Source of the DNA: Ignavibacteria bacterium
Lineage (GTDB): Bacteria > Bacteroidota > Ignavibacteria > Tepidaquicellales > OLB5
Assembly (NCBI GenBank): GCA_014879675.1
Contig: JACSRQ010000102.1
Location: 1-45,146 of the forward strand
DNA length: 45,146 nucleotides
Direction of reading: 5' to 3'
The translations under genes and the position numbers were made by a program. Below the pieces are notes generated by a model that was not told where the DNA came from, did no database searches, and saw only the letters and a program-made list of their open reading frames with translations. This document shows positions 1-45,146 of the stretch, in pieces (the first letter of the stretch is position 1; each line of letters begins with the position of its first letter).

Positions 1-18
1 CAGGCTTTCGAAAGCCTG
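1..18. terminator. Perfect 18-bp palindrome, probable terminator
   Basis: CAGGCTTTCGAAAGCCTG is a perfect palindrome just outside the 3' end of the first minus-strand gene (stop at 26-28). It is followed on the plus strand by CCTTTTGTTATTT. It could end a plus-strand gene left of the window, serve both strands, or be another of the dispersed palindromes seen across the window. The T-run is modest. Confidence 0.5.
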
Positions 19-25
19 CCTTTTG

Positions 26-1468
26 TTATTTACTTAACTCTTCGATCTTATCCCGTATCCACTCTTTACCGTAAACGGGATTTTCCTCACCGTTTATTTC
101 TTCAGCCAGCTTCAACAGGTAAAAATTATCGGCAGTGTTCTCCCTAAACTCTATCAGCTTCCGGATGTAATACTTGAAACGTTTGGCGGAGAGTATCATG
201 CTTTCCGGAATCTCTTTTTTATGCTTCAGGTATTTGCTTAATGCGTCGATATTCATCAGGCAGCTGTTAAAATCAGCTTCATCATACTCTAAGCATATTC
301 GGAATGATTTTGCATCAAGGTATAATATGTAATCATCAAAGGAGACCTTTTCGAGTTCAATTCTTGCTCCCGCCGGGTTGCCCTTGTAGTATAAAAGCTT
401 TGCCGTCATAAGCGAAAGTATGTTCTGCGGATAAAGCGTTCCGAGCTTACCCTTATACCGCTCTATGAAATCACCCGCCCATGCTATTTCTTTCAGGTGG
501 AATGCGGTATCGGCTATCTGCTTAAATGAGTATATATGGATCTTCCCTTCGCCGGCATCAAAAATTAGCCCCCTGGGTTCGATCTCTTTAATCAGGTTAA
601 GAAAAGGCCTCCTGAACTCATGTCTTCCCCTGCCGATGCGTATTGTTGCGAAGTTATAAAGATCACTATAATAGGAAGTGATGTTTGCCTGCGAAAACAG
701 GTTTTCATTTTCTCTCAAAAAATCGGAATACTCTAACATTAACTCGTCATTATTCCCGCGGATCATTTTTACCATCAGGTACTTCAGGTATATATCGGGA
801 TTTTCATTTTTAACAGCTGCAATATTGGATTCAATATATAAGAATATTTCATCAGCCATGCTCCAGTTATACACTTTGCCGCTTTTATTCAGCATCTGCT
901 TGCTGAACATATATTGATAGATCAACAGCTTTGAGCTCATATAGTAAGCATCCAGCATAGAGCACCACCTTTGCAGCGCTTCGGAATACACATGAAAAGC
1001 TGCGGGATCTTCCGCATTAAACTCTTCTTCGGCTGCTTCGGCAATAAAGCGGTAGCTTTGTGAATCAGGCTCCATAAAACCAAGCTGCTTCGAAAGCTCC
1101 CTTATCTTTTGGCTGTGCCTTGCGTTATCTCCTTTTTTCCTAAGTGCTTTCAGCAGGATCAGCTGTTTTAATGTGCCCTCCTTAAAAAAGGTTTCGGCTG
1201 TTATGAAATCTTCAACAGCTTTGTTCAGATCGCTGAACAATTTCCTGGAATTGTCATCCGTATATGAATCTCCAAGTACCGCCCTGGCGGCGCTATCTCT
1301 TGATAACATGCCTTTGCACGCGGACTCGTAATTTTCTGAAATGAAACTATACAGCGCCGCCGCTCTTTTTGATACAACGAAGTAAGGAGAGTTCAAAAAA
1401 ATCCCCAGTTTCCGGAATTCTTCGCTATCAAGTATGCCTATAATATCAAAAATCTCAAGTTTTTTCAT
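26..1468 (-). CDS. Helical protein of unknown function
   Basis: This 480-residue soluble protein has no signal peptide or membrane segment. It is rich in Leu, Lys and Glu and looks all-helical, probably a helical-repeat fold. The N-terminus (LDSEEFRKLG, then FLNSPYFV) resembles a recurring but uncharacterised Bacteroidota/Ignavibacteria N-terminal pattern in which a 'SPYF' motif follows a Leu/Phe-rich helix; I recognise only the pattern. The ATG start is followed directly by MKKLEIFDIIG. The gene is divergent from the sphingomyelinase D-like gene, with 167 bp between them. No catalytic motif is visible, so no function is assigned. Confidence 0.75.
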   Translation of the reverse strand: MKKLEIFDIIGILDSEEFRKLGIFLNSPYFVVSKRAAALYSFISENYESACKGMLSRDSAARAVLGDSYTDDNSRKLFSDLNKAVEDFITAETFFKEGTLKQLILLKALRKKGDNARHSQKIRELSKQLGFMEPDSQSYRFIAEAAEEEFNAEDPAAFHVYSEALQRWCSMLDAYYMSSKLLIYQYMFSKQMLNKSGKVYNWSMADEIFLYIESNIAAVKNENPDIYLKYLMVKMIRGNNDELMLEYSDFLRENENLFSQANITSYYSDLYNFATIRIGRGRHEFRRPFLNLIKEIEPRGLIFDAGEGKIHIYSFKQIADTAFHLKEIAWAGDFIERYKGKLGTLYPQNILSLMTAKLLYYKGNPAGARIELEKVSFDDYILYLDAKSFRICLEYDEADFNSCLMNIDALSKYLKHKKEIPESMILSAKRFKYYIRKLIEFRENTADNFYLLKLAEEINGEENPVYGKEWIRDKIEELSK

Positions 1469-1635
1469 TCACATAGGATTATAACTTACTGTAAAATAGT
1501 AAAAAAATCTTAACTTTTGAATGTTATACGTCGAAAGCTCCTTTCACATACTGACATTTCGTTCTTTGTTTTCCGAAACAAAATTTGCTAATTTATTCTA
1601 TTATCAATGAACCTTAAACCCACAGCGGCAGAAAA

Positions 1636-2436
1636 GTGCTGAAAAAATTCTACATCATAGGCCACAACCCCAATACAATAGAAGATGCCATTGATTATCT
1701 AAAGCAAGGTGCAAACGGACTTGAGCCGGATGTTTGTTATTTTGAAAATACCAAAGAGAAGTTCTATGTGTATGAAAAGCTGCCGGTTTCTGAAGACGAA
1801 AAGCAGGAACTTTTCCACCGCATAATCCGCGGTGAAGTACCCTCACTTAAAAACTATCTGCATTCACTTGCCGATGTACTCAGAACAAATCCGCGCTTCA
1901 GGCTTTCAATAATTTCCTTTGACCTCGTTCCACCATATAGTTATAACATCAACGGGCTTCACGAAGTGATAAGGCAGAATTTCAGCAAAAACTATCCCGG
2001 AACAGCAATTCTGACAACTGCTTCGCAGCCCGACGCAATGGCGTTTTTTTCCGCACTTGAACATCAGCAAACAAATGAAGCTGTTAGTATTGATGAAAAT
2101 ATGACGCCAAAAGCCGTAAAGGACTTTTTCAGCAGGTATGATTTAAACTATGGGTACGGAACCGGTACAGATGTACCCGGACTTTCAAGCGCGGCGGATA
2201 CGTTTACCGATAGGGCAAGGGTTGCAGTATCATTGAAGGATTCGGGTCCTGCAGGCGGATTAAAAATTGTGCATGCCTGGTGTGTTAATAATGAACAAAG
2301 CATGAAGACGTATCTTGATATAGGAGTGGATGCCATAGTTACCGATAAACCGGGCAGACTGAAGAACCTGCTTGATTCACAATTATACAACTGTAAATAC
2401 ATTCTTGCTGATCTAAACCATGATCCGTTTAAATGA
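1636..2436 (+). CDS. Sphingomyelinase D / GDPD-like TIM-barrel protein
   Basis: The 266-residue protein resembles the phospholipase D toxin/SMase D branch of the GDPD superfamily. Seen: GHNPNTIEDA with His10, then GANGLEPDV with Glu30 and Asp32. The His-Glu-Asp spacing (20 and 22) equals that of His12-Glu32-Asp34 in spider SMase D. FDL at residues 95-97 sits where that family carries a core Asp, and the C-terminal HAWCVNNEQSM...GVDAIVTDKPGRL is the classic last strand-helix pair (W, N, Asp-Lys-Pro). Odd: the second catalytic His (His47 of the family, HD in GDPDs) is replaced by Tyr-Glu. There is no signal peptide, so it appears cytoplasmic. The start is GTG. Phospholipid headgroup cleavage is inferred and may be lost. 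Confidence 0.7.
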   Translation: MLKKFYIIGHNPNTIEDAIDYLKQGANGLEPDVCYFENTKEKFYVYEKLPVSEDEKQELFHRIIRGEVPSLKNYLHSLADVLRTNPRFRLSIISFDLVPPYSYNINGLHEVIRQNFSKNYPGTAILTTASQPDAMAFFSALEHQQTNEAVSIDENMTPKAVKDFFSRYDLNYGYGTGTDVPGLSSAADTFTDRARVAVSLKDSGPAGGLKIVHAWCVNNEQSMKTYLDIGVDAIVTDKPGRLKNLLDSQLYNCKYILADLNHDPFK

Positions 2437-2647
2437 AACCTACTTACACAATTTTTGCATTGCAGGAACATACAGACTCATGATTTCCGGAAACATCAGG
2501 ATAAAAGTTTCTTTACAAACCGAATGCAAAATTTCCCTAACAACTTTCCCGGAATTATTTGTTTTCCAAACTTGATTTTGACCATTTTTGCGGATGATTT
2601 CGGATTTCCCATATCCAATACCTAAAAATCTTCGTAAATAAGTTTCC
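2437..2647. other. Non-coding stretch downstream of the SMase D-like gene
   Basis: About 210 bp before the candidate small-RNA promoter. A 94-residue minus-strand frame (2440-2724) crosses it but has no domain, no convincing start site and overlaps the sRNA candidate. I see no gene or terminator hairpin here. Confidence 0.5.
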
Positions 2648-2678
2648 TTTGCCCGGCTTATTGAGTTATTTATCTTTG
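2648..2678 (+). promoter_or_regulatory. Bacteroidota-type -33/-7 promoter
   Basis: TTTG at 2648-2651, a 19-nt spacer and TATCTTTG at 2671-2678 match the Bacteroidota consensus TTTG-N19-21-TAnnTTTG exactly. No coding start follows. Transcription would begin near 2685 and meet a strong terminator at 2755-2783, so this probably drives a short RNA. Confidence 0.55.
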
Positions 2679-2684
2679 TACTGA

Positions 2685-2783
2685 TTTGATCCATATCCGA
2701 ATCATGCAGTCCCCGTAAAAACAAAAAAACTAACGGGAAAGCTGCAATCTAATTACAGGGAATCTGCCGGTTCCCTGTTTTTA
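2685..2783 (+). ncRNA. Candidate ~100-nt small RNA
   Basis: This segment lies between a good promoter and a good terminator and has no credible ORF. It can fold into two hairpins: TGCAG/CTGCA (2705-2709 with 2742-2746), extended by CCCGT/ACGGG (2712-2716 with 2733-2737) around an A-rich loop, then the terminator stem ACAGGGAA/TTCCCTGT. It does not look like 6S, SRP or tmRNA. The 5' end is inferred from the promoter position only. Confidence 0.45.
2755..2783 (+). terminator. Rho-independent terminator
   Basis: Eight-bp stem ACAGGGAA/TTCCCTGT with an 8-nt loop (2755-2778), running into T(5). It lies more than 300 bp past the nearest plus-strand gene, so it fits the candidate small RNA better than that gene. 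Confidence 0.65.
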
Positions 2784-2791
2784 TTGCGGGT

Positions 2792-2820
2792 CCGGAAACC
2801 TGTGAAACAGGGTCTTTCGG
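2792..2820. repeat. Long imperfect hairpin
   Basis: CCGGAAACCTGT, loop GAA, then ACAGGGTCTTTCGG form a hairpin with one or two mismatches in the leader region of the lipoprotein gene. There is no T-run, so it is not a terminator. It may be one of the dispersed palindromes or a leader structure. A weak -7-like TAAATTTG follows at 2864-2871. Confidence 0.4.
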
Positions 2821-2950
2821 GGATATCACGGATTTAATAGTGGTCATACCGTAATTTTATTGTTAAATTTGTAGCAGCAATGAAGATCTTAAATACTAAC
2901 ACAGCAACGCAGCACAAATAATTTTAGCTGCGGGCAATTACGGAGAAAAC

Positions 2951-4006
2951 ATGTTTAAACTTAAAATATTCACACTGATCTTAACGGTGGTTATGGCAGT
3001 AACCAGCTGTTCTTTTGTTGATAAGCTGAAAGAAAAAATCAGCTCAAATAAAGAGGAGAAAAAAGAAGTAACAAAAAAGGAACAGACCAAAGAAGTTACC
3101 AAAGGAGCTGATCTGCAGTTCTACAATAAATATATCGAGGTCTCAAACAAGATACAGGATGCAGGCGATAAGGTTTATAAAGATTTCTCCAGCGATATTC
3201 CTTCGGCAGGTTCGTTAACCAAGAGCTCATTTCTTATAGCCGTAACCTTTAAATTTTCGGTTGATAACCTTGAGCGTATCATGAAGGAGTACAACCGCTC
3301 ATACTTTGATGGCGGCGAGCTCTCAAAGCTCAATGCATCGGAAGAAATGAAATCAGAAATTGAAGGTGACTTCAAAAGTCTTTTGAAGGCGCTTGAAAAT
3401 TACCATGCGGTTTCTAAAAAAGTTGCTGATTATTACAGTAAAGGCGAGTATAAAGAAGATCTTTCTAAAGCCAAAGGCTATGAGGATGAAATGAAGACCG
3501 AAAACGAGAAGTATAAATCAGCGTTTGATAAATTTTCCGCAGCAATAAAAAAATACAAACCTGCACGCGAAAAACGCGATCCTAATTCAGTCTCAAATCC
3601 AGATGAACGCGCAGTAATTGTGCTTATGAATTCATACGAAAATACGCTTGATAAGGCTGAAGAATTTTATGAAGCATTTAACGGGGTGCAGTATAACGGT
3701 GATCTCAGCAAAGCAAAAGATAAGTTCAGGGAGTTTGAATCATCGTTCAAGGAAGATAAAAATTCCGTTCTCAGCGCCGAGTTTACCGATAAGACCAAAT
3801 ACATGAAATACAGCTATGAGGATTATTTTGTAAAAATGACAAATATGTTCCTCGATGCAGGCACTAAGTTCTTTGATAAAGCGCCTTCGGCAAAGGATGA
3901 GCGCGAGTTTAACCGGTTATATGATGATGTGGTGAATAACTATAACTACATGATAACAGCGTATAATACCAATATCAATGTTGTAAATATGTTTAAAGTG
4001 TATTAG
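2951..4006 (+). CDS. DUF3829-family lipoprotein
   Basis: A 351-residue exported lipoprotein. Residues 1-20 are a lipoprotein signal (hydrophobic core, AVTSC, Cys20 as the lipidation site). A Lys/Glu-rich low-complexity linker follows (~25-50) and then a long helical domain with several 'YNKYIEVSNK' and 'YENTLDKAEEFYEAFN' type helices, the pattern of DUF3829 (YiiG-like). The role of the family is unknown. GGAG lies upstream of the ATG. A TAAATTTG at 2864-2871 could be its -7 element. It appears to be a single-gene unit ending just before the octamer array that starts at 4007. Confidence 0.75.
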   Translation: MFKLKIFTLILTVVMAVTSCSFVDKLKEKISSNKEEKKEVTKKEQTKEVTKGADLQFYNKYIEVSNKIQDAGDKVYKDFSSDIPSAGSLTKSSFLIAVTFKFSVDNLERIMKEYNRSYFDGGELSKLNASEEMKSEIEGDFKSLLKALENYHAVSKKVADYYSKGEYKEDLSKAKGYEDEMKTENEKYKSAFDKFSAAIKKYKPAREKRDPNSVSNPDERAVIVLMNSYENTLDKAEEFYEAFNGVQYNGDLSKAKDKFREFESSFKEDKNSVLSAEFTDKTKYMKYSYEDYFVKMTNMFLDAGTKFFDKAPSAKDEREFNRLYDDVVNNYNYMITAYNTNINVVNMFKVY

Positions 4007-4063
4007 TTGAGTAGTAAAGTAGGTGAGTGGTTGAGTTGGGGAGTAGGTGAGTAGGAATAGTAG
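4007..4063 (+). repeat. Left octamer array flanking the S23/IVP gene
   Basis: Imperfect tandem repeats of TGAGTAGG-like octamers start one base after the DUF3829 stop codon. Read on the other strand they are CCTACTCA, CCTACTCC, CCAACTCA, ACCACTCA, CCTACTTT. They are inverted relative to the array at 4562-4709. AGTAGGTGAGTAGG at 4042-4055 is the exact reverse complement of 4695-4708. Confidence 0.8.
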
Positions 4064-4122
4064 ATAAAGTTTTAAACTGAATACAAATGTTTAAGTGTTT
4101 TCAAACATGAAGTAAAAGAGGC

Positions 4123-4503
4123 TTAATCTTCAGTTTTTCGCTTTTTCAAATATGCGATATAGCCATTCATTTTGGCTATTAAAACGTCAATTTTATCGTT
4201 GAACATATTACATGATTGTTCATTTATGTAGTTTTCGTCATAAGCTGTAATAAAGTGATCAATGAGTTCGTAAAGAGAGCCGCGGGAAGTCCTGCAGAAT
4301 TGTATATTTTCCTGATAATGATACCTCCCGTAGCCCTCTGCGATATTTGCTGTAACAGATCTTGAAGCTCTTATCATTTGATCGGAGAGCCTGTACTTTT
4401 CTATTGGAGGAAATCCCTTAACCAATGCGGATATTGCAATTTTTAGCTCTCTTCCTTCTTTCCAAACTTCAAGGGTTTCAAAACCCGATTTCCTCTTTTC
4501 CAT
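4123..4503 (-). CDS. S23/IVP-type four-helix-bundle protein
   Basis: About 126 residues. Seen: FETLEVWKEGRELKIAI, KYRLSDQMIRASRSVTANIAEGYGR and SLYELIDHFITAYDENYI, the signature of the four-helix-bundle family first seen as proteins encoded by intervening sequences of 23S rRNA genes (S23/IVP), distantly like the Avd protein of diversity-generating retroelements. The biochemical role is unknown. I prefer the ATG at 4503 because family members begin a few residues before the FE.LEVW motif; a TTG at 4524 would add seven residues. It is a lone gene, not inside rRNA, between two inverted octamer arrays (4007-4063 and 4562-4709), which suggests a small self-contained element. Confidence 0.85.
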   Translation of the reverse strand: MEKRKSGFETLEVWKEGRELKIAISALVKGFPPIEKYRLSDQMIRASRSVTANIAEGYGRYHYQENIQFCRTSRGSLYELIDHFITAYDENYINEQSCNMFNDKIDVLIAKMNGYIAYLKKRKTED

Positions 4504-4561
4504 TCTCCATAAATCTATTCTCAATGAAATATTTTTAGAATCTTAACATTTACTCCTTATT

Positions 4562-4709
4562 TTCCAACTCACAAACTCCACATGGTACCTACTCACCCAC
4601 TTATCCTACTTACCTACTTACCTACTTATCCCACTCACCTACTTAACCTACTCACTTACTTGCCTAATTGCCTAATCACCTACTCACCAATTCACCTACT
4701 CACCTACTG
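4562..4709 (+). repeat. Right octamer array flanking the S23/IVP gene
   Basis: About 15 tandem units of consensus CCTACTYA, mostly 8 nt with a few 7-9 nt units, and variants such as CCCACTTA, CCTAATTG and CCAATTCA. It lies in the promoter-side flank of the S23/IVP gene. A 63-residue frame through it (Leu/Thr/Tyr/Pro repeats) is just translated repeat. With the left array it forms inverted arms around the gene. Confidence 0.85.
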
Positions 4710-4810
4710 CTTAACAGGCAAAATACATGATTCATTATTATGCGGCAATGATTTGCGTCATTTAACGGAATGACATTAAAAATTCAGCCAATTTTGCTTC
4801 AAATCATAAA

Positions 4811-4843
4811 CAAAAAACCCGGTTTCCTTTAAAAGAAACCGGG
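4811..4843 (-). terminator. Rho-independent terminator
   Basis: CCCGGTTTC/GAAACCGGG (9-bp stem, 8-nt loop, 4818-4843) runs on the minus strand into TTTTTTG. It is placed to end the outer-membrane protein gene that stops at 4892. Confidence 0.8.
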
Positions 4844-4891
4844 GTAATCAAAATTCTATATGCCGTAGGACACTGCTTGTTACGCTTTACA

Positions 4892-5671
4892 TTACTTCGG
4901 GAGTCTAACGGACACTCCGCCGCCAACGAAGAAATCGGGTGATCCTTTAGATATACCTAAACCAAATGCGGCATCAACCTGAACATTTTTTAATACCAGG
5001 TAAGTTAACCCCGCATCAAAACGATGGTCAGGTGAAAATTTCTGAGGCATAAAACCATACAGCTCAACAAATCCAGAAAGTTTGTTAACCAGCGCTGCAC
5101 CAAGCGCTATTGTATATAGTCCGGTTGCTCCCCGCGACCCTGCTCCAAACTCTCCCCCAAGATTGTAAGAGAGTGAAAACCGTTTTGTCAGCGAGTGTGT
5201 CATCGCAAAACGAAACTCCGTTCCTATGTAATCGGATTGAAATGCGCTGTTATCTTTAAAAGGAACAGTGATACTCAGCAGCATTGCCGTTTCAGGCATT
5301 GAGCCTTTTTCCGAAAACAGACTTATCTTTGTGCCCGCCATTATCGGACCCAATCCGCTTTCGCTTACCGAGCCCCCGGGAAAAGTTGTTTTGCTGCTTT
5401 GGTGCTCAATACCCGCGCGCAGCTCAACATTTTTAGCTACACCAAAACGCAGCAGCACCGATGGCGCAGAAAGACCGGTCGTCTTGAAATCTTTTTCCGG
5501 TTCGTCATTTTCCGAGGTTACGCCTGCTTCGATCTGGAAGTAACCCTTCTTCATCAGGTAAGGCGATTCACTCTGGTCCGGTCTGTCGGTTGAAATATCT
5601 TCGACCTGTGAAAAAGAATTCTGTGAAATAAAAATTGCGCTGAAGAGAATTAAAACAAGTAAACTTTTCAT
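4892..5671 (-). CDS. Outer-membrane beta-barrel protein (MetA-pathway/transporter-like)
   Basis: A 259-residue exported protein. Residues 1-22 are a Sec signal peptide. The mature start contains STDRPDQSESP...KKGYFQIEAG, the hallmark of the 'MetA-pathway of phenol degradation'/transporter-like beta-barrel family (PF13557). Alternating hydrophobic strands follow to a C-terminal VSVRLPK. The substrate is unknown, and the family name does not establish phenol metabolism. It is a single gene with its own terminator downstream and a double-hairpin repeat (5697-5749) upstream of its ATG. Confidence 0.75.
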   Translation of the reverse strand: MKSLLVLILFSAIFISQNSFSQVEDISTDRPDQSESPYLMKKGYFQIEAGVTSENDEPEKDFKTTGLSAPSVLLRFGVAKNVELRAGIEHQSSKTTFPGGSVSESGLGPIMAGTKISLFSEKGSMPETAMLLSITVPFKDNSAFQSDYIGTEFRFAMTHSLTKRFSLSYNLGGEFGAGSRGATGLYTIALGAALVNKLSGFVELYGFMPQKFSPDHRFDAGLTYLVLKNVQVDAAFGLGISKGSPDFFVGGGVSVRLPK

Positions 5672-5696
5672 TGTTAAGATTTTATATTCTTTAATC

Positions 5697-5749
5697 GGGG
5701 CAGAAGCCCCTTTTTGGTTTTAAACTAAACCCCGCACTTAAGTGCGGGG
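5697..5749. repeat. Double-hairpin palindromic repeat
   Basis: Hairpin 1 is GGGGCAGAAGCCCC followed by T(5) (5697-5710). After a 19-nt spacer, hairpin 2 is the perfect palindrome CCCCGCACTTAAGTGCGGGG (5730-5749). The two-hairpin layout with a ~20-nt spacer recurs at 9.5-9.8 and 13.3-13.8 kb. Hairpin 1 could also work as a plus-strand terminator. Confidence 0.75.
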
Positions 5750-5820
5750 CTAAACAATTAGTAATTTATTTATATTGATCTATTAAAGATAGATCAGCTC
5801 GACAAAATCTACATTTCAAA

Positions 5821-6492
5821 TCACTGAAAGAAAGGGAAAGGTATTGTAACCATTCTGATGAGTGAAAGAACAAGTATAACTACACCAAGCATGACATATG
5901 TTTTCTGCATAACCGAGTGTGTTTTAAGCGAAGCTAAACCTAAAAAGAAGAGCACAACGGTAAAAAGCACAGTACATAATGTGAAATCATCACCATACTT
6001 ATTGGCAACATTACCTTTATTCAAAAGAACTTTGGCTGAATCATTCATATGATCTGATTCATCCATTCTCGCATTTATGCTATCCAGGTAAGCAGTCTGC
6101 TCCTTATCGTATTCACTCACATCCTTCGGATCATCCGCGAGATCTTTTTGCAGCCCAGGGCTGAGCTTGGTGAAAAAATACGCGGCATCTTCAGTATCTC
6201 CCTTTTCGCTGTTCTCTTTCCATTGTGAATATATAATATCATCCTTCATATCGTTAACCTCAAATGAATTCAGATCGCTTAATGCTTCAAGGTATATTGT
6301 ATTGCCGTGGTTGGTAACCGTAACCGACTGGGTGTAGCTTGTCTGCATTTCGCCGCCCCATAAAGCAGAGCAATATGCTGCAAATGCGCCTAGTATGGTT
6401 GTTACCCCCAGCAAGATCGTAATAATGATCTCAAGCTTTGTCGCTTTCTCCGGTTCCGCCGGTTTTTCTGCCGTATTGTTTCCTTCTGCCAT
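5821..6492 (-). CDS. Three-TM membrane protein, DUF4337-like
   Basis: A 223-residue inner-membrane protein. A charged N-terminal tail (1-18) is followed by TM1 (~19-44, with AAYCSALWGGEMQ at its end), a soluble helical domain (~45-165) and TM2/TM3 (~170-190 and 196-216). The layout and the short 'W.G..Q..YTQ' segment after TM1 are like DUF4337 proteins, but I place it there only tentatively. The function is unknown. It lies downstream of mntH on the same strand, 165 bp away, and is probably a separate unit. Confidence 0.65.
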   Translation of the reverse strand: MAEGNNTAEKPAEPEKATKLEIIITILLGVTTILGAFAAYCSALWGGEMQTSYTQSVTVTNHGNTIYLEALSDLNSFEVNDMKDDIIYSQWKENSEKGDTEDAAYFFTKLSPGLQKDLADDPKDVSEYDKEQTAYLDSINARMDESDHMNDSAKVLLNKGNVANKYGDDFTLCTVLFTVVLFFLGLASLKTHSVMQKTYVMLGVVILVLSLIRMVTIPFPFFQ

Positions 6493-6657
6493 TTTAGAAT
6501 ATCCCCTTCCGGTTTATTATTTCAATCAGCAAATATAATATTAATTTTTTGAATTTTATGTATTTGAAAGCAAAATTCCGCCAATATTTTTCGGCTCCAA
6601 ATGTGAATTATTTTGTATCTTAAACGCATTACAATAAATGCACATAGCCCAAATCAA

Positions 6658-8022
6658 TCATAGCCAGTCACCAAAGGTCTGACTCAGTAAAAACAAGTTG
6701 AATAAAATGATCACGCCACTTATAAAAAACGCTGAGTATTTAAGCACCGGATTGTTGACGAACCGCCCCATCTTCCTTTTATCGCTGGTGAAAATCACAA
6801 GCGGTACAACCGCAAAACTGAGCTGGATCGAAAGTATTACCTGGCTTAATATCAGCAGGTTCGTAGTCCCCTTTTCGCCATATAAAAGTGTAACAATCAG
6901 TGCGGGGATCACCGCGATCAGCCTGGTGATGAGCCTCCTTAACCAGGGTCTTAACCTTATGTTCAAAAAGCCTTCCATTACTATCTGACCCGCAAGCGTA
7001 CCGGTTATTGTTGAATTCTGCCCTGATGCAAGCAGCGCAATTGCAAACACAGTTCCAGCAGCCCCAACACCGAGAACAGGATCAAGCAGCATGTAAGCGT
7101 CGGTTATATCTGCTATGTTAGAAAATTCGGTATTATAGAATGTTGCGGCAGCAACAACTAAAATTGCAGCATTAATAAAAAAAGCGATCAGTAAAGCAGC
7201 AGTAGAGTCAATTGTCGCAAATTTAATAGCGCTTTTCTTTCCTTCTTCGGTTCGCTCGTAAGCCCTGGTTTGCACAATGCTTGAGTGCAGATACAGGTTA
7301 TGAGGCATCACGGTAGCTCCAAGTATCCCTATCGCGAGATAAAGCATCGCCGGGTTTGTTACGATCTGCGCGGAAGGTATAATCCCGTTTAACATTGCAG
7401 CAACCTCAGGCTTTGAAACAATTATCTCGTATGCAAAACAAGCAAATATTACTGTAATAAGTCCTGCCACAATACTTTCAATATACCTGAATCCTTTGTA
7501 CTGGAAAAATAATATTACCAGTACATCGAGTATGGTAATGACTACGCCAACAGCAAGGGGTATTCCAAATAACAGGTTCAGCGCAATTGCTGAGCCAATA
7601 ACCTCAGCCAGGTCGCAAGCGGCAATTGCAATTTCACACAGAACCCATAAAGCAATTGATACGGGTTTGGAATAATTATCCCTGCATGCCTGTGCAAGAT
7701 CCCTTTCGGCAGCAATTCCCAGCTTAAGTGATAAGTGCTGCAGAACGATAGCAAAAATATTTGATAGGAATATTACAGCAAGCAGTGTGTAGCCAAATTT
7801 TGCCCCGCCTGCAATATCTGTTGCCCAGTTTCCGGGATCCATGTACCCTACAGATATCATAAGTCCGGGACCCGCAAATGCAAACATCTTTCTCCATAAA
7901 CTTCCGCCTGCGGGAACTCTGACAGACGAAAATACTTCAGGCAGCGAAGGAACTGAAACAGTCCTTCTCCACCCGGTAGACCTGTAGTCCAGATCAGTGC
8001 CTTTGGATTGTATCCTTTTCAC
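6658..8022 (-). CDS. mntH: Nramp-family divalent metal transporter
   Basis: A 454-residue proton-coupled Mn/Fe importer of the Nramp family. Seen: an N-terminal cytosolic extension (~1-45), DPGN at 62-65 in TM1 (metal-binding Asp and Asn), MPHN in TM6 (Met and His ligand region) and the family transport motif around GQNSTITGTLAGQIVMEGF. About 11 hydrophobic segments fill the rest, and the length is normal. It lies 151 bp downstream of the permease-DtxR fusion gene on the same strand, ending the metal-uptake locus. A perfect hairpin (8107-8131) sits in its leader. I see no clear DtxR-type operator directly upstream, so it may be read from the upstream operon or have its own promoter. Confidence 0.93.
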   Translation of the reverse strand: MKRIQSKGTDLDYRSTGWRRTVSVPSLPEVFSSVRVPAGGSLWRKMFAFAGPGLMISVGYMDPGNWATDIAGGAKFGYTLLAVIFLSNIFAIVLQHLSLKLGIAAERDLAQACRDNYSKPVSIALWVLCEIAIAACDLAEVIGSAIALNLLFGIPLAVGVVITILDVLVILFFQYKGFRYIESIVAGLITVIFACFAYEIIVSKPEVAAMLNGIIPSAQIVTNPAMLYLAIGILGATVMPHNLYLHSSIVQTRAYERTEEGKKSAIKFATIDSTAALLIAFFINAAILVVAAATFYNTEFSNIADITDAYMLLDPVLGVGAAGTVFAIALLASGQNSTITGTLAGQIVMEGFLNIRLRPWLRRLITRLIAVIPALIVTLLYGEKGTTNLLILSQVILSIQLSFAVVPLVIFTSDKRKMGRFVNNPVLKYSAFFISGVIILFNLFLLSQTFGDWL

Positions 8023-8106
8023 TTTGTAATTATAAATATTACCAATTTCACCCTTCTTGAAAAGGGTAAGGTATTATGGATTAAAGCGGCATTGGTTGTT
8101 TCATAG

Positions 8107-8131
8107 ATTCTGTTTCTGTAAGAAACAGAAT
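8107..8131. repeat. Perfect 10-bp hairpin between the permease fusion gene and mntH
   Basis: ATTCTGTTTC, loop TGTAA, GAAACAGAAT. It lies in the 151-bp gap between the permease fusion gene and mntH. There is no T-run on the minus strand, so it is not a classical terminator; it may be an mRNA stability or leader structure. A second weaker hairpin (ACCCTT/AAGGGT) lies at ~8052-8069. Confidence 0.5.
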
Positions 8132-8173
8132 ACTTCTAAATCTTCAGTACGGCCATATTCTGGTTTTGATTGT

Positions 8174-9442
8174 TTATTTCCTCGGTATCTCCGATCCGTG
8201 CGGATCTTTTTCCGGGAAGCCAAGCTCCTCATCAAGCTCGTTTACCATATCCTCTGTCAGCACGTGTTCAACTTTTTCAGCTTCAGGATGTACATGCTCC
8301 ATGTCTGTCACCTTCTCGCGGGTAATGTATGTTTCCCACAAGCGGTGAGTGCGGATAAGCCTTGTGGCATATTTCCGTCCATCTTCAGTTAGTTGGTAAC
8401 TCCCGTTTGTTTTCTGCATCAAGCCTTTACTTATTAAGATCCTGATCGCGCTTTCAACTCTTGAGTTGCTTATTCCCAGCTCGTTTGCGATACGGTCTGT
8501 AAGCCCGGTTTTATCTGTTTCTTCGGCGAAACGGAATGAGAGTTTGATCACATCTTCTATCAGTACAAGCTTTGTGGCTGCGCGCCGGCGGAACAGCCTG
8601 GTAACGACACCTTCCTTTGGTGAAAACAGAAAAGCCAGCAGGAACAGAGCAACCGCTACCAGTACAATCGAGGCACCCGACGCAAAGTTGAAGTGATATG
8701 AAAGATACAGCCCCGCCACCGCAGAAATGGTTCCAAACATCGGGGAAAGGAACAGTATCTTTTTCAGATTGTTTGAAAGCAGGTATGCTGTTGCCGGCGG
8801 TGTTATGAGCATCGCGATAATTAGTATTACCCCTACCGACTGCAGGCCTGCTACAATTGACATCGAAAGCAGCGTCATGAGCATATAATGAACTATGGTG
8901 GTTGATATTCCAATTGTTAATGCCATCGTGGGATCAAAAGATGTAAGCAGAAGCTGCTTGTAAAACAGCAGTATGCAGAGGATTATCACAACCATAATTA
9001 TGAGCGATAACGTTATATCACCGGTTGATACGCCAAGTACATCGCCGAAAAGATATGATGATAGATCGATATGCACCTGCTTAAGCTGTGAGACCAGCAG
9101 AATACCAAGCGCAAACGCACCGGTAAAAATTATTCCAATCGAGGTATCTTCTTTGATCTTTGAATTCCGGTTCACAAAGCCTATCAGCAGCACGGTTACA
9201 ATACCTGATACTACTGCGCCGATAAAAAGCGCAATTTCACTTTTGCCCGCAACCATGAAGCTAACCACAACGCCCGGCAGTACCGCATGCGCCAGCGCAT
9301 CACCGATTAGCGACATCCTGCGCAGCATAATGTATGTGCCGATCAGTCCGCAGCTTATACCTATGGTTATGGAAGCAATAAGCGCCCGCTGAATGAATTC
9401 GTATTGTACAGGCTCAAGAAGGTATTTTGAAAATATGTCCAA
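8174..9442 (-). CDS. Metal ABC transporter permease fused to a DtxR/MntR-type repressor domain
   Basis: A 422-residue two-part protein. Residues ~10-275 are an ABC-3 (ZnuB/MntB/TroC) permease with about eight TM segments, including MSLIGDALAHAVLPG and LQSVGVILIIAMLITPPA. Residues ~290-420 are a complete DtxR-like module: a winged helix (LTDRIANELGISNSRVESAIRILISKG and a wing) and the dimerisation/metal-site helix pair (HRLWE, then HPEAEKVEHV) ending in FPEKDPHGSEIP, very like the free MntR encoded at 11601-12251. It is predicted to sit in the inner membrane with the regulator part in the cytoplasm. It is separated from its ATPase gene by 380 bp of repeats. The fusion may sense metal to gate transport or may bind DNA. 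Confidence 0.92.
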   Translation of the reverse strand: MDIFSKYLLEPVQYEFIQRALIASITIGISCGLIGTYIMLRRMSLIGDALAHAVLPGVVVSFMVAGKSEIALFIGAVVSGIVTVLLIGFVNRNSKIKEDTSIGIIFTGAFALGILLVSQLKQVHIDLSSYLFGDVLGVSTGDITLSLIIMVVIILCILLFYKQLLLTSFDPTMALTIGISTTIVHYMLMTLLSMSIVAGLQSVGVILIIAMLITPPATAYLLSNNLKKILFLSPMFGTISAVAGLYLSYHFNFASGASIVLVAVALFLLAFLFSPKEGVVTRLFRRRAATKLVLIEDVIKLSFRFAEETDKTGLTDRIANELGISNSRVESAIRILISKGLMQKTNGSYQLTEDGRKYATRLIRTHRLWETYITREKVTDMEHVHPEAEKVEHVLTEDMVNELDEELGFPEKDPHGSEIPRK

Positions 9443-9447
9443 TTTTA

Positions 9448-9475
9448 GTTTACAGTTTACAGTTGATAGATTACA
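9448..9475. repeat. Heptamer tandem array
   Basis: Four exact 7-nt units GTTTACA, GTTTACA, GTTGATA, GATTACA, with a degenerate fifth, lie 5 bp upstream of the permease fusion start codon, inside its presumed 5' leader. Confidence 0.7.
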
Positions 9476-9492
9476 GTTATTTTTTCCTGGTG

Positions 9493-9594
9493 GCGTCAGG
9501 TCTTACGACCTGACGCACAAAATATTAATTTAAAATGTTCAATTGCGGCTGAAGCCGCGTCTTTTCTAATCTAACTCCGCTCTAAAGAGCGGAG
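9493..9594. repeat. Cluster of three palindromes
   Basis: A 24-nt palindrome with 10-bp arms GCGTCAGGTC/GACCTGACGC (9493-9516). Then GCGGCTGAAGCCGC (9545-9558), a 16-nt spacer and CTCCGCTCTAAAGAGCGGAG (9575-9594). The last pair recurs in the same order and spacing at 13575-13627. Confidence 0.8.
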
Positions 9595-9721
9595 CTACTC
9601 AGAAAAGCAGGGAACAATTTTTGCGTCTCTACGGCTCTTCGACTTTTCGAATCTCATTCTTAATCAGCATGAGCGGACCAGTTTGGGAATGAAACTTTCA
9701 ATATTTTATCATTTTGTGTTG

Positions 9722-9773
9722 CCACGACCTTCAGGTCGTGGATTGCTATGGATAATATTACCGGCTTTAGCCG
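9722..9773. repeat. Double-hairpin palindromic repeat
   Basis: CCACGACCTTCAGGTCGTGG (9722-9741), 20-nt spacer, CGGCTTTAGCCG (9762-9773) followed by CAATT. The same composite unit occurs at 13481-13531 and 13718-13769. It lies in the 380-bp gap that splits the metal ABC operon. Confidence 0.8.
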
Positions 9774-9822
9774 CAATTAATTTTTTGCTGAGTTCAAATT
9801 ATCCTTTTAACTGATGAACCGC

Positions 9823-10569
9823 TCAACCACTAACCAGCTCCTCTGTCTTCTGAAGCATTGTAAGCCTGCCGCCGTATGTTTTGTTGACCAGTTCCGGTGT
9901 GAATACATCTTCTGAGTTTCCGTATGCAACAAGGGTCTGGTTTATCATTATCAGTTTATCGAAGTAATCCTTAACCATGCTTAGATCGTGGTGAACCACC
10001 AGCAGCGTTTTACCCTCATCCTTCAGCTCCTTCATAAGCTTGAATATCGCGCGTTCGGTCTTGGCGTCAACTCCAACGAAAGGTTCATCCAGAAAATAAA
10101 CATCGCTTTCCTGCGCAAGTGCACGCGCGAGGAACACCCGTTGTTGCTGACCACCGGATAGCTGGCGTATTTGCCGCTTGCTGTATTTTTCCATTTCAAC
10201 TTTTTTCAATACATCGGCTACGATCTTCTTATCGCCCGCCTTGGCAAAACCCACTATGGGCAAATGCGCATACCTGCCCATTGTAACCACATCTTCCACG
10301 TTTATCGGGAAGTCCCAGTCAAACTGTTCGCGCTGGGGGATGTATGATATCCGTTTGCGTGATTGATCGATATCCTTGCCGAATATTTTGACACTGCCGG
10401 TATCAAAAGGCAGAAGTCCCAGCATACCTTTCAGCAATGTCGATTTTCCCGCGCCGTTCGGGCCAATTATGCCTATCACATGGCCGGATTCAATGTTAAG
10501 GTTAACCCCCTTTATCGCAGGCTTTTTATTGTATGAAATCGTTAGATTCTTTACTGTGATTACATCCAT
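9823..10569 (-). CDS. Metal ABC transporter ATP-binding protein
   Basis: A 248-residue ATPase subunit of a Mn/Zn/Fe-type ABC importer (ZnuC/MntB/TroB group). Seen: Walker A GPNGAGKST (~37-45), Q-loop region YIPQREQFDWDFP (typical of metal-type ATPases), ABC signature LSGGQQQR, Walker B VYFLDEP and the switch His in VVHHDLS. The length is normal. It starts 59 bp after the substrate-binding gene and should pair with the permease fusion encoded further along the same strand. Confidence 0.93.
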   Translation of the reverse strand: MDVITVKNLTISYNKKPAIKGVNLNIESGHVIGIIGPNGAGKSTLLKGMLGLLPFDTGSVKIFGKDIDQSRKRISYIPQREQFDWDFPINVEDVVTMGRYAHLPIVGFAKAGDKKIVADVLKKVEMEKYSKRQIRQLSGGQQQRVFLARALAQESDVYFLDEPFVGVDAKTERAIFKLMKELKDEGKTLLVVHHDLSMVKDYFDKLIMINQTLVAYGNSEDVFTPELVNKTYGGRLTMLQKTEELVSG

Positions 10570-10628
10570 ATTCTAAATTTATTTTTGCTGCTCAGTGCGA
10601 TTGATCGATAATTAATTTTTTGCTGACG

Positions 10629-11540
10629 TTATTTAAGCGCTTTTACAATTGTGTTCACATTAAAAGTTACTGCTCCCGTGTATGTGCCTTCCGGTGTACC
10701 CTCGTTACCTACAGAATCCGAAAACAGCGTGCCGCCAACAGTTGCACCGGTTTCTTTTGATATCTCTTCCAGAAGCTTCGGGTTTACGCTTGTTTCTATA
10801 AATACAGAGCTCAGCTTTCTTTCTTTTATCAGGTCGATAAGTTTTTTTACATCTTCGGTTTGCGCCTTCGCCTCGGTTGAGATTCCCTGCAAGCCGCGTA
10901 CTTCCAAGCCGTATGCCTTGCCGAAATACCTGAACGCATCGTGCGAGGTTATTAGTACCCGTTTTTCCGGGGGAATCATAGCTATCTCGGTTTTTATCCA
11001 TGCGTCGAGTGAATCCAGCTTCTTCAGGTATGTATCAAGGTTCTGCTTGTAATAAGTCGCATTAGGCTTATCATACTCGCTCAGCGCCTTTTCAATATTC
11101 GTTGCGTAGGTCTTAACGTTCTGCACGTTGAACCATGCATGCGGATCAGGATCGCCGTAGCCTTTTTCATCCGTCATAGGCGTTAAGCCTTCTGTTACCG
11201 TTACGACTTTCTTATTCCCGCCGGCATTTCTTACCATTTCTTCTATCCAGTGCTCAAGCGCGAATCCGTTTATGAATACTATGTCAGATTCCGAAATAAG
11301 CCGAGGGTCGTTTGGCTTTGGCTTATATGTGTGGGGATCCAGTCCAACACCGCAAATGCTCACTGCTTCAATTTTATCGCCGCCAATGTTTTTTACTACA
11401 TCGTTAATGATAGTGATCGATGATACCGTCCTTATCTTTCCGCTATTGGTTTTGTTATCCTTGCCCCCGCACCCCAAAATAATGGGGGTTATTAAAATAA
11501 TCGTGAATAGTTTAAATATTCTCTTCGAGTTAATTCTCAT
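10629..11540 (-). CDS. Metal ABC transporter substrate-binding lipoprotein (TroA/ZnuA/MntA family)
   Basis: A 303-residue periplasmic metal-binding lipoprotein (cluster 9/A-I). Residues 1-24 are a lipoprotein signal with IILGC (Cys24). The metal ligands visible are His in LDPHTY, His in PDPHAW, His in TSHDAFRYF and Asp in FSDSVG: the 3-His/1-Asp set of TroA rather than the Glu-containing set of PsaA. It lacks the His-rich loop of typical ZnuA. Mn or Zn cannot be decided from this, but linkage to mntR and Nramp favours Mn. It lies 60 bp downstream of mntR, across a heptamer array. Confidence 0.92.
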   Translation of the reverse strand: MRINSKRIFKLFTIILITPIILGCGGKDNKTNSGKIRTVSSITIINDVVKNIGGDKIEAVSICGVGLDPHTYKPKPNDPRLISESDIVFINGFALEHWIEEMVRNAGGNKKVVTVTEGLTPMTDEKGYGDPDPHAWFNVQNVKTYATNIEKALSEYDKPNATYYKQNLDTYLKKLDSLDAWIKTEIAMIPPEKRVLITSHDAFRYFGKAYGLEVRGLQGISTEAKAQTEDVKKLIDLIKERKLSSVFIETSVNPKLLEEISKETGATVGGTLFSDSVGNEGTPEGTYTGAVTFNVNTIVKALK

Positions 11541-11552
11541 ATATTATTACTG

Positions 11553-11595
11553 TTTTTGATTTTTTCACTTTTGACGTTTCACTTTTGATGTTTCA
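11553..11595. repeat. Heptamer tandem array between mntR and the substrate-binding gene
   Basis: Units TTTTTGA, TTTTTTCA (8 nt), CTTTTGA, CGTTTCA, CTTTTGA, TGTTTCA run up to the mntR stop codon. The consensus NNTTTSA matches the register of the TTTCACG array at 17742-17783. It fills most of the 60-bp gap between the two genes. Confidence 0.7.
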
Positions 11596-11600
11596 CGTGA

Positions 11601-12251
11601 TCATCCAGCAACATAGATCTGCTCTGCCATAACTTTGCTTAATAAATTCCTTTTGCCTTCAGCGGTGATCACGACAGAACCGTCAAATTCAATTTTTTCA
11701 TTAAGTGTAATTTTCGAATTGAGCTTGATCCCGATCTTTGTTAAGTACTGCAGAATTTCGATCGATGAATCCTTAACCTTCGCGATGGTGTATTCCCTGC
11801 CCGGCTCTGTATTGAGTAAAAGTTTGTAGTGCGTCGGCGCTATGTTTAGCTCCTTATCGGGGATGGGATCGCCGTGCGGATCGAACTTTGGATAACCCAG
11901 GTAGCCTTCAAGTTTATTTATGAACATATCGCTGCATACATGTTCAAGTGCTTCGGCCTCTTCGTGAACTTCGTCCCATTCATAATGCAGGTGTTCCTGC
12001 AGAAAAACTTCAAGCAGCCTGTGCTTTCGGATAAGGGTCAGCGAGATCTTCCTTCCGTTGCCCGTGAGTTCAAATCCGTGATATGGCTTGTTATCTATCA
12101 AGCCCTCTTTAGATAATTTATTTACCATTTCACTCACAGAAGCAGGTGATATTGAAAGCGCGGCTGCAAGATTTCCGGTGTTAACCTTTCCGCCTTCTTC
12201 CTGCATATGGTAAATATTCTTTAAATAATCCTCTTTTGAGCGTGTAGTCAT
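11601..12251 (-). CDS. mntR: DtxR/MntR-family metal-dependent regulator
   Basis: A 216-residue three-domain repressor. Winged helix at ~1-70 (SKEDYLKNIYHMQEEGG, then LSISPASVSEMVNKLSKEGLI); dimerisation/metal domain at ~71-140 (HRLLEVFL, VHEEAEALEHVCSD, FDPHGDPIPD); SH3-like FeoA domain at ~150-216. It is probably Mn- or Fe-activated, repressing its own operon: a palindrome TTTAGGTTTGCCTAAA overlaps its -7 element 36-51 bp upstream of the start. It is the first gene of the unit mntR - substrate-binding protein - ATPase, with the permease fusion and Nramp beyond. Mn specificity rests on context. Confidence 0.92.
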   Translation of the reverse strand: MTTRSKEDYLKNIYHMQEEGGKVNTGNLAAALSISPASVSEMVNKLSKEGLIDNKPYHGFELTGNGRKISLTLIRKHRLLEVFLQEHLHYEWDEVHEEAEALEHVCSDMFINKLEGYLGYPKFDPHGDPIPDKELNIAPTHYKLLLNTEPGREYTIAKVKDSSIEILQYLTKIGIKLNSKITLNEKIEFDGSVVITAEGKRNLLSKVMAEQIYVAG

Positions 12252-12282
12252 GCGTAATTTAATAATTAGGTAAACGTTATTA

Positions 12283-12313
12283 CAAATTTAGGCAAACCTA
12301 AACCTAAAAACAA
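12283..12313 (-). promoter_or_regulatory. mntR promoter (-33/-7 type)
   Basis: On the minus strand, TTG (12311-12313), a 20-nt spacer and TAAATTTG (12283-12290) fit the Bacteroidota promoter pattern. The -7 lies ~32 bp before the mntR ATG, and the spacer carries the operator-like palindrome. Confidence 0.6.
12287..12302. promoter_or_regulatory. Putative DtxR/MntR operator
   Basis: TTTAGGCAAACCTAAA is a 16-bp inverted repeat (6-bp arms TTTAGG/CCTAAA) like the TTAGG...CCTAA sites of DtxR-family repressors. An extra CCTAAA half-site follows at 12303-12308. It overlaps the -7 element of mntR, so occupancy would block initiation. Autoregulation is inferred. Confidence 0.6.
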
Positions 12314-12451
12314 GGGCTTACTAGTGAAATATTGCACCTTAATTCTTGTTTACACTGATGTATAGTATAGTGAATTATTAATCCGGCAGTTGGACTTGTG
12401 AGGGAGATCATTATGAATTAAATTGCTTTAATAATTAACTTAACTTAAGAT

Positions 12452-13195
12452 ATGAAAACAATTGTTGCTGCTTTATTTCTTTTCATGTTAATTTTTTCAA
12501 CAGTATCGCAGACACTTAACATAAAACCTTATACTATGGCTGAAGGCGATAAAAATAATAAATATAACCTTACGGCTAACTACCCGTTAATTGATTTCGG
12601 TCCCGAAGCGTTAATGGGTGTAAGAGGAATTGCAGAAGATATAAACGGACTCATCTCGAAAATGATACAGGGACAGTTTACTCCATTCAAACAACAAGCA
12701 ATTGAAGATACAATTAATAGCTGCCCGCAGAACGAAAGCACTCTTGAAATTAACTATACAACAATATATAAGGATAACGGTTACCTGAGTTTCCTGTTCG
12801 AAACATTTTCAAATCCACGATGCGCTGCGCACCCAATGACTTACCAAACTTCTTTCAATTACAGCTATACAGGTAAAGGTCTGCTGACAATCAGCGACCT
12901 CTTCACGCCCGGCTCCGGCTGGCTTGAATACATATCTGCTTATTGCGTAAAAGAACTTAACGCGAAGGCAAAAAAAGACGGATTGGAAAATAACGAAGCA
13001 AATATTCTTGAAGGCGCAGGACCCAAGGAAGATAATTTCTATACTTTCACTGTTAACGATCACTCGCTTGATATAATTTTTAATCTCTACAGGGTAGGTC
13101 CATATGTATGGGGATTCCAAACAGTCAGCATCCCATGGAAAGACCTTGTAAAAATGCTTGACCCTAAAGGCCCGCTTGGATTTTTGGTGAAGTAA
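12452..13195 (+). CDS. Secreted DUF3298 (RsiV-like) protein
   Basis: A 247-residue exported protein with a Sec signal (~1-19, ending VSQ). The C-terminal half (~100-240) has the DUF3298 pattern: YKDNGYLSFLFE, AAHPMTYQTSFNYSY, LLTISDLFTPGSGWLEYIS, then a conserved C-terminal 'WGFQTVSIPW'. The domain is shared with RsiV and PdaC-type proteins and in RsiV binds lysozyme; here no anti-sigma region or deacetylase is attached, so the role is unknown. It is a single gene, divergent from mntR. A degenerate ATTCCTGCGAAAGCGGG palindromic repeat lies 11 bp past its stop. Confidence 0.75.
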   Translation: MKTIVAALFLFMLIFSTVSQTLNIKPYTMAEGDKNNKYNLTANYPLIDFGPEALMGVRGIAEDINGLISKMIQGQFTPFKQQAIEDTINSCPQNESTLEINYTTIYKDNGYLSFLFETFSNPRCAAHPMTYQTSFNYSYTGKGLLTISDLFTPGSGWLEYISAYCVKELNAKAKKDGLENNEANILEGAGPKEDNFYTFTVNDHSLDIIFNLYRVGPYVWGFQTVSIPWKDLVKMLDPKGPLGFLVK

Positions 13196-13206
13196 TTTAT
13201 TTTCAC

Positions 13207-13230
13207 ATTCCTGCGAAAGCGGGTACCTAA
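13207..13230. repeat. Degenerate palindromic repeat
   Basis: ATTCCTGCGAAAGCGGGTAC followed by CTAAA, a decayed copy of ATTCCCGCGAAAGCGGGAAT plus CTAAA found at the end of rimO (17572-17591). It starts just after a stop codon, as in rimO. Confidence 0.6.
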
Positions 13231-13338
13231 ACAATAGCCTGGGGAGAGATACCGGATTCAAAAGCAAAACCCCCCTTGTTGATTAAAGCTTACTTAGGAA
13301 TTACACACTTGCCGCGACCCCTATCTAAAATTTATTAA

Positions 13339-13392
13339 CCCCGGCTTTTAAGCTGGGGATTGCAGCAATTCCAAAAATATGGGCTTTAGCCC
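13339..13392. repeat. Double-hairpin palindromic repeat
   Basis: CCCCGGCTTTTAAGCTGGGG (13339-13358, one G-T pair), 22-nt spacer, GGGCTTTAGCCC (13381-13392) followed by TGATTAA. Same layout as the other double-hairpin units. Confidence 0.7.
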
Positions 13393-13480
13393 TGATTAAG
13401 TATCATTCTAGATACTGCCTTGTTCGGAATAGAACTTTACCATATATCCAGAAATTTAAGTTACGACAACTTTTGCGCTG

Positions 13481-13531
13481 CTACGACCTTTAGGTCGTGG
13501 ATAAATTACATCAGCAGCCCGGCTTTAGCCG
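13481..13531. repeat. Double-hairpin palindromic repeat
   Basis: CTACGACCTTTAGGTCGTGG (13481-13500), 19-nt spacer, CGGCTTTAGCCG (13520-13531) then CAATT. Near-copy of 9722-9773 and 13718-13769. Confidence 0.8.
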
Positions 13532-13574
13532 CAATTGAATATATGATGTGTTAACACCCTCATGCGTTCTGAAC

Positions 13575-13627
13575 TGCGGCTAAAGCCGCATAAACTCTCC
13601 TCTTATTCTCCGCTCTAAAGAGCGGAG
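13575..13627. repeat. Double-hairpin palindromic repeat, second type
   Basis: TGCGGCTAAAGCCGCA (13575-13590), 17-nt spacer, CTCCGCTCTAAAGAGCGGAG (13608-13627) then CTAATCA. The same pair in the same order occurs at 9545-9594. Confidence 0.8.
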
Positions 13628-13661
13628 CTAATCAAAAGATAAATGAAGTATTTTTTATTTG

Positions 13662-13769
13662 CCACGACCTTTAGATCGTTGATATGTCTTTAGAAGCAAC
13701 GAATCATTTTTGTGTTGCCACGACCTTTAGGTCGTGGATGAATTTTCAGGAGCGAAACGGCTTTAGCCG
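13662..13769. repeat. Palindromic repeat copies, one degenerate and one intact
   Basis: CCACGACCTTTAGATCGTT (13662-13680) is a decayed single hairpin. CCACGACCTTTAGGTCGTGG (13718-13737), 20-nt spacer and CGGCTTTAGCCG (13758-13769) form an intact double unit. With the preceding entries this repeat cluster fills the gene-free stretch 13196-13814; I see no gene in it. Confidence 0.8.
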
Positions 13770-13814
13770 CAATTGATAGCTTAACTCTACTTGAAACTAA
13801 AAATAACAACTAAC

Positions 13815-15062
13815 TTAAATCGGCTCATGCCCTGCTTCTACACCGCGATCCTTATACATCTGCTGAAGCACCGGCATCTCTTTCCGCATAACGAGTGCAA
13901 ACATAAACCCGCTGGCTATGGTTAATCCGCCCACTATTAGAATGGTCGCTTCCATACCAATATATTTTGCAAGGTAACCTAAAGCCATAATTACCAGCGC
14001 CATTACTCCCCAATTGAAAGATGTATTCACCCCAAGCACGCGGCCGCGTTTTGATTCTTCGGTCAGCATCTGCAGCACAGTATTATTAATACCCATAGCT
14101 GCAATAAAAGCGAAATCAACTCCCATCGCGAAAATGAATGTTGTTACTATAGAGCGTGAAAAAGCTATTCCCGTAACGCTGATGCCGGAAATGAATGCGC
14201 AGATTATAAGGAAACGCAGAATATTTTTTGTTGATTTGCGACGGCTCATATATATTCCCGAACCTAACCCGCCAATAGCTCCCGCAAGGTAAAGTATACC
14301 AAGATCCTTCGAACCGCCCTTTAGAAAGTCAGCGTCAATTATGGGAAGCTGGAATGTCACAAATCCGAACACAACGCTTATCATAGTTGAAATCAGCACT
14401 ATCGCAAGCAGGGGTTTGTAATAAAATACATATTTGATCCCGGTAATGAACTGGGTTTTAACTGAATCGCTCTGAAGGTTGGTTTCCTGTTTGGGTTTCT
14501 TAAGCAGTATTATAGAAACAAGGGCTATCAGATTTGCCAGCAGCGCCGTGGCGAAAGTACCAATAGCTCCAAAAGCAGCAAAGAGTAAACTGAATGTTGA
14601 TGAAGCTGCAACCTGTCCTATCTTCGCATTTGATGCCGCGGCTCCCATTACCCTGGGAAATTCCTGTTTATCGGTCACGATATCTTTAACCAGCCCTATC
14701 ATACTAGGATAGTTGAGCGCGAAAACGCTTCCGAGCGAAAATCCCATTAGGAGTATTAAAGGAAATGATAGCAGGTCGGTAATTACAAGTATTATAGAGA
14801 CAACTGTTACAAGAGTTAAGCCAATGTTGCACTTTATCACATTGCTCTTCCTGTCATACCTATCAGCCAGCACGCCGCCGTAGATGCTGAAAAGCAGGAA
14901 TGGCAGGTTCTGCGCAAAGCCTATTGTGCCAAGTGCGGCGGGCGAACCCGTTAGTTTGAATGTTATCCATGAGAGCGAAAAGAAAGAAAGATAAACGCTG
15001 ACGAATACATTTATATCAGTTAAAAAATATTTCAGAATATTTTTCTTCGTATCTGATGTCAT
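13815..15062 (-). CDS. MFS transporter, EntS-like (MFS_3)
   Basis: A 415-residue inner-membrane transporter with about 12 TM segments. Seen: the loop 2-3 motif GGVLADRYDRKSNV, the matching mid-protein loop (GLGSGIYMSRRKSTKN) and an N-terminal half starting FLTDINVFVSVYLSFFSLSWITFKLTGS, the pattern of the EntS/MFS_3 exporter group. The substrate (siderophore, drug or other) cannot be deduced. It is a single gene between two repeat-rich spacers. Confidence 0.85.
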   Translation of the reverse strand: MTSDTKKNILKYFLTDINVFVSVYLSFFSLSWITFKLTGSPAALGTIGFAQNLPFLLFSIYGGVLADRYDRKSNVIKCNIGLTLVTVVSIILVITDLLSFPLILLMGFSLGSVFALNYPSMIGLVKDIVTDKQEFPRVMGAAASNAKIGQVAASSTFSLLFAAFGAIGTFATALLANLIALVSIILLKKPKQETNLQSDSVKTQFITGIKYVFYYKPLLAIVLISTMISVVFGFVTFQLPIIDADFLKGGSKDLGILYLAGAIGGLGSGIYMSRRKSTKNILRFLIICAFISGISVTGIAFSRSIVTTFIFAMGVDFAFIAAMGINNTVLQMLTEESKRGRVLGVNTSFNWGVMALVIMALGYLAKYIGMEATILIVGGLTIASGFMFALVMRKEMPVLQQMYKDRGVEAGHEPI

Positions 15063-15140
15063 TGCCTGAAATTGATTTTGAAAGGGGCAATATAGCGGTT
15101 TTTAGGTTTTGAATAAATGGCGCGGCAGGAACCGGAGTTT

Positions 15141-15193
15141 AAGACGTCTTGAAAAATTCCCCTCTTGAGAGGGGTGGCTCTGCTTGAGCAGAG
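15141..15193. repeat. Palindromic repeat with two adjacent hairpins
   Basis: AAGACGTCTT (15141-15150), CCCCTCTTGAGAGGGG (15159-15174), 3-nt spacer, CTCTGCTTGAGCAGAG (15178-15193), then ACGGGGTGTGTTTTTT. It could act as a plus-strand terminator, but no plus-strand gene ends here, so it reads as a dispersed repeat. It lies between the glutathione peroxidase gene's 3' end and the start of the MFS gene. Confidence 0.7.
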
Positions 15194-15308
15194 ACGGGGT
15201 GTGTTTTTTGAATAAATTTTGCTCCTCTGCGTCAATTGGCAATTTTAATAATCAAAAACAAACCCCCATCTGTAATAATTTTCAACCTTTGAGTTTTAGA
15301 GAACAGTT

Positions 15309-15905
15309 TTACTTCAATTCAGCAACAATCTCATCGCTCATAGGCTTCACAGCGCTGGAATAATATTTCACCAGGTTGCCCTCTTCATCAAGTAGATATT
15401 TATTAAAATTCCATTTCGGCTGCTGATCATTCCACCCGTTAAGATCTTTTGATGTGAGCCATTTGTATATCGGCGCCATGTCATCACCCAGCACCGAGAT
15501 CTTTTCGAACATCGGGAATGAGACGTTGAACTTCGTGCTGCAGAATTGTTTTATCTCTTCGTTCGAGCCGGGCTCCTGGCCGCCAAAATTATTGGCAGGG
15601 AATCCCAGTACAACAAGCTTATCTTTATATGTATCATACAGCTTCTGCAGATCCTCATACTGCGGCGTATATCCGCACTCGGAAGCCGTATTCACTATAA
15701 GCACTTTTTTGCCTTTAAGCTGGCTATAGTCGTACTCTTTCCCATCAATTGATCTTACTTTCGCATCGGGATTTGCTTCAAGGTACTGATAAAATGTTTG
15801 TTTCTCAGCCATTAATTTCTCCGGTCTTGATTTCACCTGCTTGCAGCCAAACAGTGTTAGAACAGCATATATAATAGACATTGTTATGATTGCCTTTGTT
15901 TTCAT
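15309..15905 (-). CDS. Lipoprotein glutathione peroxidase (thiol peroxidase type)
   Basis: A 198-residue GPx-family peroxidase that reduces hydroperoxides with thioredoxin or similar thiols. Seen: lipoprotein signal (LTLFGCK, Cys21), peroxidatic Cys77 in NTASECGYTPQY, Gln in GFPANNFGGQEPG, and Trp-Asn in KWNFNKYL, so the Cys/Gln/Trp/Asn tetrad is complete. Cys (not Sec) at the active site points to the bacterial thiol-dependent kind. The lipid anchor places it on the periplasmic side, which is less usual than the cytoplasmic BtuE form. Single gene. Confidence 0.92.
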   Translation of the reverse strand: MKTKAIITMSIIYAVLTLFGCKQVKSRPEKLMAEKQTFYQYLEANPDAKVRSIDGKEYDYSQLKGKKVLIVNTASECGYTPQYEDLQKLYDTYKDKLVVLGFPANNFGGQEPGSNEEIKQFCSTKFNVSFPMFEKISVLGDDMAPIYKWLTSKDLNGWNDQQPKWNFNKYLLDEEGNLVKYYSSAVKPMSDEIVAELK

Positions 15906-16179
15906 ATTATCGTAAAATTTGGTTGATGGATAACAATGACTATAACATCATTTTAAGCCTAAAAGATTCTGAAAATTTGCTGAAGAAAAGATAAAAATAT
16001 ACATTTTGTGCAATACAATAAACTCACTAAAATGGAGTGTAAACTCGATTAGAGTATATAATCAAATACTTTTTCAATAATCCTACTTCGGAGCCCCTTT
16101 TTCCCTCGAAACACTATCATAATATGTTTATTTTTATAATCTGCAAGTTTTGCTCTATATTATCGAAAGTTGAATCTAT

Positions 16180-17595
16180 TTGAAGACACGCACACATAAA
16201 AAAAATAAAGTTAACGTAATTACCCTCGGCTGTTCAAAGAACATCTATGATTCAGAGGTGCTCATGGGTCAGCTTCGCGCAAATGATTTCACTGTATCGC
16301 ATGAAGATGATAATTCCGATGCGCCGGTGGTTATTATCAACACATGCGGATTCATCGATAACGCGAAACAGGAATCAATAAATACTATTCTTGAGTGGGC
16401 CGAAGCGAAACAAAAAGGACTTGTCGAGAAGGTCTATGTTACCGGCTGCCTATCCGAGCGGTATAAACCTGACTTGCAAAAAGAGATCCCCAATATTGAT
16501 GAATATTTTGGTACACGCGACTTGCCACGGCTGCTTAAAACGCTCAATGCTGATTATAAACAGGAGCTCATCGGTGAGCGGCTGCTCACAACTCCCATGC
16601 ATTATGCCTATTTCAAAGTGTCTGAAGGATGCGACCGTCCATGCTCTTTCTGCGCGATTCCCTTAATGCGAGGGGGGCACGTATCAATTCCAATGGATCG
16701 GCTCACTCAGCAGGCTAAAGATCTTGCAAGGCAGGGAGTCAAAGAGCTGATATTGATAGCGCAGGACCTCACTTACTATGGACTCGACCTCTACAAAAAA
16801 CGAAATCTGGCGGAGCTGCTTGAAAAACTTTGTGATGTTGAGGGGATTGAATGGATCCGGCTGCATTACGCTTTCCCGCAGGGCTTCCCCCTGGATGCTC
16901 TTGATGTAATCGCACGCGAACATAAAATATGCAAATACCTCGATATGCCGCTGCAGCACATCACCGATAACATGCTCGGCTCAATGCGACGTGGAACCAC
17001 TAAGCAAAGAACGATCGATCTTGTAAACACCATTCGCGAAAAAATACCGGGTATCGCTATCCGCACAACGCTTATTGCAGGCTATCCCGGCGAGACTGTA
17101 GAAGATTTTGAAGAAATGAAGCAGTGGGTGCATGATACAAAGTTTGAAAGGCTGGGAATCTTCACATATTCGCACGAAGAAAACACGCATGCCTATAAGC
17201 TAGAGGATAACGTTCCGCAAAAGGAAAAGCAGCGCCGCGCCGATGAGATAATGAAGCTGCAGAAGAAAATTTCGCTGGCGCACAACAAATCGCTTATCGG
17301 CAAAACCATGAAAGTGCTTATTGACCGCAAAGAGGGCGATTACTTCATCGGCAGAACAGAGTTCGACAGCCCCGAAGTAGATAATGAAGTTTATATATCG
17401 GCTGCAAGTGACAATTCTTCCTCCCCTCTCCTTTCAGGAGAGGGGGCGGGGGTGAGGTCAAGTAATAGCTCCTCCCCTTCGGAGAAGCCGGAAGGGCTCT
17501 ATCTCCGCACCGGCGATTTTGTTAATGTAAAAATTACCAATGCAAAGGATTATGACCTGGAAGCTGATGTTATTCCCGCGAAAGCGGGAATCTAA
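16180..17595 (+). CDS. rimO: Ribosomal protein S12 methylthiotransferase
   Basis: A 471-residue radical-SAM enzyme that methylthiolates Asp of ribosomal protein S12. N-terminal UPF0004 domain with cluster ligands Cys18 (LGCSKN), Cys56 (NTCGF) and Cys90 (TGCLSERY); radical SAM Cys151, Cys155, Cys158 (EGCDRPCSFCAIP); C-terminal TRAM domain from ~370. The start is TTG; it fits because the LGCSKN motif follows after 15 residues. Odd: the TRAM region carries a ~25-residue Ser/Pro/Gly-rich insert (~412-438) encoded by two hairpin repeats, and the last seven residues (IPAKAGI) come from a third palindrome that supplies the stop context. The insert is in frame, so the protein is probably functional. 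Confidence 0.95.
   Translation: MKTRTHKKNKVNVITLGCSKNIYDSEVLMGQLRANDFTVSHEDDNSDAPVVIINTCGFIDNAKQESINTILEWAEAKQKGLVEKVYVTGCLSERYKPDLQKEIPNIDEYFGTRDLPRLLKTLNADYKQELIGERLLTTPMHYAYFKVSEGCDRPCSFCAIPLMRGGHVSIPMDRLTQQAKDLARQGVKELILIAQDLTYYGLDLYKKRNLAELLEKLCDVEGIEWIRLHYAFPQGFPLDALDVIAREHKICKYLDMPLQHITDNMLGSMRRGTTKQRTIDLVNTIREKIPGIAIRTTLIAGYPGETVEDFEEMKQWVHDTKFERLGIFTYSHEENTHAYKLEDNVPQKEKQRRADEIMKLQKKISLAHNKSLIGKTMKVLIDRKEGDYFIGRTEFDSPEVDNEVYISAASDNSSSPLLSGEGAGVRSSNSSSPSEKPEGLYLRTGDFVNVKITNAKDYDLEADVIPAKAGI
17423..17496. repeat. Palindromic repeats inside the rimO coding sequence
   Basis: Stem CCCCTCTCC/GGAGAGGGG with loop TTTCA (17423-17445), then CCCTTC/GAAGGG (17475-17496). They keep the frame and encode the Ser/Pro-rich insert in the TRAM domain. 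The first is related in sequence to the repeat at 15159-15174. Confidence 0.8.
17572..17591. repeat. Palindrome forming the rimO C-terminus
   Basis: ATTCCCGCGAAAGCGGGAAT encodes the last residues of RimO, and the following CTAAAG supplies the stop (17593-17595). A decayed copy lies at 13207-13230. Confidence 0.8.
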
Positions 17596-17630
17596 AGCTT
17601 TAGGCAAAGACAAAAAATTGTACGCAAACA

Positions 17631-17664
17631 AAAAAACCCCGAAGCTCCCTGCTCCGGGGTTTTT
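17631..17664. terminator. Bidirectional Rho-independent terminator
   Basis: AAAAACCCCG/CGGGGTTTTT stem (10 bp) around a 13-nt loop, with A- and T-runs on both sides. It sits between the convergent rimO and T9SS-protein genes and can serve both. Confidence 0.8.
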
Positions 17665-17741
17665 CTGTTATCAATTTTACATTTTGAGCGCAGCGAAATC
17701 CTGCCTCGCGGGATCACGCCTGACTTTCGCTTTATGAAAGT

Positions 17742-17783
17742 TTTCATGTTTGACGTTTGACATTTCACGTTTCACGTTTCACG
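17742..17783. repeat. Heptamer tandem array (six units)
   Basis: Six consecutive exact 7-nt units: TTTCATG, TTTGACG, TTTGACA, TTTCACG, TTTCACG, TTTCACG. The array ends 3 bp before the stop codon of the T9SS-sorted protein gene (17787). Confidence 0.85.
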
Positions 17784-17786
17784 TTC

Positions 17787-18665
17787 CTACTTCACCAGCA
17801 CCATTTTCTTTTCCTCAACAAAACTTCCGGCTGTGATCCGGTAGAAATATACTCCGCTCGAAAGATTCGTCCCGTCAAAGCTAACTGTGTATGTGCCGGC
17901 CTGGTAATCCGCATTAACTAACCTGTTTACGAGCTGCCCAATCGAGTTAAATACATCAATTGTGACTTTTGAATCAGCCGCTATGCTGAACGAAATATCG
18001 GTTTGCGGATTGAACGGATTCGGGAAGTTCTGGTATAGCTGGTAGCTAACCGGCTGCACGCTGCCGAATCCTTTGCCGGAAAGCGTAAAATGATCTATCC
18101 ACACGCCGTCCGAAGAATTTCCGAATGCGCCTGCATCTTTCATATAATAATTTACAGCTACATAGATATTCTTACCGGCATACTGTGATACGTCATATGA
18201 CTTTTTATGCCAAGAGCCAACCGGACCGTTTACCTTGAAGTAATCTATCTGCGTGAAGCTTGATATGCTGTCATTCGTGGTTGATATCCACACTTTGAGT
18301 GAATCCTTGAACTGCCTGTCAATGGCGCCGCACCAGAATGAAAGGGAATCCCCTTCGTGTATATCGAAAAGTTTCGGAAGTATGATCCAGTCATCGATCT
18401 GGTTGAACCTGTTCACGCTTTCAAATCCAAGTTTGAAAAAATATGTGCCCGTCTGCGGACCCTGTTCGCCGAGCTGGAAGAACTCAAACGGCGCATAAAG
18501 CTCAATATCGCTGCTGCCGCCATCGTTATTAACAAGCTTCCAGCCGCGAGAAAGAATATCCTTATCGTTGAAGGTTTCTTCCCATTTTACCCTCTGCGCA
18601 AGCAGACTGCCCGAAGCCAATAAGAAAAACAGTATTATGAGTGTTGCTGCTCTGTTAATATTCAT
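17787..18665 (-). CDS. Secreted T9SS-sorted protein with a choice-of-anchor J-like domain
   Basis: A 292-residue cell-surface or released protein. Sec signal at 1-23; residues ~28-200 form a beta-rich jelly-roll-like domain (EETFND...GW, DDWIILPKLFDI, SLSFWCGA, then YVAVNYYMKDA...VWIDHFTLSG), the pattern of choice-of-anchor J/cleaved-adhesin domains. The C-terminal ~80 residues (YQNFPNPFNPQTDISFSI to KKMVLVK) are a type A T9SS sorting domain. The ligand is unknown. It follows the phosphoesterase gene on the same strand by 61 bp, so the two may be co-transcribed. Confidence 0.85.
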   Translation of the reverse strand: MNINRAATLIILFFLLASGSLLAQRVKWEETFNDKDILSRGWKLVNNDGGSSDIELYAPFEFFQLGEQGPQTGTYFFKLGFESVNRFNQIDDWIILPKLFDIHEGDSLSFWCGAIDRQFKDSLKVWISTTNDSISSFTQIDYFKVNGPVGSWHKKSYDVSQYAGKNIYVAVNYYMKDAGAFGNSSDGVWIDHFTLSGKGFGSVQPVSYQLYQNFPNPFNPQTDISFSIAADSKVTIDVFNSIGQLVNRLVNADYQAGTYTVSFDGTNLSSGVYFYRITAGSFVEEKKMVLVK

Positions 18666-18726
18666 GCTATAGTTTATTTTTTTTATTCACAATATTAAGC
18701 TCTCACCGCGATTTGCACCGCGTGTG

Positions 18727-20367
18727 TTAACAAGAGTATGATACCTTCAGTATCTTCGCAACTTCTTTCAGGAATGAGATACCATCACCGATCGAACTGA
18801 TCCCCGAAGGCAGCCTGTCTGTTCCATAAGCAAGCCCGTTTGCCAGTCCCACGAAATCTTTTTGGAATCCGGTTAGCTGTTTGCTGAGGAAGAAGTCTTT
18901 ATCTCCCTGCAGGTGCTCTTCCCGCGGTTTCGTTACCGGCCAGTCGGTCGGATTTCTCGGTGAAGCGAGGTTCAGGTATTGCTGTAAAGAGGGGGAGTTT
19001 AGATCGCGGTTATTCAAATTGCCCAAGTTCCATTTATCGGACATTGTTTTTATCACAGATGTATGCGTAAGCGGATCGCTTATTACCGTGCCGCTGTTTA
19101 TGTAAGCCGAGACCATAATAGCCGGAACCCTTATTCCAAGCCTGTTGAACTGGAAGTCCATTTCATTTCCCGTGTTGTTGTTCGGCGGCACTGCTCCCGG
19201 CGGCTGAACGTGGTCATATGTTCCGCCCGCTTCATCAAACGTAATTATGAACAGCGTGTTCTGCCAGTTGTTGCCGGTTTCGGTATGCGAGTTCTTTATA
19301 GCATTATAGACTTTATGAATCAGCTTCTCGCCCGGTGTAACCGAGGATGGGAAAGTTGTAATATTGCTGTTGCCAACAAGCGGTGCGGGCGGATGTTCAT
19401 CATTATGGAAGAACATCATTCTTGGTTCGATGAATGTATATTCAGGCAGCCTGCCTGCTGCACAGTCATCGAAAAATGCATCCATGCTGCAGACGTGATC
19501 GCGGGCATACTGCCTCAGCGCGTTGAAGTGTATCAGCAGGCTCATCGGGAAAACATCAAGATGGTCAAAATAAAGCTTCCAGTTATATCCCCTGTTTTTA
19601 AGCCGCTGAAATATTGTTTCGCTGGTGTTGTTCTGCCATTTAGTATAACTTGGACATGAATTTGTTACATACCCGTTCGATTGCGAACTGTTAAAGAATG
19701 AACGGTTGCAGAATGTTTGGGAGGGAACAGCACAATGCCAGTGATCGCAAACCGCGAATCCTTTTGCCAGCGTGCTTATTACAGGTACAACCTCCGGCGG
19801 AAAACAGCTCATGATGATCTTGTACTCGCTGTAAGTAGGCATCCTGCCCTGTGTTTGCTTGAAGTTGTTGATATAATCCATCAGAAAGCCGTTCATCTGG
19901 TAAGTGCCCGGCAGAGTTGAAGGCAGGTTCCAAGGACTCACCATATCGCATGCGTCAACGAATCGGTTGGAGTCGGGTAGTATCGTGCCGAACATCGAAG
20001 CGTTTATGTGCGGATATTCCTCGCCCGGGTCAGGGTTTGGATTGTTCATGATCGAATCTCTATGAACAGGAACGCTTCCCATAAAAGATGAATCGGCATA
20101 CGGCGGTATAGGGTTAGAGAGATTATGATAAGCTACGCCTTCAAATGACTGATTGTTCGGCGGTGGATCCTGCGGTGTATATAAATAGCCAAGTAAGTTA
20201 TCAAACGACCTGTTTTCCATCATAAGCACAACAACATGCTCAAACTTATCCAGGCTGCCTGCAATTTCTTTGTGTCTTAGTATAGAAGGAAACGCTGAGC
20301 CCAGTGCTCCAAGTGCAACCGTTGAACCTGCGAGCTTCATGAACTGCCTTCTGTTGATCTTTCCCAT
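18727..20367 (-). CDS. Tat-exported phosphoesterase (phospholipase C / AcpA family)
   Basis: A 546-residue metal-dependent phosphoesterase of the PF04185 family (non-haemolytic phospholipase C or acid phosphatase AcpA). Tat signal at the N-terminus: NRRQFMKLAG with Arg6-Arg7. Seen: HVVVLMMENRSFDNLLG (metal-binding Glu-Asn), PSQTFCNRSFFN (nucleophile region), NDEHPPAP and FDEAGGTYDHVQPP (Asp-Glu metal ligands plus His). The core is complete, but the length is shorter than Pseudomonas PlcH, which has extra C-terminal domains. The substrate (phospholipid or phosphate monoester) is not decidable. It is probably a phosphate- or lipid-scavenging enzyme outside the cytoplasm. Confidence 0.9.
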   Translation of the reverse strand: MGKINRRQFMKLAGSTVALGALGSAFPSILRHKEIAGSLDKFEHVVVLMMENRSFDNLLGYLYTPQDPPPNNQSFEGVAYHNLSNPIPPYADSSFMGSVPVHRDSIMNNPNPDPGEEYPHINASMFGTILPDSNRFVDACDMVSPWNLPSTLPGTYQMNGFLMDYINNFKQTQGRMPTYSEYKIIMSCFPPEVVPVISTLAKGFAVCDHWHCAVPSQTFCNRSFFNSSQSNGYVTNSCPSYTKWQNNTSETIFQRLKNRGYNWKLYFDHLDVFPMSLLIHFNALRQYARDHVCSMDAFFDDCAAGRLPEYTFIEPRMMFFHNDEHPPAPLVGNSNITTFPSSVTPGEKLIHKVYNAIKNSHTETGNNWQNTLFIITFDEAGGTYDHVQPPGAVPPNNNTGNEMDFQFNRLGIRVPAIMVSAYINSGTVISDPLTHTSVIKTMSDKWNLGNLNNRDLNSPSLQQYLNLASPRNPTDWPVTKPREEHLQGDKDFFLSKQLTGFQKDFVGLANGLAYGTDRLPSGISSIGDGISFLKEVAKILKVSYSC

Positions 20368-20448
20368 ATTAGAATAGCTGCTCCGTTAAGATTAATTAGT
20401 AATTTTATCCCGCTGAAATTTATCCTGCTGGAATTTTTTTAGAGTGCG

Positions 20449-21501
20449 TTAAACTCCAAATAGAAATCCCGTTGTAAGTGTTTTGAATTTCCTGTTCTCG
20501 AATTTGTGAAAATTATATCCGCCGCCTTCATAATAGCCGTCATTGGTTATGATCTCAAGTATGCCATCACCGTTGAAATCAACGGTCATCTCCGGCTGGC
20601 TGAATGTAAAGTTGTTTGCGGTGAGCGGCGAGAGCTCGGCTAGTATTTTGCCCTCTTCATTCATTACAAAAACTGCCGAAGTAAAATTGGTAAAATCATT
20701 CCTTAACAGTATAGAAACAAGATACTGATCGCTGCCTGAAGCTGTAAAGTTTCCTTTGAACACTTTTATCTCTTCGTTTGCCAGTTTGCTTAATGGCTTA
20801 ATGCTTTCGTTGCCCTTATCATCATAAGTGCTTACCTTTACCCCTTTAAGCTTAGGCAGCAGGTATGATTTAAACTTATCCAGCACATCCTGCGAAGTGA
20901 CTCCGCCCGCGGTTACTGCTTTCATGTTGTTATTGAACGAGCATACGACAATTTCATCCTGTTCCAATTGGGCTTCCTGCGGAAGCCGGAGCTCGGCATA
21001 AAACACTGAGCCTGCGCCGATAAGGTCATCAAAATTCAGGTAGTAGCCGCTAACTTCTGCTGCATATACGCCGCTTTTGCATGATACGTAAACCTTGTCT
21101 CCGATCTTAAGGGTAGTGTAGGCAGCAAACTCGGGTTTGAATTCTTTAAAACTGTACTCCGGATTTTTTTCGTCGTAAGAGGAATATTTTTTTACCAGCT
21201 CCTTCAGCTTATCACCGTATAGGTCATAGCTTTCAGGATTTTGTTCCATCTTCTTTTCATTCTCTTCGTACTTGTAATAATCTTCAAGTATAAGCCTCTT
21301 GCCATCCCACCTGCCGAAAAAAACAGTATCGCTAACCTGTCTGTCAAAACCCCCGGATTTAGACGGCTGCTCGCCCTGTTTTTTGGATGAAGAGTCTGTT
21401 ATAGTTCTATCACCGGATTCTTTCTGCCCGGAGATTTTTGAACATGAAAACGCATTAATGCAAAACAAGGAAACCAGAAGATAAATAGTAATTTTTCCCA
21501 C
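20449..21501 (-). CDS. Lipoprotein of unknown function
   Basis: A 350-residue lipoprotein. Signal 1-20 with INAFSC as lipobox. A Ser/Lys/Gln-rich linker (~24-55) precedes a globular region. Near the C-terminus, AELSPLTANNFTFSQPEMTVDFNGDGILEIITNDGYYEGGGYNF contains a DxNxDGxxE calcium-loop/VCBS-like motif seen in integrin-type repeat proteins. No enzyme motif is visible. It is upstream of the phosphoesterase gene on the same strand (81-bp gap), so it may belong to that unit. Confidence 0.7.
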   Translation of the reverse strand: MGKITIYLLVSLFCINAFSCSKISGQKESGDRTITDSSSKKQGEQPSKSGGFDRQVSDTVFFGRWDGKRLILEDYYKYEENEKKMEQNPESYDLYGDKLKELVKKYSSYDEKNPEYSFKEFKPEFAAYTTLKIGDKVYVSCKSGVYAAEVSGYYLNFDDLIGAGSVFYAELRLPQEAQLEQDEIVVCSFNNNMKAVTAGGVTSQDVLDKFKSYLLPKLKGVKVSTYDDKGNESIKPLSKLANEEIKVFKGNFTASGSDQYLVSILLRNDFTNFTSAVFVMNEEGKILAELSPLTANNFTFSQPEMTVDFNGDGILEIITNDGYYEGGGYNFHKFENRKFKTLTTGFLFGV

Positions 21502-21584
21502 TGAAATGAAGATTTGGTTTTTGAGTATCCCAAATATAAGTAATTGGGAATTATAAGCAAAGCACTTAAGGGTGTCAGAGTATT

Positions 21585-21617
21585 ATAAAAGAAAAGACGG
21601 AGATAGTGACATCTCCG
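21585..21617 (-). terminator. Rho-independent terminator of the TonB receptor gene
   Basis: CGGAGAT/ATCTCCG stem with 6-nt loop (21598-21617); on the minus strand it is followed by a broken T-run TCTTTTCTTTTAT. It lies 43 bp past the receptor stop codon. Confidence 0.65.
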
Positions 21618-21659
21618 CCTCAAAAAAATACCGCATTATAGGAAGAAAGAAGCTATGTA

Positions 21660-24617
21660 TTACAATCCTGCACTTACGTTAAGCCTCAGGGTTCTTTTCA
21701 TTCCCGGGATTATACCAAACCTATCGGCACCTGCATACCACTCGGTATCAGCAAGGTTTAGAACCTGTACTGAGATCTGCCCCTTGAACCATTTAGATAG
21801 AGTATAATTGTAACCTGCGTACGTATCAAAAATAGTTGCGGTTGGGAGCTTGTTATCATAGTTGGTTTTGAACAGATCTTTGCCTGATGAATTCTGGCCA
21901 ACATATTCACCGCTCACACCTAAATAAGAATCTCCGTCGAGAAGATAGTTTCTTGCATAGAAATTAACGTCTGCTCCGATGAAGAAACCTTTGTAATTGT
22001 AATTTATCCCGCCGGAGATCATTAATTGCGGACCGCTTGCAACATGTGTACCTTTAAGCTCATCATAGAATAATGTATCAACGTTTCCATCCTGGTTAAG
22101 AGCGCTTGTGTTGAATGCTCTTCTTTTACCGGTGATTGGATCTGTTAACACACTTGAAAGCACATCCTGCCACTTGTTATCCATGTATGTTAAAGAGCCT
22201 TTTAATCCAAAGCCCTTAACTTTTTTTATCAGCTTATCAAGGCTTGCAGTGAATTCAAATTCAAGCCCTTTATGTTCGGAAGTACCTACCAGCTCGCTTT
22301 TAAATCCATTTCTATCAAATCCCGGCTGACCTGCCTGTGAGACGTCCTGGATCCTTGCAGATTTATTTTTCCACAACATGTAATAGCCGTTAAGCTTAGC
22401 TGTAAAATCAGGTGATGTCCATCCCAATCCAAGCTCAAACTGATCCGACTTTTCATCTTCTACGTTCTGATCTACTCTTCCCTGGTTATAATAAATTCCA
22501 AGATCTACAAACCTTTCAACGTGTGCAAAGTTACCGAATACATTAACATTTTTGGTAATGTTGTAGTTTGCACCAATTTTCGGCTGGATGAATCCGCGAG
22601 ACCTGGATTCGTTTACAAGGTTGAATTCATAAAAGCGTCCGTTCGTACCGCGCATGTAGAATTTCCCGTTCTTGGGGCCCTCGCTTGTTGAATCAACCAA
22701 TCCAAGCGCGCTTGCTTCGCTTGATGATAATAGCTTGCCGATCGCATTTTCGCTCGGCATGTTTTCAGTCAGCTTATACTTATACCAAACGTATTGTATT
22801 GATGCCATTATATTCAGGTTTTTAAGCAGGTAATTACCCTGCGCGAAAACCGTAAGCTGCGGTGTTTCACCTTTGTAGTTCCTGTACTGTGTTGCATATG
22901 TAGGATCCTCTGTAGAAAGGTTCCAGCCGAAAGGACTGCCAAGATCGTTTGGCCCGTCTATATCACCTTGTCTAACTCTTCTTGAAAATGAAGCGATCTT
23001 TACTACACCCGGTGTTGTGCTTGTATCTGCTGCGTAACTCTGGGTTACAAATGATTTACCAAACAGGTTGGTAAAATGTCCTGGATGGTCAGCAGTCCAA
23101 TTGCGGAATTCAACACCTCCAACAACATTCAGAGACTTGCCGAGAACTGTTTGATAACTGGCAAGCAGGCCGTACTGGCTGTGCAGCGAATAGCTGATCC
23201 TTTGATATGCATTTTTAAGGTAAATAGTATCGGCAACCCCAACTGTGTTGATAAATCCCTGGGGCCCATAATAGTTGGTAACCAGTGTATCAACAGTTGA
23301 ACCGTTGGAACCAAGACCTTTTCTGAATGAAAAAAGTGTTCCGGCACCGTTTATACTTGAACCTCCGCCCCTGCCGACTGTGTAAAAAAGTGTAGTAAGG
23401 AGCTTGGAATTCTTGTTAACATCATACGAAAAATGTCCTTCTAGCTGCGGTTTGTGGAAGAAATTATGCGAGAGATTCACATAATCCTGATCTTCAAGTT
23501 CCCTTCTTCCGTCAAGCAATCCGTAGTTGGGCTCACCTGTTGTTTTGTTTGCCGGAAGCTGCTCTACGATATTTTTAGGAAGAAAAGGCGCTGAATTAGC
23601 TTCGATGCCGAATTTTTTGAAGTAAGCGATGATATTGCTGAATGAATAACCGTGCTCCTGCGGTGCACCATGCAGAACAAGCTTTGTACCAATGTTTGAT
23701 TTTGGAAAGTACGATATTGATGAGTAATAGTTTACGCCTTCATATCTTCCGCTGATCCTTGTTCCTTCTGCTATTTTCCTGTCAACATTAGCATAAAGTG
23801 AAAGTTTGTTTTTCATCAGTAAACCTGAGTTAAGCTTTACGCCAAACATGGTATTCTTTGGATCTCCATATCCAAAGTTCAGTCCGTAGAAAAACTTTGG
23901 GTTTGGTGTTTCGGTTATGATATTAAATGAACCTCCGAATGAACCTGCGCCGTACAATGATGATCCTGCGCCCCGCTGGATCTGGAAAGAACCCGCGTTT
24001 GAAGATACTGAACCCCAGTTTGACCAATATACAGCGTTTGATTCAGGATCATTTGTGGGGATACCGTTTATCATCACAGAAACATAGTTCTGCGTAAATC
24101 CGCGGATAAGCATTAAAGCCTCACCGTTGCCAACGCCATCTGTTGAATATGCGTACATGCCGGGTATGCCTTTAACTATCAAAGGCGCATCCTGTCCGGC
24201 GATCCTCTGGTCGATTGTTTTTGCATCCACGTTTGTAAACGCAACAGGCGTCATTCTGTCTTTTGCCCTGTTGATTTCTACAATAAGCTCCTCGGTGGAA
24301 ATTGTACCGGATCGCATATCGAAGTTTGCAGTTATGTCTGCGGATTTCACTTCAACCGATTGAGTTATTATTTCATATCCTAAATATGTTGCTTTCAGCA
24401 CATAATTGCCGGTTGGTATGCCCGTAAAAACATACTTGCCATCCTTATCAGTTGTGGTTTTAGATGAACCGGGCGAGAGTGATACCTGTGCCCCCGATAT
24501 AGCTTCACCGGTTTCTACGTTCCTGACAGTTCCGCTCACTTTGTATTGTGAATTCGCTGAACCAATACCCAGGAACAGCAGAACCGCTGTTGCCAAAACG
24601 CGTAAATAGATCTGCAT
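21660..24617 (-). CDS. TonB-dependent receptor with carboxypeptidase-regulatory-like N-terminus
   Basis: A 985-residue outer-membrane receptor. Sec signal 1-23; CarboxypepD_reg-like beta domain ~27-105 (VSGTVRNVETGEAISGAQVSL...TTDKDGKYVFTGIP); plug ~120-240 (IVKGIPGMYAYSTDGVGNGEALMLIRG, QIQRGAGSSLYGAGSFGGSFNI); the rest is a 22-strand-type beta-barrel. It has no STN signalling domain. The substrate is unknown; it is not a SusC with a partner SusD here. It is divergent from the ECF sigma factor gene. AGGAG precedes the ATG, and a TAACTTTG -7-like element lies at 24678-24685. Confidence 0.92.
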   Translation of the reverse strand: MQIYLRVLATAVLLFLGIGSANSQYKVSGTVRNVETGEAISGAQVSLSPGSSKTTTDKDGKYVFTGIPTGNYVLKATYLGYEIITQSVEVKSADITANFDMRSGTISTEELIVEINRAKDRMTPVAFTNVDAKTIDQRIAGQDAPLIVKGIPGMYAYSTDGVGNGEALMLIRGFTQNYVSVMINGIPTNDPESNAVYWSNWGSVSSNAGSFQIQRGAGSSLYGAGSFGGSFNIITETPNPKFFYGLNFGYGDPKNTMFGVKLNSGLLMKNKLSLYANVDRKIAEGTRISGRYEGVNYYSSISYFPKSNIGTKLVLHGAPQEHGYSFSNIIAYFKKFGIEANSAPFLPKNIVEQLPANKTTGEPNYGLLDGRRELEDQDYVNLSHNFFHKPQLEGHFSYDVNKNSKLLTTLFYTVGRGGGSSINGAGTLFSFRKGLGSNGSTVDTLVTNYYGPQGFINTVGVADTIYLKNAYQRISYSLHSQYGLLASYQTVLGKSLNVVGGVEFRNWTADHPGHFTNLFGKSFVTQSYAADTSTTPGVVKIASFSRRVRQGDIDGPNDLGSPFGWNLSTEDPTYATQYRNYKGETPQLTVFAQGNYLLKNLNIMASIQYVWYKYKLTENMPSENAIGKLLSSSEASALGLVDSTSEGPKNGKFYMRGTNGRFYEFNLVNESRSRGFIQPKIGANYNITKNVNVFGNFAHVERFVDLGIYYNQGRVDQNVEDEKSDQFELGLGWTSPDFTAKLNGYYMLWKNKSARIQDVSQAGQPGFDRNGFKSELVGTSEHKGLEFEFTASLDKLIKKVKGFGLKGSLTYMDNKWQDVLSSVLTDPITGKRRAFNTSALNQDGNVDTLFYDELKGTHVASGPQLMISGGINYNYKGFFIGADVNFYARNYLLDGDSYLGVSGEYVGQNSSGKDLFKTNYDNKLPTATIFDTYAGYNYTLSKWFKGQISVQVLNLADTEWYAGADRFGIIPGMKRTLRLNVSAGL

Positions 24618-24965
24618 AGTTTTCTCCTTTAGTTTTATCAGATACTAATTTGTTTTATAGCTTGGGTGATTTTAATGCAAAGTTATCTTTTGTTTATTAA
24701 TCATTAGTTACAAAATCTTGAAGATTACTACGAACGCATTAAGCCATTGTTAAGTTGCGTATAATCAAAGATATATATCATTTTATTACATGACGTTTGT
24801 CTCTTTTTGCGTTATTTTTGAGGTATTGAGATAAACCTAGTAACTACCGGATATTCGGGCCATGTTTCAATGATTTATCATGAAATTTTCAAGGTTACTC
24901 TGCCTTTTCGCACTAAACCCTTTCCTATTATTCTGCATCATATTATTGTAATTTAGGAGAAAGTA
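24618..24965. promoter_or_regulatory. Divergent control region, TonB receptor / sigma factor
   Basis: This 348-bp gap holds both promoters. For the receptor, TAACTTTG on the minus strand (24678-24685) is a -7 candidate without a good -33. For the sigma factor only the RBS (TTAGGAGAAAGTA before the ATG) is clear; no TTTG/TAnnTTTG pair was found, which would fit an ECF autoregulated promoter. I see no riboswitch-like fold. Confidence 0.4.
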
Positions 24966-25562
24966 ATGCGGTCAAATTTAGCTACGGCTGTTTCGGCCGA
25001 AGGGGGAGCTCTGGAGCTGGTATCTACAAGTCCGGATAGGGAATTCGATCTGATTCGCCAGGCGGCGGCAGGCAATTCTCATGCATTCAGGGAACTGTAT
25101 AAAAACAACGTTCAGCGTGTTTATGCGGTTTGCCTTCGTGCGGCGCAGGATCGTGATACTGCAGATGAGCTTACCCAGGAAGTTTTCGTTAAAGCCTGGG
25201 AAAAACTTTCTTCGTTCCAGTTCGGAAGCAAGTTTTCATCTTGGCTTCATTCAATAGCAGTGAACCAGTTCCTTATGATGAAGCGCTCGGAAAAAAGATT
25301 CACAGAGCGCGTTAACGAGCTTACCGAAATAACGAACAGGGAAAACCTCTCTTCAAAAACGAAACAGAGTTATGATTCAAGGATTGATATCGAAGATGCC
25401 CTCGGAAAACTTCCCGAACAGGCAAGGATGGCTTTTGTACTCCACGATATCGAAGGATATAAACACCACGAGATCGCCGATATGATGGATATAGAAGTGG
25501 GTACCTCAAAGGCCCACCTGCACAGGGCAAGAAGAATGCTCAGAGAGGAGCTATCGAAATGA
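24966..25562 (+). CDS. ECF RNA polymerase sigma factor
   Basis: A 198-residue sigma-70 family ECF factor. Region 2 is at ~45-110 (HAFRELYKNNVQRVYAVCLRA, ADELTQEVFVKAWEKL, SWLHSIAVNQFLM) and region 4 at ~140-195 (LPEQARMAFVLHDIEGYKHHEIADMMDIEVGTSKAHLHRARRMLREEL). A ~28-residue N-terminal extension precedes. AGGAGA lies upstream of the ATG. It overlaps the anti-sigma gene by 4 bp (ATGA), so translation is coupled. It is predicted to be held inactive by that membrane anti-sigma factor; the regulon is unknown. Confidence 0.95.
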   Translation: MRSNLATAVSAEGGALELVSTSPDREFDLIRQAAAGNSHAFRELYKNNVQRVYAVCLRAAQDRDTADELTQEVFVKAWEKLSSFQFGSKFSSWLHSIAVNQFLMMKRSEKRFTERVNELTEITNRENLSSKTKQSYDSRIDIEDALGKLPEQARMAFVLHDIEGYKHHEIADMMDIEVGTSKAHLHRARRMLREELSK

Positions 25563-27271
25563 CAAAAGTTAATAACATGAAACATACTAATTGCGATGAG
25601 ATAATGCTGATGGTAGATGATTACCTTGACGGCATGATCTCAACAGAAAACAGGCAGCTGATGGAGGAACATCTCAATACATGTTCCGGCTGCAAAAAAT
25701 ATCTTGAAGATACTGTATTACTGCTTGATAAAGCTGCTGTTTTGGGAAAAGATGAAAAGATGCTTCCCAAAGAAAAACAGCAGGAAATGTGGAACAGCAT
25801 CGAAGCTAAGATAAACGCTTCGCTGCCCGTTACAGATCCGCATATATATAACATGAGCGGTTTCGAAGATGAGTATATACCGGTATCATCCGCTAATGGC
25901 GTTAACAAGATCAATAAGTCAGAAAAAACATCTGCATCAGGTAATACTGTTTGGGGCTCAATGCGCTACTATATGTCCGGCATTGCCGCAGTACTAATTC
26001 TCGCATTTGTGATCTACGGTGTCAACCAGTTCCTGAAGCGCGGGAATGATGTTAACCTCACAAATGGCATTGTTGAAGTCAGCGGCGGCACTAAATGGAT
26101 GGTGACTTCGATCAAAGGAAGCCCAATAATCAACAACATGGTAATGAAGGCTATCGATAGCCTTGGTATAGGCGGTTACGTTTCAACAGATGATTCATCA
26201 AAGGCAGAGCTTTATGTTGCGGGACTCGGCTCGGTTATTGTTGAGCCTAACTCAAGGGTGAAGCTTGTTAAAAGTGTGGAAGGCGAACACCGCATCCAGC
26301 TTGATTATGGCTCTATAGATGCCAATATAATGGCGAAGCCGCGCACGTTCTTCGTTGAAGCCGGCGCGATAACTGCTGTTGACCTGGGATGTTCATATAA
26401 ATTCTCCGTTGATAAATCCGGCGACGGGCTACTGTATGTGCGCTCGGGAAAAGTTTCGCTTGAATCCGCAGGCGGCAGGGAATCAATTGTTCCTGAAGGA
26501 AAGTTCTGCGTAACCAAACAGGAATTCGGACCCGGCACACCGTTCAGGGAAGATTCTTCACCCAAGCTTAAAAAAGCTTTGATGGAATTTGATTTCGGCA
26601 ACTGCGGCAGTCAGTGTATAAATACTATACTTGATAATTCACAAAAGACCGATGCGGTTACCCTGGTTAATATTCTTCCAAGGGTCGATGAACAATACCG
26701 CACGCAGGTTTACAATAAGGTCGCAAATTATTGCGCGCCGCCAAGACGCATCCCGAGAGATAGTATCCCCAGGTTCAACAGGTTTGAGGATGTTGATGAA
26801 TGGGTTGATAAGATCATGGAGGAAGTCCATAAAAATATCGAAGAAAGCCTCCAGCATGTTGAAGAAAATATGAAGCAGTTTGATAACGACAAATGGCAGA
26901 AGGATTGGGAAAAGAACTGGGATAGAAGCGTGAACAAAAACTGGAATTTCACATTTCCGCAGGGACTTGATACCTTTAACTTCCAGTATGATACCCAGAA
27001 TCTTTCAAAGGAAGAACAGGATGAGCTGAACCGCGAAATGAAGGAGCTCGAAGAGAACCTGAAGGTTGATAATGAAGAGTTTAAACAGGAAATGGAAAGA
27101 GTTAAAGAAGAGCTGAAGCGCGTTAATGAAGAGATAAGGAAAAATATGGAAGACGTGCAGAAAGAGATGAGGAAGAATTCTCTGGAAAGAAGAAAAGAAC
27201 TGCGCGAAACAGAAAAGAACAAACAGCATGAAGATTCAGGAGACGATGATGATAGCGATGACGATAAATAA
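25559..27271 (+). CDS. Membrane anti-sigma factor: zinc finger, TM, FecR domain and charged coiled coil
   Basis: A 570-residue protein. A cytosolic zinc-binding anti-sigma domain has His38, Cys42, Cys45 (EEHLNTCSGC) plus Cys12. A linker leads to one TM (~140-162, GIAAVLILAFVIYGV). A periplasmic FecR-like domain follows (~205-320: AELYVAGLGSVIVEPNSRVKL, GLLYVRSGKVSLES). The C-terminal third (~410-570) is a highly charged Glu/Lys coiled coil with KEELKRVNEEIRKNMEDVQKE heptads, ending in an Asp-rich tail (DDDDSDDDK). Most anti-sigma factors are far shorter; the coiled coil is the odd part and may be a periplasmic sensor or binding arm. Coupled to the sigma gene by a 4-bp overlap. Confidence 0.88.
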   Translation: MTKVNNMKHTNCDEIMLMVDDYLDGMISTENRQLMEEHLNTCSGCKKYLEDTVLLLDKAAVLGKDEKMLPKEKQQEMWNSIEAKINASLPVTDPHIYNMSGFEDEYIPVSSANGVNKINKSEKTSASGNTVWGSMRYYMSGIAAVLILAFVIYGVNQFLKRGNDVNLTNGIVEVSGGTKWMVTSIKGSPIINNMVMKAIDSLGIGGYVSTDDSSKAELYVAGLGSVIVEPNSRVKLVKSVEGEHRIQLDYGSIDANIMAKPRTFFVEAGAITAVDLGCSYKFSVDKSGDGLLYVRSGKVSLESAGGRESIVPEGKFCVTKQEFGPGTPFREDSSPKLKKALMEFDFGNCGSQCINTILDNSQKTDAVTLVNILPRVDEQYRTQVYNKVANYCAPPRRIPRDSIPRFNRFEDVDEWVDKIMEEVHKNIEESLQHVEENMKQFDNDKWQKDWEKNWDRSVNKNWNFTFPQGLDTFNFQYDTQNLSKEEQDELNREMKELEENLKVDNEEFKQEMERVKEELKRVNEEIRKNMEDVQKEMRKNSLERRKELRETEKNKQHEDSGDDDDSDDDK

Positions 27272-27280
27272 TATTTATGT

Positions 27281-27931
27281 ATGAATATACCTGTAATTTC
27301 ATTGGTTTTGCTGCTGGTAACATGCCAGGCATGTTCACAGAAGAAGGATATCAGCACTGAAACTAAACAGGTAACTGTGGGTGACGGGTGCGAAGGATGT
27401 GAAGCGGTATTTGAATCACCGGTACCTTTTGAAAGCTTAAGCAGTACAGATACACTGCCCGGCTTCACACTGGAAGAGCCTAAGATCGAGATTAGCGGGA
27501 TAGTTTACAAAAGCGACGGATCAACTCCCGCACCTGGCGTAGTAATTTACCTTTATCATACAGATAGAAACGGATACTACTCACCTTCGGCTGAACCCAA
27601 AGGATTAGAAAGACGCCACGGGAAGAACAGGGGCTGGTTAAAAACCAATGATAAAGGTGAATATAAGTTCTTTACCTTCCGGCCTGCGCCTTATCCAAAC
27701 GCAGAATTTCCGGCACACATTCACCCAACTATCAAAGAACCTGGCAAAACAGAATACTGGATAGATGATTATGTTTTTGATGACGATAAGTTTGTTAATG
27801 AAGGTTACAGGAATAAGGCTGAAAACAGGGGCGGTGATGGTATTGTGACACTGCAGAAAAATGATAATGGTATCTATTCAGCCAAACGCAATATTATACT
27901 CGGGAAGAATATTCCGAACTATAAGGATTAA
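27281..27931 (+). CDS. Exported intradiol-dioxygenase-like protein
   Basis: A 216-residue protein of the intradiol ring-cleavage dioxygenase fold (protocatechuate 3,4-dioxygenase beta/catechol dioxygenase type). N-terminal lipoprotein-like signal (LVTCQACSQ). Seen: GVVIYLYHTDRNGYYS, then FRPAPYPNAEFPAHIHPTI with the two His ligands (PAHIH) and candidate Tyr ligands (GYY and APYP), so the Fe(III) 2-Tyr/2-His site appears complete. Secreted members of this family are poorly understood; aromatic ring cleavage outside the cell is inferred only from the fold. It starts 9 bp after the anti-sigma gene, so it is probably the third gene of the sigma operon and may report what the pathway responds to. 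Confidence 0.82.
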   Translation: MNIPVISLVLLLVTCQACSQKKDISTETKQVTVGDGCEGCEAVFESPVPFESLSSTDTLPGFTLEEPKIEISGIVYKSDGSTPAPGVVIYLYHTDRNGYYSPSAEPKGLERRHGKNRGWLKTNDKGEYKFFTFRPAPYPNAEFPAHIHPTIKEPGKTEYWIDDYVFDDDKFVNEGYRNKAENRGGDGIVTLQKNDNGIYSAKRNIILGKNIPNYKD

Positions 27932-28252
27932 AGTATAGCTGTCCGGTTGTAAAAATTTCTTATTCAAAGTTCAGTCATCATTAGGCAATTACCTCCGCTT
28001 AATAAATGATATCTAAGGCCTGCACGGATTAACTGAGTACCTGCTCACTAACCGTCAGGCTTTTGTATTTTAGAAACCAGAGCCGGTAAGCGCACTATTA
28101 TAAATAAACAAAGGGGAGTTAACCATCTCCCCCTGTTTGCTTTAAGAGTATTCTGTTTTTGCGCATCTTGGGGTATCAACAGCACAATAGAGCTGTTTGC
28201 TGCATTCATCCGGGTGGCATAAAAACCTGTTGAAATATCAGGGTACCCCTTT
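27932..28252. other. Gene-free stretch after the sigma operon
   Basis: No ORF with gene-like features. A hairpin GGGGAG/CTCCCC (28113-28132) with CTGTTTGCTTT after it may be a weak plus-strand terminator for the sigma operon, ~180 bp downstream. Confidence 0.4.
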
Positions 28253-28303
28253 GCCTGCTTTTCTAACCCGCCTGCTTTTCCAAGACGGCTGCTTTTCCAA
28301 CCC
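28253..28303. repeat. Three tandem 17-bp repeats
   Basis: GCCTGCTTTTCTAACCC, GCCTGCTTTTCCAAGAC and GGCTGCTTTTCCAACCC lie back to back without gaps. A hairpin CGGCTGCC.../...GGCAGCCG with core TTTAGTTAAA follows at 28320-28346. Confidence 0.75.
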
Positions 28304-28411
28304 TGGTAACTTGCTCAGCCGGCTGCCCTTTAGTTAAAGGCAGCCGAAGCCGGCATACTCAAAATGCATTTCAGCATAAAGAGTGGATTAGATAAAGCAA
28401 GTTATTTAACC

Positions 28412-28451
28412 AATCCCGTAGAGCGGGATTTCATAAATGACTTCGTCATTT
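28412..28451. repeat. Two adjacent hairpins overlapping a gene's 3' end
   Basis: AATCCCGTAGAGCGGGATT (28412-28430), 4 nt, AAATGACTTCGTCATTT (28435-28451). The second contains the stop codon of the Ycf48-repeat gene, as a palindrome does at the end of rimO. Confidence 0.65.
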
Positions 28452-30620
28452 AATCAACATCATTTTCTTTGTATCACTAAAGCTTCCTACTTCCAGCTTG
28501 TAGAAATATACGCCGCTGGGAAGCTGTGCTGCATTGAACGAAACTTCGTAACTGCCTGATTGCATTTTCGAATTCACCAGCAAAAAGAGCTCTTTGCCCA
28601 AAACATCATACACTTTCATAGTTACCTGTGTTGCTTCAGGAACAGAAAACTTTATCACCGTTGCGGGATTGAACGGGTTTGGATAGTTTTGCCCGAGTGA
28701 ATAAACCAGCGGCTGCTGGTTGTTTCCAACCGAAGTGATCACAGTTGCGTCGATCTTATACACAGTGCCATAATATCCGCACATAAACCCGCTGCTCGTA
28801 CTTACAAAATCAATACCCCACAAGTTTTCTTCTGAACCGAACGGTGCTGTGAGTGACCGCTCTACAACCCACTGGCTTTGGCTGAACTGCTTGAACAGTT
28901 TACCCTGTTCGCCTACTGCAAATCCCCTGCCTGTATCAATAACTTCAATATCAATAATATCTACTCCTGCAAGTCCTGCAGTATCACTCAGCAAAGTCCA
29001 GTTTGCACCAGAGTTTGTGGATTTAAATATATTACCATTGATAGATGCCATGTAGCCGGTTGATGCGTTAAGCCAGTCCATTTCCCAAATAGTATTCAGG
29101 TTCGGACCGTCGATCCCGGTGCTATCCCATGTAAGGCCGCCATCCGAAGTTTTAATGAAGCGTCCTCTTTCTCCTGCAATATATCCCGTGGAGTTGTTCA
29201 CAAAATAAACGTCTTCCATGTTGTTGAAGCTGGTTCCCCAGCTGAAGTTTGAGGTCCATGTAACACCTGCATCAGTGGTATAATAAGCGTTGCCCATTTC
29301 TCCAACTGCAAAGCCTGTGCTGGCATTGAAAAACCAAAGAGATTTAGTTGCGCCGCTGCTTATATTGGGAAGGTTCCTTTCTACAAAATTTGTACCGCCA
29401 TTTGTTGTGATCAAAAATCTGCCGGAGGCACCTGCAATGTAGAATGTGTTTGCATCAAACATCTGTACATCATAAAGCTCGAATGAAAGTCCGCTCGGCA
29501 GGTTCTGCCAGCCAATTCCCGCATTTGTTGTCTTAAATATCATACCCGAAAAACCTACTGCAACACCCGTTGTTGCGTTGAGAAAATCTAATCCGTAAAG
29601 CCTGTTGCCTGATTCTGCGAGATAAAAAGAAGTTCCGCTGTTTGTGGAACGGAACATATTACCCATATCCGAGCCAACTATTATATCACTGGCAGATTTC
29701 ATATAAACACTGCGTGATGTTTGCCCGGTGAATAATGTAAGCGCGGTGCTGTCAAATGTAGTTCCGCCGTTTGTGGTACGGTAATTCAAGCCGTCAACTC
29801 CCACACACATAAAACTTGAAGATCCAAATACGCTTGCCTGGTAAATTGCCCTGCTGCCGTTATCGAATACAAGAGCGAACGTAGCGCCGTTATCGGTTGA
29901 TTTATAAAGTCCGTTCGAAGAGCTGAATGTCCATAAGTCCGTTCCAACCCTGATTATATCGTATTGTGTAGGCGAACCCGTTACCGTTACCGTTGTCCAG
30001 CTTGTTCCGCCGTTAGTGGTTGAAATAATATTTCCTGATGTTCCGCAGATCCACACATTGCTTCCGTTAGTGTACGTAATGCCATACCTTGCATTGGTTC
30101 CTGTAACGGCGATTGAGCTCCATGTTGCGCCGCCATCAACTGTTTTTAAAACTACAGCGGAAAGCGCGCCGCATGCATAACCTGTATCAACCGATGTCAT
30201 TACAACTTCATATATATTTGAAGTTGTACCGGAAGTTATTGTTGACCAGTTAGTCCCGCCGTTTGTCGTCCGCAGGATCATTCCTGTATATCCGGTTACA
30301 ATTCCCGTATTGGCATTTACAAAATCTACCGACCATGGCCTGTTAACAAGCTCAGGTGGGGTAACATTCTGCCATGAGTTGCCGCCATCAGTGGTTTTTG
30401 CAATGAAGCTGTTGGTAGGGGTAACAGTGTTTGTTCCGTCTCCAACTGCAAATCCGGTATTCGCGTTGATAAAATCAATGCTGCGCGATTCGCCGCCAAA
30501 CTTTCCTGCCTTAAGAAGTGAAACTGTTGTTGTATCTCTTGCACTCACTCCGGCCGCCCCAAAGACGAACAGGATCAACACAAGAAGTTTTGAATAAGAT
30601 AAAGATGGTAGGTATTTCAT
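28446..30620 (-). CDS. Ycf48-like repeat protein with T9SS sorting domain
   Basis: A 724-residue exported protein, cut back from the longest frame (start 30728) because MKYLPSLSYSKLLVLILFVFGAAG is a proper signal peptide with GAGGGAATAG upstream. The body is a string of about a dozen ~45-residue BNR/Ycf48-type repeats of the form 'F.NA.TGFAVG..G.I..TTNGG..W', predicted to build a seven-bladed-type beta-propeller or two. The last ~80 residues (LGQNYPNPFNPATVIKFSV ... KKMMLIK) are a type A T9SS sorting domain. A role in adhesion or polymer binding is a guess; Ycf48 proper helps photosystem II assembly, which is not implied here. The stop codon lies in a palindrome. Confidence 0.88.
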   Translation of the reverse strand: MKYLPSLSYSKLLVLILFVFGAAGVSARDTTTVSLLKAGKFGGESRSIDFINANTGFAVGDGTNTVTPTNSFIAKTTDGGNSWQNVTPPELVNRPWSVDFVNANTGIVTGYTGMILRTTNGGTNWSTITSGTTSNIYEVVMTSVDTGYACGALSAVVLKTVDGGATWSSIAVTGTNARYGITYTNGSNVWICGTSGNIISTTNGGTSWTTVTVTGSPTQYDIIRVGTDLWTFSSSNGLYKSTDNGATFALVFDNGSRAIYQASVFGSSSFMCVGVDGLNYRTTNGGTTFDSTALTLFTGQTSRSVYMKSASDIIVGSDMGNMFRSTNSGTSFYLAESGNRLYGLDFLNATTGVAVGFSGMIFKTTNAGIGWQNLPSGLSFELYDVQMFDANTFYIAGASGRFLITTNGGTNFVERNLPNISSGATKSLWFFNASTGFAVGEMGNAYYTTDAGVTWTSNFSWGTSFNNMEDVYFVNNSTGYIAGERGRFIKTSDGGLTWDSTGIDGPNLNTIWEMDWLNASTGYMASINGNIFKSTNSGANWTLLSDTAGLAGVDIIDIEVIDTGRGFAVGEQGKLFKQFSQSQWVVERSLTAPFGSEENLWGIDFVSTSSGFMCGYYGTVYKIDATVITSVGNNQQPLVYSLGQNYPNPFNPATVIKFSVPEATQVTMKVYDVLGKELFLLVNSKMQSGSYEVSFNAAQLPSGVYFYKLEVGSFSDTKKMMLIK

Positions 30621-30806
30621 TTCTATTCCCTCTATGATTTTTTTATGAACTAGCGATATTTTCCGAACATTTGTTAAGGAAAGAATCCGGGTGCCGCACA
30701 AACTGTTATTGTATATGCTAAAATCCACATTATTCTATTATATTGCAATTGTAATTTCTTACATTTTCTTGTATGTTTCTAGTATCGCAATCAAACATAT
30801 AGTCAA
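30621..30806. promoter_or_regulatory. Divergent intergenic region
   Basis: 186 bp between the Ycf48-repeat gene and the HTH/helical-repeat gene. AT-rich with no clear TAnnTTTG pair for either direction and no hairpin of note. Confidence 0.35.
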
Positions 30807-32609
30807 TTGTTACAAACTACTGAAATATCAATAAATAATCCTTCTTGGCAGGACAGAAAACAAAGAAAGACAACAACGCTTAAGTACCTTTACGAAGTGG
30901 CTGCCGTTCCGGAAGTAAAACGTGCCGAACTGCTCGGCAAATTGCTGAGGCGAAGAAATGCAGGCGACCAGGTAAATGTTAAGCTGCTCAAATTGATATA
31001 TGAACATGTGAATGAAAATAAGATCCTGAAGTGGGACGATAATTCAATATGCTTAAAGCTCGGTATCAGCCGGGATATGCTGTACTGTCACAAGTCATGG
31101 CTGCTCAGGAAACTTCGTATGTTATATTTCGGATGGGAAAAAAACAACAAGTCTGCCGGTGATGTAAAAAAGAAGGGAGCGGGATTCATAAGTATTCTTG
31201 CTGCAGAAACGGATGAAGCGAAAAAAATGCTTGATGCGGGTATGCGAAAAGAATCCAAAATAAAACTTCTTGCGCTGGAAAGAAAGATCCTTTCAAAAAA
31301 AAGGCTTTCGATCAAAGAAAAAGTTCTTTATGTATCGGTATCAAGATACCTGTGCCAGTACTATTATAATCTAAAAAAAGAAAATTCGTTTAATAAGTAT
31401 TATTACCAAACTATCAGGGTTTACCGCAGCCTGATGAGATCATGCAGGCTTAAGAATACAACAGCCGCTATAGAGGCACGTATCCATTATTACTACTGCC
31501 TTTCATACAAGCCAACATATAACGGGAAGAAAATTGAAGAATTCGTAAAAGCGCGGGGTTACCTGGAAAAGGCACTGGAACTGAGCAGGGAATCAGGTGA
31601 TATACTAAAACAATCTGAGCTGATCATTAATATTGCAAACTTCTATTCAGTGGAGTCAGCATCATTTGGTAAAGCGGTAGATACGATCAGAGAAGGAATG
31701 CATCTTGCAAAAGAAAAGAATCTTGAAAGCGACCTTTATTGTTACAAAATTCTTGAGATCTTCTATGAATTCATCACACAAAAGGCCGGCATAAAGGAAA
31801 CCATTCAGCTGCTAAAGACCTATTACCGCGGGTTTGAAGAATCCAATCCCCGAACTTCGCTGATAAGGATCGTACTGATGAAGGCAGTGTTTCTTGCATC
31901 ATCATATTCCGATAACACGATGCTTAACGAGTTCTTCCGGAAATTATACCGGTTTGAAATACTCAACTATGGGTATAACTCCTCGTTCAGGACCATGTAT
32001 TCGTCAAGATTTTCTATGTACCTCGATGAGCTGTTCGTGCCTTGTTACACAATGCTGCCCGGCGGGGAGAAATTCATTTCCTCTGAAAGCCTGAACACTG
32101 AAGTGAAGAAGAAAATGCTTATAGCATTTGATGAAATTTTGGTGAACTTTCATCGCATAACAGATGTGTATTTTATTAAAGAAATATACACTTATATGCT
32201 GCTTGTGACCTTTGTGAATGCAGAAGAATTTGACCGGGAAAAATGCGACTATTTTATCAAAAGGATCGAATGGCTTAACAGGAGCAGGGGAAAAATAGTT
32301 ACCGAAGCTAACCATATAATGTTTGAATTTCTGAGACAATTTGTAAAAATGAGGAGTGAAAAGCAGGAGCTGGCAAAAGAAGATTTCCTGCAAAAAAATC
32401 TTGTTCTCTTCAGGAATAAAACGGCCGAGCTTGCCTCAAGCGAGATAATTACACCTTTGATGTATTTCATGATATGCCATACTGCAAGGATCTCCGGATA
32501 CGAAGAATTCATCGATATTGTTTCAGACCTTCATAGAAGTATTCTTTCAAAACATCCGGATTTCTTCGATGGGGTAAATGTTCTTCGGGCCGGACAAAGT
32601 AACACCTGA
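30807..32609 (+). CDS. Large HTH plus helical-repeat protein, unknown function
   Basis: A 600-residue soluble, strongly helical, basic protein. N-terminal ~40-115: a sigma-region-4 or LuxR-like HTH seems present (WDDNSICLKLGISRDMLYCHKSWLLRKLRMLYFGWE). Residues ~130-600 are Tyr- and Leu-rich helical pairs (ARGYLEKALELSRESGDILKQSELIINIANFY; KAVDTIREGMHLAKEKN) like TPR repeats. That layout recalls TPR-containing regulators, but I do not recognise the family. The TTG start is uncertain; no RBS is evident. It ends 15 bp from the convergent CHAD gene. Confidence 0.7.
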   Translation: MLQTTEISINNPSWQDRKQRKTTTLKYLYEVAAVPEVKRAELLGKLLRRRNAGDQVNVKLLKLIYEHVNENKILKWDDNSICLKLGISRDMLYCHKSWLLRKLRMLYFGWEKNNKSAGDVKKKGAGFISILAAETDEAKKMLDAGMRKESKIKLLALERKILSKKRLSIKEKVLYVSVSRYLCQYYYNLKKENSFNKYYYQTIRVYRSLMRSCRLKNTTAAIEARIHYYYCLSYKPTYNGKKIEEFVKARGYLEKALELSRESGDILKQSELIINIANFYSVESASFGKAVDTIREGMHLAKEKNLESDLYCYKILEIFYEFITQKAGIKETIQLLKTYYRGFEESNPRTSLIRIVLMKAVFLASSYSDNTMLNEFFRKLYRFEILNYGYNSSFRTMYSSRFSMYLDELFVPCYTMLPGGEKFISSESLNTEVKKKMLIAFDEILVNFHRITDVYFIKEIYTYMLLVTFVNAEEFDREKCDYFIKRIEWLNRSRGKIVTEANHIMFEFLRQFVKMRSEKQELAKEDFLQKNLVLFRNKTAELASSEIITPLMYFMICHTARISGYEEFIDIVSDLHRSILSKHPDFFDGVNVLRAGQSNT

Positions 32610-32624
32610 ACCCAATGAATTTAA

Positions 32625-33122
32625 TTATAATAACGTAGCGCTGATGATCCGGTTCCTGAAACTGCCTGTTTCCCAGTCATTCAAAAGTTCAGTAAGCTGC
32701 AGGAATAATTCCCTACGTGAATTTCTCAATTCATTAACATTGTTTCTTAACGGTCTGGTTGGTATTCTATCAGAAATGCTGGTGATAGTGCGATTGAAAC
32801 CCCGGATCTCATTAATATGGGAGGTTAGGTCAGGTATCATCACATCTGCATCGTGAATATCACCCATAAGGTCTAATGCCTGTTTCAATTCATCCAGGCA
32901 CTTCGTAAAATCTGCTCCGAAGCAGTATTCGCCAAGCTCCATTGCATAACGCAGAGGTTTGCCTGCTTTGCGCATTTCATGAAGCTGGGTTTTTCTCAAA
33001 GGATAGCCCGATACGCTTTTTTTCCATAAAAAAAAATCGTCATACATAAGAGGAATTACATGCCTGAGGTTTTCTTTCAGGCTCTCCTTTTTATTTATTC
33101 TGAATTTCCCCTTCTTCATCAC
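32625..33122 (-). CDS. CHAD domain protein, C-terminal half
   Basis: A 165-residue protein that matches the second four-helix bundle of a CHAD domain: QLHEMRKAGKPLRYAMEL (the HxxR.x..K.LRY polyphosphate-binding motif), then CLDELKQALDLMGDIHDADVMI. CHAD domains bind polyphosphate through conserved His/Lys/Arg. It starts with GTG (an ATG follows) inside the stop of the preceding gene (GTGA overlap, 33119-33122), so the two halves are translated together and probably dimerise into one CHAD. Last gene of the strand's cluster. Confidence 0.85.
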   Translation of the reverse strand: MMKKGKFRINKKESLKENLRHVIPLMYDDFFLWKKSVSGYPLRKTQLHEMRKAGKPLRYAMELGEYCFGADFTKCLDELKQALDLMGDIHDADVMIPDLTSHINEIRGFNRTITSISDRIPTRPLRNNVNELRNSRRELFLQLTELLNDWETGSFRNRIISATLL

Positions 33123-33673
33123 GAAGCTTCCCCCGCAGTTGAAACTGTGCTAACAGGCCCGGGATTACTTACTTCGGTTTGTTCCAGGTTTGTTGATACA
33201 AAACTCATGAAATGTTCTTTGTAGCCTTTTTTGTTTAGGGAAGTAATGTTTTGAATCAGCAGCTTTCTTTTTTGTTCGCGTTCAGCTTTTTTCCTTACTA
33301 TAAGCAGGTTAATTGCCCTGTTGTCGTTTGTGTTTGAAGAAGCGTTTTGGCTGCTTTGTTTCTTCATATTTTCAAGCTTCTCAATAAACACATCGTAATC
33401 TCTCACCTCGCCGAGCGACCGGATAAGTCCGCGAACCTCCTCATACTCAGCCTTGTATTTCTTTTTGGGAAAAAGACTTCGGAATATCTTTAATGCCGCC
33501 TGCACCCTTCTTGAAGCTACCCGCATATCATGCAGTGCTTCAATATCGCTTCCGTCAATAGTGCCCTGCTCATGAATGGTCATCTCTTCAAACCTTGCCC
33601 TAAGTATTTTGGCTGCTGATCCTTTCACAGGCGCATTTGGATTGAGTCCGGTTATTTTTCGTGCTTTAGCCAT
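33119..33673 (-). CDS. CHAD domain protein, N-terminal half
   Basis: A 184-residue protein with the first CHAD helical bundle: IEALHDMRVASRRVQAALKIFRSLFP (HxxRVxxRR core), GLIRSLGEVRDYDVFIEKL, then a basic helix region with Lys/Arg for polyphosphate contact. The C-terminal ~20 residues are Ser/Thr/Pro-rich and look like a linker that ends at a stop before the second half. One insertion or deletion could have split an ancestral single gene, but the clean GTGA overlap argues for a stable arrangement. No CYTH domain accompanies it. Confidence 0.85.
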   Translation of the reverse strand: MAKARKITGLNPNAPVKGSAAKILRARFEEMTIHEQGTIDGSDIEALHDMRVASRRVQAALKIFRSLFPKKKYKAEYEEVRGLIRSLGEVRDYDVFIEKLENMKKQSSQNASSNTNDNRAINLLIVRKKAEREQKRKLLIQNITSLNKKGYKEHFMSFVSTNLEQTEVSNPGPVSTVSTAGEAS

Positions 33674-33698
33674 AATTCAAAATAATTCATCAATAATC

Positions 33699-34118
33699 TT
33701 AATACTTTTTGAAAACAATTTTAGCAAGCGGGGTCAGCTTTAGTTCCTTCAATTCCTTTCTCGTAAATACTTCTGCTCCAAAGGAATCATTTCCATCCGG
33801 TTCCCTCTTCAGCTTCTTAATGCTCTTTGTATCGCAGTCATAAATTATCCCAACATGATGCAGGATCTCATTTTCTGTTTCACGTTCATAGCCAATTGCG
33901 TCAATAAGCCTGGAGTCCCGTGGTTTGAGTCCGGTTTCTTCCATAAGCTCTCTATCGAGTGTATCTTCGGGTGTTTCGCCAAAATCTATCTTCCCGCCGG
34001 GAAGATCCCACCTGCCTTTAAAAGGGCCTTTGCTTTTTTTAATGAGTACGAAACTACTTTTATACCTCAAAACAGCATATACGCCGAAGCGGCTTAGCTG
34101 TACATGTTTTTTTGCCAA
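33699..34118 (-). CDS. Nudix hydrolase
   Basis: A 139-residue NTP/NDP-derivative pyrophosphohydrolase. The Nudix box is complete: Gly42-x5-Glu48-x7-Arg56-Glu57-x2-Glu60-Glu61-x-Gly63 (GGKIDFGETPEDTLDRELME...). WDLPGG precedes it as in MutT/ADP-ribose types. The substrate is unknown. It sits 25 bp upstream of the CHAD pair and downstream of the deacetylase gene, in the cluster that begins with umuD; nucleotide sanitation is a plausible but unproven role. Confidence 0.9.
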   Translation of the reverse strand: MAKKHVQLSRFGVYAVLRYKSSFVLIKKSKGPFKGRWDLPGGKIDFGETPEDTLDRELMEETGLKPRDSRLIDAIGYERETENEILHHVGIIYDCDTKSIKKLKREPDGNDSFGAEVFTRKELKELKLTPLAKIVFKKY

Positions 34119-34178
34119 GTTAAATCCTGTTTAATTTTTATAAGAACATAATACCATTGTGTTACATAGTTAAAACAT

Positions 34179-35075
34179 CTAACCGAATAATTCCTTAACT
34201 ACTCTATAAGTTCCGCAATATGCGTCAACACTGTGGTTTATCGGCTTTGAGTATCCGCCTCCAAGGCCAAGCGATACAGGTATCCCGCGGTTTTTACACT
34301 CACTCAAAACATATTTATCACGCTCCATTAATCCCTCGCCGGTTAAGGCAAGCCTGCCAAGAGAATCTTCCTTCAGCGGATCTACACCTGCCTGGTACAA
34401 AATAATATCCGGCCGGAATTCAAAAATAGCGGGAAGATTTTTCTTTAGTAAGGTCAAATATTCTTCATCATTCGTGTTGTCTTCAAGCGGTACATCAATT
34501 GTAGAGTCCACCTTTGTAAATGGGTAGTTTTTCGCGCCATGCATGCTGAAAATGAACACATCCGGGTTTGCTCCCAATATAGCGGAGTTTCCGTTGCCCT
34601 GGTGTACATCCAGATCAACAATTGCTGCCCTGTGAATAAGCCCGCACTTTATGAGGTTGAGAATTACAACCGCGAAATCATTGAACACGCAGAATCCTTC
34701 GCCATAATCGCGAAATGCATGATGCGTTCCCCCGGCCAGATTCCCGCCAATCCCCGTATCCAGTGCGCTTCGCGCAGCGCCCATCGCTCCGCCTACCGAG
34801 GCAAGCGACCTGTAGAATAGCTCCCTGCTCCATGGAAGCCCTATCCTGCGTATAATTTTAGGATCAATTGTGCCCGACTCAAATGCATCAAAGTATTCAG
34901 CGGAGTGTGCAAGCAGTATCGTCTCGCGCCCGGGCAGTTCAGGTTCAAATAATTTAGAACTCTCTAATATGTTTTCTGAAAGAAGCTTTTCTCTTACCAG
35001 CCTGTATTTTTCCATTGGGAATTTATGCCCGTCAGGCAAAGGTACTTCGTAGTGATCAGAGTAGAATACTTTCAA
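34179..35075 (-). CDS. Histone deacetylase-like zinc amidohydrolase
   Basis: A 298-residue protein of the bacterial HDAC/acetoin-utilisation AcuC group (class II-like). Seen: LAGGTHHAFRDYGEGFCVFND (active-site His-His), VDLDVHQGNG (zinc Asp and His), YQAGVDPLKEDSLGRL (second zinc Asp) and LGLGGGYS (near the catalytic Tyr). The active site is complete, so it is a deacetylase of small acylated substrates or protein lysine. 21 bp downstream of the DUF72 gene on the same strand, likely co-transcribed. Confidence 0.92.
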   Translation of the reverse strand: MKVFYSDHYEVPLPDGHKFPMEKYRLVREKLLSENILESSKLFEPELPGRETILLAHSAEYFDAFESGTIDPKIIRRIGLPWSRELFYRSLASVGGAMGAARSALDTGIGGNLAGGTHHAFRDYGEGFCVFNDFAVVILNLIKCGLIHRAAIVDLDVHQGNGNSAILGANPDVFIFSMHGAKNYPFTKVDSTIDVPLEDNTNDEEYLTLLKKNLPAIFEFRPDIILYQAGVDPLKEDSLGRLALTGEGLMERDKYVLSECKNRGIPVSLGLGGGYSKPINHSVDAYCGTYRVVKELFG

Positions 35076-35096
35076 TGATGCGTGGTGTTTTTTGGA

Positions 35097-35858
35097 TTAT
35101 CCATTGGGGTTTGCCTCGTTGCTTAACCTTTCAAATTTTTCTTTAGCGTAAAAAAGTGAATCCATATCCGCGCCGCTTTCAGGAAAGTGCAGAAAAAAAT
35201 ATATTTCAGGTAAACCTTTAGCGCTCCATGCCGTTATCATTTTGATCCAGTTATCAATGCGTGGCCTGTCAATTCCAAAACCGTAGCTGTTAAATCTTAT
35301 GAATGCGGAGTGATTTGTGAGCTTATACTTATTTAATAGGCTGAATGTATCTCTGGTATCAAGGATTACAATTCCTGCATTGTTTTCAGCCAGCAGTTTG
35401 AAGGCCGTATCACGGGTTTGAGTGCTCTCGAGAAATTTAGGTTTCAGTTCTACGCTGATCTTGAAATCTTTTGGCAGATTTTTCAGAAAGCCATCAAGTA
35501 CAGGCAGTTCTTCCGGCATAAAATCCGGATGCAATTGCAGAAAGCATATCCCAAGGTTCTCACCAAAATGCCCTGCCCTGTAAACAAAATCATCGGTAAG
35601 CTCTTTGATACCATAAAGCATTTTATCGTGGCTAATTAGCTTTGGAAATTTCGGGCAGAATTTGAATCCTTCGCTCACCTCCTGCTGCCAGTGGGTGATG
35701 CGCTCCGGTTCAACATAGTCATGGTAAGTTGGATTTACTTCAACGCAGTTGAATTCCCTGGAGTAATGGTAAAGGAATTTACCGGGCTTTGCATTTTGCG
35801 GGTATATTATTCCTTTCCAGTTTGAATAGCCCCACTGGCTGCAGCCAAAGTATATCAT
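35097..35858 (-). CDS. DUF72-family protein
   Basis: A 253-residue TIM-barrel-like DUF72 protein (YecE type). Seen: N-terminal YFGCSQWGYSNWKGIIYP, FNCVEVNPTYHDYVEPERITHWQQE, EGFKFCPKFPKLISHDKML and GICFLQLHPDF, all standard DUF72 landmarks. The biochemical role is unknown. It overlaps the YedK/HMCES gene by 4 bp (ATGA), which suggests linked function in the DNA-damage cluster. Confidence 0.9.
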   Translation of the reverse strand: MIYFGCSQWGYSNWKGIIYPQNAKPGKFLYHYSREFNCVEVNPTYHDYVEPERITHWQQEVSEGFKFCPKFPKLISHDKMLYGIKELTDDFVYRAGHFGENLGICFLQLHPDFMPEELPVLDGFLKNLPKDFKISVELKPKFLESTQTRDTAFKLLAENNAGIVILDTRDTFSLLNKYKLTNHSAFIRFNSYGFGIDRPRIDNWIKMITAWSAKGLPEIYFFLHFPESGADMDSLFYAKEKFERLSNEANPNG

Positions 35859-36511
35859 CCCAGCTTTGCCTTTTCAAGTTTCATTTTGATCTTTTCGTCA
35901 AGTGGAGAGCACATTCCCAACGCTGCATCTTCTTTTGCTTCCAGAAACTTCCCCGCATCTTCGGTTTTGAACAAAACTGGCATCCGTGTATGAATCGGCT
36001 GCATGAATGTATTCGGTCCGCATGTAATTATGCTTGCGCTTTCGGCTTTATCGATCCCTTCGGATAGGATGCCGCCGGCAAAGAATATAGGCGCTTTGTT
36101 GAGCGATATTCTCTGGGGTATTTTGCTGCCTTTTTCGCCGGTCCATTCGTAAAATGCCGTCATAGGGAAAATACACCTGTTTTCGTTAAAGTATTTTTTC
36201 CACTTGCTTCCCTTTTTTGCTATAGTTTCAATCTTGCTGTTGAAGATATCCTTTTCAATGATGGGATCCTTACCCTTTGCCTGCCGTGAAGGATCGAATA
36301 CTTTGCTTTTGATCCCCCACTTAATTACATTAAGCCTGAACACATTATTATTTTTATCAAAGGTTATCACTTTCACCCTGTTGGTAGGCGCAATGTTGGT
36401 TGTTTTTAGTATTTCATCTATGTTGTATGATATATCAAGTTCACCAACATGTTTTTCAAACTCTTTTCGCAGCTCTTCATCATCGGCTGCATTTTCGTAC
36501 CTGCCGCACAT
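35855..36511 (-). CDS. yedK: HMCES/YedK SOS-associated peptidase (abasic-site shield)
   Basis: A 218-residue SRAP-domain protein. It covalently caps abasic sites in single-stranded DNA through Cys2. Seen: MCGRY with Cys2 directly after Met, NIAPTNRVKV (substrate Asn/Arg), TAFYEWTGE (catalytic Glu) and QPIHTRMPV (catalytic His). All key residues are present. It starts 16 bp after umuC and overlaps the DUF72 gene, which fits co-expression with translesion synthesis. Confidence 0.93.
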   Translation of the reverse strand: MCGRYENAADDEELRKEFEKHVGELDISYNIDEILKTTNIAPTNRVKVITFDKNNNVFRLNVIKWGIKSKVFDPSRQAKGKDPIIEKDIFNSKIETIAKKGSKWKKYFNENRCIFPMTAFYEWTGEKGSKIPQRISLNKAPIFFAGGILSEGIDKAESASIITCGPNTFMQPIHTRMPVLFKTEDAGKFLEAKEDAALGMCSPLDEKIKMKLEKAKLG

Positions 36512-36527
36512 ATTATTCCAGATTAAA

Positions 36528-37808
36528 TTATTTCAGATTAATAGTTAATAGTTCATTCCAGTTAGTGGTAAACCTGTTGGAAATATGCTGTCTCTGCATA
36601 GCCCACTCCTGTTTAAAACCCGCTGAGGCAGGCTTCAAAGTATCCCTGCCATAAGTTAAGTTTATTTTATCGAGCGCTTTCATTATTCGGTTACGTTTTT
36701 CGTGGTCACGGTTTCCGCAGAAAACATTCATCTGTACAGGGCTTTGGGGTATTATATTGTTCAATATGACACCGGCTTTTATATAATTGTAATTTCTTCT
36801 GTAGATCTTCCGAAGCAGGTGCTGCGCATATTTTATCAGCTCCGGGGTAAAATTAGTTGGCTCGGGCAGCGTAATGGTTTTCATCTCAGCATGCTGCATA
36901 TCTTTAAGTTTATGGATATTGGTTTGAACGAAAACGCTTAAACTTTGGCAATTGCTGTTCTGGCTCCTCAGCTTTTCGGATGCTCGTGTAACGTATTGGC
37001 TAACGGCTTCACTTATTTCTCTGATATCCGTAACATACCTGCCGAAGCTGCGCGAACTCATTATACCTTTTTTCGGCTCCGAAATTTCTTCCAGCTTTAT
37101 TGCACTTATACCATTAAGCTCATACTTGGTACGAAGGCCAACTATTCCCATTTTATCCTTAATGAAAAACTCAGATGCATCCCGGAAATCTTTTGCGGAT
37201 AAAATTTTGCGCGCCATTAGCATACGACCGAATGCCCCGCCAATTCCCCAAACCTCATGCACAGGTACCTGTGCAAGTAAAGCATCCATCTTCGGAAAAT
37301 TGGTAATATCAAAAACACCGTTTAACTTTTGATTATGTTTTACAAATTCATTCGCAATTTTAGAAAGGGTTTTAGTCCGGGCTATACCTATTGAAACAGG
37401 TATGCCGGTATTTTTTGTTATGGTCTTCCTTATCAACCTGCCGTATGCTGTAAGATCTTTGACGCCAAGATCTTTGAGATTAATAAACGCCTCATCAATA
37501 CTGTAAAACTCAAGGTTAGGAGTAAATTCAGCGAGAGTGTTCATTATCCGTTCAGACATATCCCCGTATAATGCGTAGTTGCTGCTGAACACCTTTACAT
37601 CATGCCTGCGGATTACATCTTTAACTTTAAAATAGGGGATAGCCATAGTTATCCCGAGAGCCTTTGCTTCCTGGCTCCTTGCGACAACACAGCCATCATT
37701 GTTTGAAAGTACGACAACAGGCTTGCCATTAAGGCCGGGATCGAATACTCTTTCGCAGCTAACGTAAAAGTTATTACAATCTACCAGCGCGAAAATTTTA
37801 TCTTTCAG
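36528..37808 (-). CDS. umuC: Y-family DNA polymerase, UmuC (probable CTG start)
   Basis: Catalytic subunit of error-prone polymerase V-type translesion synthesis. A conventional caller would start at the ATG at 37646 (372 residues), which would lack the first catalytic Asp. The reading frame stays open upstream and encodes [20 protein letters not shown], then [18 protein letters not shown], exactly the missing UmuC N-terminus. No ATG, GTG or TTG occurs there. The likely start is CTG at 37808, sharing CTGA with the umuD stop, giving 426 residues; ATT at 37796 would give 422, the E. coli length. YSIDEAF (palm Asp-Glu) and the little-finger and UmuC C-terminal parts are present. Pairs with umuD. 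Confidence 0.9.
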
Positions 37809-38239
37809 TATTTCGGATTCAGTACCCAGGTTACAATTCCAAAAATTAATAATTCAGTTTCTTCGTTAAGCTCTATTGGCGCAAAATTTTTATTTGCGCC
37901 AACCAGAAAAAATTTGTTACTTTTCTTTTCAATTTTTTTAACGGTATAGTCTCCGTTTATATTTACTACAGCAATTGAATTCTTTTTGTACTCAAGACTT
38001 CTATCAACTATCAAAAAGCTTTTATTGCATATTCCCTCTTCTATCATACTATCCCCTATGACCTTTATGATAAACGTTGAAGCCGGGTGTTTGATAAGCT
38101 GTTCATTCAGATCGATCTTATCTTCCAGGTAATCCTGTGCAGGACTCGGGAATCCTGCGGGAATTTTTCCTTCAATAAAAGGGACAAGTAACTTTTTCCC
38201 GGAATCATACTTGTAAATTTTCAGCTTTAAACTTTCCAT
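37805..38239 (-). CDS. umuD: UmuD-like S24 self-cleaving protein
   Basis: A 144-residue protein that, after self-cleavage, partners UmuC. Cleavage site Ala28-Gly29 ([10 protein letters not shown]), catalytic Ser64 (IGDSM) and Lys101 (DYTVKKI). The spacing of the three (36 and 73) matches that of E. coli UmuD. No N-terminal DNA-binding domain, so not LexA. First gene of the cluster umuD-umuC-yedK-DUF72. A TAACTTTG -7 candidate lies at 38298-38305 on the minus strand. No SOS box could be identified by eye. Confidence 0.93.
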
Positions 38240-38297
38240 TAAACAAGATAAATATTTTAACGGATAAAAAAACCCGATAAATTAAGAAAACTTCCCG

Positions 38298-38305
38298 CAA
38301 AGTTA
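38298..38305 (-). promoter_or_regulatory. Possible umuD -7 element
   Basis: TAACTTTG on the minus strand, ~59 bp before the umuD ATG, fits TAnnTTTG. No TTG/TTTG sits at the right -33 distance, so it may depend on an activator or be chance. Confidence 0.3.
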
Positions 38306-38377
38306 AATTATTGTTATATAAGGATTTAAGAGGCTGATATTTGTAAACCAGCCCCGGAATTTAGTTCTTTTTATTCT

Positions 38378-39478
38378 TTAGTTGTTGTCGTCCGTTATTC
38401 TTTTCTGCGCACCATATTGATCCATAAGTATGTTATCATATTTATCGGCTGCCGCAAATAATGACTTAATATTTTCGAGTCCTGTTTCATAAGTCAAGTA
38501 CTGGTCGAAAATAAATGTGGAAAGTATTACATCCTGGTTATTCACACAGAACATCATCGATTCAAGATTATAATTTTCCCTGAGAAGAAACTCATACATC
38601 GGCCCGATGTTTGTTTTGGGCAGGGTGCAAAGAATGGAGTCACATACAATGAAACCATCCTGGTTATAATTGATAATTATTTTTGCGGTTCCTTCTTCAA
38701 TTTCCCAGCTGTATGGGCCGCGCCTTGCAAGCTTAACATCTTTCCCAAGCTGTTCAATAATAGTTTCAATTACAGCCGCAGCGCCTACAGGTTTATACTC
38801 CGCATCTTTTTTCAGTACGGGGAACTCAAGCTTGGTTCCGCAATTAGGGCAGTACTCACCATCGATATTTTCTTCGGTTACAAAGTATCCGCACGAGGAA
38901 CACTTAAGCGCATATTTGCCGAAGTAATTTTTATATTCAGCAAGGTCTTCCTTTAGATACTCTACAGGTAGCGCAAAGCCAAGGTTATCTCCGCCGGCAA
39001 TTATAAATGTATTTACGCCAACTATATCACCGTTTGAATTTACAAGCGGGCCGCCGCTGTTCCCCGGATTAATTGCCGCATCTATCTGTATATAATTGAT
39101 ACCTCTTTGAAGCCGGTTTGATTTTGATACTATACCTTCGGTTGCAGTATAGTTTAAACCATATGGATGTCCGATTGCTATTACCTGGTCGCCATCTTTT
39201 ACTACATGGCCTTCTGCTAAAGATATATCCGGCAGTTCAATGCCTTCGGGTACCTTTATGAAGGCGAGGTCGTATTTTGCGTCATTAAAAAAAACAGGCG
39301 ACATCTGCTTGGGGATAGACCTGCCGCTGATAACAGCTTCGGAATTTCCTTTTACTACATGGTCATTCGTGATTATCAGGTTTTCATTTTTTACATAAAA
39401 ACCCGTACCGGTTCCCTGCGGAGTCGCTATCTGAATTATTACATGCTGAAACCTGTCTATAATTTGTTGTGGATCCAT
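38378..39478 (-). CDS. Cytoplasmic trypsin-like protease with zinc ribbon and YbjN-like domain
   Basis: A 366-residue protein without a signal peptide. Residues ~10-175 are a DegP/HtrA-type trypsin fold with His40 (TNDHVV), Asp70 (KYDLAFIK) and Ser141 (PGNSGGPL): complete triad. There is no PDZ domain. Cys193, Cys196, Cys210, Cys213 (CSSCG ... CPNCG) form a zinc ribbon. Residues ~240-345 (YSWEIEEGTAKIIINYN, MYEFLLRENYNLESMMFCVNNQDVILS) resemble the YbjN/type III chaperone-like fold. The order protease-ribbon-YbjN in the cytoplasm is unusual. It follows the 420-residue partner gene by 40 bp. Confidence 0.85.
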   Translation of the reverse strand: MDPQQIIDRFQHVIIQIATPQGTGTGFYVKNENLIITNDHVVKGNSEAVISGRSIPKQMSPVFFNDAKYDLAFIKVPEGIELPDISLAEGHVVKDGDQVIAIGHPYGLNYTATEGIVSKSNRLQRGINYIQIDAAINPGNSGGPLVNSNGDIVGVNTFIIAGGDNLGFALPVEYLKEDLAEYKNYFGKYALKCSSCGYFVTEENIDGEYCPNCGTKLEFPVLKKDAEYKPVGAAAVIETIIEQLGKDVKLARRGPYSWEIEEGTAKIIINYNQDGFIVCDSILCTLPKTNIGPMYEFLLRENYNLESMMFCVNNQDVILSTFIFDQYLTYETGLENIKSLFAAADKYDNILMDQYGAQKRITDDNN

Positions 39479-39518
39479 TATTGTTTTTCTTTATAGAATT
39501 TTAGGAAATTTGTTGATG

Positions 39519-40781
39519 TTAACTGTTGTAGTTCAGAGGCTGCATTTCTACTATAAACGATCTTAAAAAATTGGTCATTGTATCGAACTTAAGGTTATCA
39601 GTATTGTATTTCAGTTCAGGATAAAGCTCTTTTCCTTCTGTTATAATAGCGTCAATCTTTGATTTGATAAGCTGCTCGCTGAATTTTCCCGAGGCGGAAT
39701 CAAACAATATCTCCCCTGCGCCAAGAGCCGTAAAATAATCCTGGTTGGTAATATTAAGCAGCAAATGAAAAAGCTTTGCGTCAGGTTTCGGAAGCCCATA
39801 ACTGAAGAGGCTGTATGTGGCAAGATATTCGTATATAACTACCGCTATATCGATATAATTGTTATCAAGGTACCATTTCACATTGTTCAGATTGTTGTTG
39901 AATAAATCAACAACGGCTTGGTGCGGTGCAGGGTTGGCAATGCCAAAAGTTGATTTTACCCTGTATAGATCTTCTATAACCTGCTCTTTTGGAATGGCGC
40001 TAATTTTCATGAGTGCTTCTTTCATCTTCCTGTTCTTTTCAACATATGGCTTGTTATCCTTGGCAAAATATTCCCAGCTCATTTTTTCAAGTTCGTTCAT
40101 CAAGGTTCCTTCCGGTGCTATCAGGTAATCGATCTTATAAGCTGTATTCAGCAGAAGATATGATATCCCCCCGGAGAATGCGTCTTCATTTAATCCTTCA
40201 ATTCTTTTCATCGTGTTATCAAGCCAGCTCTTGAAGAAGTTATATTTTATTTCCCTCTCGGCTTCGGGAAGAACTTCGATCGCTGTATTGCCTGTAGTGC
40301 GCAGCATTGCGAAATCGTCTATCAGCAGGTCATCCTGCTTATCGGCGCGTGTTGCTAATTCTTTCCATGCATAATAAAGTTTGCGGGGAGGAGCGGCTGC
40401 CACAGCGCTGTCAAACTTAATACATATCCTGTTATCTTTCATTGCGAAGCGGGTGTAGTATAATGAATAATTCATTTCCATCAGCCTGCGCATAAATGCG
40501 ACACTCATTTTTTCGAATTCCGCAATATCCGCTTCTGCCTCAACCTTGTTCCCGTCAATGAATCCTTTAACGATCTTTGAGCCCTGCAGAAGCTCAAACT
40601 CGATACGGCTGCCATCACGCTTAAAGCTTACGTTGTTTGATTCATCATCGCGAAGATAATTGAAGAAAGCTTCATAGCTTTCCATGTAATTTTTTTCAAG
40701 GAAGAGCTTTTCAGATGTGTTCCAGAATTCAATTTTTTGTTTAGGCTTGTAGCTGTCAGAAAATCTGCCGAATGTTATCAT
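39519..40781 (-). CDS. Partner protein of the cytoplasmic protease, YbjN-like N-terminus
   Basis: A 420-residue soluble protein with no signal or TM. The N-terminal ~45-140 (RIEFELLQGSKIVKGFI, FMRRLMEMNYSLYYTRFAMKDNRICIKFDS) looks like the same YbjN-like fold as the C-terminus of the downstream protease. Residues ~170-420 are helical and Leu/Tyr-rich (WDN-like, 'IDIAVVIYEYLATYSLFSYGLPKP'), without a known motif. It is the first gene of a two-gene unit with the protease, so it may be its substrate, adaptor or regulator. Not recognised as a named family. Confidence 0.75.
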   Translation of the reverse strand: MITFGRFSDSYKPKQKIEFWNTSEKLFLEKNYMESYEAFFNYLRDDESNNVSFKRDGSRIEFELLQGSKIVKGFIDGNKVEAEADIAEFEKMSVAFMRRLMEMNYSLYYTRFAMKDNRICIKFDSAVAAAPPRKLYYAWKELATRADKQDDLLIDDFAMLRTTGNTAIEVLPEAEREIKYNFFKSWLDNTMKRIEGLNEDAFSGGISYLLLNTAYKIDYLIAPEGTLMNELEKMSWEYFAKDNKPYVEKNRKMKEALMKISAIPKEQVIEDLYRVKSTFGIANPAPHQAVVDLFNNNLNNVKWYLDNNYIDIAVVIYEYLATYSLFSYGLPKPDAKLFHLLLNITNQDYFTALGAGEILFDSASGKFSEQLIKSKIDAIITEGKELYPELKYNTDNLKFDTMTNFLRSFIVEMQPLNYNS

Positions 40782-40958
40782 TTTTACTATCCTGTACTTT
40801 TAATTGGTGTGTTTATATCCGTATACAAACGGGACTGGAATGCAGTTCATTTTTCAAATCTTAATTATCATGCAAAATAATTTTTACAGAGTTTTGAAAC
40901 AAAGTAAAAAAATGTGATTTTACAGGAAATATTTCGGTAATTGTTTTGAATCTGTTGT

Positions 40959-42653
40959 TTATTTTGTGATTTCTCCGATGAGTACTGCCGATACATTCCA
41001 CGAACTGAAAGAAGAACCTTCGGGTGCGCCCAATGGTATATGGATCCTGAATGTGTGCTCGCCTGCTCCAAGGTTATATAGCGGAATATCAACCGGAATT
41101 GCTGTTGAACCCGGACACCAGCCGCTGCGGCTGTAATCGCTTGATGATATCCCATTTGGAAAATTCCCTGAAGCGGGATTGTATTCCCTGTACATGCCGC
41201 AATCATCGCGCCATGGTATAAATTTATAGATCAGTTTATTATCCGCAAATATCTCGTTCATCTTCTTATTGAACTCGTCTCCGCCGCCCCAGCCGCCGTG
41301 GCCTGTTGAAATGTATCTTAATTTCAGGTTGGTGATACCGGCAGGTATATTTACGGTAACTGACAGTGTATCTTTTTCAAATAATGTCCCATATTCCTGG
41401 CCGCTGGCTTCCATGAGGTTTAGGGTGTTTACTAGAGGTTGTACCCAGAATTTTTTCTGCGGAACGTTTTGCTGGTCTATTTCATCCGGGTGATATTTTA
41501 GCGAAAGACTAACTTTGTGACCTCCCCTGTCATAACATCCGATAAATACGCCTATCCAGACTTCACCTTCAAGTGTTCCGAGCAGGTCTGTGATATCCTG
41601 TTTGTAGGTAACGGAGTCTTCCCAATTCAAGCCCCTAACAGTTACCTGGCTATTGTAGCTTCCAATTCCGAATGGAGTAATAAATCTTAACAGCTCAATT
41701 GGCACATCGTAATCTTTCCCGGTTGTTACTCCCTGGTATATTTTCTCGTTCTTCCCTGTATATTTTGGAAGTACATAAATATCTTTTCTCAGGGCATCTA
41801 AGAAAGAAACTCTTTTGCTTTCGGGAATTATGAAACAGGAACCGGTCCTATCGTATGCATCACCGTTTGATCTTTCCGTTAGTTCAGCAAAAACCATATG
41901 AGCAGACATGTTTTCGGGCAGGCGAACTTTTTTCAGTATGACGGTGCCTTTGGAATAGCGGTAAGTAACGTTTTCAAGATCATCGGGCGGATTTGTTATC
42001 GTATCGCCGAAATTTATGATCTCATTATTAAATACACGAACTGTTGTATAGTTTGCTTCTGTTATTTTCTGGCGGTACGTAGGCAGATCAACTATTTCTC
42101 CACACAGGGGACTGGTTAAATAGAAGCCGCGGTCTTCTGTTTGAAGTATAACGCTGTCAGCGTAGATCTCGAAATTTCCGTTGCGCACTATTTTTAATAC
42201 CAAGCCAAGTGCAGGTCCTATGTTTATTTGCGGTGTACCCTTGAGCCCCGTTTCGTTTGTGAACCAAATTTCGATCTTATTGCTTCGAATTACTGTGGTG
42301 GCTTTTCTGCACTTATAACCCAAGATGGTTTCATAATCGTCTGTTAGCACGGGAACGTTATAGTTGGTAAATGATTCAACTGTGGTTATCCTGCTTCCAT
42401 CTTTTAGCAAAGCGCACTGGTATGTCTTTTCTCCGTCGTAATCAATATACTGAATTTCCTCTGAGTTGGGGTTTAGATTAGTTTGACTGTTAAGCCTGGC
42501 GATGTTTTCTGAAAATGTTAAGACCAAAGCCGGTCGGTCAGTCATTTCTATCCCGTTTGATCGGAATTTATACATTACTTCGCCTGAATTCTGGGCAAAG
42601 AAACTTGAAATAAATGCGAAGAGTATAAGTAAATATTTTAGTGCGCTTTTCAT
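40959..42653 (-). CDS. GLPGLI-type protein fused to a PNGase F-like domain
   Basis: A 564-residue exported protein, trimmed to the ATG at 42653 that begins a clean signal peptide (KSALKYLLILFAFISSFFAQ). Residues ~20-220 follow the GLPGLI pattern (GEVMYKFRSNGIE, ETILGYKCRKATTVIRSNKIEIWFTNE). Residues ~290-560 match the two-jelly-roll peptide-N-glycosidase F: RFITPFGIGS, QDITDLLGTLEGE (position of catalytic Asp60), then GHGGWGGGDEFNK (Glu at ~460, position of Glu206) and RSGWCPGSTAIPVDI. The disulphide Cys next to that Glu in PNGase F are absent. It may remove N-glycans from glycoproteins outside the cell; GLPGLI's role is unknown. Confidence 0.85.
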   Translation of the reverse strand: MKSALKYLLILFAFISSFFAQNSGEVMYKFRSNGIEMTDRPALVLTFSENIARLNSQTNLNPNSEEIQYIDYDGEKTYQCALLKDGSRITTVESFTNYNVPVLTDDYETILGYKCRKATTVIRSNKIEIWFTNETGLKGTPQINIGPALGLVLKIVRNGNFEIYADSVILQTEDRGFYLTSPLCGEIVDLPTYRQKITEANYTTVRVFNNEIINFGDTITNPPDDLENVTYRYSKGTVILKKVRLPENMSAHMVFAELTERSNGDAYDRTGSCFIIPESKRVSFLDALRKDIYVLPKYTGKNEKIYQGVTTGKDYDVPIELLRFITPFGIGSYNSQVTVRGLNWEDSVTYKQDITDLLGTLEGEVWIGVFIGCYDRGGHKVSLSLKYHPDEIDQQNVPQKKFWVQPLVNTLNLMEASGQEYGTLFEKDTLSVTVNIPAGITNLKLRYISTGHGGWGGGDEFNKKMNEIFADNKLIYKFIPWRDDCGMYREYNPASGNFPNGISSSDYSRSGWCPGSTAIPVDIPLYNLGAGEHTFRIHIPLGAPEGSSFSSWNVSAVLIGEITK

Positions 42654-42748
42654 TTTGTAGTTTACATATTGATTTGCAAAAATACTAAATAATAACCGCA
42701 CTTTATATTAATAACCCCGCGACCTTTTCTTACGCCTGATGCCGGGGT

Positions 42749-43786
42749 TTACCTGCGTGGCTTGCGGACAACTATTCTTCGTTTAAACCTGGTTTTTGCT
42801 ACTGTATCAATGGCCGCCACTTTAAGCGCTGATCCTGCGGCATTCGTCATACCTTGTACGGTCCCTGGTTCATCAAACGAGCCTTCGCCTACAAAATTAT
42901 GACCATTCCCGCTTGCGACTTTTTGATAGAAGTATCTTAGCGCCTGGCTATTCGTGATCTTAAGCGGGTGAAATCCGGAAGGATTATCCTCAGACTCTTT
43001 TGAGTACTGTTTACTGATCGCGCCAAAGTGAGAATCATAAAGCAGGAATTTTTTCTTTTCTTCGATCAGCCATTTTTTTCTGCCAAGCTTTTCCTTTACA
43101 TACAGAAGATTTTTCATTGCGAACGATGAGCCTGCCTCCGGGTTGAGAGACATCCGTGCAAGCTGGCGGTTCACACCGATCCTCATAAGCTTATCCTGGA
43201 TCACTTCGTCAGCGAGCTGCGCAGTATTCATTCGATCATCATTCTGTGGGTTATCTTTCATTATCAGAAGCTGAAGTATCTCAAAGCTATCTCTTGTAAA
43301 CCTGAGGTTATTATTCCCAAGCTGAATTACGGTATATGAACCCGGTGCCATATATTCTATTCCAAGAAGCTGCTGTACGAAATAGTACCCATTCCTTGCG
43401 AAGGCTGATTCCACCGGGGTTTGCAGGTATTTATCGTTTGATTCGCCAAGCTCTCTTGCCTTGTTGAACCTATCCCAATTGTAAGGTATCTCAAGTTCCC
43501 GGGCAACTATCTTTATGATCTCTGTATGCTGCCGCCCGCCAAGCAGAAGCTCGCGCACCATCCTTATTTCTCTATCTGTGATATTATAAGCAGCCGCACT
43601 GTAATTCGGGATCTTATATTCGCCGGGTGTATCTTTTTTCATCTCTCTGTAAACGGTTGCCTTGCTGATCCTGTGCCTGTACATAATTTCATCCTTTAAT
43701 ACTTTGAACTCCGATTTATCCTTTTTTGCATGCAGGATTTTTAATCTGTAGATATCTTTTTTTAGTTCTTCATTTACGGGTTTCAT
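42749..43786 (-). CDS. HTH protein of unknown function
   Basis: A 345-residue basic protein. Residues ~30-55 form a helix-turn-helix (EIMYRHRISKATVYREMKK) like a resolvase/transposase or MerR-type HTH. The middle (~125-190) contains 'GNNNLRFTRDSFEILQLLI' and the C-terminal ~300-345 is a basic tail (KTRFKRRIVVRKPRR) likely to contact nucleic acid. No recombinase or nuclease motif is visible. It overlaps the preceding 135-residue gene by 4 bp, so the two act together. Family not recognised. Confidence 0.7.
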   Translation of the reverse strand: MKPVNEELKKDIYRLKILHAKKDKSEFKVLKDEIMYRHRISKATVYREMKKDTPGEYKIPNYSAAAYNITDREIRMVRELLLGGRQHTEIIKIVARELEIPYNWDRFNKARELGESNDKYLQTPVESAFARNGYYFVQQLLGIEYMAPGSYTVIQLGNNNLRFTRDSFEILQLLIMKDNPQNDDRMNTAQLADEVIQDKLMRIGVNRQLARMSLNPEAGSSFAMKNLLYVKEKLGRKKWLIEEKKKFLLYDSHFGAISKQYSKESEDNPSGFHPLKITNSQALRYFYQKVASGNGHNFVGEGSFDEPGTVQGMTNAAGSALKVAAIDTVAKTRFKRRIVVRKPRR

Positions 43787-44190
43787 TTCTTTGCTCCCAA
43801 ATCAAATACCACGGTTTTAGTTTTTTCTGCTTTTGCCAGAGGCAGGTTATGTAATTTTTTGTTTGATCTTAATATGGAATACATTTCCTCCGTTAGTTTC
43901 ACAAAGTCTTTCGCTTTCATTTTATCAAAATGGCAAAGCTTGTACTTTGCAGGGATATTACTTGTTATAGCTCCTTTCGAATAAACTCTGCTGGAAATGA
44001 TCCCAACTATAAACAACAGATTAATGCTAACGGCATCGAGTTGGAATTTTGAAAATGTGACAAGGGATCTTCCTATCAGGATATCTTCTTTTTCAATCTT
44101 ATCAGTATCGATTAATAAGATTTGCTCAAAAGCCTGCATTACAATGGCTGCGATCGTTTTTTTTGCTTTTTTTGTTTTCATGTCGTACAA
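43783..44190 (-). CDS. Small protein of unknown function, partner of the HTH protein
   Basis: About 132-135 residues. The TTG at 44190 and the ATG at 44181 are both possible; the ATG (MKTKKAKKTIAAIVMQ) looks more natural. It has a basic N-terminus, a central mildly hydrophobic stretch (DAVSINLLFIVGIISS) that is too short and polar-flanked to be a sure TM, and a basic C-terminus. First gene of the HTH pair (4-bp overlap). It lies downstream of an AT-rich inverted-repeat region (44248-44318). No known family recognised. Confidence 0.65.
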   Translation of the reverse strand: MYDMKTKKAKKTIAAIVMQAFEQILLIDTDKIEKEDILIGRSLVTFSKFQLDAVSINLLFIVGIISSRVYSKGAITSNIPAKYKLCHFDKMKAKDFVKLTEEMYSILRSNKKLHNLPLAKAEKTKTVVFDLGAKK

Positions 44191-44247
44191 GAGTTTTTAA
44201 TTAGAGTTAGTTTATTCAGGGTTATTTTTCACGATAATGCGGCTATA

Positions 44248-44318
44248 TGCATTATTCATATATACAAATATAATATATGTAATTCGCATATGTATATCAT
44301 CTTATGAATAAAAATGCA
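44248..44318. promoter_or_regulatory. AT-rich inverted repeats upstream of the HTH pair
   Basis: TGCA-TTATTCATA-TATAC on the left (44248-44265) mirrors GTATA-TATGAATAA-TGCA on the right (44292-44318), with short spacers. A TATATTTG on the minus strand (44265-44272) lies between the arms. It could be a promoter-operator for the pair, possibly autoregulated by the HTH protein. Confidence 0.45.
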
Positions 44319-44709
44319 TAATTAACTGTTATTACTGCACTTCAAGCAATATATTTACATATCTTACTAAAATACAGTGTGTTATCGATTTGTTAAGATT
44401 TTTTTGTGCTTGAGGGGCGACTTTCCCTGAAGCGGGAAGCTGGAGATTTCGTACCCTAAGGCTAACTGCTATAGCTATATAAGATTTATCGATTTTAGCC
44501 CAAAAACAGCATTTAAATGACTTAAACCGCATATTTGGGCAGTTTTTAGAGGATTTATGAAATAGGCAGAAAGAAAACAAAAAAAAGTTAATTTTTTTTA
44601 ATTTTTTTCACAAAAAAAGTCAAATGCTATCTGCGTTATATGCTTAACAGATAGCTAACCTAAGTGTAATACAAGCAGAACATTTACCCCCTTTCACCTA
44701 TTTTGTTCC
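44319..44709. other. Gene-free stretch before the rRNA promoter
   Basis: About 390 bp. An 82-residue minus-strand frame crosses it (44332-44580) without domain or start site. A long A/T-homopolymer patch at ~44577-44622 may bend DNA as an UP-like element for the rRNA operon. No gene seen. Confidence 0.4.
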
Positions 44710-44740
44710 TTGACTTTATATCTAAATGCAGGTATCTTTG
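44710..44740 (+). promoter_or_regulatory. rRNA operon promoter
   Basis: TTGACT (44710-44715), 17-nt spacer, TATCTT (44733-44738) fits a sigma-70 consensus, and TTG-N20-TATCTTTG also fits the Bacteroidota -33/-7 type. It is ~175 bp upstream of the mature 16S end, as expected for an rRNA leader, which holds a hairpin (CACGCAAAC/GTTTGTGTG, 44812-44836) likely used in processing. Confidence 0.65.
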
Positions 44741-44914
44741 TAACCCTGATTAATTATACCTGATTCAAAACAATCACACTAAGTATAATTACGTTCTTTC
44801 AACAATTTTAACACGCAAACATATTAAGTTTGTGTGCGTAATTTCTTCTTGAGTTTCATCTATAGATCCAAGCAATTGGGTTAAGTCAAACTCCAAAGTA
44901 TTAAAATAAAATTT

Positions 44915-45146
44915 ACTACGGAGAGTTTGATCCTGGCTCAGGACGAACGTTGGCGGCGTGCTTAATACATGCAAGTCAACTGAAGCACCGGTAGTAATAC
45001 TGGTGTGGAGGTGGCGCACGGGTGAGTAACACGTAGGTAATCTGCCTTCAGGTCTGACATAACCCCGAGAAATCGGGGCTAATAGCAGATGATGCAGCGG
45101 CTTGACATCAAGACAGTTGTTAAAGCTTCGGCGCCTGAAGATGAGC
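44915..45146 (+). rRNA. 16S ribosomal RNA, 5' end (partial)
   Basis: AGAGTTTGATCCTGGCTCAG at 44922-44941 is the universal 16S 5' primer site, followed by GACGAACG, GGCGGCGTGCTTAATACATG and GTGAGTAACACGTAGGTAATCTGC. The mature 5' end is placed ~7 nt upstream by comparison with E. coli numbering. The gene runs off the right end of the window; only ~230 of ~1500 nt are present. Confidence 0.97.

Follow-up and report, generated by a model that had tools for sequence, protein, structure and literature searches.

REP elements and their RAYT transposases comprise a coding unit with inverted repeats that are also dispersed without the gene, and STRRs are arrays of 7-nt units lying between genes. The Coxiella IVS, in the part of its description available to us, has a 28-bp terminal stem, is cleaved by RNase III and carries tandem heptamers before the S23p gene (PMC4990558); the heptamer, GACAGAT, lies ahead of the ORF and differs between strains, and the same part of that source gives S23/IVP proteins no known function. 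Excerpts of other reports place S23 genes in rRNA insertions of CPR bacteria (PMC11270868), count 18 of them in cas loci (PMC3936711) and note the resemblance of PF05635 to Avd, a protein of diversity-generating retroelements (PMC10053308). Tandem heptamer repeats of Xanthomonas, Nostoc and Beggiatoaceae have been published without S23, as far as the accessible text goes (PMC4692102, PMC4679880), with 70 and 75 inverted heptamer pairs (GGGAATC) in two xanthomonad genomes (PMC4692102, same proviso), and the terms "S23" and "four helix" are absent from the main texts of both papers. Among the open PMC matches listed, we recognised no paper tying S23 genes to inverted heptamer arrays.

The S23 gene of the window and its two arrays

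The window, a 45,146-nucleotide stretch of DNA from an Ignavibacteria bacterium, carries on its minus strand an S23 (23S rRNA-IVP) four-helix-bundle gene at positions 4123..4503 (PF05635, TIGR02436; ATG at 4503), for which a TTG at 4524 is a possible alternative start, giving 4123-4524. The protein scores 104.4 bits against PF05635 (cut-off 33.8) and 102.8 against TIGR02436 (cut-off 24), and matches one PDB sequence at E <= 0.01, XCC0516 of Xanthomonas (2gsc; E 1.3e-11). On the plus strand, the left arm, made of GTGAGTAG-type octamers (4007..4055; the 3' arm relative to the S23 gene), begins immediately past the TAG stop of the left neighbour gene (2951..4006, plus strand; no Pfam match at E <= 0.001), to which S23 is antisense. 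The right arm, about 15 CCTACTYA units at 4586..4709 on the plus strand, is the 5' arm relative to the gene and reads GGTGAGTA in the S23 sense; the right neighbour gene lies at 4892..5671 on the minus strand (PF13557).

An S23/IVP gene between inverted CCTACTYA arrays, as proposed in the initial annotation, is what profile matches, repeat detection and shuffles agree on. TRF reports 4586-4708 as period 8 with 15.0 copies (score 107) and 4006-4052 as period 24. CCTACTYA occurs 11 times in the window, compared with 1.38 expected and a maximum of 4 in 100 shuffles, and 9 of the 11 occurrences fall inside the two arrays. The 5' flank of S23 and the reverse complement of its 3' flank have 45 8-mers in common (shuffle maximum 21, n = 200); in direct orientation the flanks share 5. 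The 14-nt exact complement given in the annotation is correct, AGTAGGTGAGTAGG (4042-4055) and CCTACTCACCTACT (4695-4708) being exact reverse complements. Its array limits need trimming: the left array, drawn as 4007-4063, starts as drawn but ends near 4055, and the right one, drawn as 4562-4709, does hold about 15 units but is regular from about 4586 only, 4562-4585 being degenerate. A chance origin of the arrays at S23 is ruled out by these window and flank shuffles together with the control genes described below.

The ORF of at least 80 aa within the unit is the PF05635 gene; no further Pfam family was detected there at E <= 0.001, nor a recognisable transposase by Pfam. The window S23 gene is not inside a 23S rRNA gene, the sole Rfam match over the gathering score being the start of a 16S rRNA gene (RF00177) at the window end, 44915-45146, which is consistent with a contig break at the rRNA operon.

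Inverted short-unit arrays across S23 loci

The window's genome (G000, 255 contigs) has six PF05635 matches, one of them below the cut-off. Inverted arrays bracket five of the six genes, each with its own unit (AAGGCAA, CAAGTTA, CAATTAA, CGGATTT and the window octamer), and these five loci beat all 200 shuffles in shared 8-mers of inverted flanks; the sixth match, the one below the cut-off, has no inverted arrays. PF05635 matches are present in 36 of 39 relatives, from which we sampled the genus-level matches (56 of 58, leaving out two at contig edges), the best match from each of 19 family- or order-level genomes and 25 class-level loci, which were not randomly drawn because they are high-scoring. 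Flanks were usable in 96 of the 100 loci; the 5' flank was locally aligned to the reverse-complemented 3' flank, and a score of at least 32 was taken as the threshold. This value was picked after seeing the data; at 36 and 40, 56 and 47 of the 96 loci pass, compared with 4 and 1 of 656 controls.

Inverted flanks at the threshold were found in 71 of 96 S23 loci versus 5 of 656 control genes (ORF calls in G008; 1/129 for small control genes), with 48/54 at genus rank, 15/19 at family and order rank and 8/23 at class rank. The 25 loci below the threshold include 15 of the 23 from the wider class. Other pairings seldom reached 32: direct flanks in 5/96, plain reversal in 1/96 and mismatched partners in 2.9% of 2880 comparisons. 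The own partner flank outscored all 30 mismatched ones in 51 of 96 loci, and a strict shuffle test was passed by 40 of 73 loci in inverted and by 1 of 73 in direct orientation. The inverted-array packaging of S23 genes is thus systematic. The test set beforehand in the annotation, whether homologues are flanked by inverted arrays of their own consensus, came out in its favour at these 71 of 96 loci, and in other phyla too.

In a scan of named genomes, 80 of 589 confirmed S23 loci were taken, 76 with usable flanks. Among the matches listed, the hosts are mainly Bacteroidota and also include Thiobacillus, an Acidobacteria MAG, Planctomycetales and Deltaproteobacteria (labels as given; MAGs can be mixed). 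Inverted flanks reach 32 in 35 of the 76 loci listed and direct flanks in 13; the own partner is best against 30 others in 40 of 76, and the lag-7 autocorrelation of the flanks listed is 0.336, compared with about 0.265 at adjacent lags. Eight S23 loci on cyanobacterial plasmids were read out of 34 matching records: five have inverted arms scoring at least 46, two score 29-30, and L325 has no inverted arms by the flank test. On one of these plasmids S23 lies between cas6 and cas4, with direct flanks stronger than inverted (L324); on a Picosynechococcus plasmid the unit sits between cas10 and a cmr3-family gene (inverted score 29; L327), and one plasmid unit is antisense between ribonucleotide reductase genes. 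Carriage by phages was rejected, since one query of 50,697 phage records returned zero S23 matches.

The arrays share a period more than a sequence. With periods 5 to 12 tried, a period was callable in 101 of 177 S23 loci and was 7 in 81, 8 in 16 and 9 in 4 (shuffled flanks gave 3 calls); flank autocorrelation peaks at lags 7, 14, 21 and 28 in the 96 loci and at lags 7, 14 and 21 in the named-genome loci. The unit sequence varies from site to site and drifts between related species, and switches between unit lengths 7 and 8 need 8 changes on a fast tree (no shuffle control). A fixed protein-to-unit specificity was rejected: L003/L031 (the window-site genes) differ in their octamer from L054, which shares 48% identity with L003, and the wide unit variation at the fad site also contradicts it. 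In 800 kb of G008 we found 11 strict lag-7/8 arrays (6 of lag 7, 5 of lag 8), with 0, 1 and 0 at lags 6, 9 and 10 and none in one shuffled sequence. Of the four S23 genes in this stretch, whose counted surroundings make up <1% of the 800 kb, three account for five of the 11 arrays, and 6 of 11 lie elsewhere; the former count speaks against, and the latter for, an independence of the arrays from S23, which the annotation had named as contrary evidence. In one half of this stretch S23 loci supply the top two inverted blocks, with 35 and 18 shared pairs against a null maximum of 16; the 25 inverted blocks listed for the other half include neither of its two S23 loci.

The S23 gene is under purifying selection: for the closest same-site pairs at nine shared sites, dN/dS is 0.01-0.14 in 13 of 17, the other 4 being saturated. 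The window gene itself shows such selection when compared with its same-site relative. Arms, for their part, on average match best within a locus. At shared sites the mean arm score is 34.7 for own arms versus 23.2 for arms of different loci, with own arms scoring above the median cross score in 65 of 86 cases. Own and cross scores are alike at several genus-level sites; units at the deeper fad and nuo sites vary from locus to locus, but the two arms of one locus mostly agree. Since the fad-site S23s do not form a single clade, the units there may stem from new insertions instead of concerted change; the cob-site S23s, with L194 excluded, form one clade.

Such matching is also what one would expect if S23 were an ordinary host gene alongside which functionless arrays grew by slippage and template switching, given that template switching between inverted repeats would presumably change both arms alike. 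The variable length and sequence of the arms and the conservation of S23 genes at fixed sites fit that account, but the same pattern occurs in just 5 of 656 control genes, strict arrays are almost exclusively of lag 7 or 8, and at empty sites the unit is missing as a whole (see below), all of which make it a rather improbable one.

Occupied, empty and shared junctions

At the junction of substrate-binding and permease genes (bcaa), G010, G002 and G005 have 1 bp between the stop and start codons, which overlap in G011, and there is no array at these four empty sites. The same junction is occupied by arms and S23 in G012, G008, G003, G007 and G009; G004 and G000 have other short sequence there, G006 stops at a contig edge, and of the G001 unit the right end only was read. 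Because the whole unit is absent at empty sites, its limits are set by the arms, which arrive together with the rest of it, and the annotation's notion of a compact element with definable ends is borne out by this comparison. Among 85 co-directional loci with an arm score of at least 30, the search region being bounded near genes, the 5' arm starts no more than 20 nt past the upstream stop in 75 (median 2 nt) and the 3' arm ends no more than 20 nt ahead of the next start in 64 (median 9 nt). S23 is co-directional with both neighbours in 146 of 166 loci, compared with 400 of 704 G008 genes (neighbours being ORF calls), and on account of this co-direction we reject convergent solo arrays posing as an inverted pair. 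In the sense strand, the 5' arm is C-poor (7%), with more G than C in 84 of 102.

The sense bias fits a role at the RNA level. The window unit strand has a predicted fold of -192.2 kcal/mol in which the arms pair (z -5.16, 20 shuffles), and in this fold the complementary termini can form a stem with the S23 ORF in its loop; the long stem envisaged in the annotation is therefore possible. RNA pairing as a selected feature fares worse: arm mismatches split evenly between G-U and A-C under three scorings (72 vs 79; 154 vs 192; 358 vs 388), so that selection for pairing is not visible. Both observations bear on the proposal that the unit is an operon-embedded IVS, with arms selected to pair in the polycistronic transcript and the S23 segment excised by RNase III, the insertion therefore being harmless to the flanking genes. 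Co-orientation with both neighbours, the paired fold and the Coxiella IVS, with its stem, RNase III cleavage and heptamers before S23p (PMC4990558, available part), argue for this proposal; the want of a G-U excess and the antisense position of the window S23 relative to its left neighbour argue against it, and we regard it as unlikely, though a serious contender.

No transposition event was observed: the few candidates examined yielded no near-identical unit at two different sites, and no target-site duplication was evident in the S23 cases examined. L329/L330 were rejected as a recent transposition, having no arms by the flank test and an 80% alignment that spans 3.1 kb and therefore points to a larger duplication; two Calothrix plasmid copies share their neighbouring genes. 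At one site S23 divergence roughly tracks host divergence, so vertical descent with losses is possible. Paired S23 genes were observed in nearby gaps of one gene cluster at L336, L333 and L335; both genes of L336 have a nearly identical unit, which may reflect local hopping, and the second gene of L335 is armless by the test. Separately, at L081, L083, L085 and L315 a palindromic GCACAGACATTCCTGTCTGTGC-like repeat occupies junctions where other species of the genus have S23, and looks like a further inserter of these gaps.

In the genus, the window site was defined by homologues of the left neighbour gene (2951-4006, plus strand). G010 has an S23 gene there with the window octamer but in opposite orientation, the same-site proteins being 80-81% identical at the aa level, and a flip by recombination between the inverted arms would be the simplest reading; the window-site genes L003 and L031 form a clade of their own in the fast tree. 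G002 retains a solo right array without S23, G008 and G011 have short remnants, and by eye there is no array in G001, G003, G004, G005, G009 and G012. Likewise, at the cinA site G003 has a solo arm of the site's unit without S23, remnants are present in G002 and G007, and neither arm nor S23 was found in G005, G010 and G004.

Arrays without the gene are not confined to these sites. Window octamer arrays occur at about 13 further places in G000 without S23 (backward-pattern control, 0), where they are mostly single, often lie just past a stop codon and often have the GTGAGTAG strand in sense, which is the polarity of the S23 5' arm; on contig C24 there is one inverted pair without an S23 gene. 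Across the genus, octamer arrays are present in 7 of 13 genomes, just two of which have the window-site S23, and in G002 they number 15 versus 4 for the backward control, which is not always zero across the genus. None of the 13 G000 solo-array regions holds an S23 remnant, and one adjoins a 65% homologue of an S23-preceding gene, other matches being distant; with a close neighbour homologue at 1 of 13 regions, the idea that these arrays are scars of known S23 sites was rejected. The annotation's reservation about arrays far from any S23 gene thus stands in part, such arrays occurring at about 13 places in G000, mostly singly. The window itself has two solo heptamer-type arrays, of TTTCACG at 17742-17785 and of TTTCACTTTTGACG at 11563-11596, both ending a few bases from the 3' end of a minus-strand ORF and reading GTGAAA in the ORF sense.

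Solo arrays such as that at 17742-17785, the 6 of 11 strict arrays in G008 and those at about 13 places in G000 would also be expected if the arrays were an independent class of intergenic repeat into which S23 and PF13366 genes inserted, as would heptamer arrays published without S23 in the accessible text (PMC4692102, PMC4679880) and a layout common to two unrelated gene families. Insertion into a direct array, however, predicts flanks in the same direction, and of 96 loci 71 are inverted versus 5 direct; nor is there an array at the four empty bcaa-junction sites. We consider this order of events improbable.

The second of these families is PF13366 (PDDEXK_3). In G008, inverted 9-nt arrays flank a PF13366 gene (127.9 bits) at C1 691867-692391 (L140), the inverted block having 13 shared pairs, under the null maximum of 16. 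PF13366 matches are present in 34 of 39 relatives; the set comprises 30 loci returned (L339-L368) plus L140, which was chosen because of its arms, and 30 were usable. Flanks reach at least 32 inverted in 18/30 and direct in 4/30, compared with 4.5% for mismatched partners, and the own partner is best in 10/30. Flank autocorrelation is maximal at lag 9 (0.316 vs about 0.285), with units such as CACAGAG plus two bases; this suggests a 9-nt unit, the period being callable in 3 of 30 loci only. The gene is co-directional with both neighbours at 23 of the 25 loci having both called. Both neighbours are common to PF13366 and S23 loci in three cases, L340 with L007/L014 and L343 and L364 with L072, and therefore different cargo entered the same junctions. 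Arms as a mark of S23 alone are ruled out by the PF13366 loci with inverted flanks; since these genes have inverted arms too, a reading in terms of a class of elements is slightly strengthened.

A compact element and its described relatives

Collectively, these results show that an S23 gene and two inverted arrays of 7-, 8- or 9-nt units behave as one unit of ~0.5-0.7 kb. This unit occupies the space between two genes, mostly reading in the direction of both, and is bounded by its arrays. Despite unit drift, the two arms at a given locus generally remain matched, and PF13366 genes are arranged in the same way, in some cases at gene junctions that they share with S23. We favour, as the probable explanation, a compact element, mobile or formerly mobile, whose termini are inverted tandem arrays. 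S23, which is a pentameric ring in a solved homologue, would be the protein that the element maintains, and would most likely bind the arms via their period and paired shape, not through one sequence. Any movement would depend on enzymes acting in trans, from the host or elsewhere, because known catalytic motifs are absent from S23; the PDDEXK_3 genes, whose family name implies a nuclease-like protein, are one candidate source. Slippage and template switching between the inverted arms may keep the arms identical and could also flip the gene, and decay of a unit would leave a solo arm.

More tentatively, and on balance doubtfully, S23 units could belong to a bacterial class of minimal mobile elements in which recognition of the ends depends on the period and inverted layout of the repeats and not on their sequence. 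S23 (7-8 nt) and PDDEXK_3 (9 nt suggested) would then be alternative cargo competing for the same junctions, the cargo protein would build, bind or move the arrays, and many of the intergenic heptamer arrays published so far, like many S23 genes of CRISPR or retroelement loci, would be such elements or their scars. The family-wide tie to inverted short-unit arrays offers a candidate substrate for the S23 protein, and S23 units are one possible origin of the intergenic heptamer arrays in Xanthomonas, Nostoc and Beggiatoaceae. Those S23 genes that occur in cas loci may be insertions and not defence genes. The units suggest an overlooked kind of compact genetic element and raise the question of how element ends can be defined by period instead of sequence.

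Among described systems, the 23S rRNA IVSs of Leptospira and Coxiella resemble the units reported here in combining an S23p ORF with inverted, stem-forming termini. Unlike them, the present units lie between protein-coding genes, their termini are inverted tandem arrays that are site-specific, and their protein is under purifying selection. REP elements and RAYT transposases are similar in that inverted repeats flank a gene and also occur dispersed without it, but S23 has no Pfam transposase match, and its repeats are site-specific tandem arrays of 7-9-nt units, not one palindrome. STRRs, as intergenic 7-nt arrays, are like the arrays described here. Tandem heptamers are likewise found in the Coxiella IVS (PMC4990558, available part), and the heptamer repeats of Xanthomonas, Nostoc and Beggiatoaceae are, in the accessible text, intergenic 7-nt arrays as well (PMC4692102, PMC4679880). 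Finally, Avd, which resembles PF05635, is described in the available part of its source as a retroelement accessory protein (PMC10053308), whereas the units reported here carry S23 alone.
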